Program-made: the position numbers and the translations under genes | DNA from: Corynebacterium durum | GTDB taxonomy: Bacteria > Actinomycetota > Actinomycetes > Mycobacteriales > Mycobacteriaceae | NCBI RefSeq assembly: GCF_030408675.1 | Contig: NZ_CP047200.1 | Coordinates: 1,302,001-1,366,000 of the forward strand | Direction of reading: 5' to 3' | Length of the DNA: 64,000 nt | Notes under the pieces: model-generated | Told to the model about the DNA's origin: nothing | Databases searched by the model: none | What the model saw: the letters and a program-made list of their open reading frames with translations, nothing else | Part shown: piece after piece, positions 1-64,000 of the stretch | How the letters are laid out: each line of letters begins with the position of its first letter | Position numbering within the stretch: the first letter of the stretch is position 1

Positions 1-1
1 A

Positions 2-1471
2 TACGTTGAAGAATTCGACACCTTTGATGAGTTCGACGAAGACGACTTTGGCGAACCTGACTACGGGGACGACTACGCAGCGGACGCTGACGATGTGGAC
101 TGGGAGGAACTAGAACGTGCCTATGGTGTCACCCCAGAGGGACACCTGGAAGAAGCGCTTCCCACAGTTGCCATCGTCGGACGACCCAACGTCGGCAAAT
201 CAACACTAGTGAACCGTTTTCTCGGACGCCGTGAGGCAGTGGTGGAAGACACCCCTGGCGTGACCCGCGACCGCATTTCCTACCTAGCTGACTGGAACGG
301 ACGCAGGTACTGGGTACAAGACACCGGTGGTTGGGATCCCAACGTGAAAGGCATCCACGGTGCTATCGCACGGCAGGCTGAAACCGCCATGGACACCGCC
401 GACGTCATCGTGCTGGTCGTCGATAGCAAAGTTGGCATCACCGAAACGGACGAAATCATGGCCCGCAAACTGCAGCGATCCTCCGTCCCCGTGATCCTCG
501 TGGCCAACAAGTTCGACTCAGACTCCCAATACGGCGATGTTGCAGAACTATGGGGACTGGGCCTCGGTGATCCCTTCCCCGTGTCCGCACAACATGGACG
601 CGGCGGGGCCGACGTGCTCGACAAAATCGTCGAGTCCTTCCCAGAAACCCCACGCACCAGCACTATTGTGCATGGACCCCGGCGCGTGGCACTCGTTGGC
701 AAACCAAACGTGGGTAAATCCTCGCTACTGAACAAGATCGCCGGTGAGGAACGTTCTGTGGTTGACGACGTCGCCGGAACCACCGTTGATCCTGTCGACT
801 CCCTCGTCCAACTTGACGGGCAGTTGTGGAAGTTCATTGATACCGCCGGGCTACGCAAAAAAGTGAAAACCGCCAGCGGGCATGAATACTATGCTTCTTT
901 ACGCACCCGAGGTGCCATTGAGGCCGCTGAGGTATGTGTGTTTCTCATTGATTCCTCCGAACCCATCAGTGAGCAGGACCAGAAAATCCTCGGTTTGATC
1001 ATCGACGCTGGCAAGGCTCTCGTCATCGCCTACAACAAGTGGGACCTGATGGACGAAGACCGCCGCGACCTCCTCGAACGCGAGATTGATTTGCAGCTTG
1101 CACACGTGCCCTGGGCGCGTCGGGTAAATATTTCCGCCAAAACTGGACGGGCGTTGAAGAAACTTGAACCGGCTATGGTGGAAGCCCTGGAGAGCTGGGA
1201 CAAACGCATTCCAACTGGTCAACTGAATAACTGGCTGCGCCAAGTCATTGCGCAAAACCCGCCGCCTATGCGCGGGGGCCGGTTGCCGCGAGTGCTGTTT
1301 GCCACCCAAGCCTCCACGCGACCACCCGTGATCGTGCTGTTTACCACCGGTTTCCTGGAGGCCGGGTATCGGCGCTATCTGGAAAGAAAACTGCGGGAAA
1401 CCTTTGGTTTCGAAGGGTCTCCAGTTCGGATCGCAGTGCGTATGCGTGAAAAACGAGGCAAGAAGAAATAG
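2..1471 (+). CDS. der: Ribosome biogenesis GTPase Der (EngA), 5' truncated by the window
   Basis: Der is an essential GTPase that helps mature the 50S ribosomal subunit. Two tandem G domains are visible: a first P-loop GRPNVGKST (near nt 179) with NKFD, and a second P-loop GKPNVGKSS (near nt 698) with DTAG and NKWD. A KH-like C-terminal domain follows and ends in a lysine-rich tail (RGKKK). The frame is open and very acidic (many D/E) from nt 2 up to a GTG at 95. The true start therefore probably lies left of the window, and GTG 95 would be an internal start just ahead of the first G domain. Acidic N-terminal extensions are usual in corynebacterial Der. The family assignment is certain; the start is not. 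Confidence 0.95.
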
Positions 1472-1490
1472 CCAAGAAGCACGAAGCCCC

Positions 1491-1709
1491 ATGATCTACC
1501 GCGATACGGTGACAAGGAAAGAACTCATTGACGGCATCGAACTTCTCCGATCAGCCACGATGGAGGAATCGGAGGAGTCGGCGTTGTTAGAACGCCTTGA
1601 ACGCGGGGTGTCGGACCCGGCTCTCAGCGACTACATATTGTGGTCCGACATGACAGCGACCGAGATTGTACGCATCGTGGAAGCCCACCAACCCATAGCG
1701 CTGAGCTGA
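1491..1709 (+). CDS. Small colicin/bacteriocin immunity-like (E9imm-type) protein, 72 aa
   Basis: Short acidic protein starting MIYRDTVTRKEL, 19 nt after der. Its C-terminal half resembles the pattern of the DNase-colicin immunity family (Pfam Colicin_Pyocin): an acidic helix, LLERLERGVSDPALSDYILW, then EIVRIVEAHQPIAL. In that family the segment reads roughly as hPxvSDLIFWP...EIVdxALxYKPIAL. ATG 1491 is chosen because the same frame upstream lies inside der. No toxin or nuclease gene is adjacent, so a role in immunity is not shown; actinobacterial members are often stand-alone. It may be cotranscribed with der. The family link comes from remembered motif similarity, not a search. Confidence 0.6.
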   Translation: MIYRDTVTRKELIDGIELLRSATMEESEESALLERLERGVSDPALSDYILWSDMTATEIVRIVEAHQPIALS

Positions 1710-1768
1710 TGTTGGTGCAATCGAGCACGCTACTATGTAGCGATAGTAGCGTTTACCCTCTATAACCC

Positions 1769-1774
1769 AAGGAG
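1769..1774 (+). promoter_or_regulatory. Ribosome binding site of def
   Basis: AAGGAG lies 12 nt before ATG 1787. It supports that start and separate translation of def from the upstream small gene. Confidence 0.6.
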
Positions 1775-1786
1775 TCCGGCCCAGCT

Positions 1787-2296
1787 ATGACGATTCGTGA
1801 AGTTCGCTTGTTTGGCGACCCAGTGCTCAACACCCGCGCTGATGAGGTCACGCAGTTCGATGATGCGTTGAAGACGTTGGTGGAAGACATGTTGGACACC
1901 ATGGACGAGTACGACGGGGTGGGCCTTGCTGCCAACCAAGTTGGGGTGACACGTCGAGTGTTTGTATTTGACTGCGCCCATGAGAACCCAGGAATGCGGG
2001 GGCACGTGATAAACCCAGTGTGGGAACCCGTTGGTGAGGAAAAGCAAGTGGGTAATGAGGGGTGCTTGTCCATTCCAGCAGTGGTGAAAGAGACGGAACG
2101 GTACAACTCCGTGAAGGTCACAGGGCAGGATGTGGACGGCAACCCGGTGGAGATTACAGCATCAGGACTGATGGCACGCTGTATTCAACACGAAACGGAC
2201 CATCTTGACGGTGTGTTGTTTTTGAAGAGACTGTCGCCAGAACTTCGTAAAGAAGCAATGCGTGAGATCCGCGAATCCGACTGGTTTAACGCTTAA
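1787..2296 (+). CDS. def: Peptide deformylase, 169 aa
   Basis: Removes the N-formyl group from nascent polypeptides in the cytosol. All three family motifs are present: GVGLAANQVG (motif 1, about residues 45-54), EGCLSIP (motif 2, with the metal-binding Cys) and QHETDHLDG (motif 3, HExxH metal ligands). Length is normal for an actinobacterial enzyme. fmt follows after 33 nt, so the gene pair carries both the formylation and deformylation steps, a very common bacterial arrangement. Confidence 0.97.
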   Translation: MTIREVRLFGDPVLNTRADEVTQFDDALKTLVEDMLDTMDEYDGVGLAANQVGVTRRVFVFDCAHENPGMRGHVINPVWEPVGEEKQVGNEGCLSIPAVVKETERYNSVKVTGQDVDGNPVEITASGLMARCIQHETDHLDGVLFLKRLSPELRKEAMREIRESDWFNA

Positions 2297-2329
2297 GGCA
2301 ACCAAGGAAGGCCAAGAAAAGGAGCGTCT

Positions 2330-3280
2330 GTGCGCATAGTTTTTGCTGGTACCCCCGACCCCGCCGTGGTGGCGTTACAACATCTGATTGACTCCGGCCA
2401 CGACGTTGTGGGCGTGATTACCCGACCCGATGCCAGGAAAGGCCGAGGGAGAACCATGCACCTATCACCGGTGGCGGCGCTCGCCGAGAAACATGCCATT
2501 CCCATGGTCAAGCCCACCTCCTTGAAACCTGGGACAGAAGACGGCGATGACGTGCGTGAACGCTTGCGGCAGTGGCAACCTGAGTGCATTCCGGTGGTGG
2601 CATATGGCAACCTCATCACGTCGGATCTTCTGGACGTAGCACCGCACGGCTGGGTTAATCTGCATTTTTCTCTTCTTCCAGCATGGCGCGGGGCGGCACC
2701 AGTGCAGGCAGCGATTTTGCATGGCGATGAGATCACAGGTGCCTCGACGTTTCGTATTGAGCAGGGCCTAGACACCGGCCCGGTATTGGGGTCGATCACC
2801 GAGCCTATTCACCCGACAGATACGTCCGATGACCTGCTCACGCGGCTGGCCTACAAAGGTGCGGAGCTTCTTGTCGCAACACTGGACGGTCTGGAAGCGG
2901 GCACAGTTGTTGCCCGCCCTCAGGATGGTACTGCAACCTACGCCCCGAAAATTGATAAACACGACGCGCGCATTGACTGGCAGCAGCCAGCACACATGAT
3001 TGACCGGCAGATTCGTGCGCATACACCAGCCCCAGGTGCGTGGACGATGATGGGGGAGGACCGTGTGAAAGTCGGTCCGGTCACGCAGGCATCACCGGAA
3101 GGTTCGACTCCTGATCACCCTGGACATGTGGTGGTGACCAAGCGCGGCGTGTTTGTGGGCACTGGCACAGATCCTGTCCAGCTCGGCCAGATGCAGGTTC
3201 CGGGAAAGAAAATGATGTCCGCAAGTGACTGGGCACGTGGTGCGCAGGTGCATGGAGATGAAGGCGTGGTGTGGCAGTAA
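2330..3280 (+). CDS. fmt: Methionyl-tRNA formyltransferase, 316 aa
   Basis: Transfers a formyl group from 10-formyltetrahydrofolate to initiator Met-tRNA. The N-terminus MRIVFAGTPDPAVV and the formyl-transferase signature HFSLLPAWRGAAPVQ with the following I..GD segment are typical, and a C-terminal OB-like domain follows. The GTG start has a good ribosome site (AAAAGGAG, 2317-2324). The stop codon overlaps the following rsmB start (TAATG), which indicates translational coupling in a def-fmt-rsmB operon. Confidence 0.97.
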   Translation: MRIVFAGTPDPAVVALQHLIDSGHDVVGVITRPDARKGRGRTMHLSPVAALAEKHAIPMVKPTSLKPGTEDGDDVRERLRQWQPECIPVVAYGNLITSDLLDVAPHGWVNLHFSLLPAWRGAAPVQAAILHGDEITGASTFRIEQGLDTGPVLGSITEPIHPTDTSDDLLTRLAYKGAELLVATLDGLEAGTVVARPQDGTATYAPKIDKHDARIDWQQPAHMIDRQIRAHTPAPGAWTMMGEDRVKVGPVTQASPEGSTPDHPGHVVVTKRGVFVGTGTDPVQLGQMQVPGKKMMSASDWARGAQVHGDEGVVWQ

Positions 3281-4773
3281 TGGCTGGTGGCTTTAGGTCA
3301 AGATCAAAAAGTGGCGATAAACCCACCAGTACATCCATGTCGCGGCCGAAGGGCGCAAAGGATGGTGGGCGCAAACAGTCTCAACCACGCCAGCAGCGCC
3401 GCTCGCCACAGCAACGGGAGGTGCGAAGGTTTGTCGAGGCGGGCGTCGACAAGCCGCGTGCAGCTGCGTTTGACGTGCTCACCGACGTTCGCGTCAATGA
3501 TGCTTACGCCAACTTGGTGCTGCCTGCGTTGCTGCGGGAGCGTCGAATCACCGGCAGGGATGCTGCCTTCGCTACGGAATTGACCTACGGTACGTTGCGC
3601 ACGCAGGGGGTGCTGGATCGGGTGATTGCGGCGTCGTCGTCACGCTCCGTGACCCAGATTGATCCGACTCTTCTCGACGCCCTCCGGCTTGGCGTGTACC
3701 AGTTGCTGTATACGCGCGTGGAGCAGCATGCCGCAGTGGACACGACTGTGCGCATGGCTGAGGCGGTGGGGCAGCCAAAGGCCAAAGGGTTTGTGAATGC
3801 GGTGATGCGTACCACCTCTCGATCGACTCCAGAGCAGTGGATGGAGCAACTTACCCCTGAAGAAAGCCTGGCGGCCGTGGCTTTTCGGCACGCCCACCCC
3901 GAATGGATTGCTCGCAGTTTCGTGCGTGCCTTGGGGTCAGACGCAGAACTGGACGAGGCGCTTGAAGCCGACTCGCAACGTCCAACAGTGCATCTTGTTG
4001 CCCGTCCTGGGGAGCTGACCGCAGAGGAGTTGGCGCTGGTCACCGGTGGTGAACAGGGGCGTTACTCACCCTATGCCGTGTATTTGGACGGTGGTGACCC
4101 CGGCGAGCTGGAACCTGTCCGTGAGGGCATGGCAGCGGTCCAGGATGAAGGCAGCCAACTGATTGCTCGTGCTGTTGTGGAGGCCCCGCTTGAGGGGCCT
4201 GACCAGGGACGTTGGCTTGATTTGTGCGCAGGCCCCGGCGGCAAGGCTGCCTTGATGGGGGCGCTGGCCCAGATCGATGGTGCGCATGTGGATGCGGTGG
4301 AAAAAACACCGCACCGCGCCCGGTTGGTGGACAATAGCGTCCGCGGTCTTCCCGTGACGGTTCATGTGGTGGACGGGCGTTCCCCGCACATCGGCACAGG
4401 GTTTGATCGTGTGCTTGTTGATGCCCCCTGCTCAGGTCTCGGTGCGCTCCGTCGCCGCCCCGAAGCGCGCTGGCGCAAACGCGATTCAGACATTGCTGGA
4501 CTGGCGAGCTTGCAGGGTGAGCTGCTGGAATCCGCCTGCTCGCTTGTTCGGCCAGGGGGAGTGGTGGTGTACTCCACCTGCTCACCCGACGTGAGGGAAA
4601 CCCGCGAAATTGTTGATCGCGCTGTCAACGAATGGGGCATGCAGGAACTATCCGCCCACGAGTACGCACTGGGCATGGATAACGTGGGTGAACATAAGTC
4701 GGTGCAGATGTGGCCGCATCGTCATGGCACCGATGCTATGTTCTTCGCCGTGCTGCGGCGGCCAGTGTCATAA
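3280..4773 (+). CDS. rsmB: 16S rRNA m5C967 methyltransferase RsmB (Fmu/Sun family)
   Basis: SAM-dependent rRNA cytosine-C5 methyltransferase. After a basic, Gln/Arg-rich linker (about residues 1-50) comes an NusB-like RNA-binding domain (about 55-200, with RAAAFDVLTDV and LTYGTLR), then the Rossmann methyltransferase domain with LDLCAGPGGKAA for SAM binding, VDAPCSGLGALRR and YSTCS, which carry the two catalytic-region cysteines. ATG 3280 overlaps the fmt stop. An in-frame GTG at 3271 would add three residues and cannot be excluded, because an AAGG lies before it. Confidence 0.95.
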   Translation: MAGGFRSRSKSGDKPTSTSMSRPKGAKDGGRKQSQPRQQRRSPQQREVRRFVEAGVDKPRAAAFDVLTDVRVNDAYANLVLPALLRERRITGRDAAFATELTYGTLRTQGVLDRVIAASSSRSVTQIDPTLLDALRLGVYQLLYTRVEQHAAVDTTVRMAEAVGQPKAKGFVNAVMRTTSRSTPEQWMEQLTPEESLAAVAFRHAHPEWIARSFVRALGSDAELDEALEADSQRPTVHLVARPGELTAEELALVTGGEQGRYSPYAVYLDGGDPGELEPVREGMAAVQDEGSQLIARAVVEAPLEGPDQGRWLDLCAGPGGKAALMGALAQIDGAHVDAVEKTPHRARLVDNSVRGLPVTVHVVDGRSPHIGTGFDRVLVDAPCSGLGALRRRPEARWRKRDSDIAGLASLQGELLESACSLVRPGGVVVYSTCSPDVRETREIVDRAVNEWGMQELSAHEYALGMDNVGEHKSVQMWPHRHGTDAMFFAVLRRPVS

Positions 4774-4799
4774 CCTCCCGTGGTTGTCGCGCGGCAGTC

Positions 4800-4805
4800 T
4801 ATGAT
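4800..4805 (+). promoter_or_regulatory. Candidate -10 box for leaderless rpe mRNA
   Basis: TATGAT ends 6 nt before ATG 4812 and no purine-rich ribosome site is present apart from a G run in the gap. This is the geometry of a leaderless actinobacterial transcript starting at the AUG. Confidence 0.45.
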
Positions 4806-4811
4806 GGGGCC

Positions 4812-5471
4812 ATGACAAAGACGCCGATCATCGCCCCATCCATTTTGGCCGCCAACTTTGCCCACCTGGGTGACGACATCCAGAAAGTCAACAACGCAGA
4901 CTGGATTCACGTCGACATCATGGATGGGCATTTTGTTCCTAATCTGTCCTTTGGCGCGGGGATCACCGCCGATGTGCATAAGGTCACCGATCAGCCGCTT
5001 GACGTGCACCTGATGATCGACAATCCCGAAAAATGGGTTGATGACTACATCGCCGCTGGGGCATCCTGCGTGATTTTCCACGTGGAAGCCACCGACGACC
5101 ACGTCGCCCTTGCTGATCACATTCGCAGCAAAGGCATCCGCGCAGGTTTCTCACTCCGCCCCGGCACCCCCATTGAGCCCTACCTCAAAGACCTCGACCA
5201 CTTCGATCTTGTGCTGGTTATGAGCGTCGAACCCGGGTTTGGTGGGCAGTCTTTCATGCCTGATCAACTGGACAAAGTACGCTACCTTCGCGCTGAAATA
5301 GACAGCCACAACCTCTCCACCCTCATCGAAATCGACGGCGGGATAGGCGAGAAAACCATCACAGACGCTGCCATCGCTGGGTGCGATGCCTTTGTTGCAG
5401 GCTCAGCCGTCTTTGGCACAGACGACCCCCACGCTGCTGTGGAGTCCCTACGGCGTCTTGCCACCGTGTAA
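4812..5471 (+). CDS. rpe: Ribulose-phosphate 3-epimerase, 219 aa
   Basis: Interconverts ribulose-5-phosphate and xylulose-5-phosphate in the pentose phosphate pathway. TIM-barrel signatures are present: IAPSILAANFAHL, the metal and catalytic region HVDIMDGHFVPN, DVHLMI, VMSVEPGFGGQSF and EIDGGI. The start is placed at ATG 4812 because the family begins right before IAPSILAAN; the extra upstream residues in frame have no family counterpart. ribD begins 9 nt downstream, so rpe and the riboflavin genes are probably cotranscribed. Ribulose-5-phosphate is also the substrate of RibB, which makes the link logical. Confidence 0.96.
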   Translation: MTKTPIIAPSILAANFAHLGDDIQKVNNADWIHVDIMDGHFVPNLSFGAGITADVHKVTDQPLDVHLMIDNPEKWVDDYIAAGASCVIFHVEATDDHVALADHIRSKGIRAGFSLRPGTPIEPYLKDLDHFDLVLVMSVEPGFGGQSFMPDQLDKVRYLRAEIDSHNLSTLIEIDGGIGEKTITDAAIAGCDAFVAGSAVFGTDDPHAAVESLRRLATV

Positions 5472-5480
5472 ACAGTCTCT

Positions 5481-6467
5481 ATGGATAATCCGGACACTAT
5501 CCCGCAGATCGTTATTGAAGCCCTGCAGCGCGCCATGGCGGCCGCCGAGGAGGTTCGTGGCACCACCAGCCCAAACCCGCCGGTTGGTGCCGCAATCCTG
5601 GACACTGCAGGGAATCTCGTTGGCGTTGGGGCGACCCAACCTCCAGGTGGCTCGCACGCCGAGATTATGGCGATCGCACAGGCGGGAACGAATACTCAAG
5701 GCGGCACCGCAGTGGTTACCCTTGAACCTTGCAATCACACAGGACGCACCGGTCCTTGCTCCCACGCGATCTTGGACGCCGGGATTACTACCGTCTACTA
5801 CGTCCATTCCGATCCCAACCCTGTGGCCTGTGGTGGAGCCACCTGGCTTGCCGACCGTGGTGTACAGGTCATTCAGCTTCCCGGTCATGTTCCAGCCCTC
5901 CGCCCGTGGCTTATTGCCACCCGCATGCAGCGACCTCACCTGACCTGGAAAACCGCCAACACCATCGACGGCTTCACCGCCGCGTTGGACGGCACCAGCC
6001 AGTGGATTACCGGGGAAGATGCCCGACACCACGCACACCGCGACCGTAGCAAGCGCGATGCCATCATTGTTGGTACCGGCACCTACTTCGCCGACAACCC
6101 TCAGCTCACTGCCCGAACCTCTGAAGACACGCTCTACCCGCACCAACCGCGGCGGATAGTCGTTGGCCGCCGTGCGGTCAACGAACCCGGTTGGGAACAC
6201 TACCCCGATAGTGACACCGCGCTTACCGAACTTTGGCGAACCGGAGCCCGCGACGTCCTCATTGAAGGCGGTGCCACCCTAGCCACCAGCCTCCTCAGCA
6301 GAGGGCTTATAGACGCCGTCCACGCCTACATTGCCCCAGCATTCCTCGGCCAAGGACTCGGCGTTGTTACAGAGGCATTGGGCACCACCATCACCGACAT
6401 ACGCCGCTTCACTCTCGACTCCGTCACCCGACTTGGTGACGATGTCCTCCTGGAACTCGCGCGGTAA
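5481..6467 (+). CDS. ribD: Bifunctional diaminohydroxyphosphoribosylaminopyrimidine deaminase / reductase RibD, 328 aa
   Basis: Catalyses two consecutive steps of riboflavin synthesis. The N-terminal cytidine-deaminase-like domain carries the zinc motif: HAEIMAI and then EPCNHTGRTGPC. The C-terminal reductase domain has the DHFR-like fold and includes KTANTIDG, SQWITG and IEGGATLATSL. Length is usual for the fused enzyme. It starts 9 nt after rpe with no room for an FMN riboswitch between them. ribE, ribBA and ribH follow on the same strand. Confidence 0.96.
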   Translation: MDNPDTIPQIVIEALQRAMAAAEEVRGTTSPNPPVGAAILDTAGNLVGVGATQPPGGSHAEIMAIAQAGTNTQGGTAVVTLEPCNHTGRTGPCSHAILDAGITTVYYVHSDPNPVACGGATWLADRGVQVIQLPGHVPALRPWLIATRMQRPHLTWKTANTIDGFTAALDGTSQWITGEDARHHAHRDRSKRDAIIVGTGTYFADNPQLTARTSEDTLYPHQPRRIVVGRRAVNEPGWEHYPDSDTALTELWRTGARDVLIEGGATLATSLLSRGLIDAVHAYIAPAFLGQGLGVVTEALGTTITDIRRFTLDSVTRLGDDVLLELAR

Positions 6468-6493
6468 ACAGTCGAATGTGTTAATAATGAGGA

Positions 6494-7087
6494 GTGTTTA
6501 CTGGAATCATCGAACAAGTTGGTACCATCTCCGCAGTTGAACCACTAGGGGATTCCGTTCGGCTCACTATCGACGCCCCCGCCATCCTTGACGGTGTTGC
6601 CCTTGGCGACTCCATCGCCGTCAACGGCGTATGCCTCACTGTTGCGGAGCACACCGCCACCACCTTCACTGCAGACTGTATGCAGGAAACACTGGACCGA
6701 AGCAACCTTGGTGAACTGCACGTCGGCAGTCCCGTCAATCTCGAACGCGCAGCTCTGGTGAACGCGCGACTCGACGGACACATCGTGCAGGGGCACGTGG
6801 ATGCCACCACCACACTGACCAGCCGAAACTCCTCCGAGCACTGGGATGTTCTCCGGTTCGCACTACCACCCACACTGGCGCGCTACATCGTGGAAAAGGG
6901 CTCCATTGCCATCAACGGAACCTCTCTCACCGTATCCGCCCTGGGCGATGATTATTTTGAAGTGTCACTTATACCGATCACACTCCGCGACACCATCTTT
7001 GGAAAACTCGCAGTCGGAGGCACCGTCAATCTAGAAGTAGATGTGCTGGCAAAATATGTGGAACGGAATCTAACGTTCCGAACCTAA
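6494..7087 (+). CDS. ribE: Riboflavin synthase alpha chain, 197 aa
   Basis: Dismutates two 6,7-dimethyl-8-ribityllumazine molecules to riboflavin. Two homologous lumazine-binding barrels are visible: the first opens MFTGIIEQVG and contains GVCLTV, the second contains HIVQGHVD and GTSLTV. The GTG start is fixed by the invariant MFTGIIE terminus. It has an unusual context: GAGG/GGAG lies directly against the GTG, and TAATAA ends 6 nt before it, so the mRNA could be leaderless from an internal promoter. ribD ends 26 nt upstream. Confidence 0.96.
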   Translation: MFTGIIEQVGTISAVEPLGDSVRLTIDAPAILDGVALGDSIAVNGVCLTVAEHTATTFTADCMQETLDRSNLGELHVGSPVNLERAALVNARLDGHIVQGHVDATTTLTSRNSSEHWDVLRFALPPTLARYIVEKGSIAINGTSLTVSALGDDYFEVSLIPITLRDTIFGKLAVGGTVNLEVDVLAKYVERNLTFRT

Positions 7088-7141
7088 CAACTTCCAACAC
7101 CCAGATTTCATACACCACCAGGCGAAAAGGCAGAAAATTCC

Positions 7142-8398
7142 GTGACCGACCAGGCAGAGGTACGCCTCGACGACATCGAAGCAGCCATCAGAGATATTGC
7201 AGCAGGAAAAGCGGTTATTGTTGTCGACGATCATGACCGCGAGAACGAAGGCGACCTCATCTTCGCTGCAGAAAAAGCAACCCCCGAACTTGTTGCCTTC
7301 ATGGTCCGCTACTCCTCGGGCTACATCTGTGCACCACTGACCGGTGAGAATTGCGACAGGCTGGATCTCCCCCCGATGACCACCTTCAACCAAGATATTC
7401 GCTCCACCGCCTACACCGTCACCGTGGATGCCGCTACCGGGACAACTGGAATCTCAGCCGCCGACCGCGCCGAAACACTGCGTCGATTAGCCAACCCAGA
7501 CAGTACCCCTGGAGACTTCACCCGCCCAGGCCACGTTGTACCCCTCCGAGCCAAAGAAGGCGGCGTTCTTGTACGCGCTGGGCATACGGAAGCTGCCGTA
7601 GACCTCGCACGGCTCGCAGGTCTACGCCCTGCCGGCGTGCTCTGCGAAATAGTCAGTGAAGACGACCCCACTGACATGGCGCGCAGCCCAGAACTAAGGC
7701 GCTTTGCTGACACCCACGGTTTGCACATGGTCTCTATTGCTCAACTCATTGAATGGCGGCGTAAACACGAGACGCTTGTGGAGCGAGTTGTCGAAACGCG
7801 CCTACCCACCGACTTCGGACTCTTCACCGCCATTGGCTATCGCAGCACCGTCGACGGCATAGAACATGTCGCGCTTGTTGTCGGTGATCCGTCGGACAAC
7901 AACGGAGAGAATGTCCTGGTAAGAGTGCATTCCGAATGTCTCACTGGTGACGTCTTCGGCTCCCGCCGCTGCGATTGTGGACAACAACTTCATGCCTCCA
8001 TGAAAGCTGTCCAAGAAGAAGGTCGGGGAGTGGTGCTCTACATGCGCGGCCACGAAGGCCGGGGCATCGGTTTACTCGAAAAACTTAAGGCATACCGCAT
8101 CCAAGACAGTGGAGTAGACACCGTTGACGCAAACCTAGCACTTGGACTGCCTACCGACGCCCGAGAATTTGGCACCGGAGCACAAATCCTCCGAGACCTT
8201 GGAATTCGCTCCCTCAACCTCCTCAGCAACAACCCCACCAAACGCAGTGGACTCATTGGGCATGGGATTACCATCGCCAAACGCACGCCCGTCAGCGTAG
8301 AAGTCAACGAAGACAACATCACCTACCTCAAAACCAAACGTGACCGCATGGGGCACGACCTCCCACAAGTAGCCGCATATGAGGAGGAGCACCGATGA
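7142..8398 (+). CDS. ribBA: Bifunctional 3,4-dihydroxy-2-butanone-4-phosphate synthase / GTP cyclohydrolase II, 418 aa
   Basis: Makes the two precursors of riboflavin. The N-terminal RibB domain (about 1-210) shows [12 protein letters not shown], the acidic metal and substrate site, and RPGHVVPL. The C-terminal RibA domain (about 215-418) shows [11 protein letters not shown], the zinc cysteines in [11 protein letters not shown], and EGRGIGL. The GTG start follows a 54-nt gap after ribE containing AGGCGAAAAGG. The last bases overlap ribH by 4 nt (ATGA), indicating coupled translation. Confidence 0.96.
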
Positions 8399-8880
8399 GC
8401 ACAGACGGACTGCCCACCATCAACGAGATCAACGCCACCGGTCTGCGCGTCGCCGTCGTCACCGCGATCTGGAACAGTGAGATTTGCGACCTCCTGCACG
8501 CCCGCGCCGTCGACATGGGCAACGCCTTAGGGGCAACCGTCACCGACTACCGCGTCGTCGGAGCACTCGAACTACCGGTTGTTGTTCAGGAACTTGCACC
8601 CCGCTACGATGCCGTCGTAGCGCTCGGCTGCGTCATCCGCGGCGGTACCCCACACTTTGACTACGTCTGCGACTCGGTGACACAAGGACTCACACGCATC
8701 GCCCTCGACACAGCCACCCCCATTGGTAACGGCGTCCTCACCACCAACACTTACGACCAAGCCAAAGAACGTGCAGGCGGCAGTAACGCCGTGGAAGACA
8801 AAGGCGCCGAAGCCATGATTGCGGCCCTCCACACCGCCAGCATCCTTGCAGCCATCCGCGCAGACCAGTCAGGGGTGTAG
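8395..8880 (+). CDS. ribH: 6,7-dimethyl-8-ribityllumazine synthase, 161 aa
   Basis: Condenses the RibA and RibB branch products into lumazine, the substrate of RibE, probably as an icosahedral or pentameric assembly. The family motifs [22 protein letters not shown], the catalytic stretch [16 protein letters not shown] and GNGVLTTN are present. ATG overlaps the ribBA stop. It is the last gene of the riboflavin cluster; a PH-domain gene follows after 84 nt. Confidence 0.97.
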
Positions 8881-8964
8881 TCCACTACCATTCCCACATC
8901 CGCCTACCTCACGACTACAATATTCACGACACACCAAGACCCCGTGTAAGAAAGCGAACCGACT

Positions 8965-9456
8965 GTGGACAACATCCAACGCCTTGTGGCTGCCGACGCC
9001 GCCACAACCACCACCAAGCCGTGGGAACTGGAAGTAACGTCCCAGCGTCTGAAAATAGTGGCCGCCCTCGCCATCATCATCGTCATGGGCGTACACATCT
9101 TCATGGCCTCCGTCGTCGCCAGCGGCAACACAGGCGCCGCTGTCACCACCATCGATCAATGGGCCTTCGTCGGTATTGGCCTCATCATCTCCGCAGTCTG
9201 TCTCACTATCATGCGCCCCCGCGTCCGCGCCAACGAAGACGGCGTAGAAATCCGTAACTTCATCGGGACACGCTTCTACCCCTGGGACGTGATCTACGGG
9301 CTGTCTTTCCCCAAAGGCGAACGCTGGGCGCGCCTCGAACTGCCCGAATTTGAATTCGTCCCCATGTGGGCATTCCAATCCGCAGACGGCGCACGCGTCG
9401 TCACCGCCGTCGAACAATTCCGCACCCTTGAAGACAAATACATGCCGGAAGATTAA
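8965..9456 (+). CDS. PH-domain-containing membrane protein, 163 aa
   Basis: Conserved actinobacterial protein with two hydrophobic helices (about residues 28-49 and 66-83) and then a small bacterial PH-like domain: [16 protein letters not shown], a [10 protein letters not shown] strand, and [16 protein letters not shown]. No catalytic motif is visible, and its role is unknown. The GTG start follows AAGAAAGCGA. Its stop overlaps the uvrC ATG by one base, as expected for coupled translation. Homologues sit between ribH and uvrC in related genomes, so this looks like a stable neighbourhood. Confidence 0.8.
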
Positions 9457-11474
9457 TGGCTGACCCAGCAACCTACCGCCCAGCACCCAGCAGCATCCCC
9501 ACTGACCCGGGAGTCTACAAATTCCGCGACGAACACGGCCGGGTCATCTACGTCGGTAAAGCCAAAAACCTACGAGCCCGCCTCGCCAACTACTTTCAGG
9601 ACCTCATACAACTCCATCCACGCACCCGACACATGGTCACCACTGCCGCCAGCGTGGAATGGACAGTCGTCTCCAGCGAAGTTGAAGCGCTCCAGCTCGA
9701 ATACACCTGGATCAAAAAATTTGATCCACGATTTAACGTCAAATACAAAGACGACAAAAGCTACCCCATGCTGGCTGTATCGGTCGGCGAACATTTCCCG
9801 CGTGCCTTCGTTTACCGGGGACCTCGACGCGCCGGGGTGAGGTATTTTGGCCCGTATTCTCATGCCTGGGCGATCAGGGAAACCTTGGATCTACTCACTC
9901 GGGTTTTCCCGATCCGAACGTGTTCCAAGGGCGTGTTTAATAGGCATCAGCAATTGGGACGTCCGTGTTTGTTGGGATACATCGATAAGTGTGCCGCTCC
10001 CTGCGTGGGGAGAGTCACGGCCGCCGAGCATAGGGAATTAGTGGATGGCTTCTGCCGCTTCATGGCTGGCCGTACGGATGAGGTCACGCGCGCGTTGACG
10101 GATCAGATGATGCACGCGGCAGAGGAACTTGATTTTGAAAATGCTGCTCGGTTGCGTGACGACTTGACTGCTGTGGAAAAGGTGATGGAAAAACAGACTG
10201 TGGTGTTGGGGGACGGCACAGATGCAGATGTCATTGCCTTTGCAGAGGATGATCTTGAGGTGGCTCTGCAGATTTTCTATATTCGCGCCGGACGCGTTCG
10301 TGGTCAGCGGGGATGGGTGGTGGAGAAACCAGAGACACCCGAAGGTGACGCGGGCGTCGATACGCAGTCGGGGACGCCATCGTCTGTGATGTCTGAGGTG
10401 CTGCGAAACTTCATGGTGCAGTTTTATGGCGATGCAGTGGAGCGGGAGCGTGAAGTGCAGGACGCGGACGGGGAGCAGCGGGAGTCCGTGGTGCCGCGCG
10501 AGGTGCTGGTTCAAGCCATGCCCGCTGAGGCTGATGACGTCATCGAATGGTTGAGTTCATTGCGGGGTGCTCAGGTGTCGTTGCGGGTCCCACAGCGTGG
10601 GGAAAAGAAGGCCCTGGCGGAGACGGTTGAGCGCAATGCACAGGAGGCGTTGAAGCAGCATAAGTTGAAGCGAACTGGGGATTTAACGGCGCGGTCGGCG
10701 GCATTGCAGGATATTCAGGAAGCGCTGTTTCTGGAGCAGGCACCGCTGCGGATTGAGTGTATTGATATTTCACATATTCAGGGCACGGATGTAGTGGCAT
10801 CGCTGGTGGTGTTCGAGGACGGTATACCTAAAAAATCCGACTATCGGCGCTATAAAATTAAAGATGCGGCTGGTGATGGCCATTCAAACGATGTTGCGTC
10901 TATTGCGGAGGTGGTGCGGCGTCGTTTTGTGCGTCATAACCAGGACAAACGTGCCGTTCCCGACGAGGCCCAGGATGCCTCGACGTTTTCGGATGAGCAG
11001 GTGGAAGAGTTTTCCACTGATCAGGGCAGGCGGTTTGCTTACCCGCCGCAACTGTTCATCGTTGATGGTGGCGCGCCACAGGTTAATGCAGCCCAGGAAA
11101 TATTTGATGAGCTTGGTGTTGTGGATGTGGCGCTTATCGGTCTGGCCAAACGCTTGGAGGAAGTATGGGTTCCAGGGGACCCGGATCCGGTGATTCTTCC
11201 GCGCACTTCGCAGGGGCTTTTCATGTTGCAGCATATTCGCGATGAGGCGCACCGCTTTGCCATTTCCTTCCATAGGCAGCAGCGGTCGAAGCGTTTGAGG
11301 GCGTCTGAACTCGACGGAATTAAGGGGCTTGGGCAACAGCGGCGTACTGACCTGGTGAAGCATTTCGGGTCGGTAAAGAAACTCAAAGAGGCAAGTGTTG
11401 AGGAGATTACGGAGGTGAAAGGTTTCGGCCCCAAGCTTGCTCAGGAGGTATATGCAAAACTCCACTCTGGTTAA
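9456..11474 (+). CDS. uvrC: Excinuclease ABC subunit C, 672 aa
   Basis: Makes both incisions in nucleotide excision repair within the UvrABC system. Domains in order: GIY-YIG nuclease (about residues 15-95, PGVYKF...[14 protein letters not shown]), a cysteine-containing region ([19 protein letters not shown]), a UvrB-interacting helix pair ([11 protein letters not shown]), an RNase H-like nuclease half ([10 protein letters not shown] and [10 protein letters not shown]), and C-terminal helix-hairpin-helix motifs ([17 protein letters not shown]). Codon choice changes visibly near nt 9830: C/A-ending codons before, G/T-ending after. rapZ begins 2 nt downstream. Confidence 0.97.
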
Positions 11475-11476
11475 AC

Positions 11477-12385
11477 ATGGTTATGATGAACACCATGACA
11501 GAGACACAACCCATCGAACGAATTGAAAAGGCCCCGGTGCTGATCACCGGCATGTCGGGGGCTGGTATTAACTCGGCGGCGCGCGTGCTGGAAGACCTCG
11601 GCTGGTACGTGTCGCACAACCTGCCGCCAGAGTTGATTTTTGCGTTGGTGGAGTTGTATCAGTCTGACGAGTCGCCAGTGGACAAACTCGCCGTGGTTAC
11701 TGATGTCCGTGCCCGGGAATTTCGCGGAAACCTCTATGAGGTGGTGGACAAGCTGCGCTCTGAGGGGAAAAACCCCACGGTGCTATTCATGGAAGCGCGT
11801 GATGAGGTGCTGATTAAACGCTTCGATTCTGTGCGCCGCACTCACCCATTACAAGGGCGCGAGACGTTGAAAATGGGAATCGAGCGTGAACGCAAGGCGC
11901 TGGCGCGGATTAAAGAAGAAGCGGACATCGTTATTGACACCTCCGATCTCTCAGTACATGATCTGCGTCATGCTATTGAAAATAGTTTTGCCACGTTAGC
12001 GCACAACAGGCAACACATTACTGTCCAGTCTTTTGGTTTTAAGCACGGTGCCCCCGCTGATGCCGACTATGTGGTAGACGTGCGCTTCCTTCCCAACCCC
12101 TACTGGGTGCCGGAACTGCGTGCGTATCGGGGTGTTGATGCCCCTGTCTCCGATTATGTGTTGAGTCAGGAGGATGCTGAGCCTTTTATTAGCAACCTTG
12201 TCAATCTGATCACCAGCGTTACCCCGGCGTATCGGCGTGAGGGGAAGAACTTCATTACCGTCGCCGTCGGTTGCACCGGCGGACATCATCGTTCCGTTGC
12301 TGTCGCAGAGGAACTTGCCCGTCGTTTCGACGAGGTCGATGGGCTTGATGTGTCTGTCACGCACCGCGATATTAACCGGAGTTAG
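11477..12385 (+). CDS. rapZ: RapZ/YvcJ-family nucleotide-binding protein with degenerate P-loop, 302 aa
   Basis: Family known in E. coli as an adapter for sRNA decay and in Bacillus as YvcJ. The N-terminal kinase-like domain aligns with [10 protein letters not shown]...EDLGF, but here the P-loop reads [12 protein letters not shown], so the Walker A Lys and Ser/Thr are Ile and Asn. The Walker B-like VVTDVR region and the conserved C-terminal domain ([11 protein letters not shown] and [13 protein letters not shown]) are intact. In-frame ATGs at 11477, 11483, 11486 and 11495 make the exact start uncertain. The order uvrC-rapZ-yvcK-whiA is the classical one in Gram-positives. Confidence 0.9.
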
Positions 12386-12390
12386 TGACC

Positions 12391-13377
12391 ATGACTTTCC
12401 GTGATGCTCATGAAAACCTGCGTTCTATGGTGTGCCTCGGTGGCGGGCATGGACTCTTTCAAACTCTCCGCGCAGCCCGCACACTGGAGGTGCCCACTAT
12501 TACTGCGGTGGTCACTGTTGCTGATGATGGCGGTTCCTCCGGCCGCATTCGGCGTGAATTGGGCCAGATTCCGCCGGGTGATCTCCGCATGGCGCTTGCG
12601 GCCCTAGCCCGCGATGATGATAACGGGCGCATGTGGGAGCACACCCTCCAGCACCGCTTCGGTGGGCATGGGGCGCTGGCGGGCCATGCGGTGGGTAATT
12701 TGCTGATCGCTGGGCTTGCCGACGTCCTGGGAAGCCACATCGCTGCCCTCGATACTGTTGCGCAACTTACTCAGTCCCACGGGCGGGTTGTTCCCATGTC
12801 GGAACAACCCCTAGACATTGAGGCTGAGGTAGCGGGGCTTGACGACGACCCGCGCGTCATTCGCCTCGTTCGCGGCCAGGTAGCCGTGGCCACCACGCCT
12901 GGATCGGTACGGCGCGTGCGATTGATACCGAGCCACCCGCCAGGCGGCCGTGACGCCCTCAACGCTATCGACTCCGCTGATGTTGTTACCCTCGGTCCTG
13001 GATCGTGGTTTAGCAGTGTAATCCCGCACCTGCTTGTTCCTGATATTGTGCATGCGCTTGCTGCTACTGATGCCCTTAAAGTTGTGGTTCTCAATTTGAC
13101 TGCTGAACCTGGTGAAACAAGTGGGTTCTCCGCCGAACGGCACATCCACATGCTAAGCCAGCACGCACCCATGCTTCGTGTTGATCGCATTCTTGTTGAC
13201 GCAACAACCGTCAACTCCTCTGTTGAGCTTGCCAACTTGGAACGTGCCGCGGCGAGCTTGGGAGCCATTCTTATTGCTGCTGACGTGCAGGAACATGACG
13301 AAAACGGGCGTCCCACGGAGCGCCACGATCCTGTAAAACTAGCCGCAGCGCTGAAAGACATATCCTTGACCCGTTAA
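12391..13377 (+). CDS. yvcK: YvcK/CofD-like protein (gluconeogenesis factor family), about 328 aa
   Basis: Rossmann-like sugar-nucleotide-binding protein of the CofD/UPF0052 family, needed in Bacillus for growth on gluconeogenic substrates and for morphology. Diagnostic strings are [48 protein letters not shown] and [20 protein letters not shown] 12391 is preferred because GGAG (12379-12382) is 8 nt upstream; a GTG at 12385 overlapping the rapZ stop would add two residues. It sits between rapZ and whiA. Confidence 0.93.
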
Positions 13378-13386
13378 TATGAAACG

Positions 13387-13413
13387 CGTTGTTGATCAAC
13401 GTGATCAACAACG
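13387..13413. repeat. Perfect interrupted palindrome between yvcK and whiA
   Basis: Arms CGTTGTTGATCA (13387-13398) and TGATCAACAACG (13402-13413) are exact reverse complements separated by ACG. It starts 10 nt after the yvcK stop and ends 29 nt before the whiA GTG. No T-tract follows, so it does not look like an intrinsic terminator. A DNA operator or a leader hairpin is more likely. Confidence 0.85.
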
Positions 13414-13441
13414 TAGCAATCAAAAGATGGGTGGACATACG

Positions 13442-14425
13442 GTGACATTAACAACGCAAGTAAAAGAGGAATTGGCTCGCGTCACTGTGAGCAGGCCAAG
13501 TTCTAGGAGGGCGGAAGTCTCTGCCCTCGCGCGTTTTACTGCCACCATTCACACCGTTTCAGGGCAGGTTCTTGTTGAATTCGACGTGGATAGCGACAAC
13601 ATTGCGCGGAGACTTCAAACAGAAATTGACGATCTCTATCACCGTGAATCAACTATTCACACTACTGGCAGCGCAAGTGGACGAAAAGGCACACGCTACC
13701 TTGTCCGAGTTGTGGAACCAGGTTTTGATTTCGCGCGCAAAGTCGGCTTGGTTACTCGCGGAGGGCAATACATTCGGGGCCTATCTCCTACCATCGTTTC
13801 TGGCACGGTGTCAGATGCGGAGGCAGCATGGCGGGGTGCCTTTCTGGCTTGTGGAAGTCTCACTGAACCGGGACGTTCCAGCGCTTTAGAAGTGACATGT
13901 CCGTGTGCGGAGGCCGCGCTGGCGCTGGTCGGCTGCGCTCGTCGTTTGGGTATTTCTGCAAAAACAAAGGAAACCCGTGGCGCGGATCGAGTGAGCATTC
14001 GGGAAAACGAGTCGATTGGGGCGTTGCTGACGCGTATGGGGGCGCAACAGTCTCGCCTGGAATGGGAAGAGCAGCGGCAGCGCCGAGAGGTTCGTTCACC
14101 CGCTAGTCGGCTGGCCAATTTCGATGATGCTAACCTACGTCGGTCGGCCCGCGCTGCCGTAGCTGCGGCAGCGCGGGTGGAACGCGCTCTGGACATTCTG
14201 GGGGAGGATGTTCCTGACCATTTGGCGGAGGCGGGTCACTTGCGAGTGACGCATCGTCAGGCATCCTTGGAGGAATTAGGCCGCCTGGCTGATCCGCAAA
14301 TGACCAAGGATGCTGTGGCCGGACGTATCCGCCGGCTTCTCACCATGGCCGATAAGCGAGCCAAAGAATTGGGGATTCCCGCGACTGATGCCGCTGTGAC
14401 GGACGATTTGCTCGAAGACATGTAG
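13442..14425 (+). CDS. whiA: DNA-binding regulator WhiA, 327 aa
   Basis: Transcription factor with an N-terminal LAGLIDADG-like fold and a C-terminal HTH. In actinobacteria it controls sporulation or division genes, in Streptomyces together with WhiB. Motifs visible: [33 protein letters not shown], the LRR.ARAA region and [15 protein letters not shown] with the C-terminal helix. GTG 13442 gives the family-typical length of about 327 aa. A longer frame back to 13379 would translate through the 13387-13413 palindrome and is less likely. The gene closes the uvrC-rapZ-yvcK-whiA cluster. Confidence 0.93.
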
Positions 14426-15888
<1,463 letters not shown>

Positions 15889-15904
15889 TAACTCTCTAAC
15901 CCTG

Positions 15905-15940
15905 CGGCCCGGGGTGTGCCACCCGGCACACGACGGGCCG
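15905..15940 (+). repeat. GC-rich nested hairpin between gap and pgk
   Basis: Outer arms CGGCCC (15905-15910) and GGGCCG (15935-15940) enclose inner arms GTGTGCC (15914-15920) and GGCACAC (15925-15931) with loop ACCC. Only TTTGGCTT follows, so it could be a weak terminator or an mRNA-stabilising intercistronic hairpin giving more gap than pgk mRNA. Confidence 0.6.
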
Positions 15941-15981
15941 TTTGGCTTATATAGACCCCACAAAACACACAAGGAGTTGCA

Positions 15982-17196
15982 ATGACCGTTAAAACCCTTC
16001 AAGATCTTCTCGCTGAAGGCGTGGAAGGCCGTTATGTTCTCGTCCGCTCTGACTTCAACGTCCCGTTGAATGACAAGCAGGAGATCACTGACTCAGGCCG
16101 TATCAAGGCATCACTTCCAACGTTGAAGGCCCTGTCTGAGGCAGGGGCCAAAGTCATCGTTATGGCCCACCTTGGCCGTCCTAAAGGGGAACCGAACCCC
16201 AAGTACTCCCTCGCTCCTGTAGCCGCAGCATTGTCCGACGAACTGGGACAATATGTTGCTTTGGCCAGCGATGTGGTGGGGGAAGACGCCCATGAGCGCG
16301 CCAATGGTCTGACAGACGGCGATGTCCTTTTGGTGGAGAACGTACGTTTTGATCCCCGCGAAACCTCAAAGGATGAGGCAGAACGTGGTGAGTTCGCCGA
16401 TCAGCTGGTTGCCCTGACCGCTGAAGGCGGAGCATTCGTCTCCGACGGATTCGGCGTGGTTCACCGCGCACAGGCTTCTGTCTACGATGTTGCTAAGCGT
16501 CTTCCACACTATGCCGGCGGCCTGGTGGAGAAGGAAATTGACGTCCTGAAGAAGGTCGCGGAAGATCCGGCCAAGCCCTACGTTGTTGTGTTGGGCGGCT
16601 CCAAGGTCTCTGACAAGCTGGGCGTTATTGAAGCACTAGCACCGAAGACTGATGCACTGATTATTGGTGGGGGCATGTGCTACACCTTCCTGGCTGCTCA
16701 GGGTGTGAATGTTCAGAAGTCGCTGCTGCAGGAAGAGATGATCGATACCTGCAAGAGCCTGCTTGAGCGCTACGGTGACAAGATTGTCCTGCCAGTTGAC
16801 CTCGTAGCTGCTACGGAGTTTGCTGCTGACGCAGAAAAGAAGATCGTTCCAGTCAACGAAATCCCCGAAGGCTGGATGAGCTTGGACGTTGGACCCGAAA
16901 CCGTTAAAAAGTTTGCGGGTATCCTGGCCAGCGCGAAGACCGTTTTCTGGAACGGCCCGATGGGTGTGTTCGAGTTTGAAGCATTCTCCGACGGTACCCG
17001 TGGTGTTGCTCAGGCCATTATTGACTCCACCAAGAACGGTTGCTTCTCTGTGGTCGGTGGTGGCGATTCCGCAGCATCGGTTCGTCTGCTCGGCCTTGAC
17101 GAAGACGGATTCTCGCACATCTCCACGGGTGGCGGTGCTTCCCTCGAATACCTCGAAGGCAAGGAACTGCCTGGTGTTGCTGTCCTGAATGACTAA
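15982..17196 (+). CDS. pgk: Phosphoglycerate kinase, 404 aa
   Basis: Transfers phosphate from 1,3-bisphosphoglycerate to ADP. The signature [12 protein letters not shown], the substrate motif MAHLGRPKG, the hinge and nucleotide site [21 protein letters not shown] and GGGDSAAS are present. The start has AAGGAG 5 nt upstream (15971-15976). A 93-nt spacer with a hairpin separates it from gap, and a 104-nt spacer with another hairpin separates it from tpiA. Confidence 0.98.
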
Positions 17197-17229
17197 GCCC
17201 ACCGCAACTTTTGTTTCCCTCATGTAGTT

Positions 17230-17262
17230 CGGCGGCGTCGATACGCGTTGATGATGCCGCCG
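17230..17262 (+). repeat. Hairpin between pgk and tpiA
   Basis: Arms CGGCGGCGTC (17230-17239) and GATGCCGCCG (17253-17262) form a 10-bp stem with one G-U pair. No T-tract follows, so an mRNA processing or stability element is more likely than a terminator. Confidence 0.5.
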
Positions 17263-17300
17263 TGCACACCCTTGTTCGACACTGGAAAGGTCGTTGACTT

Positions 17301-18083
17301 ATGGCACGCAAGCCACTTATCGCAGGTAACTGGAAGATGAACCTGAACCACCTAGAAGCAGTCGCCACTGTGCAGAAGCTTGCTTTCGCACTGCCGAAGG
17401 AATACTACGAGAAGGTAGACGTTGCAGTCACCGTCCCGTTCACTGATATCCGCTCTGTGCAGACCGTTGTTGAGGGTGACAAACTCAGCATCACCTACGG
17501 CGCCCAGGACGTTTCCCAGCATGAATCCGGTGCGTACACGGGCGAAGTGTCGGCGGAAATGCTCGCCAAACTGGGTTGTGCTTGGGTGGTTGTGGGGCAC
17601 TCGGAGCGTCGTGAGTACCATGGCGAAACCGATGGGCAGGTTGCAGCCAAAGCTAAGGCAGCCCTTGGCCAAGGGGTTAGCCCGATCGTCTGTGTTGGCG
17701 AGCCGCTGGACATCCGCGAGGCAGGTACCCACGTGCAGTATGTCGTCGATCAGACCAAGGCATCCCTCGCTGGATTGGATAAAGGCCAACTGTCCAAGAC
17801 CGTGATCGCGTACGAACCGGTGTGGGCGATTGGCACTGGTAAGGTCGCTTCTGCCGCTGATGCTCAGGAAGTGTGCGCAGCAATTCGAAATACCATCAAG
17901 GAACTCGCAGGTGACGACGTCGCGGCAGGTATCCGTATCCTGTACGGTGGCTCGGTGAAAGCCGATTCAGTGGCCGAAATCGTCGGTCAGCCTGATGTTG
18001 ATGGTGGACTTGTTGGCGGCGCATCGCTTGACGGTGAGGCCTTTGCCAAGTTGTGTGCCAACGCCGCTGGCGGCCCCTTCTAA
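17301..18083 (+). CDS. tpiA: Triosephosphate isomerase, 260 aa
   Basis: Interconverts dihydroxyacetone phosphate and glyceraldehyde-3-phosphate. TIM-barrel residues are intact: the substrate lysine in AGNWKMN, the catalytic His in VVGHSERR, the catalytic Glu in [11 protein letters not shown] and the phosphate loop [15 protein letters not shown] (17285-17289) lies 11 nt before the ATG. It completes the gap-pgk-tpi unit; ppc follows after 105 nt containing a terminator-like hairpin. Confidence 0.98.
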
Positions 18084-18101
18084 AACTTACCTTAATTGTC
18101 C

Positions 18102-18162
18102 AAAATGCCCACTGCATCCGTGGCAGCGTATCGCAGACGCCGGAAGCCGAGGGCATTTTTTC
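18102..18162 (+). terminator. Terminator-like hairpin between tpiA and ppc
   Basis: AAAATGCCC (18102-18110) pairs with GGGCATTTT (18151-18159), followed by more T (TTTTTT in total). The loop is long (40 nt) with little extra pairing, so efficiency may be partial. If active, it separates glycolytic transcription from ppc. Confidence 0.45.
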
Positions 18163-18188
18163 AGCCCGAATTCACAAAGGACTTCCCC

Positions 18189-20948
18189 GTGACCGAACAA
18201 CTTCGCGAAGATATTCGACACCTTGGTCGTATCCTTGGTGAAGTCATCGAAGAGCAAGAAGGATCAGAAACCTACGACCTGGTTGAGCAATGCCGAAAGC
18301 TCGCATTCGACCTAGACAGTGACACTCATGATTTTTCAGGCTTCGTTGAACTTTTCCGCAACATTGAACCCGCAAAAACTATTCCTATCATTCGGGCTTT
18401 CAGCCACTTTGCGTTACTTGCTAACCTGGCGGAAGATCTCAATGACGAGGCGGAACTTGAAGCCAGGCTTGATGCCGGGGAGCCGCCTATGGATTCGACT
18501 TTGGACGCCACCTGGAGCAAACTCACAGAGGCGCACATAGAAGCCGCCGATATTGCTGAGGTATTGGACCGTGCACAGGTCGCCCCAGTTCTGACTGCGC
18601 ACCCCACAGAAACGCGGCGTCGTACCGTGTTTGATGCGCAAAAGCACATTACTGAACTGATGTACCGCAGGCACGATATTCTTTCTCGGCCTGAGAATGC
18701 GCGCACCCAGGCGAAACTCGCCGATATTGACCGTGATATTCGGCGCCGGATCACTACACTGTGGCAAACGGCGTTGATTCGCGTTAATCGCCCGCGCATT
18801 GAGGATGAGGTTGAAGTGGGATTGAGGTACTACAATCTCAGCCTGTTAGAGCAAATACCCGCCATTAACTATGACGTGATCCATGAACTTCGTTCACGTT
18901 TCGGAGCTGACATTCCCGACGTCGCCGTGATTAAACCGGGTTCCTGGATCGGGGGCGACCATGACGGGAACCCCTATGTCACGGCCGAAACCTTGCGATA
19001 CGCCACCACTCGCGCTGCCGAAGTCGTGTTGAAATACTACGCGCGCCAGCTGCATGCCTTGGAACACGAACTGAGTTTGTCGGACCGGCATTCTGAGGTG
19101 ACCGTTGAGCTGGTGGAACTCGCCTCCAAGGGACATAACGATGTGCCAAGTCGCGCGGACGAACCATATCGACGCGCTGTTCACGGTATTCGCGGCCGCA
19201 TCATGGCAACAATGGCTCAGCTCATAGGGCCTAACTCGGTGGAGGGAACATGGTTTAAGGTACATGAACCCTACAAGTCGCCAGAGGATTTCACGGCCGA
19301 CCTCAATGTGATCGACGCTTCCTTGCGCGTCGCCAATGACCAGCTCATTGCCGACGATCGCCTCGCGCGAATCCGTGCCGCCGCAGCAAGCTTTGGTTTC
19401 CATCTTTATTCCATGGACCTGCGACAGAATTCCGACTCATACGAAGAAATACTCACAGAAGTATTCGCTGTAGCACACATCTGTGATGACTACTCGGCGC
19501 TCAGTGAAGAACAAAAACGCGAACTATTGCTCGCAGAACTTGCATCGCCACGACCCATTATTCCGGCACGGGGCTGTAATTTCTCCGAGGCTACGCAGCG
19601 TGAACTAGACATCATTGCTGAGGCCGCGCGGGCCATTGACCGCTTCGGGCATCGTATGATTCCACACAGCATTATTTCTATGGCGACGTCGGTGAGCGAT
19701 ATTCTGGAGCCCATGATTTTGCTGAAGGAATTCGGCATTATCCAAGCGGATGGTGATCATCCGCACGGCACTGTTGATATTATTCCGCTGTTTGAAACGA
19801 TAGAAGATCTAGAAGCGGGGGAGTCGATCCTTCGTGATTTGTGGAATGTGCCTCTGTATCGTCATTACCTTGCGCAACGTGGTAATGTTCAGGAAGTCAT
19901 GTTGGGGTATTCCGATTCCAATAAGGATGGTGGATATTTCGCTGCAAACTGGGCTTTGTACGATGCGGAACTTAATATTGTTCAGGCGTGCAAAGACAAC
20001 GGCGTGAACCTGCGTTTGTTCCATGGTCGCGGTGGAACAGTTGGTCGTGGTGGCGGCCCTTCCTACGATGCGATCCTCGCGCAGCCTCAGGGCGCTGTCC
20101 AGGGGTCGGTGCGCATCACCGAACAAGGCGAGATTATTTCTGCCAAATACGGTCACCCATCCGCAGCTCGCCGTAATCTTGAAGCGTTGGTGTCGGCGAC
20201 ACTGGAGGCATCGCTTCTCGACGTCGACGAACTCACCGACCGCACGCGTGCTTACGCGATCATGCGCGATATTTCACGATTGAGCCAAGAAAAGTACGCG
20301 TCACTGATGCACAACGACCCCGGCTTTATCGAGTATTTCACCACCTCAACTCCCTTGCAGGAGATCGGTGCACTCAACATTGGGTCGCGGCCGTCGGCCA
20401 GGAAGCAAACTACTTCAATTTCCGACCTTCGGGCTATTCCGTGGGTGCTGGCGTGGTCACAATCTCGTGTGATGCTGCCCGGATGGTTTGGCGTGGGCAC
20501 CGCGTTGAAGCAGTGGATCGGTGATAGCGAGGATAGCGAGGAACGCCTGGAAGAACTCCGCGAACTGAGCCGTACATGGCCATTTTTCGCGTCAATCCTT
20601 GACAACATGGCCCAGGTGATGAGTAAAGCGGACATGCAGTTGACCAAGCTGTATTCCACGTTGGTCGGCGACAAGGAGATAGCGGATCGCGTTTATAACG
20701 CCATCGCTGAGGAGTACACTCTAACACTGGAAATGTTCTTGAAAGTCACAGAGCAGGAGCATTTACTGGCGGAAAACCCCGCGCTGGAGCGATCGGTACG
20801 CAGTCGATTCCCCTATTTGGTGCCATTGAATATTATTCAGCTGGAATTGCTGCGCCGCTATCGTGCCGGTGATGAGCGGGAAGTGGTATCTAATGGTATT
20901 CGCTTGACAATGAATGGCTTGGCCACTGCACTGCGCAACTCGGGTTAG
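18189..20948 (+). CDS. ppc: Phosphoenolpyruvate carboxylase, 919 aa
   Basis: Anaplerotic enzyme converting PEP and bicarbonate to oxaloacetate. Catalytic motifs are intact: APVLTAHPTETRRR with the catalytic His, GSWIGGDHDGNPYV, GYSDSNKDGG, and the glycine-rich loop FHGRGGTVGRGGGP. The C-terminus is ALRNSG. GTG 18189 is chosen because AAAGGA lies 8 nt upstream and the resulting 919 aa equals the length I recall for the C. glutamicum enzyme. The frame upstream to 18096 runs through the terminator-like hairpin. Confidence 0.97.
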   Translation: MTEQLREDIRHLGRILGEVIEEQEGSETYDLVEQCRKLAFDLDSDTHDFSGFVELFRNIEPAKTIPIIRAFSHFALLANLAEDLNDEAELEARLDAGEPPMDSTLDATWSKLTEAHIEAADIAEVLDRAQVAPVLTAHPTETRRRTVFDAQKHITELMYRRHDILSRPENARTQAKLADIDRDIRRRITTLWQTALIRVNRPRIEDEVEVGLRYYNLSLLEQIPAINYDVIHELRSRFGADIPDVAVIKPGSWIGGDHDGNPYVTAETLRYATTRAAEVVLKYYARQLHALEHELSLSDRHSEVTVELVELASKGHNDVPSRADEPYRRAVHGIRGRIMATMAQLIGPNSVEGTWFKVHEPYKSPEDFTADLNVIDASLRVANDQLIADDRLARIRAAAASFGFHLYSMDLRQNSDSYEEILTEVFAVAHICDDYSALSEEQKRELLLAELASPRPIIPARGCNFSEATQRELDIIAEAARAIDRFGHRMIPHSIISMATSVSDILEPMILLKEFGIIQADGDHPHGTVDIIPLFETIEDLEAGESILRDLWNVPLYRHYLAQRGNVQEVMLGYSDSNKDGGYFAANWALYDAELNIVQACKDNGVNLRLFHGRGGTVGRGGGPSYDAILAQPQGAVQGSVRITEQGEIISAKYGHPSAARRNLEALVSATLEASLLDVDELTDRTRAYAIMRDISRLSQEKYASLMHNDPGFIEYFTTSTPLQEIGALNIGSRPSARKQTTSISDLRAIPWVLAWSQSRVMLPGWFGVGTALKQWIGDSEDSEERLEELRELSRTWPFFASILDNMAQVMSKADMQLTKLYSTLVGDKEIADRVYNAIAEEYTLTLEMFLKVTEQEHLLAENPALERSVRSRFPYLVPLNIIQLELLRRYRAGDEREVVSNGIRLTMNGLATALRNSG

Positions 20949-21033
20949 TGGTAATTCGGGTTCGCGGCCTTCATGTATACTGGCCGGTGGTGCCGCGCAG
21001 GCCGCGCAGGCATTTTAGACGTAAAGGATTTAC

Positions 21034-21270
21034 ATGGCTCTCACACTCCAGATCATTCTCGTTCTGTCCTGCCTGGTATTGACGATGTTCGTCCTACTCC
21101 ACAAGGGCAAAGGCGGCGGTTTGTCCAGCCTGTTCGGTGGTGGTGTGCAGTCCAACCTGTCCGGTTCTACCGTGGTGGAAAAAAACCTTAACCGCGTCAC
21201 CATCCTCACGGCGATTGTGTGGTTGGTGTGCATCATCGGATTGAACCTGATCCAGGCATACGCTTCGTAG
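21034..21270 (+). CDS. secG: Preprotein translocase subunit SecG, 78 aa
   Basis: Small integral membrane component of the SecYEG channel. Two hydrophobic helices (about residues 3-21 and 53-72) flank the conserved cytosolic loop LLHKGKGGGLSSLFGGG. The ATG has AAAGG at 21022-21026. It follows ppc by 85 nt and ends in a strong terminator facing the pgl gene on the other strand. The position after tpi/ppc is the conserved actinobacterial location. Confidence 0.95.
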   Translation: MALTLQIILVLSCLVLTMFVLLHKGKGGGLSSLFGGGVQSNLSGSTVVEKNLNRVTILTAIVWLVCIIGLNLIQAYAS

Positions 21271-21285
21271 TAGCACTACAGCACG

Positions 21286-21327
21286 AAGGGGCCGACCGGG
21301 TGTTTTTCACCTTTGTGTCGGCCCCTT
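21286..21327. terminator. Convergent intrinsic terminator between secG and pgl
   Basis: Arms AAGGGGCCGAC (21286-21296) and GTCGGCCCCTT (21317-21327) are perfect complements; on the plus strand AGCTTTT follows. It can serve both secG (+) and pgl (-). Confidence 0.85.
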
Positions 21328-21340
21328 AGCTTTTGCGCTT

Positions 21341-22093
21341 TTATGCACCTGCCCTTGCAGCGTCGTCAGCAAGGAATACCAGAGTTTCTTTCCGACCGTG
21401 GGCACCAGCGGCAGGCCAGTCTTCAGCGGGCGATTCAGCGATCACGTGTGCTGCGGCTTCAGCTTTCGCTGCTCCATCAATGAGCAACCATACGTGATCC
21501 GCCTGTGCCACTGCGGGGAGTGTCAGCGTTCCACGTTCAGCAGGTGGCTTCGGGGAGTCGGTGACCGCGAGGACAAGGCGTTCGGTTTCGCGCACAGCAT
21601 CAGTATGGGGAAACAGGGAGTTCATGTGCCCTTCATGACCCATGCCTAGCAGGTGGAGGTCAAAACCTTTTGGGGCATACTGGGCGAGAACACCTTCGTA
21701 GGCGGTAACCCCGTCCTCCAGCGACAGCTCACCGAAACGCCACCCATGAATGTTATCCTCTGGAATGCCCACGTGGTCCAGCAGCGCTTCCCGGGCTTGG
21801 CCTTCGTTGGATTCTGGATCGTTGACGGCAACGTTGCGTTCGTCGCCGAAGAAGACGTGCACCCGGTTCCAGTCCACCACCGGAGTGGGAAAAGAATCGC
21901 TTTGGGCGAGAGCGGATTGGTGGAGTGCCAGAATATCCCTCAGCGTCCCGATACCTGCGCCACCGCCGGTCAGCACAATACGTGCGTAACCATCGCCGCG
22001 TCCTTGGGCGTCAATGATGAGATTCCACGTGCGAAGTGCCGCTTCGCGGGTGAGTTCCGCACGGTCAGCTACGGGAACAACAGTGGTGGGCAC
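21341..22093 (-). CDS. pgl: 6-phosphogluconolactonase, 250 aa
   Basis: Hydrolyses 6-phosphogluconolactone in the oxidative pentose phosphate pathway (PGL/DevB family). Signatures: VLTGGGAGIGTL, the sugar-phosphate-binding HVFFGDERNV, and HLLGMGHEGHMNSLFP in place of the commoner GMGEDGHTASLFP. The catalytic-type histidine of that last motif is retained. GTG start. It is the last gene of the tkt-tal-zwf-opcA-pgl unit, 32 nt after opcA. Confidence 0.94.
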   Translation of the reverse strand: MPTTVVPVADRAELTREAALRTWNLIIDAQGRGDGYARIVLTGGGAGIGTLRDILALHQSALAQSDSFPTPVVDWNRVHVFFGDERNVAVNDPESNEGQAREALLDHVGIPEDNIHGWRFGELSLEDGVTAYEGVLAQYAPKGFDLHLLGMGHEGHMNSLFPHTDAVRETERLVLAVTDSPKPPAERGTLTLPAVAQADHVWLLIDGAAKAEAAAHVIAESPAEDWPAAGAHGRKETLVFLADDAARAGA

Positions 22094-22125
22094 AGGTGAC
22101 CGCCTTTCTTCAGTGTGTAGGATTC

Positions 22126-23091
22126 TTACTGCGCAACCGCATCAATATACTGCACGCGAGACAACCCACGAAGGGCTTTAGCGTAGCTACGGTCTGGGTC
22201 AAGGTGGCGTAATTCCTCGGCAAGGCAATCAGACCGGCTACGACGGTTCAATGCCACAAGTGCAGGTTCACGACCAGGAACCCGGACACGCAGGGTGTGT
22301 GCATCAAGAATGTCAATGGTGATGGTCGATGATTCCCGCGTGATGTCAATTTGGGTGACTTCAATGCATGGTTCGCCAGCCTCATCGACAGGGATTGTCG
22401 TCGTGTCGGTGGTTTCGCGGGTGATGGTTGTCCCTAGACGGTCGGCGAGCCACCCAGCAGCCAAGTCAACGCTGGGGCTGAGTGCCGGGCCAGTAACGCG
22501 GGCGTCGATAATCTCCTGGTGAGGTGGTTCATCAATGACGGAGGAGACGATGCCTCGCCATTGAGTGATGCGGGCCCATGACATATCGGAATCGCCGGGT
22601 GTGTAGTGGTCGCGGCGCAGGTAGATTGAATCTGGCGGCGGATCATGGAGTGCGTCGGTGATGCGACGTTGCGCGATGTGGCCGATTGGGTCTTGTGCTG
22701 GGTTGACGGGTGCTTTCGATGGCCACCACGCCACGATGGGGGTGTCGGGAAGCAACAGGGGAGTGACCACAGCCTCCATGTGCTTAGCCACCTCGCCATG
22801 TAACGCCATCAATATAATTTCGGATGCTCCAGCATCGCCGCCGAAGCGAATCTCCGCGTCGACGCGAGGCTCACCCTGAGGGTCACCGGCAACCATGATG
22901 AGCACGCGAGATGGGTGTTCACGGGAGGCATCATGGGTTGCTTTGATGATGGACTCAAGGTCGTCGTCTTCAGAGGCTACGACAATGAGGGTGAGCACAC
23001 GCCCCGTGGTGACCTGCCCGCCGGAATCACGAACGCTCACAAGCTGCTTAGCGATCTCCCGGGTATTAGTGTCAGAGAGCTTAATGATCAT
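22126..23091 (-). CDS. opcA: OpcA, glucose-6-phosphate dehydrogenase assembly/activity protein, 321 aa
   Basis: Allosteric effector or assembly subunit of Zwf in actinobacteria and cyanobacteria. Visible strings typical of the family include MIIKLSDTNTREIAKQL, VLTLIV with a following acidic DDLE region, PDTPIVAWWPSKAP and RDHYTPGDSDMSWARIT. No catalytic motif. It lies directly downstream of zwf (40 nt), the usual pairing, and both are likely made from the same mRNA starting at tkt. Confidence 0.94.
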   Translation of the reverse strand: MIIKLSDTNTREIAKQLVSVRDSGGQVTTGRVLTLIVVASEDDDLESIIKATHDASREHPSRVLIMVAGDPQGEPRVDAEIRFGGDAGASEIILMALHGEVAKHMEAVVTPLLLPDTPIVAWWPSKAPVNPAQDPIGHIAQRRITDALHDPPPDSIYLRRDHYTPGDSDMSWARITQWRGIVSSVIDEPPHQEIIDARVTGPALSPSVDLAAGWLADRLGTTITRETTDTTTIPVDEAGEPCIEVTQIDITRESSTITIDILDAHTLRVRVPGREPALVALNRRSRSDCLAEELRHLDPDRSYAKALRGLSRVQYIDAVAQ

Positions 23092-23131
23092 AGTGACCTT
23101 TCGTATCTGTCAACTCTGTCAACAGTGTTAA

Positions 23132-24688
23132 CTAGGGGCGTCGCCACGTACGGCCCTGGCGGCCCAGCATCTTGTCGGCACTGGCCGGACCCCAGGTACC
23201 CGCCTCGTAATCATCAGGGCGGCCATGGTCAGCCCAGTACTCCAGGATCGGGTCGAGAATCTTCCAGCTGAGCTCAACCTCTTCGTTGGTGGGGAACAGA
23301 CTGGATTCCCCAAGTAACACGTCCAGAATGAGGCGTTCGTACGCTTCGGGTGATTCCTCGGTAAAAGCCTCAGAGTAGGAAAAGTCCATGTTGACATCGC
23401 GAACTTCCATGGTGGAACCAGGGACCTTCGAACCAAAACGCATGAGGACACCTTCGTCCGGCTGTACCCGAATAACCACAGCATTTTGCCCCAGCTCGGA
23501 AGCAACCGCGTCACCAAAAGGTTGGTGCGGGGCTCGTTTAAACACCAAGGCAATTTCCGTGACACGACGCCCAAGGCGTTTACCAGTGCGCAGGTAGAAC
23601 GGCACTCCAGCCCAGCGGCGGGTGTTTACCTCCAGGGTGCACGCCGCGTACGTTTCGGTGTTGGATTCTGCATCGAAGCCCTCTTCCTCCCGCAGACCCT
23701 TGACGTATTCGCTCCCTTGCCAACCGGCGGTGTACTGCCCGCGAGCGGTGGTTTTAGAGAGGGGATACACCGGCGTAGTGGAACGCAACACCTTGACTTT
23801 TTCGGTCTGCAGCTCTTGCGGGTTGAAGGACACGGGTTCCTCCATAGCCACCAATGCCAGCAGTTGCAGCAGGTGGTTTTGGATCACGTCACGCGCAGCA
23901 CCGATGCCATCGTAGTAGCCTGCCCGGCCGCCCAGGCCAATATCTTCTGACATGGTGATTTGGACGTGGTCAATGTAGTGCGCATTCCATAGTGGGTCAA
24001 ACAGCTGGTTAGCAAAGCGCAGCGCCATGATGTTTTGCACTGTTTCTTTGCCCAGGTAGTGGTCAATACGGAACACAGCATCTTCTGGGAAGACCGAGTT
24101 GACCAGGCGGTTGAGTTCATGGGCTGAGTCGAGATCATGCCCAAAGGGTTTCTCAATGATCACGCGTCGCCAACTTCCCGGCCCAGGCTGTGCCATGCCG
24201 GAACGCTGCAGCTGGTGACACACATCGGCGAAGTAGTCCGGTGGAACCGACAAGTAGAAAGCCCAGTTTCCGCTGGTGCCGCGTTCCCTATCTAGGGATG
24301 TGAGAGTGTTTTCTAGCTGGTCAAACGCGGCATCATCGTCGAAGTTGCCGGTGACAAAGTGCATGCCCTCGGCCAAGCGCTTCCACACGTTTTCCCGAAA
24401 CTCGGTTCGGGCACCAGCTTTGACGGCCTTGCAGACGTAGTCTTCAAAATCCTGCTTCGACCAGTCACGACGACCATAACCCACCAGGGCAAACCCTGCG
24501 GGCAGGAGGCCGCGATTGGCTAGGTCGTAGATAGCTGGTAACAGTTTTTTGCGTGCAAGATCACCGGTGACTCCGAAAATCACCATGCCCGACGGTCCGG
24601 CGATGCGGGGGAGTCGCTTGTCTTGGCCATCCCGAAGGGGATTGTGCCACTCTGCGTCGACGGGTGTGCCTGCGGGTGAGTTACTCAC
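23132..24688 (-). CDS. zwf: Glucose-6-phosphate dehydrogenase, 518 aa
   Basis: First enzyme of the oxidative pentose phosphate pathway and a main NADPH source. The nucleotide motif IFGVTGDLARKKLLPA and the active-site string RIDHYLGKETVQN with its catalytic His are present; the C-terminus GRTWRRP is typical of corynebacterial Zwf. The GTG start codon itself belongs to a 13-bp palindrome (24676-24688), and the upstream ribosome site is weak (AAGAAG). tal lies 48 nt upstream. Confidence 0.97.
   Translation of the reverse strand: MSNSPAGTPVDAEWHNPLRDGQDKRLPRIAGPSGMVIFGVTGDLARKKLLPAIYDLANRGLLPAGFALVGYGRRDWSKQDFEDYVCKAVKAGARTEFRENVWKRLAEGMHFVTGNFDDDAAFDQLENTLTSLDRERGTSGNWAFYLSVPPDYFADVCHQLQRSGMAQPGPGSWRRVIIEKPFGHDLDSAHELNRLVNSVFPEDAVFRIDHYLGKETVQNIMALRFANQLFDPLWNAHYIDHVQITMSEDIGLGGRAGYYDGIGAARDVIQNHLLQLLALVAMEEPVSFNPQELQTEKVKVLRSTTPVYPLSKTTARGQYTAGWQGSEYVKGLREEEGFDAESNTETYAACTLEVNTRRWAGVPFYLRTGKRLGRRVTEIALVFKRAPHQPFGDAVASELGQNAVVIRVQPDEGVLMRFGSKVPGSTMEVRDVNMDFSYSEAFTEESPEAYERLILDVLLGESSLFPTNEEVELSWKILDPILEYWADHGRPDDYEAGTWGPASADKMLGRQGRTWRRP
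24676..24688. repeat. Palindrome covering the zwf start codon
   Basis: GTGAGT-T-ACTCAC; the terminal GTG on the minus strand is the zwf initiation codon. Confidence 0.6.
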
Positions 24689-24736
24689 GAGAAAACTTCT
24701 TAGCCTTTCCGATGGGACAACGTGGGTTGGTGCGTA

Positions 24737-25816
24737 TCAAGCCAGACGAGCATTCAAGGAATCAAGCAGCTCGGTCCAACTATCCACGAACTTTTCGACG
24801 CCCTCGCGCTCCAACACCTCAAACACGTCATCGAAGTCAATGCCGAGGGCTGTAAGCTGCGACCACTGTTTATCGGCAGCGGCGGGATCATTCAAGGTAT
24901 TACCATGCAGGTTGCCTAGTTCCAACACGGCATCAATGGTGCCTTCCGGCATGGTGTTGACGGTATGCGGTCCGGCAAGCTCGCTCACGTACAACGTTGC
25001 AGGATAATCCGGGTTTTTCACGCCTGTCGACGCCCACAATGGGCGCTGTAGGTTGGCACCTTCAGGTAGCTTCGCGGCATCGAAAAGCTCTTGGAACGCA
25101 CCATATGCACGTTGTGCATTAGCAACGCCAGCCTTTCCACGAGCGGCGCGTGCCTCGTCGGTTCCTATTGCGTCCAGGCGCTTATCTACCTCAGAGTCCA
25201 ACCGGGAGACAAAGAACGAGGCAACGGAGTGAATCTTTGACACGTCAAGGCCGTTGTCTGCGGCGCGCTGGATGCCATCAACGTAGGCTGCAACGACCTC
25301 GCGGTAACGCTCGACAGAGAAGATCAGCGTGACGTTGACGCTAATGCCTTCGGCTAGCGCGTCAGTGATGGCAGGCAAGGAACCTGGGGTTGCTGGGATT
25401 TTGATCATCACGTTGGGGCGGCCGACGCGATTCCACAAGTCACGCGCCTGCTGGAGTGTTGCGGCGGTATCCTCGGAAATGCGGGGGTCAACCTCAATGG
25501 ACACGCGACCATCAGCACCATTGGTTGCCTCGAAGATGGGGGCGAACAGGTCACAAGCGCGGCGTACATCCTCAATAGCCATGTCGTAGACAGCCGTGTC
25601 GGCAGTTGCACCTGCGGCCTTCAACTCAGCAAGCTGCGCGTCATAGGCAGAACCTTGCGACATGGCAGCGGCGAAAATAGCCGGGTTTGTGGTCACTCCA
25701 ACAATGGACTTGGAGTTGATGATCTCGGCGAGGTTACCGCTGTCTAGGCGGTCGCGGGAGAGGTCATCAAGCCAAGTGGAGGTGCCCAGAGCGGCGAGGT
25801 CATCAATGTAGGTCAT
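24737..25816 (-). CDS. tal: Transaldolase, 359 aa
   Basis: Transfers a dihydroxyacetone unit between sugar phosphates in the non-oxidative pentose phosphate pathway. Long actinobacterial type. The Schiff-base lysine is in [10 protein letters not shown], and the N-terminal [12 protein letters not shown] and [13 protein letters not shown] are family signatures. ATG 25816 is preferred over the upstream TTG 25825, because AAAGGAG lies 10 nt before the ATG but only 1 nt before the TTG. The ribosome site overlaps the tkt stop, so translation is probably coupled. Confidence 0.96.
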
Positions 25817-25831
25817 GGGTTGCAAGCTCCT

Positions 25832-27925
25832 TTAGCTAGCCAAAGAATCGTGTGCTGCCGCGACGGCGGCATCCGTGGTAATTCCGAACTCGTTGTACAG
25901 CTTCTGATAGTCGGCAGACGCGCCGAAATGTTCCAGCGATACTGCGCGACCGCGGGAACCGAGCCAGCGATACCACGGCATAGCAATACCGGCTTCAACG
26001 GACACTCGGGCAGTTACCTCCGACGGAAGAACCTTCTCCTGGTACTCCTTGTCTTGCTCCTCAAACCAATCCAGGCAGGGAACCGAAACAACACGTGCAG
26101 CAATGCCTTTGGATTCCAGCTGCTGAGCAGCCTCAACGGCAAGTTGTACTTCCGAGCCGGTGGCCATGAGAATCACATCGGGAGTTTCCTTGGAACCTTC
26201 TACTAGCACATATGCACCACGGCGAACACCTTCGTCGGCTTTCTCTTTCGTGCCTTCCAACACCGGAACATTTTGGCGGGTCAGCGCCAGACCCTTGGGT
26301 CCTTCCTTGTACAGCAACGCGGCTTTCCATGCGGCCGCAGTTTCGTTTGCATCGGCGGGGCGCAACACAGACATGCTGGGAATGGCGCGCAGGGAGGCTA
26401 ATTGTTCAACTGGCTGGTGAGTGGGGCCGTCTTCGCCTAGGCCAATGGAGTCGTGAGTCCAGACGTAGTAGGCATCGGTGCCCATCAGGGCAGCTAGGCG
26501 GACGGCAGGGCGCATGTAATCAGAGAAAATCAAGAATGTGCCGCCGTAGGGGCGTGTGCCGCCGTGCAGAGAAATGCCGTTCATGATGGCACCCATGCCG
26601 TGCTCTCGAATGCCAAAGTGTAGGTTACGGCCGTATGGGTTGGTGCTCCAGGTTTCTGTGGTGATGTCCTCGGGGCCGAACGATGGCTCGCCCTTGATCA
26701 CCGTGTTGTTGGAACCAGCCAGATCTGCTGATCCGCCCCACAGTTCTGGCAGCGTTGCACCCAATGCCTGCAGCGTTGCTTCTGATGCCTTGCGGGTGGC
26801 CACGCCCTTGGCATCCGGCTCCCACACGGGCAGATCATCAGCCCAGCCTTCGGGCAGTTCACGGCGGGACAGCCTCTCGAACAGCGCGTTGTGTTCGGGG
26901 TTAGCTGCAGCCCATGCGTCAAACTTCTTCTGCCATTCAGCGTGCTTCTCGGTACCACGTTCTGCAGCTTTGCGGGTGTGGTTGATCACATCATCGGCGA
27001 TGAAGAAATTCACCTCAGGGTCAAATCCCAGCTCGCGTTTGGTGGCAGCAACTTCTTCCTCACCCAGTGCAGCACCGTGAACGGCACCCGTGTTCATCAT
27101 AGTGGGAGCGGGGTAACCAATGATCGTTCGAACACGAATCAGCGTCGGCTGTGAGGTGTTGGCTTGTGCTTCCTTTACCGCGCGTTCGATGGCGGCAACG
27201 TCCTCGCCACCCTCAACCTCAAGGGTCTGCCAACCATACGCTTTGTACCGTGCCACCACATCTTCGGTAAACGCGATTTGGGTGTCTTCTTCGATGGAAA
27301 TGTGGTTGTCGTCCCAGAACACAATGAGGTTGCCCAGCTGCTGTGTACCAGCCAGGGAACATGCCTCTGAGGTGACACCTTCTTCAATGTCACCATCTGA
27401 GCAAATGACGTAAATGTAGTGATCAAACGGGGACTCTCCCTGAGGAGTATTCGGGTCAAATAAGCCCCGTTCCCGGCGTGACGCCATGGCCATGCCTACC
27501 GCCGATGCTAAGCCCTGGCCGAGGGGACCGGTGGTGATTTCCACGCCGTCGGTGTGGCGGTATTCCGGGTGGCCCGGGGTTTTTGCGCCCCAGGTGCGTA
27601 GTGACTTGAGATCGTCCATTTCCAGGCCGAATCCGGCTAGGTATAGCTGGATGTACTGGGTAAGGGATGAGTGCCCACAGGAAAGGACAAAACGATCACG
27701 ACCCGCCCAGTGAGGGTCGTTCGGGTCAACATTCATGATTCGCTGGTAGAGCGTGTAGGCCAAGGGCGCCAGGCTCATGGCCGTTCCGGGGTGGCCCGAG
27801 CCGACTTTTTGAACCGCATCAGCAGCGAGGACACGAACGGTATCAACCGCTTGAGTGTCTAGGTCGCTCCAATCCGAGGGGTAGTTGCGGGTGGTTAGTG
27901 CCAACAATTCTGGAGACAAGCTCAC
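25832..27925 (-). CDS. tkt: Transketolase, 697 aa
   Basis: Thiamine-diphosphate enzyme of the pentose phosphate pathway. Motifs: KVGSGHPGTAMSLAPLAY, the ThDP-binding CSDGDIEEGVTSEA...DDN, the DRFVLSCGHSS segment, and the pyrimidine domain (REHGMGAIMNG, HDSIGLGEDGPTHQP). The GTG start follows GAGGAA. It is the promoter-proximal gene of tkt-tal-zwf-opcA-pgl. On the minus strand TATGTA near 27991 is a possible -10. Confidence 0.97.
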   Translation of the reverse strand: MSLSPELLALTTRNYPSDWSDLDTQAVDTVRVLAADAVQKVGSGHPGTAMSLAPLAYTLYQRIMNVDPNDPHWAGRDRFVLSCGHSSLTQYIQLYLAGFGLEMDDLKSLRTWGAKTPGHPEYRHTDGVEITTGPLGQGLASAVGMAMASRRERGLFDPNTPQGESPFDHYIYVICSDGDIEEGVTSEACSLAGTQQLGNLIVFWDDNHISIEEDTQIAFTEDVVARYKAYGWQTLEVEGGEDVAAIERAVKEAQANTSQPTLIRVRTIIGYPAPTMMNTGAVHGAALGEEEVAATKRELGFDPEVNFFIADDVINHTRKAAERGTEKHAEWQKKFDAWAAANPEHNALFERLSRRELPEGWADDLPVWEPDAKGVATRKASEATLQALGATLPELWGGSADLAGSNNTVIKGEPSFGPEDITTETWSTNPYGRNLHFGIREHGMGAIMNGISLHGGTRPYGGTFLIFSDYMRPAVRLAALMGTDAYYVWTHDSIGLGEDGPTHQPVEQLASLRAIPSMSVLRPADANETAAAWKAALLYKEGPKGLALTRQNVPVLEGTKEKADEGVRRGAYVLVEGSKETPDVILMATGSEVQLAVEAAQQLESKGIAARVVSVPCLDWFEEQDKEYQEKVLPSEVTARVSVEAGIAMPWYRWLGSRGRAVSLEHFGASADYQKLYNEFGITTDAAVAAAHDSLAS

Positions 27926-28282
27926 TATTATGTTCCTCGATTCACAAAATGTGCAGCTTCGTAGAGCCGCCGCGGATACGCATCGCTACATAGCTTAGTG
28001 GTTTTTTGAGTCACAGGTTGGTTGTACATGACGTATAGGTCAGATGAAGTTACTCAGCAGTTCTGCGACACCGGCGTGGTGAGGGTGAGGCATGATAGGG
28101 GGTGCATTTATGGCATTAGGCTGTGCACGGGATACCATGGTTCGGTCATGCTGCCCTGATGTATCTTTACTCGTGGATGGAACTTAACTGGGCGTGCATC
28201 CGACTATTTTTAGACACGTATGTGTCACGTACTTGGTATCGGCCAGGTGCTTGTTTGAGTGAAAGCTGTTGGAGGACGACCC
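27926..28282. other. Divergent promoter region between tkt and ctaB
   Basis: About 357 nt carrying the leaders and promoters of tkt (-) and ctaB (+). I see no ORF worth calling and no long perfect repeat. Confidence 0.5.
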
Positions 28283-29215
28283 TTGGAGACAATCAAGGCC
28301 TATTTTGCGCTGACAAAGCCGAGGGTTATTGAGCTACTCCTGGTTGCCACCATTCCAGCAATGCTGCAGGCGGACCGCGGTGAAAACCACATTGGTTTGA
28401 TTCTGTTGACGGTTGTTGGTGGTTGGATGGGTGCTGCTGCGGCCAATACATTTAACATGGTCGCCGATTCTGACATTGACAAGGTGATGAAGCGCACCGA
28501 ACGTCGGCCCTTGGCTAAGTCGGCCGTGAGTAACCGCAACGCCACTATTTTTGCGTGGACCTTGACGGTGGCGAGTTTCTTGTGGTTGTGGCTGCTGTGT
28601 GGCTCGTTAAGCGCAGCGTTGTTTGTCATGGCGACCATTGCCTTTTATATTTTCGTCTACACAAAGTGGCTGAAGCGCCGAACTCCGCAGAATATTGTGT
28701 GGGGTGGTGCTGCTGGTTGTATGCCCGTCATTGTGGGGTGGGCTGTGATCACGGATAACATGCCGTCTTATGTTCCGCATCAGTGGTGGCAGGCTATCGT
28801 GCTGTTTCTGATTGTGTTCTTCTGGACACCGCCGCACACCTGGGCTTTGGCCATGAAGTACAAGGATGATTATGAGGCCGCAGGTGTGCCCATGATGCCG
28901 GTGGTGAGGACCCCGATTCAGGTCACCCGGCAGATCATTGCCTATACCTGGGCGACGGTGATCACGACTCTGCTGCTTCTTCCCGCGACTGGCTGGTTAT
29001 ATGCAATCGTGGCTGCCGCTGCAGGGGCATGGTTCTTGGGCGTCGCCTACAGGCTGCATTCGGGAGTGAAAAAAGGTCTGGAAGTCAAGCCCCTGAGATT
29101 GTTTATCCTCTCTAATAACTATTTGGCGCTTGTGTTTGTCGCGCTGTCGGTAGACGCGATGCTGGGGCTGAGCACGCTGGGGGAGCAGTACGGCTGGGTG
29201 CCTCAGCTGTTTTAG
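28283..29215 (+). CDS. ctaB: Protoheme IX farnesyltransferase (heme O synthase), about 310 aa
   Basis: Polytopic UbiA-family prenyltransferase adding farnesyl to heme B to give heme O. The aspartate-rich motif [15 protein letters not shown] with RRPL, the second motif in [28 protein letters not shown] and about eight hydrophobic helices are visible. I place the start at TTG 28283 because GGAGGA (28271-28276) is 6 nt upstream and the product then begins [15 protein letters not shown], the usual terminus. A GTG at 28259 is the alternative. Its stop overlaps the stop of the oppositely oriented oxidoreductase. Confidence 0.93.
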
Positions 29216-30174
29216 GAAATCTGCAGCACCACTGAACCCGTCGTGACGCGGGCTTCAAGGTCGCGGTGGGCTGCAGCGGCGTCGGCAAGCGGGTAGACGG
29301 CGCCGACGCGTACATTCAGCTCGCCGGACGTCACCGCACGGGTGACGGCTTGCGCACGCATGGCGAATTCACCTTCGCGGGCGGTCCAGGCACCTATCGA
29401 CGGCCGCGTCAAAAAGATGGAGCCATGCGTGTTCAACACTTGCGGGTCGATGGGGTCTACTGGCCCTGAGGCGGCACCGAAGAGGCACACGGTTCCTCGG
29501 GGTCGTACAGCCTCCAGTGATTCGTTGAATGTTGCTTTACCGACGCCGTCGTAGACCACGTCAACACCTACGCCACCGTTTCTACGCCGGACGTCTTCAG
29601 CCAGGTTGTCCGAATAGAAAAACACCTCAGTTGCTCCAGCTTCATAGGCCAACGCAACTTTTTCTTCTGAAGAAACGACGCTGTATACCGTTGCGCCTGC
29701 CGACGCCGCCATCTGCGTGGCCAGCAAACCGACACCACCTGCCCCGGCCGTAATGAGGCACGAATCGCCTTCTGAAAGGTCATAGACTCCATGGGTGAGG
29801 TAGTGTGCAGTAATGCCTTGGAGCAGCATTGAGGCAGCGACGTGTGGTTCTAAGGATTCTGGCACCGCAACCATGCGATCGCGGGGCACGCACACCTGTT
29901 CAGCGTAGGAGCCAAACGCATCGCACCATGCCACCACTGTTCCCTCAGCAATCTCGCCCTGTGGGTCGTAGATGACCCGGCCGGTTCCTTCAAATCCAGG
30001 AACAAACGGAGTGGGGGAATGGTAGATGCCTTCGCGGAAGTAGACATCAATAAAATTGACGCCCGCAATATCCACCTGAACAACAACCTCGTTGTCCTTG
30101 GGAGTTGGGGCGTCAATGTCGGTGTGGGTTAAAACGTCTGGTCCGCCCGTGTGGGTGATGTAGATAGCACGCAT
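29212..30174 (-). CDS. qor: Quinone oxidoreductase, zinc-independent MDR family, 320 aa
   Basis: NADPH-dependent quinone reductase-like protein. GroES-like N-domain with [12 protein letters not shown], then the Rossmann domain with the glycine motif [14 protein letters not shown] and [13 protein letters not shown]. No catalytic zinc cysteines or structural zinc cluster, as usual for QOR. The start is set at ATG 30174 ([11 protein letters not shown]); the frame continues upstream into ctaA without family similarity. It starts 5 nt after the ctaA stop, so the two are probably cotranscribed. The substrate is unknown. Confidence 0.92.
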
Positions 30175-30179
30175 GCCTC

Positions 30180-31133
30180 TCAAGTGTACTGACGCACAAA
30201 CGCTTGGGCGTAGACCAAACCAGTGAATCCCGTGACCACACCAGATAAAGCGACATGCACGGGAACAGTCCAGCGTGGGATGCCGAAGTTGTACTGAATA
30301 ATGCCCACAGCAGCCTGGACTACGATCATTGCAATCAGCCACCAGCTGAACTTCAGTGCTCGTGAGGAAGCTTTCACCGTTACCAGCGCCGCAACCAAGC
30401 CGACAGTAAGCCCCAGGTAGAGATACATGAAGTGGGCGTGAATGTGGGCCATCTCTGCGATATCCACATTGAGGCGGCCCTCCATGCCCACACCGTCGTC
30501 ACCCGAGTGAACACCAGCGCCAGTGACCATGGTGCCCGTCATGAGCACAACCGCCAACGCCACAGCAGAACCGACCGCCAAATAGCGCAGTGGGCTGGGA
30601 AAACCATGTGTTATTTCGCCATCATCCGGTTCGCTAATCCGCTGATACAAGATCGCACCCAGCCACACGAGCAGCATGGATGGCAAAAAGTGCAGGGCAA
30701 CCGTCCACCAACGCAACTCCAGGTGCACTGAGATTCCGCCGATCACCGCCTGGAGAATCACCCCAAGACCCTGAATAAAAGCCAACACAACAATCTCGCG
30801 GCGGCGCTTAGCAGCGAGCATCATCAGGAACACAATGAGTGCAAGCACGGCCAAAATAACGGCCAGCATACGGTTGCCGAACTCAATGGCTTGATGGATA
30901 GCTGGTGCAGCACCAGAGATGGGCACCAGGGAGCCTTGCTGACAATCCGGCCAGGAGGTACACCCCAAGCCTGAACCTGTCACACGAACAATGGAGCCAG
31001 TGACCGTAATACCGCCTTGTGCGAACAGCAACAACAGCGCCCAGAAGCGTTGAATACGGACGCCGAAAGAAAAGCGGTCCAGCCAGCTGTTCTTCCCAGT
31101 TTCATGCTGATCTATGGGTGTGCTTGTACTCAC
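30180..31133 (-). CDS. ctaA: Heme A synthase (COX15/CtaA), 317 aa
   Basis: Membrane enzyme oxidising the C8 methyl of heme O to heme A for cytochrome aa3 oxidase. Eight predicted helices; conserved elements include GSIVRVTGSGLGCTSWPDC with a cysteine pair, EFGNRMLA, a histidine in WTVALHFLPSM, and AHIHAHFMY. The GTG start has no ribosome site, but TACACT ends exactly 7 nt before it, consistent with leaderless mRNA. qor follows. ctaB, making its substrate, is nearby on the other strand. Confidence 0.94.
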   Translation of the reverse strand: MSTSTPIDQHETGKNSWLDRFSFGVRIQRFWALLLLFAQGGITVTGSIVRVTGSGLGCTSWPDCQQGSLVPISGAAPAIHQAIEFGNRMLAVILAVLALIVFLMMLAAKRRREIVVLAFIQGLGVILQAVIGGISVHLELRWWTVALHFLPSMLLVWLGAILYQRISEPDDGEITHGFPSPLRYLAVGSAVALAVVLMTGTMVTGAGVHSGDDGVGMEGRLNVDIAEMAHIHAHFMYLYLGLTVGLVAALVTVKASSRALKFSWWLIAMIVVQAAVGIIQYNFGIPRWTVPVHVALSGVVTGFTGLVYAQAFVRQYT

Positions 31134-31140
31134 CCGGTTA

Positions 31141-31146
31141 AGTGTA
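31141..31146 (-). promoter_or_regulatory. Candidate -10 box for leaderless ctaA
   Basis: TACACT on the minus strand, 7 nt before GTG 31133. No Shine-Dalgarno sequence is present. Confidence 0.5.
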
Positions 31147-31172
31147 GTCTGAGCACACCAGCAGCCTAAAAA

Positions 31173-31940
31173 TTACGAGGTGAACTTGAACAGTCGGGTT
31201 GCCGCAGCTGCGCCACCTGCACACCACACCACCAAAATCCCCAGGTTAAGCAGCGGTAGGTGGCCTAAAAACGCTTGCGACATGGCATCAGCAAGCGCAA
31301 CAGAAGGAACGGCCAACAGCCAGTGGGGGATGGCATCACCGGAGCGAATGAGTGCGTAGCTGGCTGCCGCGACCATGATAAACCACAACAGGTTAGCCAA
31401 CGCCAGCACAAGCTCGGAGTTAAGAGTTCCGCCCACCAGCAGGCCCAGTGTGGTAAACGCCGCAACGCCTATCACAAAGACAATGGCAGCGAGTCCGAAA
31501 CCGATGAATGTGGGTCGCCAACCAAGTATGCCTGCAGTGATCCCCAGAATCAGCGCTTGGAAGCAACACACCGCGATGACAGCCACGACTTTGCCGAAGA
31601 TGATGGTCCATGGCGGCACCCCTGATGCGCCGATGCGTTTGAGTGCGCCGTAGCGCCGGTCGAATGCCACGGAAATGGCCTGACCGGTGAACCCCGCACT
31701 CATGATGGATACCCCCAAAGTCAGAGGAAATACCAGGTTAACCGGGTTCTCACTATCCAGTAGTGGGAGAGTGGATAACCCAATGAGCATGCCCAGCGGG
31801 ATCACAATGCTCAGTAGCTGCTGCTCGCCGTGCCGGAGAAACAGTCGAGATTCGATTGATGCTTGCGACAACACCATGCCCACAGCAGAGGCGCGGCGGG
31901 TATCGGGGGTAAATGTTCCAGCGGGGAATGTGTTGTGCAT
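31173..31940 (-). CDS. ABC-2 type transporter permease, 255 aa
   Basis: Integral membrane protein with about six hydrophobic helices and the ABC-2 permease feel: an amphipathic N-terminus, then IVIPLGMLIGLSTL, and the segment RYGALKRIGASGVPPWTIIFGK that couples to the ATPase. It begins 4 nt after the ATPase gene ends. Together they form an exporter of unknown substrate, corresponding by position to Rv1456c/Rv1457c/Rv1458c next to mptB in M. tuberculosis. Confidence 0.88.
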   Translation of the reverse strand: MHNTFPAGTFTPDTRRASAVGMVLSQASIESRLFLRHGEQQLLSIVIPLGMLIGLSTLPLLDSENPVNLVFPLTLGVSIMSAGFTGQAISVAFDRRYGALKRIGASGVPPWTIIFGKVVAVIAVCCFQALILGITAGILGWRPTFIGFGLAAIVFVIGVAAFTTLGLLVGGTLNSELVLALANLLWFIMVAAASYALIRSGDAIPHWLLAVPSVALADAMSQAFLGHLPLLNLGILVVWCAGGAAAATRLFKFTS

Positions 31941-31944
31941 GAAA

Positions 31945-32931
31945 CTAGATCCTCATTTCGCGGCCGGTGATGTCTAGGAACACGTCTTCGAGACTACGGT
32001 GGTCAACGCTCAAGTCTTTGATAAGCACGTTTTGCTCCTCCGCAGCACTAGCAATAGCTCGCAGCAACTGCGGTGTGACCGCAGCATCAATGCGATACAC
32101 CAGCGGCCGATTGACGTGGGTACGCAACGCGGGTGCTGCGCTGACAGCGTTGTTGATCGCGGCGTCGAAAAGCGGCACATCAAGTGCGGAGGCAGTTTCA
32201 AAGTTGATACGGCCGCTATCGTAACCCCCTGCAGATGTCAGCTCGGTGGGAGTGCCGGAGGCAACAATGGTGCCCTTATCCATGATGTAGACATGGTTGG
32301 CCAGCGCCTCGGCTTCGTCAATGAAGTGAGTGGTCAGCACCACGCTGACACCGTCGTTTCGGAGGGCGCACATAAGATCCCACACCATGTGGCGTGATTG
32401 GGCATCCATGCCTGCCGTTGGTTCGTCAAGGAATACCAGCTCGGGGCGACCCACCAAGGCGCAAGCCAGTGATAATCGCTGTTGCTGACCACCGGATAGT
32501 CGTCGATAAGAGGTGCGGGAGTGCTTTGACAACCCGACCATATCCAGCAACCACTCAGTGTCCATGGGATTGGCACTGTACGAGGCCACCAAGTTCAACA
32601 TTTCGCGCACTCGAATACCCGGGTACGCGCCACCGCCTTGAAGCATGATGCCGATACGTCGCCGGACGTCATCAGGCTGGGCCGTTGGGTCTGTGCCAAG
32701 AACACGGATGTTGCCAGATGTGGGGTGAATAAAACCCTCACACATTTCAATCGTAGTGGTTTTACCTGCACCGTTCGGGCCCAGCAACGCCACCACGTCG
32801 GCCTGTTCGACGCGTAAAGAAATATCGTTAACTGCAACCAGTTGCCCAAACACTTTCGTCACATTGGTGATCTCCAATGCGGGTGCCGTGGACGAATCGT
32901 CGGCGCGCGGTGCGGATGAAGCAGTAGTCAC
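31945..32931 (-). CDS. ABC transporter ATP-binding protein, 328 aa
   Basis: Nucleotide-binding subunit partnered with the adjacent permease. Walker A GPNGAGKTTT, Q-loop MLQGGGAYP, signature LSGGQQQRLSLACAL, Walker B LVFLDEPTAGMD and the H-loop TTHFIDEAEAL are complete, and a C-terminal extension of about 90 aa ends in LEDVFLDITGREMRI as in drug/antibiotic-type (DrrA-like) exporters. The GTG start is 6 nt downstream of the mptB stop, suggesting an mptB-ABC operon. Confidence 0.92.
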   Translation of the reverse strand: MTTASSAPRADDSSTAPALEITNVTKVFGQLVAVNDISLRVEQADVVALLGPNGAGKTTTIEMCEGFIHPTSGNIRVLGTDPTAQPDDVRRRIGIMLQGGGAYPGIRVREMLNLVASYSANPMDTEWLLDMVGLSKHSRTSYRRLSGGQQQRLSLACALVGRPELVFLDEPTAGMDAQSRHMVWDLMCALRNDGVSVVLTTHFIDEAEALANHVYIMDKGTIVASGTPTELTSAGGYDSGRINFETASALDVPLFDAAINNAVSAAPALRTHVNRPLVYRIDAAVTPQLLRAIASAAEEQNVLIKDLSVDHRSLEDVFLDITGREMRI

Positions 32932-32937
32932 GAAAAG

Positions 32938-34764
32938 CTAGTTTAGGCCAACGATGCCACGTCGGCGCAGTAGGCTCCATCCAACGGCTAGGAGAATAAT
33001 GAAACTTATGGCTGATGCAAGGTAAATAGACACCACCGTCGCCCCCGGTAACGCCAATCCGCGAGGAAGAACAAAAAAACTCATCAACGAGGAATACGCC
33101 ACCGCCGAAATCCTAAATGCGGGCCTGTTCGCCCAGGCAGCCAGCGGAAGAATCGCCCACAACATGTACCACGGGTGCACCACAGGAAACAACACCACCA
33201 GCACAAACGTGGACACCCCCAACGCGCCTACCGGGTGAATGCGGCCCAAAAACGTGGCAAACAACATGCGAATCATCACAAACCCCGAAATGCTCACACC
33301 GACCGCGCGAGTAAGCATGATGGTGGCATCCGTGTGATCGCCCAAACCCAGCAGCATTCCCATAAACCCACCAAGTACACCAATGTCAGTGGTAATGGAC
33401 ATCCAACTGCGAATCGTGGCCGCACCACCCTGACCAGTGACCCACCCCAAATTAATCCCCGATAGCGCAGTCACCGCCGCGACAGTGGCCACAGCAATAG
33501 CCACTTGCACCGCGATTGCTACTGCAAGCGCACAAAGAGCGTGTCGATCCGTCAAACTTCGAGCACTATTGAGCACACCGAAGCGGGCGTCGTGGCTCCA
33601 CCGCAAATACCAGTGCCGCGCCACATACATCCCCAGGAAACCCAGCGCCAGAAAGCCAGTGACCTTGACTAGACCCGCCATAGTGATCAGCACACCGCCC
33701 AGGGCAAAAAGACCCCACTTTTTGTACCCGCGGTAAGTAACAATCTGACCAGTCAGACTGTCGTGAGGGACATAACCGTCCAGAGCACGCAAACCCAGCT
33801 CCAAACCCACCAACGCACAGCCTAGAAGAATGGCCTCGTTATGAATCCCGCCAATCAAGTGCAAAATACTCAACGGATTCAGGATGGCCAGCCATAACGC
33901 AGCTTGCGGGGTGACCTTACAACGACGCGCCAAATTTGTCACAGCCCACGCGGTAGCAACCACGAAAACGATTGAGACGGCGCGATGAGCGTACACGCCC
34001 CACACAACACTATCGTTAGTGATCACACTAATCACCGCCGCAATACCCAACGCCACCGGCCCATAGGGCGACGGTGAATGAGCCCAAATAAACGGCACAG
34101 ACCGCACCAACGGATGCTCAGGCCCCAACACATCAATAGGACCCGCACTATAAGGGTCCAAGCCGTGCGCGGCAATAGACCCTTGAGCGATATAAGAATA
34201 AATATCCTGTGTAAAAAGCGGCGCAGATAACGCAATCGGGGTCACCCACGCCGCAAAGGTACGGCGCAGCATCGACATGGGAACCCGCGCCGGGGTATTA
34301 CGCCGAATAGTTATCGAGGCTCCCACAAACGGTGCCATCAGAACCCACGACAGCACCATAAAACCCACGCCCACCAGCACAACCACTGACGCAGTTTGCA
34401 TCATCCGCGTCATCAAACTGCCGCCAGGAAAAAACGTGAACGGGTTTTCCAATACTGGTAGGGCGCCCGCGCCCAGCGCCCCAAATGCCAACATCAACGC
34501 GCCGAATGTGCCCATGAGGCGGAGCACGATGAACCTGCGCATTTCGTCATGCGTCAACTGGTGGCGCTTGACTTGCTTGCTCTTATCGACGTCCGTCGTG
34601 GTTGCCGTGGTGATGCCCGAGGCGGTGTCGTGCAAGTGCGCAGCGCGTGACCCGGCTGTCCCAAGATGAGGTAACTCTTGGACAAACGAGCGCCAAAGCT
34701 CCAACACTGGTTGTTTCCTGGGACGTTTCACGCACTCATTGTACGTGGGATGAAGTGCGGTCAC
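32938..34764 (-). CDS. mptB: Alpha-(1->6)-mannopyranosyltransferase MptB-like, 608 aa
   Basis: GT-C superfamily polyprenyl-phosphomannose-dependent mannosyltransferase that starts the alpha-1,6-mannan backbone of lipomannan/lipoarabinomannan in Corynebacterineae. About 12-13 hydrophobic helices. The first large loop carries APLFTQDIYSYIAQG with the acidic catalytic-type residue, followed by GLDPYSAGP. Identity rests on this motif and on the position divergent from sufR, as Rv1459c is beside Rv1460. GTG 34764 has GGAG about 5 nt upstream. Internal starts up to about residue 75 are possible, since the first 70 residues are hydrophilic and low in recognisable features. Confidence 0.85.
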   Translation of the reverse strand: MTALHPTYNECVKRPRKQPVLELWRSFVQELPHLGTAGSRAAHLHDTASGITTATTTDVDKSKQVKRHQLTHDEMRRFIVLRLMGTFGALMLAFGALGAGALPVLENPFTFFPGGSLMTRMMQTASVVVLVGVGFMVLSWVLMAPFVGASITIRRNTPARVPMSMLRRTFAAWVTPIALSAPLFTQDIYSYIAQGSIAAHGLDPYSAGPIDVLGPEHPLVRSVPFIWAHSPSPYGPVALGIAAVISVITNDSVVWGVYAHRAVSIVFVVATAWAVTNLARRCKVTPQAALWLAILNPLSILHLIGGIHNEAILLGCALVGLELGLRALDGYVPHDSLTGQIVTYRGYKKWGLFALGGVLITMAGLVKVTGFLALGFLGMYVARHWYLRWSHDARFGVLNSARSLTDRHALCALAVAIAVQVAIAVATVAAVTALSGINLGWVTGQGGAATIRSWMSITTDIGVLGGFMGMLLGLGDHTDATIMLTRAVGVSISGFVMIRMLFATFLGRIHPVGALGVSTFVLVVLFPVVHPWYMLWAILPLAAWANRPAFRISAVAYSSLMSFFVLPRGLALPGATVVSIYLASAISFIILLAVGWSLLRRRGIVGLN

Positions 34765-34871
34765 GACAACTCCGTAGTACCGCAGATGGTACTGGTGTCC
34801 TTGTCATGCCACGCTCCACGAGTGGGGATTGATGCAGGGGGCTTAGCATTGGCCAGCGAATTAAATTAAAG

Positions 34872-34887
34872 AACACTAGTGTTGTGT
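34872..34887 (+). promoter_or_regulatory. Likely SufR operator
   Basis: AACACTAGTGTT (34872-34883) is a perfect palindrome, and ACACT-N5-TGTGT (34873-34887) matches the mycobacterial SufR site I recall as ACACT-N5-TGTGA at nine of ten fixed positions. It sits immediately upstream of TAATAT (34887-34892), a plausible -10, so bound SufR would block the suf promoter. Confidence 0.6.
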
Positions 34888-34892
34888 AATAT
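34887..34892 (+). promoter_or_regulatory. Putative -10 of the suf operon
   Basis: TAATAT about 60 nt before the sufR ATG, abutting the operator. The -35 region is poorly conserved (TTAAAT around 34861-34866). Confidence 0.45.
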
Positions 34893-34952
34893 AGGTTGTC
34901 GGTTCACGGCATAGGAGCCTTGAGACGACATCTGCGTAAGGAGGTAAAACGC

Positions 34953-35666
34953 ATGGCAGCACAGCCCGAAGCACGGTCTACCGACGGTGAAACTCGGCGA
35001 CAGATCATGCTCCTCCTGCTCAAGCACAGTCCCCTCAGCGCCTCCGATATTGGTGACCACTTGGGCCTGTCTGCCGCAGGTGTGCGACGACACCTTGACA
35101 ACCTGGTTGAAGACGAACTGGCGGAAATCATCCCCACACGCCCTCATCCAGGTGGTGGCCGTGGCCGCGGCAGACCAGCGAAATCCTTCCGGCTTACAGA
35201 TAAAGGTCGTGCCCACTTTGGGCACGACTATGATTCGCTGGCCGCACTCGCCATCACCGCCCTTCGGGACGCTGGTGGCGACGAAGCGGTACGGCAATTT
35301 GCGCGCGATCGCATCGCCGCCATCCTTGAGGATGTTGTGCCTGCAGGAAGCACGGAAGAATCCATTGAGGCAACAGCCCGCGCCCTCATGGATGCGTTCA
35401 GCGCACATGGATACGCCACGACTGTCCACAATGCAGGTGGTGGTGTGCAAATCTGCCAGCATCATTGCCCAATCTCACACGTTGCTTCCGAATTTCCGGA
35501 ACTGTGTGAGGCTGAACATGAAGCAATTGCGGAGCTATTGGGACAACATGTGCAGCCGCTCGCCACCATCATTGATGGACACGGCGTCTGCACCACCAAC
35601 ATCCCACCAAAAAATCTCACTTTGACCCCCATTAACCACACTCCTGATGAAAGGAGCGGTACATGA
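34953..35666 (+). CDS. sufR: Fe-S cluster-sensing transcriptional repressor SufR, 237 aa
   Basis: Represses the suf operon when its own Fe-S cluster is occupied. The N-terminal winged helix (about 15-85: [19 protein letters not shown] and [11 protein letters not shown]) is followed by a C-terminal sensor with Cys168, Cys172, Cys185 and Cys213; Cys172 and Cys185 are spaced C-x12-C as in known SufR. ATG 34953 follows a strong AAGGAGG (34938-34944). A longer frame from 34896 would begin near the expected transcription start. The stop overlaps sufB (ATGA). Confidence 0.94.
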
Positions 35667-37096
35667 CTCAGGCAAACCCTGCCGCACCCCAAACAGATGA
35701 AGAAATCATCCAGTCCATTGGTGCCTACAACTACGGCTGGCACGACTCTGATGACGCTGGTGCTTCAGCACGCCGCGGTCTCGACGAAGAAGTCGTCGCC
35801 GATATTTCCGCCAAGAAAAACGAGCCGGAATGGATGCTGGAAAACCGCCTCAAAGCGCTGAGCATTTTTGAGAAAAAACCCCTACCAACCTGGGGAGCGG
35901 ACCTATCAGACATTGATTTCGATAACATCAAGTACTTTGTGCGGTCCACTGAGCAACAAGCAACCACCTGGGAGGACCTGCCCGAGGACATCAAAAACAC
36001 CTACGACCGCCTCGGCATCCCTGAGGCCGAGAAACAGCGCCTCGTTGCAGGTGTTGCTGCCCAGTATGAATCCGAAGTCGTGTACCACCAGATCCGCCAA
36101 GACCTCGAAGAAAAAGGCGTGATCTTCCTTGACACCGACACGGCCCTGCGCGAACACGAAGAGCTGTTCCGCGAGTATTTTGGCACCGTCATTCCCGCCG
36201 GCGACAATAAATTCGCCGCCCTTAACACGGCGGTGTGGTCAGGTGGATCGTTCGTTTATGTTCCCAAAGGTGTGCATGTTGACATCCCGCTCCAGGCGTA
36301 CTTCCGCATCAACACGGAAAACATGGGGCAGTTTGAACGCACCCTCATCATTGTGGATGAAGACGCTTACGTGCACTACGTCGAAGGCTGCACCGCACCT
36401 ATCTACAAATCCGACTCGCTACATTCCGCGGTCGTCGAGATCATTGTCAAAAAGGGCGGTCGGTGCCGTTACACCACTATCCAAAACTGGTCGAACAACG
36501 TCTACAACCTGGTTACCAAACGCACCAAGTGCGAAGAAGGTGCCACCATGGAATGGGTTGATGGAAATATTGGCTCCAAAGTCACCATGAAATACCCTGC
36601 CGTATGGATGACTGGTCCCCACGCCAAAGGCGAAGTGCTTTCCGTTGCCTTTGCTGGTGAAGGCCAATTCCAAGACACCGGCGCAAAAATGGTACACATG
36701 GCGCCTTACACATCCTCCAATATTGTCTCCAAATCCGTCGCGCGCAGCGGCGGTCGCGCCGCCTACCGTGGACTCGTACAGATCAACAAAGATGCACACC
36801 ACTCCACCTCCAATGTGGAATGCGATGCCCTCCTTGTTGACAACATCTCCAGGTCAGACACCTACCCTTACAACGACATCCGCAACGACCATGTTTCGCT
36901 TGGACACGAAGCAACCGTCTCCCAAGTCTCGGAAGACCAACTGTTCTACCTCATGAGCCGCGGCATTGCAGAAGATGAAGCCATGGCTATGATCGTCCGC
37001 GGATTCGTCGAGCCCATTGCCAAAGAGCTCCCCATGGAATACGCCCTTGAGCTGAACCGCCTCATCGAACTGCAAATGGAAGGATCGGTGGGTTAG
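35663..37096 (+). CDS. sufB: Fe-S cluster assembly scaffold SufB, 477 aa
   Basis: Scaffold subunit of the SufBCD complex that builds [4Fe-4S] clusters. Begins about 20 residues before the conserved core; strings include [30 protein letters not shown], the ...VEGCTAP segment, [15 protein letters not shown] and the C-terminal [18 protein letters not shown]. The length shows there is no intein, unlike the SufB of M. tuberculosis. It overlaps sufR by 4 nt; sufD begins 4 nt after the stop. Confidence 0.97.
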
Positions 37097-37100
37097 TCCA

Positions 37101-38270
37101 ATGACAACAGTCAAAAACGCCACGTACCACAACAACAAAGGCGACTTGTTCAGCTCTTTCGACGTCAATGACTTTGACATTCCCAAGGGCCGGGACGAAG
37201 TATGGCGGTTTGTCCCACTTCGACGCCTCCGGGGACTTCATGACGGTACTTTTGCTCCCGTCGAGGCACCCGACGTTCGCTTCGATATCCCTGAGACCGC
37301 CAACGGGGTCACCACCGAAGCGCTCACTGTTGGTGACCCACGCCTTGGCCGTGCAGGAGCACCCGTTGACCGTGTTTCCGCACAAGCATGGAGCGCCATG
37401 AAAGGCGGGCAACTACTCAAGTTTGCTAAAAACACCGTCAACACAGATGCCGTCACCGTCACAGTCACTGGTCGTGGCGATGACGTAACCACCTTTGGTG
37501 CTCTTGTCATCGAGGTGGAAGAAGGCGCTGAAGCTGTAGTCAACCTCCACTTTGTCGGCTCTGGTACGCATGCCGACAACCACGAATACCTGATTGGAGA
37601 CAACGCTCGACTGACAGTTGTCATTCACGAAGACTGGAACGATGATGCCGTGCATCTGGCCAGCGAACGCGCTGTCCTGGGACGCGATTCAGTATTCCGC
37701 CACAATGTTGCCTGCTTCGGTGGCGGTGTCGTGCGACTCGTTCCACAGGTGAAATTCACCGCGCCAGGTGGTGATGCTGAACTGTTAGGTGTCTACTTCG
37801 CCGACACCGGGCAGTTTTTCGAACAGCGTCTTCTTGTGGACCATGCCGTTCCGAATTGTCGCTCCAATGTCCTGTACAAAGGCGCATTGCAGGGTGATGC
37901 TAGTTCCACACTGCCGGAAGCCCGCACCGCCTGGGTTGGCGATGTGTTGATTCGGTCCAACGCGCAAGGCACTGACACGTACGAAACCAACCGCAACCTT
38001 GTGCTCACGGATGGTGCCCGCGCCGATGCCGTGCCGAACCTGGAAATTGAGACAGGCGAAATCACCGGTGCAGGGCACGCGGCCACAGTGGGACGCTTTG
38101 ATGACGAGCAGCTGTTTTATCTGTGCTCACGTGGTATCTCCGCAGAGCAGGCCCGCCGTTTGATTGTGCGTGGATTCTTCTCTGAGGTGATCAACCGTAT
38201 TCCCATTCCGGCTGTGCGCGAGGAACTTGAACACCGCGTCGCCGCAGAACTTGAAGGCACTCAGCTGTAG
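37101..38270 (+). CDS. sufD: Fe-S cluster assembly protein SufD, 389 aa
   Basis: SufB paralogue in the SufBC2D scaffold. The right-handed beta-helix core and the C-terminal motif LFYLCSRGISAEQARRLIVRGFF are visible; VLYKGALQGDASS and NRNLVLTDGARADAVPNLEIE are family signatures. It sits between sufB (4-nt gap) and sufC (44-nt gap). Confidence 0.95.
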   Translation: MTTVKNATYHNNKGDLFSSFDVNDFDIPKGRDEVWRFVPLRRLRGLHDGTFAPVEAPDVRFDIPETANGVTTEALTVGDPRLGRAGAPVDRVSAQAWSAMKGGQLLKFAKNTVNTDAVTVTVTGRGDDVTTFGALVIEVEEGAEAVVNLHFVGSGTHADNHEYLIGDNARLTVVIHEDWNDDAVHLASERAVLGRDSVFRHNVACFGGGVVRLVPQVKFTAPGGDAELLGVYFADTGQFFEQRLLVDHAVPNCRSNVLYKGALQGDASSTLPEARTAWVGDVLIRSNAQGTDTYETNRNLVLTDGARADAVPNLEIETGEITGAGHAATVGRFDDEQLFYLCSRGISAEQARRLIVRGFFSEVINRIPIPAVREELEHRVAAELEGTQL

Positions 38271-38314
38271 CCTGCGTGCCGCATGTCTTACCCATATTCT
38301 TCAAAAGGAACACT

Positions 38315-40765
<2,451 letters not shown>

Positions 40766-40769
<4 letters not shown>

Positions 40770-41161
40770 TTGAAGAACATGACCTGCCTGAGGACCGTAG
40801 CGACCAGCTGGAGGATAAAGTCAAGCCGGAGCAGTCCGACAAGGATCTTGCTCTAGCCGCAGATGTTGAAGAATACATGCGCGACGTGATTGACCCGGAA
40901 CTGGGAATTAACGTTGTGGATCTGGGTTTGGTCTATGACATTTGGATTGAAAACGACACGGAAGCTGTCGTTGAGATGACGCTGACGTCGCCTGCCTGTC
41001 CGCTGACAGATGTGCTGGAAGACCAAGCACAGAATGCTGTGGTGATGAACGGTATCGCCTCTAAACTCACGCTGAAGTGGGTATGGATGCCACCGTGGGG
41101 TCCCCACATGATTACCGAAGATGGGCGCGAACAACTCCGCGCCCTGGGATTCTCGGTTTAG
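40766..41161 (+). CDS. sufT: SufT-like Fe-S maturation factor (DUF59/MIP18 domain), 131 aa
   Basis: Auxiliary factor for Fe-S protein maturation. After an acidic 30-residue N-terminus comes the DUF59 core: VIDPELGINVVDLGLVYDI, MTLTSPACPLTD with the conserved Cys, and WMPPWGPHMITEDGREQLRALGF. It is the last gene of the suf operon. Its stop overlaps by 4 nt the stop of the convergent cyclase gene, and no terminator is visible there. Confidence 0.93.
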
Positions 41162-42183
41162 GCAATCATGCGCAGGCAGCGCCGCTTGAGCGCAGGGCTT
41201 GCGGCGCGGAACATTCTTATCATGGCGGCAACGCTTCCACGCCAGCATCCAAGCTGGAGGAAGCGTTGTTGCTGTGCGGAGGAAAGCTGAAAAAGCAGCT
41301 CAAGGAAGGTGCACTGTTCCGTTGCGGTAAGGCTCAGTAAGACTGTTTGCGCGCGGCGAAGCAGCCACTGATCGCATCGGAAGCCGATTGAATGCCAGGG
41401 GAGAGATCGGTGTGTGGAAAGCGCGTCCAGGGTGGCGTCGACAAGCCTCAAAGCAGTGCCAACACTGTACCCAGTCACTGGGTTAATAAAACCCGCTCGT
41501 GCGCCGAAGGGAATGGCGGGACCCCGGTATGGCGCACTACCCAATGAAAACAGGACGTGTTCGATCCGCCCGCAGGCAGTGACACCGCGGGCGCAAAGCC
41601 GTGATTCCAGCTCGCCCCAGGCAACAGGTGCTGCAGTGATGAGGATGGTTTCCTCGTGGAGCATTCCGTGTGGGGTGGGGACTGTGTAGAGGAATGTGGG
41701 TGGGTAATCCTCACTGATGGGACGCAGGTCCATCCAGGTGGCGTTGGTGGAGGGGGCATCGACAAACGTGCCGAGCGCCTGTTGCACTGGTAGGGACGGG
41801 TCGGGGAGAGGGCCGCGGGCGTCGATAACCCAGCGTGCTCGGTAGGTAGTGCCCTGTGTGGTGACGGTGTGGGCGTCGATAATGGTGGCGTCAGCGCAGA
41901 GGGTGGGGAAGGTGACAAGTGCCGCTCGCCAAGCTGCTGTATCAATGACGGCGTACCCCTGCCCGAGGTTATGCCTACTCAGTGCGTGTGCGGCGGGGGT
42001 GCTTCGGATGACTGGAAGGTGCGCAAGCCACGTGGGAATGTCGCTAACCCAGACGCCCAGCGTCTTATCCCAGCTAGTGGTTGGGTCGATGCCCAGAACG
42101 CGCCAGCCGTAGTGTGTGGCTGCACGATACGCGAGGGCTGCACCGGCGGGGCCAAGTCCGACGACGATAAGGTCAACATCCAT
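41158..42183 (-). CDS. Lycopene cyclase-family flavoprotein (CrtL/CrtY type), 341 aa
   Basis: FAD-dependent protein of the lycopene beta/epsilon-cyclase family. The N-terminal dinucleotide motif VDLIVVGLGPAGAALAYRA, the family segment ARWVIDARGP, the region LPFGAR-like IPFGARAGFINPVTGYSVGTAL and C-terminal helices support this. The ATG has AAGGAGG upstream. It is solitary: no crtE, crtB or crtI lies nearby, so the substrate could be a carotenoid made elsewhere or another polyene. It is divergent from an ABC-F gene and convergent with sufT. Confidence 0.8.
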   Translation of the reverse strand: MDVDLIVVGLGPAGAALAYRAATHYGWRVLGIDPTTSWDKTLGVWVSDIPTWLAHLPVIRSTPAAHALSRHNLGQGYAVIDTAAWRAALVTFPTLCADATIIDAHTVTTQGTTYRARWVIDARGPLPDPSLPVQQALGTFVDAPSTNATWMDLRPISEDYPPTFLYTVPTPHGMLHEETILITAAPVAWGELESRLCARGVTACGRIEHVLFSLGSAPYRGPAIPFGARAGFINPVTGYSVGTALRLVDATLDALSTHRSLPWHSIGFRCDQWLLRRAQTVLLSLTATEQCTFLELLFQLSSAQQQRFLQLGCWRGSVAAMIRMFRAASPALKRRCLRMIA

Positions 42184-42246
42184 AGGCGGGCCTCCTTAGC
42201 TACCGGGTTGTGCTACAGCATACGCTGCCTGCGAGCATGGTTCGGC

Positions 42247-42252
42247 TAAACT
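42247..42252 (+). promoter_or_regulatory. Candidate -10 box for leaderless ABC-F gene
   Basis: TAAACT ends 8 nt before GTG 42261, and no ribosome site is visible between them. Confidence 0.4.
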
Positions 42253-42260
42253 ATCTGATC

Positions 42261-43892
42261 GTGATTGTGACCAATGATTGTGAAGTCCGCGTGGGTGCCC
42301 GTACTCTGCTTCATGCGCCTGGCCAGCATCTGCGGGTACAACCTGGTGACCGTATTGGGCTTGTTGGTCGCAACGGTGCAGGCAAAACCACAACAATGCG
42401 GATTTTGGCTGGTGAGTCTGAGCCGTATGGGGGGTCAGTGACGCGGTCTGGTCCGGTGGGGTACCTGCCGCAGGATTCCAGGGAAGGCAATCTGGAGCAA
42501 TCGGCGCGTGACCGCGTCCTGTCGGCACGGGGTTTGGAGCAGATCATGGCATCCATGGAGCGTCAGCAGGAGGTTATGGAAACCACCACCGATGACCGCA
42601 AGCGCGATGCTGCGATCAGGAAGTACTCTCGGTTGGAGGAACAATACCACCAGCTTGGCGGGTACGAGGCATCCTCAGAAGCCGCCCGAATTTGCGACGC
42701 CCTGGGGCTGCCCGCACGCATTTTAGACCAGCAACTTTCCACGCTCTCAGGCGGCCAACGACGCCGTGTTGAACTGGCGCGAATCTTATTTTCCGCCTCC
42801 GGTGGCTCGGGTAAATCCACCACAACACTGCTTCTTGATGAACCCACCAACCACCTTGACGCCGATTCCATCACCTGGCTGCGCGATTTTCTATCCAAGC
42901 ACGAGGGGGGTTTGATCATGATTTCCCACGACGTTGAACTTCTTGATGCCGTGTGCAACAAGGTCTGGTTCCTAGATGCCGTGCGCGGTGAAGCCGACGT
43001 GTACAACATGGGCTGGGCGCAGTACCAGGACGCTCGAGCGACAGACGAGGCGCGGCGCCGTCGGGAACGCGCCAACGCTGAAAAGAAGGCCAGTGCGTTA
43101 CGCAAACAAGCGGCGAAGTTGGGGGCAAAGGCCACGAAGGCAGCCGCTGCGAAGCAAATGGTTGCGCGCGCCGACAAGCTCATGGGCGAACTGGAAGAGG
43201 TGCGGATTGCTGACCGAGTAGCGCATATTACTTTCCCCGAACCCTCGCCGTGCGGAAAAACCCCGTTGAACGCGACGGGACTGACTAAAATGTATGGTTC
43301 TCTGGAGGTATTTGCGGGCGTTGACTTAGCTATTGATCGTGGTTCCCGTGTTGTTGTGTTGGGCTTTAACGGTGCAGGTAAAACCACGTTATTGAAGCTC
43401 CTCGCCGGAGTAGAACGCACCGACGGCGAGGGTGGCATTGTGTCTGGGCATGGGCTCAAAATCGGATACTTTGCGCAGGAACACGACACGATTGACCCAG
43501 AGGCCTCAGTGTGGGAAAACACTATCCGCGCCTGCCCTGACGCTGGCGAACAGGACCTGCGCGGCCTGCTAGGTGCATTCATGTTCTCCGGAGAGCAGCT
43601 GCAGCAGCCTGCTGGCACACTATCCGGTGGTGAGAAAACTCGACTGGCCTTGGCAGCGTTAGTGTCGTCTCGAGCTAATGTCCTGCTTCTTGACGAACCA
43701 ACCAACAACCTTGATCCCATCTCCCGTGAACAGGTTCTCGACGCCCTGCGTACCTATAAAGGTGCGATTGTCTTGGTCACCCATGACCCTGGTGCAGTGA
43801 AGGCGCTGAACCCAGAGCGCGTGATTATATTGCCAGATGGTGTAGAAGACCTGTGGAATGACGATTACATGGAGATTGTCGAGCTTGCGTAG
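42261..43892 (+). CDS. ABC-F family ATPase, 543 aa
   Basis: Soluble tandem-ABC protein acting on ribosomes (translation factor or antibiotic protection type), without membrane segments. Two complete nucleotide-binding domains: GRNGAGKTTT...LSGGQRRRVELARIL...LLLDEPTNHLD, and GFNGAGKTTLLK...LSGGEKTRLALAAL...LLLDEPTNNLD. A charged linker rich in Arg/Lys/Ala (about 255-310) joins them. GTG 42261 gives MIVTNDCEVRVGA, the family start; the 17 residues encoded upstream have no counterpart. No resistance phenotype can be inferred from sequence. Confidence 0.93.
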   Translation: MIVTNDCEVRVGARTLLHAPGQHLRVQPGDRIGLVGRNGAGKTTTMRILAGESEPYGGSVTRSGPVGYLPQDSREGNLEQSARDRVLSARGLEQIMASMERQQEVMETTTDDRKRDAAIRKYSRLEEQYHQLGGYEASSEAARICDALGLPARILDQQLSTLSGGQRRRVELARILFSASGGSGKSTTTLLLDEPTNHLDADSITWLRDFLSKHEGGLIMISHDVELLDAVCNKVWFLDAVRGEADVYNMGWAQYQDARATDEARRRRERANAEKKASALRKQAAKLGAKATKAAAAKQMVARADKLMGELEEVRIADRVAHITFPEPSPCGKTPLNATGLTKMYGSLEVFAGVDLAIDRGSRVVVLGFNGAGKTTLLKLLAGVERTDGEGGIVSGHGLKIGYFAQEHDTIDPEASVWENTIRACPDAGEQDLRGLLGAFMFSGEQLQQPAGTLSGGEKTRLALAALVSSRANVLLLDEPTNNLDPISREQVLDALRTYKGAIVLVTHDPGAVKALNPERVIILPDGVEDLWNDDYMEIVELA

Positions 43893-44333
43893 CTTAACAC
43901 TTGTTAGGAACTCACCCCTGTGACCTAAGCACTATCCTTTTTATCGCGAGGGATAAGTCATATAAGTACCCCTTTTGTGGTGTGCCTATCTAATTAAATT
44001 CAAAGTAGGAGATTGTTTACCTTACGAAATGGTAAAGGTGCTTTTATGTGTAGCACTACACTTTAACATTCCATTTCACGATGTAACTATATTGTGTGCT
44101 TCCTTTATAGTACTTTTGCTAATAAATGTCCGAGGGTAAAAGTAGCTATTATTCGACCTCATTTTTTTCATAAAAACGCTTGATGCTTTGTTCAAAACAG
44201 GTCACAATAAAAGAGCATCTACAGCAACATAAAGAAAACTGCGGCGCCGGTAAAGGATCGGGATTGTAGCACTATGTGGGGCTATAGGCCGGGGTTTTCG
44301 CTACCGACCATATTGGGGAGAAAGGATCTAAAG
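43893..44333. other. AT-rich 441-nt intergenic region upstream of a secreted-protein gene
   Basis: Visibly poorer in G+C than its surroundings and without a credible ORF. It contains the hairpin TTTACC...GGTAAA (44016-44036), the 14-bp palindrome GTGTAG-CA-CTACAC (44048-44061), TTATC...GATAA (43941-43956), and a two-block direct repeat: GGTAAAGG plus TGTAGCACTA at 44031/44049 and again at 44249/44265. This looks like a large regulatory region for the downstream gene. Confidence 0.6.
44031..44274 (+). repeat. Duplicated two-block motif GGTAAAGG ... TGTAGCACTA
   Basis: Copy 1: GGTAAAGG 44031-44038, TGTAGCACTA 44049-44058. Copy 2: GGTAAAGG 44249-44256, TGTAGCACTA 44265-44274. Blocks are 10 and 8 nt apart respectively; the copies are about 216 nt apart. 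Copy 2 lies about 60 nt before the secreted-protein start. Confidence 0.65.
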
Positions 44334-44690
44334 ATGCCTAAGAAAATGCTTTATAAGGCCGCAGTGGTGGGTGCATCGGTTGCCGCAGCGACTGCACTCA
44401 TGACGCCAGCTGTCTCTGCACAAACAAAGTTCCCTGTCGATCTCGGCGGAATCGTCACTGTGAATTACCGCGACGACCACAACCAGTTCTGTGTAACCAC
44501 GCAGAACGGCGGCTCAGCAAAAGTCCACCTCTCACCACGTGTTCCAGGACAAGGACCGGTCAAGGAATTCGTTGTTGAACCATACTCCACCGGCTGCGCC
44601 TTCTTAGGTGAGGCCCGTGAGAACACCGAATACAGGTGGCATGTCGACGGCTACTACTGGGCTGACGGCAGCGGCACGTTCCTCACCTAA
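44334..44690 (+). CDS. Small secreted protein of unknown function, 118 aa
   Basis: Starts MPKKMLYKAAVVGAS and has a clear Sec signal peptide: a lysine-rich n-region, an Ala/Val-rich core and a likely cleavage after ...PAVSA before QTKFP. The mature part is about 85 residues with exactly two cysteines (QFCVTT and STGCAFLG), which could form one disulfide, and many aromatic residues near the end (WHVDGYYWADGSGTF). ATG 44334 follows AAAGG (44321-44325). I do not recognise the family. An intrinsic terminator follows, so it is a single-gene unit. Confidence 0.75.
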   Translation: MPKKMLYKAAVVGASVAAATALMTPAVSAQTKFPVDLGGIVTVNYRDDHNQFCVTTQNGGSAKVHLSPRVPGQGPVKEFVVEPYSTGCAFLGEARENTEYRWHVDGYYWADGSGTFLT

Positions 44691-44710
44691 CATCCTCGCC
44701 GCTGTCTCAT

Positions 44711-44762
44711 ACGCGGGTTCATACTGCTCCTTGTTAAGAAGTGAGCGCGAACCCGCGTTTTC
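44711..44762 (+). terminator. Intrinsic terminator after the secreted-protein gene
   Basis: Arms ACGCGGGTTC (44711-44720) and GAACCCGCGT (44749-44758) are perfect complements, with extra pairing in the loop, followed by TTTTCT. Confidence 0.75.
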
Positions 44763-44765
44763 TGT

Positions 44766-44771
44766 CATAGT
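44766..44771 (+). promoter_or_regulatory. Candidate -10 box for leaderless gene at 44779
   Basis: CATAGT ends 7 nt before ATG 44779, directly after the preceding terminator. A G run between them is too close to act as a normal ribosome site. Confidence 0.45.
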
Positions 44772-44778
44772 GGGGGCT

Positions 44779-45447
44779 ATGTCAGAACACAAGAAGGCAA
44801 TAATCATCGGTGGTCATGGGCATGTGGCGCTTTTTCTCGCCCCGCTCTTGGTAAACCACGGCTTTGACGTGACCTCGGTGGTACGCAACCCAGACCATGT
44901 CGCAGAGGTTGAACAAACAGGGGCAACAGCTAAGGTCGCCGACATCGCAGTCTTGGATGCTGTTGCTTGGGACGAACTTCTTGCTGACACTGATGTGGTG
45001 GTCTGGTCCGCTGGCGCTGGCGGTAAGGGTGGGCCGGATGCTACGTATGCCATTGACCGCGATGCGGCTATAGCGTCTATCAACGCCGCGACACGCGCGA
45101 GCACCCCACCGCGCTACATCATGGTGAGCTTTGTGGGATCATTGACTGATTTCTTTGAACAAAAACACCCGCTGTACCACTACGCGCTGGCCAAGCGCGT
45201 AGCTGATGAGGCGCTACTTGATTCACCCCTGGAGAGCATCATCCTCGGGCCAACAACCCTCAACCACAACGCCGCAGGTGGAGTGAAGGTCTTTGACAGC
45301 ACCAAGTCTTCTGGCGGTACGACTTCCCGTGAGTTAGTCGCCCAGGTCGCAGCAGCTGCTGCGACTGCCAAGCACGTGCCGCAGGGCGATGCCCGCGTAC
45401 TGGAGTTTTGCGACGGCGACACCCCAGTCGCCGACCTGTTTAGCTAG
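44779..45447 (+). CDS. NAD(P)-binding, NmrA/SDR-like protein, 222 aa
   Basis: Atypical short-chain dehydrogenase fold: N-terminal nucleotide motif AIIIGGHGHVALFLAPLL, VVRNPDHVAEVEQTGA, the VVWSAGAGGKGG region and YIMVSFVGS. The second-strand Tyr-Lys catalytic pair may be YALAKRVAD. The C-terminus DGDTPVADLF matches many NAD(P)-binding oxidoreductase-like proteins in actinobacteria. The substrate is unknown. The start is fixed by the family N-terminus and a -10 box 7 nt upstream. The 3' end overlaps the convergent amidotransferase gene by 8 nt. Confidence 0.85.
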   Translation: MSEHKKAIIIGGHGHVALFLAPLLVNHGFDVTSVVRNPDHVAEVEQTGATAKVADIAVLDAVAWDELLADTDVVVWSAGAGGKGGPDATYAIDRDAAIASINAATRASTPPRYIMVSFVGSLTDFFEQKHPLYHYALAKRVADEALLDSPLESIILGPTTLNHNAAGGVKVFDSTKSSGGTTSRELVAQVAAAAATAKHVPQGDARVLEFCDGDTPVADLFS

Positions 45448-46189
45448 CGCGCTGATACCGTGACCGGAAATTTTGGAGCAACAGATTATCCACTGTGAGG
45501 TCGGCGCGAAAAGCCTCGTCGGCGATGCGGTGGTACTCGCTGGGATCGTAATAGCCGTTGTCGCGATAAATACGTAGGCGCTGGGCAAATGTCTCCGGTT
45601 CTAGCTCTGGATGAAATTGCGTAACGTAGACATTGTTGTTGAGGCGGTACATCTGAATCGGACATGCCTGGCCACGCACCAGATGCACGGCACCATCGGG
45701 TACCGCATCGGCAGCCTCGACATGGCCAACCAGGGTGGAAAAGGAGTCAGGCATCCCCGCGAACAGTGGATCATCCTTTGCTTCGTCGGTAACGAAGACC
45801 GTGATACATGAGGGGGTTTCGTTATAGGTGCGGCTCAGCGGTGCATCAAGTGCTAACGCGACCAAACCAATGCCATAACACGTGGCAAACAGCGGAAAAT
45901 CCTGGTCAATGATTCTGCGAATAAGCGCAATGAGCTCGGACTCCACGCGGCGTTGATTATCGGACTTATCCTCATCACTGGCGTTAAATGGGCCGCCCCC
46001 AAGAATCACTCCAGAATAGTCAGAAAAATCAATGTCAGGCAGTGATGTTTCGTTGACCCGGATCTGCACGAGCTCCTCGGGGGAGAGGTCCATAATAGTG
46101 CGGAAAGAGTGATATTCCGCAGTAACCGCCTCACGTTCTGGACGGGTGCTAAGGAGCAGGAATGGCAGCTGGGGTTGGGGTGTTGGCAT
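45440..46189 (-). CDS. Class I glutamine amidotransferase-like protein, 249 aa (second of a tandem pair)
   Basis: GATase1 domain with the nucleophile elbow FATCYGIGLVA (Cys) and the His/Glu pair in QFHPELEPE, as in GMP synthase-like stand-alone amidotransferases. Likely a glutaminase/amidase acting on an unknown substrate or with an unknown partner. ATG 46189 is used; the frame upstream lies inside the preceding gene. It overlaps the upstream paralogue by 41 nt, so the two are translationally coupled and probably function together. Confidence 0.87.
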   Translation of the reverse strand: MPTPQPQLPFLLLSTRPEREAVTAEYHSFRTIMDLSPEELVQIRVNETSLPDIDFSDYSGVILGGGPFNASDEDKSDNQRRVESELIALIRRIIDQDFPLFATCYGIGLVALALDAPLSRTYNETPSCITVFVTDEAKDDPLFAGMPDSFSTLVGHVEAADAVPDGAVHLVRGQACPIQMYRLNNNVYVTQFHPELEPETFAQRLRIYRDNGYYDPSEYHRIADEAFRADLTVDNLLLQNFRSRYQRAS

Positions 46190-46940
46190 GGTCAGGCGAG
46201 TCCGTCCTAGGTGATGTGATGCGGCCAAGCTCCTCGCAGTGGGCCACAAAGTTACGCAGTATCTGATGTGAGTAGCGGGTATCTACTGTTTTTATGCTGG
46301 CGACGATACTATCAAAATCCTCGGGGGAGAAGTAGCCATAGTCAAAATAAAAACGCATACGAGTTTCCAGCGCAGCCGCGTCCATTTCAGCATGAAACTG
46401 GGATGCCCATGTCGTGTCGTTGGCGCGATACAGCTGGATCGGGCAGTTGGGCCCGGTAGCAAGAAGCGTTGCTGACGATGGTAACGCCACAACGTTTTCC
46501 GTGTGACCAGTGAGTACTTCAAAGCGAGTGGGCAGGGATGCCATAAGTGGGTCAGCTATGGCCTCAGGGGTCAGTTCGACGATGGAGGCACTGGACTCTT
46601 CCGGGTGAGTGCGCCCAACCTTTCCACCTTTGAGATGTGCGACCAGGCTGGCACCGAAGCAGATGAACATTACGGGGATCGGGGCGTCGATGAGCGTGGC
46701 CAATTGTGCGTGAACGTGCTGTTGCTCGGTGGAGTAGTGTGCTGTGGTGACATTGAATGGGCTACCGCCCACAATGACCCCATCGAAGCCGGAAAGTGGT
46801 CCGATGGAGGCGGTTTCCGAATCCAGCATGCGGTGAGTAAGTTCCTGTGGTGTGAGGCCGGTTGCGTGAAGAAAATCCTGGTATTCGGCCGCAGCAACGT
46901 CCGCACCGTGTCGTGGAGACACCAAGAGAAGAGAAACCAT
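46149..46940 (-). CDS. Class I glutamine amidotransferase-like protein, 263 aa (first of a tandem pair)
   Basis: Paralogue of the next gene with the same layout: GFDGVIVGGSPFNV, the nucleophile elbow MFICFGASLVA, and QFHAEMDAAAL where the usual HPE is HAE. The C-terminus is a Pro/Thr-rich tail (TPTPAAIPAP) absent from the partner. The pair lies between an SDR-like gene and acnR. C. glutamicum, as I recall, carries similar genes beside acnR. Function unknown. Confidence 0.86.
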   Translation of the reverse strand: MVSLLLVSPRHGADVAAAEYQDFLHATGLTPQELTHRMLDSETASIGPLSGFDGVIVGGSPFNVTTAHYSTEQQHVHAQLATLIDAPIPVMFICFGASLVAHLKGGKVGRTHPEESSASIVELTPEAIADPLMASLPTRFEVLTGHTENVVALPSSATLLATGPNCPIQLYRANDTTWASQFHAEMDAAALETRMRFYFDYGYFSPEDFDSIVASIKTVDTRYSHQILRNFVAHCEELGRITSPRTDSPDHANTPTPAAIPAP

Positions 46941-46985
46941 ACCGAGCAGTCTAGTCGGTATGGTATCAGCACTAGAAAATCGCAG

Positions 46986-47555
46986 CTAGCGGCGATTACT
47001 GCGGACCGAATCTTCCACAACATCCAGCACTTGAGTCAAGTTTTCCGTCGAGGCTCCTGAGGCCATGCGAGAGATGAAACCATCCATGACGGTTTCAAGG
47101 AACGTGTGTAAAACCTCAACGGGGACATCAGTGCGCATGCGGCCTGCATTAGCGTTGGATTGCAGGCGGCGGTGCACGGCATCGTCAAGAATGGCTTGAT
47201 GTTCCTGCCAGCGGGCCTGGAAGACAGGATCGGTGCGCCGTAGTCGGGTGATTTCCAACCGGGTCAGCAACCAATCGTAGCGTTCCGGGTGGGCGAGCAT
47301 GTCGCGCATCACTTCCACCAATCCTTCCCGAGCAACAACATCAGCCATGCGGCGGGAATCCTCGCGGGCTAGCGCGAGGAAAAGGTTTTCCTTATCGGCA
47401 AAATGATGGAAGATTGCGCCACGAGACTTGCCTGTGGCTTCCTCTAGGCGACGCACCGTCGCCCCCTCGTAACCATGCTCGGCAAAGCACCTACGCGCAC
47501 CTTCAAGGATGTCTTTGCGGCGCTGCGTCAAGTCTGAACTGCTGACCTTAGGCAC
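46986..47555 (-). CDS. acnR: TetR-type repressor of aconitase AcnR, 189 aa
   Basis: TetR family regulator. HTH about residues 10-60: RRKDILEGARRCFAEHGYEGATVRRL, EEATGKSRGAIFHHFADKENLF (shown in two parts). The ligand domain includes MRTDVPVEVLHTFLETV. In C. glutamicum AcnR represses acn and responds to citrate with Mg. GTG 47555 follows GAGGAGG by 8 nt and gives a family-typical length; an upstream frame extension to 47618 enters the terminator hairpin. It lies downstream of acn, behind a terminator. Confidence 0.94.
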   Translation of the reverse strand: MPKVSSSDLTQRRKDILEGARRCFAEHGYEGATVRRLEEATGKSRGAIFHHFADKENLFLALAREDSRRMADVVAREGLVEVMRDMLAHPERYDWLLTRLEITRLRRTDPVFQARWQEHQAILDDAVHRRLQSNANAGRMRTDVPVEVLHTFLETVMDGFISRMASGASTENLTQVLDVVEDSVRSNRR

Positions 47556-47585
47556 AACACGGTCCTCCTCTGGTGATGGTGCACA

Positions 47586-47618
47586 AAAACTGTGGGGGCT
47601 GAGGTAGCCAGCCCCCAC
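47586..47618 (-). terminator. Intrinsic terminator between acn and acnR
   Basis: On the minus strand a perfect 10-bp stem (GTGGGGGCTG with CAGCCCCCAC, 7-nt loop, 47592-47618) is followed by AGTTTTTGTG. It should end most acn transcripts before acnR. Confidence 0.75.
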
Positions 47619-47661
47619 GGGGATGCTTCGGCGGGGCTATGCCCAACTGGTTAAGCCGAGT

Positions 47662-50448
47662 TTAGCTTTTCGCCATGTTTCGAAGCACGAACTGCAAAAT
47701 ACCACCATTGCGGTAGTATTCGGCCTCGCCAGGCGTGTCGATGCGAACCACCGCATCGAACTCCACAACAGAACCGTTGTCCTTGGTGGCAGTGACTTTC
47801 ACGGTCTTGGGGGTGACGCCGTTGTTGAGTTCTTCGATGCCTTCAATATCAAAGACCTCCGTGCCGTCCAGCCCCAGTGACTCGTGAGATTCACCGGCGG
47901 GGAACTGCAACGGGATAACGCCCATTCCGATCAGGTTGGAGCGGTGAATGCGCTCGAAGGATTCGGTGATCACCGCTTTGACACCCAGCAAGTTTGTGCC
48001 CTTGGCGGCCCAGTCGCGGGACGAACCCGTGCCGTATTCCTTGCCGCCGAGGACAACCAGTGGGATGCCGGCTTTTTTGTAGTTCTCGCAGGCATCGAAA
48101 ATGAAGGATTGCGGCCCGCCGTCCTGGGTGAAGTCGCGCGTGTAGCCACCGGCGACATCCACCAGCTGGTTTTGAAGGCGAATGTTGGCAAAAGTACCAC
48201 GCATCATTACTTCGTGGTTGCCACGACGGGATCCCAGGGAGTTGTAGTCGTTGCGGGCAACGCCGTTCTCATCCAGGTATTGCGCCGCAGGGGTACCGGG
48301 TTTGATGGAGGAGGCGGGGGAGATGTGGTCTGTGGTCACCGAGTCGCCCAATTTGGCCAGTACACGGGCACCCTTGATGTCCGTGACCGGTTCTGGTTCC
48401 ATGGTCATGCCATCAAAGTACGGTGCCTTACGGATGTAGGTGGATTTCTCATCCCAATCGAAGGTTTTGCCCTCTGGGGTAGGCAGGTTCTGCCAAGTTT
48501 CATCACCCAAGAACACATCGGCGTAGTCTGCTTCGTAGAGTTCACGGGAAATTGCGGACTCGATGGTCGCCTCAATTTCCTCGGTGGATGGCCAAATGTC
48601 GGTCAGGAAGACGTCGTTTCCGTCCTGATCCTGGCCCAAAGGCTGGGTAGCAAAATCAAAGTCCATGGTGCCCGCAATGGCGTAGGCAATGACCATAATC
48701 GGGGAGGCCAAGTAGTTCATCTTCACATCGGGGGAGATGCGGCCCTCAAAGTTGCGGTTGCCTGACAGTACAGCCGTGGCGGTGAGGTCATACTCGTTGA
48801 TGGCCTGGGAGACTTCCTCGGGGAGCGGACCAGAGTTACCAATACAGGTGGTGCATCCGAAGCCTGCGAGGTAGAAGCCCAAAGCCTCCAGATCCTTCCA
48901 CAGGTCAGCGCGCTTGTAGTAGCCATCCACAACCTGGGAACCAGGGGCGCAAATGGTCTTGACCCACGGCTTTGCCTTCAGTCCTTTTTCGTTGGCCTTG
49001 CGTGCGATCAAGCCGGCACCAATCATCACCGAGGGGTTGGAGGTGTTGGTACATGAGGTGATGGAGGCGATGGCCACCATGCCGTGATCCAGCGTGTACT
49101 CGCCGCCGCGCGGGGAGTGAACAACCACCGGGCGGGAGGCACGGCCGTCGGCACCCTCTGCTGCGGATTCGCCGTGGCCTGCGCGGGAGGAATTGTAGTT
49201 AGGTTCGCCAGCCGGGCCCAGGTCTACCGGCTCAAATGTGCCGTCTTCGCCCAGGTAGTTCGGCAGGTCAGTGCGGAACTGCTGCTTGGCCTCCGAGAGC
49301 AAAATACGATCCTGGGGACGCTTCGGACCGGCGATGGAGGGTACCACCGTGGAAAGGTCCAGCTCAAGGTACTCGGAGTACGTCGCCTCAGGGGTGTTCT
49401 CATCCAGCCACATGCCCTGAGCCTTGGCGTAAGCTTCAACCAATGCAATCTGCTCTTCAGATCGACCGGTCAGGCGCATGTACTTGGTGGTCTGCTCGTC
49501 GATGGGGAACATGGCACACGTCGAGCCGAACTCAGGAGACATGTTGCCAATGGTGGCGCGGTTGGCCAGCGGCACAGCCTTCACACCAGAGCCATAGAAT
49601 TCTACAAACTTCTGGACCACGCCGTGCTCGCGCAGCATTTCCGTAATGGTCAACACCACATCGGTGGCAGTAACGCCGGCTGGGATTTCACCAGTCAGTT
49701 TGAAGCCAACAACGCGGGGGATCAGCATGGACACCGGCTGACCCAGCATAGCGGCCTCTGCCTCAATGCCACCCACGCCCCAGCCGAGAATACCCAGACC
49801 GTTTTCCATGGTGGTGTGGGAGTCGGTACCAATGCACGTATCCGGGTAGGCGAGGCCATTATTGTCAAACACCACGCGGGCGAGGTTTTCAATATTCACT
49901 TGGTGCACAATGCCGGTTCCGGGCGGCACTACGCGGAAGTTGGAAAACGCCTTGGATCCCCACCGCAGGAACTGATAACGCTCTTCATTGCGTTCGTATT
50001 CAATGTCGACGTTGGTGGACAAAGCGTCAGAGTTGCCGAAAGCCTCAATGATCACCGAGTGGTCAATCACCATCTCTGCGGGGTTCAGCGGGTTCACCTT
50101 GTCGGGGTCACCGCCAAGAGTTTTCACCGCTTCACGCATGGTGGCAAGGTCAACCACACAAGGGACACCAGTAAAGTCCTGCATCAACACCCGGGCCGGG
50201 GTGAACTGGATCTCAATGCTTGGTTCTGCAGTGGGATCCCAGTTGGCAATAGCCTCAATATGCTCTGTGGTGATGTTCGCGCCGTCCTCGGTGCGCAGAA
50301 GATTCTCCCCGAGAACCTTCAACGAATAGGGCAGCTTCTCCATACCAGGCACAGCGCTCAGCGCGAAGTACTCATAAGACTTCTCGCCAACTTCCAGTGT
50401 GCTTTTGGCGTTGAAGGAGTTTTTGCTATCGGTCACAGTTAGCTCCAC
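47662..50448 (-). CDS. acn: Aconitate hydratase (AcnA/IRP type), 928 aa
   Basis: [4Fe-4S] TCA-cycle enzyme interconverting citrate and isocitrate. Cluster cysteines are in [12 protein letters not shown] and [12 protein letters not shown]; the substrate-binding residues lie in [13 protein letters not shown], and the C-terminal swivel domain holds [15 protein letters not shown]. The GTG start ([12 protein letters not shown]) has AAGGAA almost touching it; a GTG four codons further in is an alternative. Expression is probably set by AcnR binding at 50613-50628, and by Fe-S supply from the suf operon. Confidence 0.98.
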
Positions 50449-50612
50449 TTCCTTAAAAAAAACTAGGGTGAGTCACACACCAGCAAATCCTTGATGTGGC
50501 TGGAATCGGTGCGTGATCAGTGCGTAAACGGACACCCGCGAAGGGCATCATGGTGATTCCGCCTGAAGGAAACCCCAGGATGAATCCTCATGATCGTTTG
50601 CCATTATCTTAA

Positions 50613-50628
50613 CAGTACAAGCGTTCTG
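50613..50628. promoter_or_regulatory. Likely AcnR operator
   Basis: CAGTACAAGCGTTCTG matches the C. glutamicum AcnR consensus I recall, CAGNACnnncGTACTG, with one mismatch in the right half. On the minus strand GATAAT (50603-50608) just beyond it is a plausible acn -10, so binding would occlude the promoter. Confidence 0.65.
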
Positions 50629-50791
50629 TTGCGGAATTTTGCGGCTTACGCCCTTAAAAATACCCCCGATTAAGGGAAAGATGACCCCCATCAACAGCAG
50701 CAATCGTCAATCTTGCACCTCCGGCACCCACGCGCGCCAAGGCGTAACACGACACCGTGTCCCTCAATCGCCACGCTCACCCGGACCCCAC

Positions 50792-50797
50792 TAAAAT
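50792..50797 (+). promoter_or_regulatory. Candidate -10 box of the Rv1476-like gene
   Basis: TAAAAT, predicting a transcript start near 50804, only a few bases before the leader hairpin. Confidence 0.45.
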
Positions 50798-50809
50798 AGA
50801 ACCGCCATG

Positions 50810-50838
50810 CGTCATGTGGCACATGGTGCCGCATGACG
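50810..50838 (+). repeat. Leader hairpin of the Rv1476-like gene
   Basis: CGTCATG-T-GGCAC, loop ATG, GTGCC-G-CATGACG. The stem has 13 pairs counting one U-G, with a triloop, close to the predicted mRNA 5' end. Confidence 0.6.
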
Positions 50839-50875
50839 ACGCCTCTACCCGAATGCATCCCCGGAAGGTTCCAGG

Positions 50876-51400
50876 TTGATCCCCGAACAATACAACATCG
50901 ACGAACTCGCCGCCCAACTCAACGACGACTCCGTTGTGCTCGGGGCGTATGGACGAGAACATCCAGGAGCGGAACAGGATATCGCCACCATCCTGGCCAA
51001 CGCGGAAAACCAAGGTCGGGGTTCTTTTGGCTTCGTTGCACTCGATGAAACTCCAGCTCAGACCGCCGACCTCAGGGACATTGCCCAAGAGCTGCTCGAC
51101 ACCACCAATATCAACACCATCATTGTGCGGGCGCCGGGAAGTGGGGCGATTGTAAGCGATCAGTACTCTCGTAAGACCGTTGAATTGGCGCAATGGGATC
51201 TGTTGGGGAATCCAGACTATGTCAGTGCCGTGGACAACTATGTGGCCAGTGTGAGTAGCGATTCCACCCCATGGGGGCTGGTCACTGTCGGCCTATGTCT
51301 GGTGATCGTTGCAGCAGTCGTGTGCACGTTTTTGAGCTTGACGTTGCGTGTACATACATCTGAAAAATCTGCACGTCTAAAGGGGCCCTTGGCTATGTGA
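50876..51400 (+). CDS. Rv1476-like membrane protein, 174 aa
   Basis: Conserved in Mycobacteriales between acn and the ripA-type gene. An N-terminal soluble domain (about 1-125: MIPEQYNIDELAAQL, INTIIVRAPGSGAIVSDQYSR) resembles the TPM-like fold of membrane proteins seen at this position, followed by one hydrophobic helix (about 135-157) and a short basic tail. TTG 50876 is preceded by GGAAGG (50863-50868) 7 nt upstream. The function is unknown; synteny suggests a link to the adjacent peptidoglycan hydrolase. Its stop codon is part of a terminator stem. Confidence 0.82.
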   Translation: MIPEQYNIDELAAQLNDDSVVLGAYGREHPGAEQDIATILANAENQGRGSFGFVALDETPAQTADLRDIAQELLDTTNINTIIVRAPGSGAIVSDQYSRKTVELAQWDLLGNPDYVSAVDNYVASVSSDSTPWGLVTVGLCLVIVAAVVCTFLSLTLRVHTSEKSARLKGPLAM

Positions 51401-51427
51401 CAGACTTCATAGTCTGTGATTTTTTTG
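51400..51427 (+). terminator. Intrinsic terminator after the Rv1476-like gene
   Basis: Stem ACAGACT (51400-51406) / AGTCTGT (51411-51417) with loop TCAT, then GATTTTTTT. Its first base is the last base of the upstream stop codon. Confidence 0.85.
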
Positions 51428-51437
51428 TTAACCGCGC

Positions 51438-51484
51438 AGGCCAGCACCATATCTACCATCCTCTGGATGGCATGGTGTTGGCCT
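51438..51484 (+). repeat. Two-part long hairpin upstream of the NlpC/P60 gene
   Basis: Outer arms AGGCCAGCACCAT (51438-51450) and ATGGTGTTGGCCT (51472-51484) pair over 13 bp with one G-U. Inside them a second stem CCATCC-TCT-GGATGG (51456-51470) is perfect. TTTACTT follows, so it may be a second, weaker terminator. Confidence 0.65.
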
Positions 51485-51534
51485 TTACTTGTGTGACCAA
51501 TGAGATTGAAGTGTTGTTTGTTGTGAAAGTGGAC

Positions 51535-51540
51535 TATTGT
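51535..51540 (+). promoter_or_regulatory. Possible -10 of the NlpC/P60 gene
   Basis: TATTGT, predicting a leader of about 180 nt that includes the riboswitch candidate. The -35 match is poor. Confidence 0.3.
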
Positions 51541-51581
51541 TAAGAATGTCGGCTCACGGGGTTGGTTTGTGACGTCGATAA

Positions 51582-51694
51582 CCACGCTAAACCGCACATC
51601 ATGGTGTGCAGCGGGCACGTGGGGAAGCATGCCACGCACCACCAGACGTGAGGCAGCTGCTTATTCGACGCAGACAATCAACCTCGTGGGCGGG
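51582..51694 (+). ncRNA. Candidate cyclic-di-AMP (ydaO/yuaA-type) riboswitch in the leader of the NlpC/P60 gene
   Basis: The 3' part contains GACA-N3-AACCTCGT-GGGCG (51671-51690 region), very close to the conserved ydaO end GACAGCUAACCUCGUAGGCG. The 5' part has CGCTAAACC (compare GCCGAAUCC), a small hairpin GCACA...TGTGC, then CGGGCACGTGGGGAAGCATG (compare the GGGGGA core). CC-CGC (51582-51587) can close P1 with GCG-GG at the end. ydaO elements are known upstream of cell-wall hydrolase genes in actinobacteria. The alignment was made by eye, and some core positions differ. Confidence 0.45.
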
Positions 51695-51725
51695 CTTTTA
51701 TTTGGTTCACATAAAAGGAGTTTTC

Positions 51726-53432
51726 GTGGCACGCACGCGATTCACTCGGCGGCTGATTGCCATTGCACTGAGCAGCACAATACTGACCGCGACAATCGCA
51801 TCACCTGAGGCAGGGTTGGCGCAGCCCGTCAATCCAGATGATTCGGAAATCGCCACGGCGGAAAGCAATGTGAACACAAACTCACGCAACGTCGCACAGT
51901 TGGCCAATACACTCAGCAACACCCAGAACGACATCAGTCGCCTGGAAAACGAAATGGGCGGATTGCGGGAAGCGGTCAACAAAGCCCTTGTTGACCTCCA
52001 TGATGCTCAAGCATCCGCAGAGCAAGCCCGCCAAGCTGCCCGCGCCGCCCGCCAGGAACTCGACGATGTACAAAACCAGATGACCCAGGCGCAGCAGCGG
52101 CTCGACGAGTTTTCACGCTCTGCCTACCGCAAGGGTGCCTCCAATCCGGGCGTGTCAGGGGTCGCGGGGACCAAACACTCTAACGATGCCCTTGACCGAC
52201 AAACCTACCTACGCACCAACATTGCCAAGCAACGCGCCATCATCGACCACCTCGATCACCTGCGCACTGACAAAGCCAACAAAGAATCACAGCTGCGAGA
52301 AGCCAGCAAGCTGGCAGAACAACGCGAGGCGCAAGCTGCTCAGGCCAAAGAAGCGGCACAGAATGCCATTAATGAAAATTCCCGCCTGATTGAGCAGCGC
52401 ACCGCGTCTCTGAAGAACCTAATGGCGCAGCGCGATGACGCGCAGAAGAAGCTTGATGCCGCCAAGTCCACGTCCGACACGTTGAATAATCAGCGCAAGG
52501 AATATCAGGATTATCAGAAAGCCAAGGAAGAGCGGGAGCGTGCCGAAGCTGAGGCTGCAGCTGCGGAGAAAGCTCGCCACGATGCCGAACAAACCCAGGC
52601 TGATGCCCAGGCCCGTGCGGACGCCGAGGCGGACGCTGCAGCAACAGCAAACGACGCACATAAATCAGATGCTGAAGAGCGGGCGCGTACCGCCGCTGAT
52701 GAGGCCGAACGTGCGCGCACTAATACACAAGAAAAGACAACCCAAGCTCAGCAAGCGCAACAGCACCACGATGCTGCAACGGCCGCCGCGGCTGATGCGG
52801 CAGCCAAGATTGCCGAGCTATCACCGGATCACACCAATCTGGACAGCCCGTACCCCACGGACTTGGATGCTGACGCTGCCACCATCGCAGCCTTGCAAGG
52901 CCCTCAACAGGACAACCAACAGGATGATGCGGCCACCGGTAGTAGCAGCTCCTCGCTGAGCACTCTCGACACCGTTACCAGCGATGCGTCTGCGAGCGTC
53001 AGCGGATCAAAGGAAGAGAAAATCGAGGCCGTCATTGCACGCGCACAGTCCCAGGTGGGGCTGCCATACGCTTGGGGCGGAGGTAACGCCAGTGGCCCGA
53101 CTCAGGGTATCCGCGACGGCGGCGTTGCCGATTCCTTCGGCGATTACAATAAGGTCGGCTTCGACTGTTCTGGGCTAGTGCTGTATGCCTTCGCCGGTGT
53201 CGGCATTGCATTGCCACATTACACGGGTTATCAGTATGAACGTGGCACTAAAATCTCACCGAATGAGATACAGCGCGGTGACCTGATTTTCTACGGCCCC
53301 AATGCCGAGGACCACGTGGCCATTTATCTTGGTGACGGCCAGATGCTCGAAGCCCCACAGTCTGGCTCTCAGGTGCAGGTTTCTCCTGTGCGGTGGACCG
53401 GTATGAGCCCGTATGCAGTGCGTTTGATCTAA
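51726..53432 (+). CDS. Secreted NlpC/P60 peptidoglycan endopeptidase (RipA/RipC type), 568 aa
   Basis: Predicted D,L-endopeptidase cutting peptide stems during cell separation. Order: signal peptide (RRLIAIALSSTILTATIA, cleavage near GLA before QP), long coiled coil (about 45-380, very rich in Ala, Gln, Glu, Arg), an acidic/Ser linker, and the NlpC/P60 domain (about 430-568) with catalytic Cys481 in GFDCSGLV, His530 in EDHVAIYLG and the PYAWGG motif. The coiled coil resembles FtsX-regulated hydrolases. GTG 51726 has AAGGAG 5 nt upstream. The position next to acn matches C. glutamicum and ripA in mycobacteria. Confidence 0.94.
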   Translation: MARTRFTRRLIAIALSSTILTATIASPEAGLAQPVNPDDSEIATAESNVNTNSRNVAQLANTLSNTQNDISRLENEMGGLREAVNKALVDLHDAQASAEQARQAARAARQELDDVQNQMTQAQQRLDEFSRSAYRKGASNPGVSGVAGTKHSNDALDRQTYLRTNIAKQRAIIDHLDHLRTDKANKESQLREASKLAEQREAQAAQAKEAAQNAINENSRLIEQRTASLKNLMAQRDDAQKKLDAAKSTSDTLNNQRKEYQDYQKAKEERERAEAEAAAAEKARHDAEQTQADAQARADAEADAAATANDAHKSDAEERARTAADEAERARTNTQEKTTQAQQAQQHHDAATAAAADAAAKIAELSPDHTNLDSPYPTDLDADAATIAALQGPQQDNQQDDAATGSSSSSLSTLDTVTSDASASVSGSKEEKIEAVIARAQSQVGLPYAWGGGNASGPTQGIRDGGVADSFGDYNKVGFDCSGLVLYAFAGVGIALPHYTGYQYERGTKISPNEIQRGDLIFYGPNAEDHVAIYLGDGQMLEAPQSGSQVQVSPVRWTGMSPYAVRLI

Positions 53433-53435
53433 CTA

Positions 53436-53482
53436 ACCCAACACCGCCGTGCGTGGTTCTCACTTGAAGGTCGGTGTTGGGT
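53436..53482 (+). terminator. Hairpin between the NlpC/P60 gene and hemH
   Basis: Perfect arms ACCCAACACCG (53436-53446) and CGGTGTTGGGT (53472-53482) with a 25-nt loop. No T run follows; the last base is the first base of the hemH -10 box. Terminator function is therefore uncertain. Confidence 0.5.
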
Positions 53483-53487
53483 ATTGT
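53482..53487 (+). promoter_or_regulatory. Candidate -10 box for leaderless hemH
   Basis: TATTGT ends 7 nt before ATG 53495; no ribosome site is present. Confidence 0.5.
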
Positions 53488-53494
53488 GTTCCCT

Positions 53495-54574
53495 ATGCCT
53501 CCAACTTTTGATGCATTGTTATTTTTATCTTTTGGTGGTCCCGAGGGTCATGAGGATGTGCGTCCATTTTTAGAAAACGTCACACGCGGGCGAGGAGTGC
53601 CCCCAGAACGTTTGGATGAAGTTGAAGTGCATTACCACCATTTTGGTGGAGTCAGTCCTCTGAACGAACTGAATCGCGAGATCATCGCCAACGTTCAAGC
53701 AGAGTTGAAAGCCCAAGGGCTTGATCTGCCAATGTACTTTGGCAACAGAAACTGGCACCCCCTCGCTGCAGATACCGCTGTCGAGATGGAAAAGGCAGGG
53801 GTGCGCCGCGCACTAGTGTTCGCCACCTCGGCGTGGGCAGGGTACTCAGGCTGCAGGCAGTACGACGAAGACATTGATGCCATGCGTCAGCATCTCAAGA
53901 ATCAGGGGTTGAATGACATTGAGTTCACCAAGCTCCGTCAGTTCTATGACCACCCGCTCTATATCGAAGCAATGACGGAGGCCGTCCAAGAGGCTTTCGC
54001 CGATCTGCCAGACGACTTGTGCGACAACGCTAGGCTTATTTTCACCGCCCACTCCATTCCCATGTCTGCAGATCACACCTCGGGTATTGACGCCGACGGC
54101 GCACTGTACTCACGCCAGGTTCAGGAATCCGCAGCTCTGGTGGCTCAGCAGCTGGGAATCACAGAGTTCGATGTGGTCTGGCAATCCCGGTCCGGCCCCG
54201 AGCACGTGCCGTGGTTGGAACCGGACATCGTGGACCACGTCGCTGATCTTCACTCCTCTGGTTATCCAGCGGCCATCGTGTGTCCCATAGGGTTCATCTC
54301 TGACCACATTGAAGTGGTGTGGGATTTGGATTCGGAGCTTGCAGAGGAGGCGGAACAACTGGGCATGTACATTGAACGCACCCGAACCGCCGGACCAACT
54401 CCGCATTTCGCATCCATGGTGGTGGAGCTGGTCAAGGAACTTATCGACGCCGCCCCTCCACGCCGCCTCGGTACAGCACCGCTGAAAGGGTGCTCCGTTA
54501 ACGGAGCACCCTGTGACACGCAGTGCTGTACTCCACCTCAGCGCTTGAGACGACCCCACTCGGCCACCGCGTAG
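53495..54574 (+). CDS. hemH: Ferrochelatase (coproporphyrin/protoporphyrin), 359 aa
   Basis: Inserts iron into the porphyrin ring. In actinobacteria this is usually coproporphyrin III (CpfC activity), followed by decarboxylation to heme. [11 protein letters not shown], the metal-binding His in FTAHSIPMS (about 185), [16 protein letters not shown] and [17 protein letters not shown] are conserved. The C-terminus has Cys333, Cys340, Cys344 and Cys345, reminiscent of [2Fe-2S] ferrochelatases. ATG 53495 is used rather than an upstream in-frame start because the family begins just before this point. A perfect 24-bp palindrome lies inside the 3' end, and the last 37 nt overlap the convergent gene. 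Confidence 0.94.
54488..54511. repeat. Perfect 24-bp palindrome inside hemH 3' end
   Basis: GGGTGCTCCGTT (54488-54499) is immediately followed by its exact reverse complement AACGGAGCACCC (54500-54511). It encodes part of the cysteine-rich tail of HemH. No T run follows on either strand. Confidence 0.85.
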
Positions 54575-55278
54575 TTTACAGCCGCGATGCGGGCGTGCCT
54601 GATCGGTCGGGTTAACGCCAATAACTCAGCATCAAGGCTGTGATCACCGCTGTAGCTGATCACAGCCTCAATGATGGCACTGATGTGGTCGGCTCGGGTA
54701 AGTAATTTTAGTGTTCGCTGTGGTGTGGCATCAGGCAAACCTGAAAGATCATAGGTGTCGCCCACCATGCCAACGATGAGTCGCGGATTAGCGAGAGTAT
54801 CGCTGCGGTAGCCGCGGGCGTCGATAAGCGTGGCGGCACGGCGGATAGCCTCGCTGAGCTCTAGGTCTGCCTCACCCGGAGTGGGAATATGGGGGCTTGG
54901 CAGAGCATCAGTGAGATGAAACCAACGGGGATTATCCAGCGGTGGAGTAATCACGACCTGCTCATTGGGGACGGGTGAAGCAAACACCAATGCTCCGCTG
55001 TGCTGGGCAGCCAGCGCGGCGTCGCTACCTGCGGGAAGGTGTGGCGCATCACCCGGACCCGGGAACTCCAGCCGCACAATGGGTTCGCCAGTGGGATTGT
55101 CGTCCAGCAGGGGAGAGGCATGACGGCGAAGCGCAGTAAACATATCCAAGGACGGGGCCCCACCGAGATCAATAAGGGCTGTTTCGGTGTCATCGTAGGA
55201 TTCCAGCCCATACAGCCACGCGGCTATCCAAATGGCAGCGTTGTGCAAAGGCGTGTACACGTGTGATCGGAAATTCAT
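54538..55278 (-). CDS. Conserved corynebacterial protein of unknown function, 246 aa
   Basis: I do not recognise a domain. The N-terminal third carries [26 protein letters not shown]; the middle has [19 protein letters not shown] and a Pro-rich [13 protein letters not shown]; the C-terminal half is helical with [20 protein letters not shown]. It is cytosolic by appearance, with no signal peptide and no clear membrane helix. ATG start, divergent from the DUF3097 gene by 34 nt, and convergent with hemH, overlapping its end by 37 nt. Confidence 0.75.
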
Positions 55279-55312
55279 GGCCGCGCCAGTTTAGCCGATA
55301 GGGTAGGAAACC

Positions 55313-56155
55313 ATGAGCATCAACGATCCGTACGGTGGTGACATTTTCGCCGGGCACGCACGCAACAAAACCCCCGACTATCCAACTGTTCCCGCCGAAC
55401 CCGGCCTGGTGGTAGAAGTACGAGCCACCGGATACGTTGGTGCTGTAGTGGGGTTTGAACGCACCTATGACGGGGATTTTGTTCGCCTTGAGGATCGTCA
55501 CGGCGCGCAACACCTGTTCAAACTCCGCACAGGTGCCTTCATGGTCGATGGGCAGATCGTGTCGCTCACGCGCTTTGTAGCCAAACAACAGCCCGCCCGC
55601 TCCAACTCCGGCTCCCGGAAAGTCGCCGGTGTGCAAGCGAAAGTCGCGGCACCATCTCGAATCTGGGTTGAAGGCATCCATGACGCAGCGATCGTGGAGA
55701 AAGTCTGGGGCCACGACCTGCGAGTAGAGGGCGTGGTTGTCGAATACTTGGAAGGCTTGGACAACCTTCCCGAACGATTAGCGGAATTCCAACCAGGCCC
55801 CGGGCGCAGGGTCGGCGTGCTTGCCGACCACCTAGTGACAGGCTCAAAAGAGACACGCCTGACCGAACAAGTCGGGCCACATGTAGCCGTCACCGGACAC
55901 CCCTTCATTGATATTTGGGCCGCAGTGAAACCAGAGCGACTAGGCATGCGTGCCTGGCCCGACGTTCCCCGTAACGAAGACTGGAAAACCGGAATATGCC
56001 GCAGATTAGGCTGGGACGACACCCGGGAGGGGTGGAACCGGGTGTACGGGGCAGTGAATGGCTTCCGGGACCTCGATTCAACACTTATCGGCGCAGTAGA
56101 GCGCCTTATCGACTTTGTTACTATCCCAGAAGTCTCCAAGTCAGATCTTATGTAA
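55313..56155 (+). CDS. DUF3097 family protein, possibly TOPRIM-like, 280 aa
   Basis: Conserved actinobacterial protein. The N-terminal part (about 1-90) forms a small beta-rich domain (VVVEVRATGYVGAVVGFE, LFKLRTGAFMVDG). The C-terminal part starts with SRIWVEGIHDAAIVEKVWG, resembling the Glu-x-x-x-Asp opening of a TOPRIM motif, and continues with VEYLEGLDNLPERL, VGVLADHLV and GHPFIDIWAAVKPERLG, where a DxD-like second metal motif might be expected. Function unknown. ATG with TAGGA upstream. The gene stands alone between a divergent unknown gene and the nfeD/SPFH pair. Confidence 0.82.
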   Translation: MSINDPYGGDIFAGHARNKTPDYPTVPAEPGLVVEVRATGYVGAVVGFERTYDGDFVRLEDRHGAQHLFKLRTGAFMVDGQIVSLTRFVAKQQPARSNSGSRKVAGVQAKVAAPSRIWVEGIHDAAIVEKVWGHDLRVEGVVVEYLEGLDNLPERLAEFQPGPGRRVGVLADHLVTGSKETRLTEQVGPHVAVTGHPFIDIWAAVKPERLGMRAWPDVPRNEDWKTGICRRLGWDDTREGWNRVYGAVNGFRDLDSTLIGAVERLIDFVTIPEVSKSDLM

Positions 56156-56170
56156 GGCTATTTTTCCACG

Positions 56171-56176
56171 TATCCT
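56171..56176 (+). promoter_or_regulatory. Candidate -10 box for leaderless nfeD-like gene
   Basis: TATCCT ends 7 nt before GTG 56184, with no ribosome site between. Confidence 0.5.
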
Positions 56177-56183
56177 TGAAAAC

Positions 56184-56612
56184 GTGGGTGTATTTATTTG
56201 GTTAATTGCCGCATTGATACTAGCCTGTGGCGAACTAGCGATTGGCGATTTCACGCTACTCATGCTCGCCGGTGGCGCATTAGCCGCCGCTGGTGTCTCA
56301 CTTGCTCATGTGCCGACATGGATTGAAGTTGTTGTGTTCGGCGTGACATCAATCGGCATGATTTTCTCCCTACGCCCAATGCTGAGAAAAAGGCTGCTGA
56401 CGGCCCCCACGTTAGATACGTCGGTGCAGGCTTTAGTGGGTGCCACCGCACCCGTGATTGAAACGGTAGACCCCCACGGGGGACAGATCCGCCTTGACGG
56501 GTCGATTTGGTCTGCCCGCAGCCTCGACCCCTCTGAAACGTTTGCTGTGGGCGACACCGTCAATGTCATCAGCATTGACGGTGCCACCGCAGTTATATGG
56601 AAGGCACAGTAA
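56184..56612 (+). CDS. NfeD-like membrane protein, 142 aa
   Basis: Short NfeD type. Two to three hydrophobic helices fill residues 1-75 (MGVFIWLIAALILACGEL, FTLLMLAGGALAAAG, IEVVVFGVTSIGMIFSLRP), followed by a C-terminal OB-fold soluble domain (LVGATAPVIETVDPHGGQIRLDG...VGDTVNVISIDGATAVIW). NfeD proteins work with SPFH/stomatin partners in the membrane, and the next gene is such a partner, overlapping by one base. GTG 56184 is supported by the promoter spacing; the frame extends upstream into the DUF3097 gene. Confidence 0.9.
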   Translation: MGVFIWLIAALILACGELAIGDFTLLMLAGGALAAAGVSLAHVPTWIEVVVFGVTSIGMIFSLRPMLRKRLLTAPTLDTSVQALVGATAPVIETVDPHGGQIRLDGSIWSARSLDPSETFAVGDTVNVISIDGATAVIWKAQ

Positions 56613-57790
56613 TGACATTTGGAACAGTTTTATTCGGCGTCTTAATTCTGCTGATTGTTGTGGTGGTAGCTCGCTCTGTCGCCCTCATTCCGCAAGGTGA
56701 AGCCGCCGTTATTGAACGCCTCGGCAGGTATACACGCACGGTGTCTGGTGGGCTGACTTTGCTCATCCCGTTTATTGACCGTATCCGTGCAAAAGTAGAT
56801 ACCCGCGAGCGCGTGTTTTCTTTCCCACCACAAGCGGTGATCACCCAAGACAACCTCACTGTGGCCATCGACACGGTAGTGACATTCCAGGTCAACGAAC
56901 CGGAACGCGCCATCTACGGCGTGGACAACTACATCGTCGGCGTGGAACAGATCTCCACCGCAACGCTTCGCGACGTCGTGGGCGGCATGACGCTGGAAGA
57001 AACCCTCACCTCACGCGAGGTGATTAACCGCAGGCTACGCGGCGAACTAGATGCCGCCACCACCAAATGGGGCCTGCGCATCAGCCGCGTCGAACTCAAG
57101 GCCATTGATCCGCCACCATCCATCCAACAGTCCATGGAAATGCAGATGAAGGCGGACCGTGAAAAGCGCGCCATGATCCTTAACGCCGAAGGCCAGCGCG
57201 AGGCAGATATCAAAACCGCAGAAGGTGAAAAGCAAGCAAAGATCCTTGCCGCAGAAGGTGAAAAACACGCCGCCATCCTCGCCGCCGAGGCAGAGCGCCA
57301 AGCCGTGATCCTCCGTGCCGAAGGCGAACGCGCCGGGATGTTCCTCCGCGCACAAGGTGAAGCCCGGGCAATCCAGAAAGTCAACGCTGCCATCCGCGCA
57401 GCCCAAATTACCCCTGAAGTACTGGCCTACCAATATTTGGAGAAACTGCCGAAGATCGCCGAAGGCTCCGCCAACAAAGTCTGGGTGGTGCCCAGCCAAT
57501 TTGGCGACTCCCTCGAACAATTCGCCAAGACACTGGCAAACAAAGACGACGACGGCATCTTCCGCTACGAACCCACCGAAGTGGACGCACGCACCCAAGA
57601 ACTCGCGGACCAAGACGCAGACACCCAACACTGGTTCTCCACCGAATCCGACCCCGAAATCGCCGCCGCCGTTGCTGCAGCAAACGCAGTGGCCCAAAAA
57701 TCGGTGGATTCCGAACCACCACAGGCACCCGTCATGCCATCACCGGAGCAACCCAACATCCCCGATGCCCAGTACGGGATAGAGAACTAA
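56612..57790 (+). CDS. SPFH/band 7 (stomatin-like, QmcA-type) protein, 392 aa
   Basis: Membrane-microdomain scaffold. One N-terminal helix (TVLFGVLILLIVVVVARSVALI), then the band 7 domain (about 20-200: PQGEAAVIERLGRYTRTVSGGL, QAVITQDNLTVAIDTVVTFQV, the WGLRISRVELKAIDPP signature), then a coiled coil with repeated AEGE(R/K) units (about 200-260) and an acidic, Pro-rich tail. ATG 56612 overlaps the nfeD stop and has GGAAGG 7 nt upstream; ATG 56597 would place the ribosome site inside the gene. Likely forms a functional pair with the NfeD protein. Confidence 0.92.
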   Translation: MTFGTVLFGVLILLIVVVVARSVALIPQGEAAVIERLGRYTRTVSGGLTLLIPFIDRIRAKVDTRERVFSFPPQAVITQDNLTVAIDTVVTFQVNEPERAIYGVDNYIVGVEQISTATLRDVVGGMTLEETLTSREVINRRLRGELDAATTKWGLRISRVELKAIDPPPSIQQSMEMQMKADREKRAMILNAEGQREADIKTAEGEKQAKILAAEGEKHAAILAAEAERQAVILRAEGERAGMFLRAQGEARAIQKVNAAIRAAQITPEVLAYQYLEKLPKIAEGSANKVWVVPSQFGDSLEQFAKTLANKDDDGIFRYEPTEVDARTQELADQDADTQHWFSTESDPEIAAAVAAANAVAQKSVDSEPPQAPVMPSPEQPNIPDAQYGIEN

Positions 57791-57797
57791 CGCGCCG

Positions 57798-58400
57798 CTA
57801 CAGTTCTTCGGCACGCTGCAACAGGTTCACCGCAAGGTGCCAACCCGCTGACTCAGCTTGCCACCCGGCCGCCTGGAGACGCTGCGACATCGCCTGCTTA
57901 GAGATGCCCAGCTCCTGGGCGGCTTCATTTTGGTTATACCCCGCCCGCATCAGCGAGGTTGCCTCCCGGCCCTCCAACGTGCGCTTAGACAACACATGCC
58001 CCAGCATGCAAAACACCCCAGAAATATCAGCAGTGTAGCGCGCAGGATCAGCACCACGGGCATCAATACGCGCCTTCACCACCCCAGCCTTACCGAGTTT
58101 ACCCACCGCAGCAGTGGCCAGCTTTCGAACGCGTTCCACTGCTTCCACACTGTCAGAACCCAGATGTTCCCGCCGATGAGGTATAACACCGATCCCCACC
58201 GACCACTCCGCCGCAGACAACAACGCCATCGTGGCGTTAGTCACCGCCGCAGCACTGGACACATTGGCGCACATGTCCTCCACATCAAGAATGTGAAACG
58301 CCTCAACACCATCAGTGGCGGCAAGTGCAGTAGCAAACCGCTGAACATAGTCGGCGCGTTGGATCTCGCGGCCACGATACCGAGCGTGCAAAGCGAACAT
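57798..58400 (-). CDS. HTH-containing conserved protein of unknown function, 200 aa
   Basis: The C-terminal 65 residues contain a helix-turn-helix of sigma-70 region 4-like type: RAGYNQNEAAQELGISKQAMSQRLQAAGW. The N-terminal 130 residues (VQRFATALAAT, WSVGIGVIP, ARGADPARYTADI) loosely resemble SatD-like/cyclase-homology regulators, which I hold only as a suggestion. Probably a DNA-binding regulator sensing something through the N-domain. ATG start; convergent with the SPFH gene and divergent from nothing close by. No operator identified. Confidence 0.7.
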   Translation of the reverse strand: MFALHARYRGREIQRADYVQRFATALAATDGVEAFHILDVEDMCANVSSAAAVTNATMALLSAAEWSVGIGVIPHRREHLGSDSVEAVERVRKLATAAVGKLGKAGVVKARIDARGADPARYTADISGVFCMLGHVLSKRTLEGREATSLMRAGYNQNEAAQELGISKQAMSQRLQAAGWQAESAGWHLAVNLLQRAEEL

Positions 58401-58500
58401 TGACGAGGAAAAACCTTAACTAAGCGCGAATTTTCACTGATAATTCCGTTTAGTCTACCGTCTGGGCTTGATCAAGGGAGGAAACACGCGAATGAGTGTC

Positions 58501-59250
58501 TCACGCAACATCGCGCCGAATTGGCAACCTGGAATCTACTGCAAGTCCCGACATGCCGAACACAAACAGCATAAGGCTGACCAGTAAAATCGCAGGATTT
58601 CCGGTGCCCGTCGCGGCGTCGCCAAGCAACACCGTCGCCATGGTTCCAGGGGCTGAGCCAAGAAGTGTTGCAATTGTAAACGCGCCCACCGGAACCGCGC
58701 TCAACGCCGCAGCGTAATTGAGCACACTAAATGGTACGGCAGCAATCATGCGCAACGACATGATGGCTAACCATCCCCGTGTGCGTAGTCGCTCGTTAAT
58801 GCCAGACACGGCCGGGTGTGTCAACCGTGGCCGCATCCAATCGCCAAGCAAAAAACGCACAATTAACAGCGATAACGCCGCCGAAACAGTGGTAGCTCCT
58901 AGTGCGATAACAATTCCCACAACCGGCCCAAACAACAGCCCGCTGGAAAATGTCATGATGGTGCGGGGGAGCGGAAGCTGTGTGATCAGGACATACAAAA
59001 CAAAAAAGACCACAGCAAACCACGGGCCTGCGGCCGCACTCCATGAACGCAGTAGATGGATGCTCGGAACATCTATGATAAACACCACCCCCACAAATGT
59101 GAGCAATACCGCAACAATCCCTAATTGCTTCACCCTTGAGAACCCTGAAAAACTCGCCCAAGCATCCCCACAAAGGGTAGCCAAAAAATCCCACAGCAAC
59201 TGCAGTTTTGCTGAGCGGCCATGAGGCGTGGGTGTTGGTGAAGTACTCAC
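58501..59250 (-). CDS. TVP38/TMEM64 (VTT/DedA-like) membrane protein, 249 aa
   Basis: Polytopic membrane protein with about six hydrophobic segments. The family core is visible in LPLPRTIMTFSSGLLFGPVVGIVIALGATTVSA, given here as LPLPRTIMTFSSG and FGPVVGIVIALGAT, followed by the re-entrant-type RFLLGDWMRPRL. Members are proposed lipid or envelope transporters or scramblases; no substrate is known. The GTG start lacks a ribosome site, but TACCCT lies exactly 7 nt upstream on the minus strand. It is divergent from mutA. Confidence 0.87.
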   Translation of the reverse strand: MSTSPTPTPHGRSAKLQLLWDFLATLCGDAWASFSGFSRVKQLGIVAVLLTFVGVVFIIDVPSIHLLRSWSAAAGPWFAVVFFVLYVLITQLPLPRTIMTFSSGLLFGPVVGIVIALGATTVSAALSLLIVRFLLGDWMRPRLTHPAVSGINERLRTRGWLAIMSLRMIAAVPFSVLNYAAALSAVPVGAFTIATLLGSAPGTMATVLLGDAATGTGNPAILLVSLMLFVFGMSGLAVDSRLPIRRDVA

Positions 59251-59257
59251 CTGAATC

Positions 59258-59263
59258 AGGGTA
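59258..59263 (-). promoter_or_regulatory. Candidate -10 box for leaderless TVP38-like gene
   Basis: TACCCT on the minus strand, 7 nt before GTG 59250. Confidence 0.5.
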
Positions 59264-59435
59264 GTCTCTGCGCTAGCTCATGGCGATATCGGCATATGTG
59301 ATGGGGGTTTCTCGCACGAAGAGAAGGTTACGGGGGTTACACTGGTGAAAGATTGTGAGCACTCCGATGACGGGTGTGCTCATGATTTGACTATAACTGG
59401 AGGAATTTTCAAGGTTTAAGGGGAGTAGGTCCGCT

Positions 59436-61301
59436 GTGACTGATACACAGTCTGGTGCGCCGAACACTCTGCCCGAGGATTTCGATGCCAAGCAGCAAGC
59501 CTGGTACAAATCCGTCGCTGGAGTGTTTGCCCGCGTACAAAAAAAGGATGTCGCAGACATCCCACTTGATGTATGGAAAAAACTCATCAAGTCCACTTAT
59601 GACGACATCGATATCAACCCGCTGTACACCCGTGCCGACGAACTAGACGAAGTCGCCGCCCCTGGCGTCTTCCCCTTCATTCGCGGCTCATACGTGTCCG
59701 ATGCCTCGCGTGCCGGCTGGGGCGTCACCGAAACCTTCGGCACACACGGTACAGCCGCCGATGTCAACAAACTCATCCTGCACGCGTTGAACAACGGAAC
59801 AACCAATGTCGTGCTCGACCTCACCGGTGATCTCAGCGCTGATGATCTGTCCACCGTGCTAGGTGATGTTTACCTCGACCTCGTGCCACTGCGTCTGCAC
59901 GCCGGAACCGACACCCCAGCAGCTGCAACCGCACTCTATGCGCTTATCGACGCCGCCGGGGTCGCGGAATCCACCACCGTGGAACTCGGTGCTACCCCGC
60001 TGACCTCACGCGTCGACGGAAGTGACACAACAAGCCTCGACGATGCTATCGCCTTGGCCGTTGATGCTTCAGCCCGTCCAGGTGACGTACGCGCCATCAT
60101 GATCGACGGTGTGGCGTTATCCAACCAAGGCGCCACCGATGCCCAAGAAGTCGGCATGGCACTCGCCGCCGGTGTGGATTACTTGCGTGCCCTCACCGCT
60201 GCAGGTCTCACCCCGGAGCAAGCACTCAAGCAGCTGTCCTTCCGCTTCGCCGCCACCGACGAGCAGTTCGAAGAAATTGCCAAGTTCCGTGCAGCACGCG
60301 GACTCTGGGCACGTATCGCTGAAGTCGTTGGTGCGCCCGAAGCAGGCTCCGCACCCCAGCACGCCATCACCGCACCTGTGATGTTCAGCCAGCGTGACCC
60401 CTGGGTCAACATGCTGCGCTGCACAGTCGCAGCATTCGGCGGAGGCGTCGGCGGAGCAAGCGACGTCGAGGTACTACCCTTCGACTACGTCGTTCCAGGC
60501 GGAATGCCCGGTACCTCACGCACTTTCGCATCCCGCATTGCCCGCAACACCAACCTGTTGCTTCTGGAAGAATCCCACCTCGGCTTCGTTGTCGACCCCG
60601 CCGGAGGCTCCTTCTTCGTTGAAGACCTCACCGACAAACTCGCCGACAAAGCCTGGGCAGTGTTCACAGAGATTGAATCCCACGGTGGCTTCACTGCAGC
60701 CGTGGCATCCGGTGCCATTGCTACCGCACTCGATGCCTCCCACGAGCGCACCCGCGCAGACATCGCACGTCGCGTGAAGAAACTCACTGGCATCAATGAA
60801 TTCCCCAACCTCGGTGAACAACCCCTCAGCGACGACCGCCGAGTTGAACCGCGCGGTATCCGCCGCTGGGCCGCGGAGTTCGAAGCACTGCGCAACCGCT
60901 CAGACGTCTACCTAGCCGCCAAAGGCACACGCCCGCAAGCAGTACTCATCCCGCTCGGGCCACTGGCCAAGCACAACATCCGCACCGGGTTTGCCACCAA
61001 CCTGCTCGCCTCCGGCGGCATCGAAGCTCTCAACCCTGGCCAAGTCGTACCAGGCACTCCTGAATTCGATACCGCTGCACAATCCGCGCCTATTGCCGTC
61101 ATCTGCGGCACCGACGCAGAATATGGCGAGACTGGCGTCGAAGCCGTACAAGCACTACGTAAGGCAGGCGTCGAAACTGTACTACTTGCCGGATCACCCG
61201 CATCCTTTGAGGGGGCAGAGGCAGCACCCGACGACTACCTCAATCTCAAAATCGACGCCGCAGCTACTCTTGCAACACTGCTCGACAAGTTGGGAGCGTG
61301 A
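59436..61301 (+). CDS. mutA: Methylmalonyl-CoA mutase small subunit (MutA), 621 aa
   Basis: Non-catalytic subunit of the heterodimeric adenosylcobalamin enzyme converting methylmalonyl-CoA and succinyl-CoA. The TIM-barrel half ([19 protein letters not shown] region, [25 protein letters not shown]) is conserved, and the C-terminal cobalamin-like domain lacks the DxHxxG motif seen in the large subunit, as expected. GTG 59436 follows AAGGGGAG. In the upstream region TTGACTATAAC (about 59386-59396) may be promoter sequence, and a GAGCAC/GTGCTC inverted repeat lies near 59357-59380. mutB follows 8 nt after the stop. Confidence 0.94.
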
Positions 61302-61309
61302 GAGGACAC

Positions 61310-63532
61310 ATGACCACCATCCCGAATTTCGCTGATATCCAGCGCACACCGGATACTGTCACCACAACCAGCGCCCCCAGCGCATCAGAACAGATCTGGT
61401 CCACCCCAGAAGGAATCGACGTCAAGCGTGTGTTTACCCGCGCTGACCGCGACGAAGCCGCCGCCGGAAACGACGAGCGTGCACCGCACCCCCTCGACTC
61501 CTTCCCAGGTATGCCGCCCTTCATGCGCGGACCATACCCAACCATGTACACCAACCAGCCCTGGACCATCCGCCAATACGCCGGATTTTCCACAGCAGCT
61601 GAATCAAACGCCTTCTACCGCCGCAACCTCGCCGCAGGTCAAAAGGGACTCTCCGTCGCCTTTGACCTAGCAACGCACCGCGGCTACGACTCCGACAACG
61701 AACGCGTTGTTGGTGACGTCGGCATGGCAGGCGTGGCCATTGACTCCATCCTGGACATGCGCCAACTTTTCGAAGGTATCGACCTCGGCAGCGTCTCCGT
61801 CTCCATGACCATGAACGGTGCCGTCCTCCCGGTCCTGGCGCTCTACATCGTCGCAGCTGAAGAACAAGGCGTACCCCCGGAAAAACTTGCCGGAACTATT
61901 CAGAATGACATTCTGAAAGAGTTCATGGTGCGTAACACCTACATCTACCCACCGAAGCCATCCATGCGCATCATCTCCAACATCTTCGAATACACCTCGA
62001 TGATGATGCCGCGCTTCAACTCCATCTCCATCTCCGGTTACCACATCCAAGAAGCTGGAGCTACCGCAGACCTGGAGCTTGCCTACACCCTCGCCGACGG
62101 TATCGAATACATCCGTGCCGGCATGGACGTGGGCCTTGACGTAGATAAATTCGCACCGCGTCTTTCCTTCTTCTGGGGCATCTCCATGTACACCTTCATG
62201 GAAATCGCCAAGATGCGCGCAGGGCGTCTGCTGTGGAGCGAACTGGTGGCTAAGTTCGATCCCAAAAACCCGAAGTCCCAGTCGCTGCGTACTCACTCGC
62301 AGACCTCGGGTTGGTCGCTTACCGCGCAGGATGTGTACAACAACGTTCCCCGTACCTGCATTGAGGCAATGGCTGCCACCCAGGGACACACGCAGTCTCT
62401 GCACACCAATGCACTTGATGAGGCCCTGGCTTTGCCAACGGACTTCTCAGCCCGTATCGCCCGCAACACTCAGTTGCTTCTCCAGCAGGAATCCAACACG
62501 GTTCGCCCGGTCGACCCGTGGGCAGGTTCCTACTACATTGAGTGGTTGACCAATGAGCTAGCCAACCGTGCACGCGCCCACATCGAAGAAGTTGAGGCCG
62601 CAGGCGGCATGGCTCAAGCGACGATTGAGGGTATTCCGAAGCTGCGTATCGAGGAATCCGCCGCACGCACCCAGGCGCGCATTGACTCGGGCCGCCAGGC
62701 GCTGATCGGCGTGAACAAGTATGTCGTTGAGGAAGACGAGCAAATCGAAGTGCTGAAGGTGGACAACACCAAGGTGCGCGCTGAACAGCTTGAAAAGCTC
62801 GAACGCCTTCGTGCAGAGCGTGATGAGGAAGCCTGCCAGGCAGCTCTCGATGCTCTGACCGCTGCTGCTGCCCGCGAGGATAAGGAGGCTGGTGATCTTT
62901 CCCAGAACCTCCTGAAACTGTCGGTGGATGCAGCTCGCGCAAAGGCAACCGTCGGCGAAATTTCCTATGCGTTGGAGAAGGTTTTCGGCCGTCATGAGGC
63001 TGAGATCCGTACTCTGTCTGGCGTGTATAAGGAAGAGGTCGGAAAGGAAGGCACCGTGTCGAACGTGCAAAAAGCCATCGCCATGGCCGATGCCTTTGAA
63101 GCTGAGGAAGGTCGTCGCCCGCGTATCTTCATCGCCAAAATGGGGCAGGATGGCCACGATCGTGGACAGAAGGTTATTGCGTCCGCCTATGCCGACCTCG
63201 GCATGGACGTTGACGTCGGACCGCTGTTCCAGACTCCGGCCGAGGCTGCACGCTCCGCAGCAGATGCTGACGTCCACGTAGTGGGTGTGTCTTCCTTGGC
63301 AGCAGGTCACCTCACACTGGTGCCTGCGCTGAAGGAAGAGTTGGCCAAGCTGGGTCGCGAAGACATCATGATCGTCGTCGGTGGTGTGATCCCACCAGGA
63401 GACTTCCAAGAACTCTATGACGATGGTGCGGCCGCCATCTACCCGCCCGGCACGGTGATTGCCGATTCAGCTATTGACATGCTGACTAAACTATCCGCCA
63501 ACCTAGGTTTTGACCTAGACGTAGATGCCTAG
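61310..63532 (+). CDS. mutB: Methylmalonyl-CoA mutase large subunit (MutB), 740 aa
   Basis: Catalytic subunit. The barrel has [27 protein letters not shown] (quoted here as [14 protein letters not shown]), the substrate-binding [12 protein letters not shown] and the C-terminal cobalamin-binding domain with [13 protein letters not shown], whose DxHxxG supplies the cobalt-ligating His. ATG 61310 follows AGAGGA; a GTG at 61298 overlapping the mutA stop would add four residues. Codon choice changes from C-ending to G/T-ending codons around nt 62240. meaB follows 25 nt later. Confidence 0.96.
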
Positions 63533-63557
63533 ATTCTGATTGTGAGGGATGCCTGAC

Positions 63558-64000
63558 ATGGCTGTTGATAACGAATACCTTGAGCACCATTTGGGCTCTC
63601 TCATGACCACTGCGGGCACTGACCTCGGGGATGTCACTGCGGTGGCCCCCGAGGTGGTTAAGCGGGCTCGTCGGCGAATTGATGTTGATGAGCTTTTCGA
63701 CGCCGTGCGAGCAGGCAATCGCACGCACATTTCCCGCGCCATCACGCTGCTGGAATCCAGTGCGCCAGCACATCGAGTGCTGGCGCAGGAGCTGCTGGTT
63801 CGCCTGTTGCCCTTCTCGGGGAATGCCCTCCGAGTAGGCATCACAGGCGTGCCTGGCGTTGGCAAATCTACGTTTATTGAGGCCCTGGGTATGAAGCTAC
63901 TGGAGGAAGGACATAGAGTGGCTGTGTTGGCCATCGACCCGTCCTCTACGAAAACCCGTGGCTCTATTTTGGGTGATAAAACGCGCATGGCCAAGCTGTC
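63558..64000 (+). CDS. meaB: MeaB/ArgK-family GTPase, 3' truncated by the window
   Basis: G3E-type P-loop GTPase chaperone that loads and protects cobalamin in methylmalonyl-CoA mutase. The visible N-terminal 147 residues include the helical dimerisation-type region and the Walker [17 protein letters not shown] followed by [24 protein letters not shown], which is diagnostic. ATG 63558 has GAGGG 9 nt upstream; an in-frame ATG at 63549 abuts that site and is less likely. It completes the mutA-mutB-meaB unit. The reading frame is open to the window edge. Confidence 0.95.

Follow-up and report, generated by a model that had tools for sequence, protein, structure and literature searches.

Which element occupies the leader of the ripA gene of Corynebacterium durum, and what reads it? 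The question arises from a window of 64,000 nucleotides (the whole stretch of DNA that was analysed; contig NZ_CP047200.1, positions 1,302,001 to 1,366,000, forward strand), for which an earlier note had proposed a cyclic-di-AMP riboswitch of the ydaO/yuaA class at 51582-51694, upstream of an NlpC/P60 hydrolase gene. The comparisons described here bear out that such a gene lies downstream and that its leader is, to judge from its covariation, a conserved structured RNA, and they assign this RNA to another class.

The ripA locus and the ydaO-like segment of its leader

The gene encodes a long protein whose C-terminal residues 445-565 match Pfam NLPC_P60 (E 1.5e-27). It is flanked by an Rv1476-family gene on one side and a ferrochelatase gene on the other, with an aconitase gene upstream, a setting that we take to be the ripA neighbourhood. 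The Rv1476-type gene ends, before the ripA promoter, in a hairpin resembling an intrinsic terminator (GGCCAGCACCAT...ATGGTGTTGGCC followed by TTTACTT, 51439-51483), and a similar stretch also precedes ripA in two relatives (L032 and L033). The features of the leader and the gene are the following:

51535-51540, plus strand: -10-like box TATTGT, which reads TATGGT in many Corynebacterium relatives
51549-51565, plus strand: SL1, predicted 5'-terminal stem-loop TCGGCTCACGGGGTTGG (consensus by eye UCGRCUCRYGRGUYGA)
51552-51564, plus strand: 5' strand of the predicted helix P1, GCTCACGGGGTTG, a 13-bp complement (with G-U pairs) to 51679-51691, overlapping SL1
51602-51645, plus strand: predicted outer stem around the core hairpin, to which belong the three column pairs with the largest pairing excess among all those of a 60-column alignment
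51614-51633, plus strand: predicted core hairpin GGCACGTGGGGAAGCATGCC, with covariation over 79 relatives
51620-51627, plus strand: its loop UGGGGAAG, an octaloop of the form [U/C]GGGGAAG
51679-51691, plus strand: 3' strand of P1, CAACCTCGTGGGC, the segment that had been read as ydaO-like
51713-51720, plus strand: Shine-Dalgarno-like sequence AAAAGGAG, whose 5' part could pair with CTTTTAT at 51695-51701
51726-53432, plus strand: ripA, coding for a coiled-coil NlpC/P60 endopeptidase, with a GTG start at 51726

The predicted element spans 51549-51691, and the stretch 51549-51694 folds at -70 kcal/mol, compared with -49.3 +/- 3.4 kcal/mol for 200 dinucleotide shuffles, none of which was as stable (z = -6.1), while SL1 folded alone reaches -4.2 kcal/mol (z -1.5). 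Because the 5' strand of P1 overlaps SL1, the two structures are mutually exclusive. A hairpin sequestering the Shine-Dalgarno sequence was also considered in the window and was dropped as too weak, the local pairing with CTTTTAT giving -3.4 kcal/mol (z 0.00 against shuffles). Likewise, the pairing that the 3' strand of P1 might make with the start region if P1 were unformed (51679-51730) is no better than in shuffles (-10.9 kcal/mol, z -0.75).

How much of the ydaO reading stands, then? The strings on which it was built are all present (GCTAAACC at 51586-51593, CGGG...GGGGA at 51612-51625, and AACCTCGT at 51680-51687 followed by GGGCGGG), and their likeness to the 3' consensus of ydaO looks coincidental. 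The RF00379 covariance model, whose gathering cut-off is 38 bits, gave no match at E <= 10 in either 51300-51900 or 51545-51700, nor any at the ripA leader in a whole-genome search with stricter filters, and membership of that family was rejected. Rfam 15 returned zero families at cut-off over the whole window, and there were no Rfam matches for the leader or for eight related loci; a relaxed search gave three matches in 51545-51700 (one microRNA and two snoRNA families, 12-15.5 bits) and microRNA and snoRNA noise alone in 51300-51900, RF00379 being absent from both. The same genome does hold RF00379 copies elsewhere (68.9, 37 and 37 bits), the best of which (L013) precedes a paralogous NlpC/P60 gene (Pfam NLPC_P60 E 3.6e-24). 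The two 37-bit matches, just below the cut-off, share a strand, are separated by about 1.3 kb (G000:C1:769727-769905 and 771054-771232) and look like a duplicated riboswitch with its gene.

When the ripA leader is compared by eye with the alignment of that best copy, the RF00379 segments GGGGAACCA, GGGGUGAAUCC and CAGCUAACC, present in the copy, are missing from the leader, and what the two have in common is AACCUCG/GGCG alone. This belongs to a P1 strand that changes in relatives, where the counterpart of the AACCTCGTGGGC strand reads otherwise (e.g., CGGCCCGTGCGTC or AACTCGTGTGCC). The comparison with related leaders, which the earlier note had suggested, does reveal covariation, but in a pairing other than that of ydaO: the ripA leader is, on this comparative evidence, a structured RNA and not a ydaO riboswitch, and the segment read as ydaO-like is one strand of the predicted 13-bp helix P1. 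The ends of the element can pair, as had been proposed, although the covarying partner of the 3' AACCTCGTGGGC strand is the 5' stem-loop strand at 51552-51564, upstream of the proposed start; the interval 51582-51694 cuts off the closing helix's 5' half, since the element starts at about 51549.

A divergent c-di-AMP riboswitch would fit the type of gene and the local likeness of AACCTCG/GGCG, and another corynebacterial NlpC gene, C. glutamicum cg2402/nlpC, is preceded by an RF00379 aptamer and has published c-di-AMP control, according to the accessible part of PMC9960051. With the model silent at the ripA leader, the core segments missing by eye and a different structure covarying, such a divergent member is nonetheless exceedingly improbable. 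The two systems (for RF00379, C. glutamicum cg2402/nlpC and rpf1) share a position in the leaders of cell-wall hydrolase genes of the same bacteria, and possibly translational control; they differ in structure and in the location of the RF00379 copies, which sit elsewhere in the genome.

A hairpin and a long-range helix in Corynebacterium ripA leaders

A blast search of the leader against 242 genomes of the genus returned a recurrent short patch (about 51612-51640) located before ripA. Together with a pattern search it yielded 104 loci, in which the motif is present by choice and two of which (L031 and L088) are one place; ripA lies downstream of the motif in these relatives, except for 12 loci without it within 1.5 kb. 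Three of the 12 are read as chance (L068, L074 and L077), and four genomes proved on re-reading over longer stretches to have NlpC downstream. In three Corynebacterium genomes (L175, L178 and L179, from G006, G137 and G005) an open frame with an NlpC domain starts some 670-860 nt past the loop, and L175 has a second TGGGGAAG farther upstream.

For the alignment, 79 sequences were kept (ripA at most 1.5 kb downstream, at least 110 nt upstream, no near-duplicates), kinship among leaders being controlled only by the cuts that led from the 104 loci to these 79 and on to 65 and 39. In this gapless alignment of the hairpin GGGGAAG is invariant (79/79), in sequences that were picked by a pattern containing it, with up to two mismatches permitted anywhere and none falling on those seven bases. 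The stem, in turn, varies (GGC/GCC, TGC/GCA, AGC/GCT, CGC/GCG and others), with both sides changed in eight of ten pairs, 85.1% of cells paired (71.1% when shuffled) and a covariation score of 0.346 versus 0.125 for shuffles, none of 500 reaching it; sliding the partner by one to three columns lowers the score to 0.06-0.15. A leader peptide starting from the hairpin ATG, the one ATG considered, was rejected, since the T of GGCATG is C in 14/79 and G in 1/79 and a C. glutamicum-like group lacks the ATG (GGCAAACGGGG). This also sets the hairpin apart from uORF attenuators, known in Corynebacterium from ilvB-II (in the accessible text of PMC10272879), given that its ATG is not conserved.

A covariance model, R1, matched once per genome in 157 of the 242 Corynebacterium genomes (E <= 0.005). 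From 30 genomes without a match, 29 further leaders were chosen by ripA and not by the motif, and 27 of them keep [UC]GGGGAAG on different stems; the thirtieth genome (G080) was already in the set as L144, with the loop present. The C. glutamicum-like group, for instance, has GGCAAA-CGGGGAAG-CUUGC. The loop was missing from two of the 29 stretches first read (L222 from G049, L230 from G084), and in a longer stretch of G084 (L383) a stem does carry CGGGGAAG, at some 1.2 kb upstream of the estimated start, which was judged too far. When GTDB contigs were scanned for the core pattern, 45 stretches were hit, and in 39 of them ripA follows on the same strand; the other six were in Phycisphaerales, Halobacteriales, Longitalea, Planctomycetaceae, Streptosporangium and C. 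tuscaniense, this last with 380 nt of downstream sequence only. R1 matches outside the genus were set aside as chance: in 13/13 loci that were read, they sat inside long open frames, with differing stems and no adjacent ripA.

The 5' end of the leader tells a second story. An SL1 pattern was matched in 66 of the 79 leaders (none in 13), one of them, L073, being a false site that was dropped, so that 65 leaders served for the P1, folding and -10 tests, and 39 under a stricter similarity limit. In 53 of the 65, a TAnnGT box begins 13 nt upstream of the SL1 reference base, and in two the distance is 14 nt (none was found in 10), a near-fixed spacing that looks as if transcription began at SL1. 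For P1, each leader was paired with the segment downstream of its own hairpin (+36 to +88) and with those of other species, and the own pairing proved stronger, at -16.77 versus -14.23 +/- 0.33 kcal/mol (0/10000 permutations), and at -16.85 versus -13.89 +/- 0.42 kcal/mol (0/10000) in the 39 less related leaders; two control windows farther downstream gave z +0.9 and +0.8. A wider scan was likewise exceeded by 0/5000 permutations, yet the own segment was often not the best one for a given leader (mean rank 0.33). These permutations show a predicted long-range helix, P1, that encloses the hairpin in Corynebacterium.

Published RNA-seq places a transcript of C. glutamicum, cgb_17355, at this spot. 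The part of PMC4046766 available to us catalogues it as a small RNA encoded in trans, 67 nt long (1,626,662 to 1,626,596, minus strand, between cg1735 and cg1736), in a locus whose structure is conserved according to RNAz (p 0.95); cg1735 is also named in the accessible part of PMC9960051. Mapping to genome G113 (3,309,401 bp) relied on the TPP riboswitch of cg1655, given at 1,544,490-1,544,383 in the accessible text of PMC3890552 and found at 1,543,023-1,542,916, which sets an offset of 1467. SL1 of G113, at 1,625,194, then falls on 1,626,661, and the published 5' end lies 1 nt before it. Intergenic region, strand and 5' end thus agree with the element, whereas the accessible part of PMC4046766 describes a trans-encoded sRNA and mentions neither the ripA leader, nor the hairpin, nor a family.

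Could the arms be an inverted repeat of DNA, acting as an operator for a transcription factor near the start site? The strand tests are level on this point: folding of the 65 leaders gives z -1.88 for the sense and -1.91 for the antisense strand (sense better in 28/65), and over the ten pairs of the 79-leader alignment G-U and A-C count 33 and 29 (p 0.70), with 21 versus 8 for pairs -4 to -6 alone, 26 versus 21 once -1 and -2 are added, and mostly an A-C mismatch at pair -3. Leader z-scores are weakly below those of downstream sequence (-1.88 vs -1.46, Wilcoxon p 0.10). For these reasons an inverted repeat at the DNA level keeps some weight, and in other genera (see below) the hairpin stands directly downstream of TACGGT. 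Nevertheless, an operator is improbable, considering that the arms vary while the asymmetric centre is conserved, the opposite of usual operators, that the hairpin of Corynebacterium begins 44-135 nt (median 77) after SL1 and so at a varying distance from the promoter, and that P1 covaries across more than 100 nt.

The hairpin in other genera and before an M23 peptidase gene

Direct reading of ripA leaders from other genera of the family, which we take to be the Mycobacteriaceae of GTDB, revealed the same loop. Among 57 other-genus genomes searched, 42 ripA loci were read, and 27 of them, from 15 genera, have a TACGGT or similar box with the hairpin and its loop close behind. The exact loop is missing in the other 15, some of which may be paralogues or stop short of the promoter; one of them (L347) has UGGGGAAA. 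Three more of the 15, all from one genus (L336, L344 and L350, from G253, G298 and G280), carry, by eye, a strong-looking hairpin with the related loop AAGGGAAG replacing UGGGGAAG, a possible variant whose partner might have changed along with it. Once near-copies were left out (L310, L318, L321 and L332), the 23 remaining hairpins covary at 0.403 versus 0.236 when shuffled (0/500), and the number of further pair types is unremarkable, 74/500 shuffles being equally high. No closing helix, SL1 or P1 was seen in these genera, the conserved part being a short hairpin of about 25 nt.

A second model, R2, was built from these 23 hairpins. At E <= 5e-4 it matched 113 of 301 genomes of the family, drawn from 15 of 31 genera, with one match per genome except for six genomes of one genus with two. 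In 30 of 30 inspected loci from that set ripA lies downstream on the same strand, the loop being present in all of them by construction, as R2 was built on it. Across the order, R2 matches below E 1e-5 were confined to the family. An extension to the whole order was discarded: among the 30 loci listed, five had ripA, all of them in the family, and 25, both inside and outside it, lay in long open frames without ripA. Altogether, the covariation shows a predicted hairpin with the octaloop [U/C]GGGGAAG on changing stems, present in ripA leaders from at least 15 other genera as well as from most of the genomes read in Corynebacterium.

The second R2 match in G245 (genus g5; L381:1390-1424) leads to a second gene: there a RipA-type hairpin occupies the leader of an M23 peptidase that looks secreted (Pfam E 4.5e-33). 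Of 30 M23 loci taken from the family, the five of g5 have it in all five genomes, 129-236 nt upstream of the M23 match and at identities down to 57%; the 25 others contain a single CGGGGAAG hairpin, 391 nt upstream, taken as chance. This second use of the predicted hairpin, before an M23 endopeptidase gene, is thereby shown for one genus. Being found in both ripA and M23 leaders there, the hairpin precedes two unrelated families of peptidoglycan endopeptidases, which would make up a small shared regulon. In three g5 genomes (L386, L387 and L388) CGGGGAAG occurs a second time, within the M23 coding sequence some 60 nt after the match begins, where a strong GC stem carries it. In most of the loci L416-L443, AGTGTCG occurs twice, over the -10 region and in the 3' arm of the hairpin, a direct repeat that may be a DNA-binding site.

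Candidate readers of the loop

Covariation, a constant place before ripA and a published C. glutamicum transcript are what a conserved cis-regulatory leader RNA is expected to display, and the identity of 51549-51691 as a conserved RNA element is, on this evidence, highly probable. We lean, with less assurance, towards the fuller reading, in which the ripA mRNA opens with a structured RNA that acts in cis and has its loop read in trans, tipping the balance between SL1 and P1; the mechanism by a trans-acting factor, taken by itself, is put forward tentatively. It would be an RNA-binding protein, most likely, that reads the conserved loop, and its binding or loss would favour one of SL1 and P1 over the other. 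Having a strand in common, these two could serve as alternative states of a switch. Such a shift would alter the translation or the stability of the mRNA for a potentially autolytic enzyme, control at the level of ribosome access being possible. In the other genera, where the hairpin lies close behind the -10 box, the factor might act directly on translation or decay.

Why in trans? The 65 Corynebacterium leaders show no enrichment of the loop's complement (mean z -0.48 to -0.09 over four leader regions), and we infer from this that the loop has a trans-acting partner or binds a ligand. Post-transcriptional action of a trans-acting factor is the reading favoured, a protein being preferred to a metabolite and a metabolite to a small RNA. 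An intramolecular switch, in which a CUUCCC segment would mask the ripA Shine-Dalgarno sequence unless the loop paired with it, draws on similar segments that several leaders of other genera have some 94-105 nt downstream (e.g., L303, L313, L317 and L329, with shuffle p values of 0.03-0.05 each, uncorrected for 17 tests). The median p is 0.27 over the 17 scorable leaders (of 27 tried), the segment is missing in several short leaders and the Corynebacterium leaders show no enrichment, all of which leaves such a switch very doubtful; an anti-Shine-Dalgarno pseudoknot, attractive in some other-genus leaders, was rejected as not general.

A metabolite riboswitch of a new class, with UGGGGAAG as part of the pocket and P1 as the switching helix, would account for a closing helix that excludes SL1, for the conserved loop and for the position in the leader. 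Such a ligand is unlikely, as the conserved part in other genera (about 25 nt, with no closing helix seen) is small for an aptamer, and neither a terminator nor a general arm sequestering the Shine-Dalgarno sequence was found. A C-rich small RNA might also use the loop as its seed or kissing site. One such RNA, 6C (RF01066), has matches at E <= 0.1 in 12 of the 14 genus genomes searched (four above the family cut-off) and C-run loops such as CACCCCCCCCGA, allowing four G-C pairs with GGGG. In the 6C loops that were read, without systematic scoring, CUUCCCC is missing and only the GGGG run finds a complement, so the conserved AAG is left unexplained; besides, two of the 14 genomes have no 6C match, one of which (G160) has the hairpin. 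There is little probability in this pairing, and a trans-acting protein is still the preferred reader.

Structured leader RNAs as such are a known kind, and this class appears to be new: in a literature search limited to papers outside subscription, and leaving supplements aside, no title or opening of an abstract points to this element, and cgb_17355 turned up in a single paper. The NLPC-P60 RNA motif of Streptomyces is named for its position before NlpC/P60 genes; no Rfam family with such a name (if one is in Rfam 15) matched the window or the eight related loci. An RNA switch of M. tuberculosis belongs to a gene that we take to be rpfB, other than ripA. According to the accessible part of PMC6009663, it is tied to a cell-wall lytic enzyme of a related bacterium, a likeness of setting.

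RipA is described, in the part of PMC9897464 available to us, as a main cell-separation hydrolase of corynebacteria and their relatives and as one that needs a tight hold; the words promoter, leader, transcription, untranslated and riboswitch are all missing from that article in a word search. Given its presence upstream of this gene across many species of Corynebacterium and in related bacteria, the ripA-leader RNA probably helps to control the cutting of the cell wall at division. More speculatively, this may be a new RNA class, old in Mycobacteriaceae, whose octaloop UGGGGAAG is read by a dedicated factor that couples the production of endopeptidases acting on peptidoglycan (RipA, plus the M23 enzyme of one genus) to a signal from the envelope or from division, as a post-transcriptional checkpoint of cell separation. 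The hairpin of about 25 nt is a defined bait for fishing out the binding factor from a harmless laboratory strain, and cgb_17355, catalogued as a small RNA encoded in trans, would gain a location and a likely role from the finding. A conserved RNA in the ripA mRNA would add to the control of this enzyme a post-transcriptional layer common to many genera.
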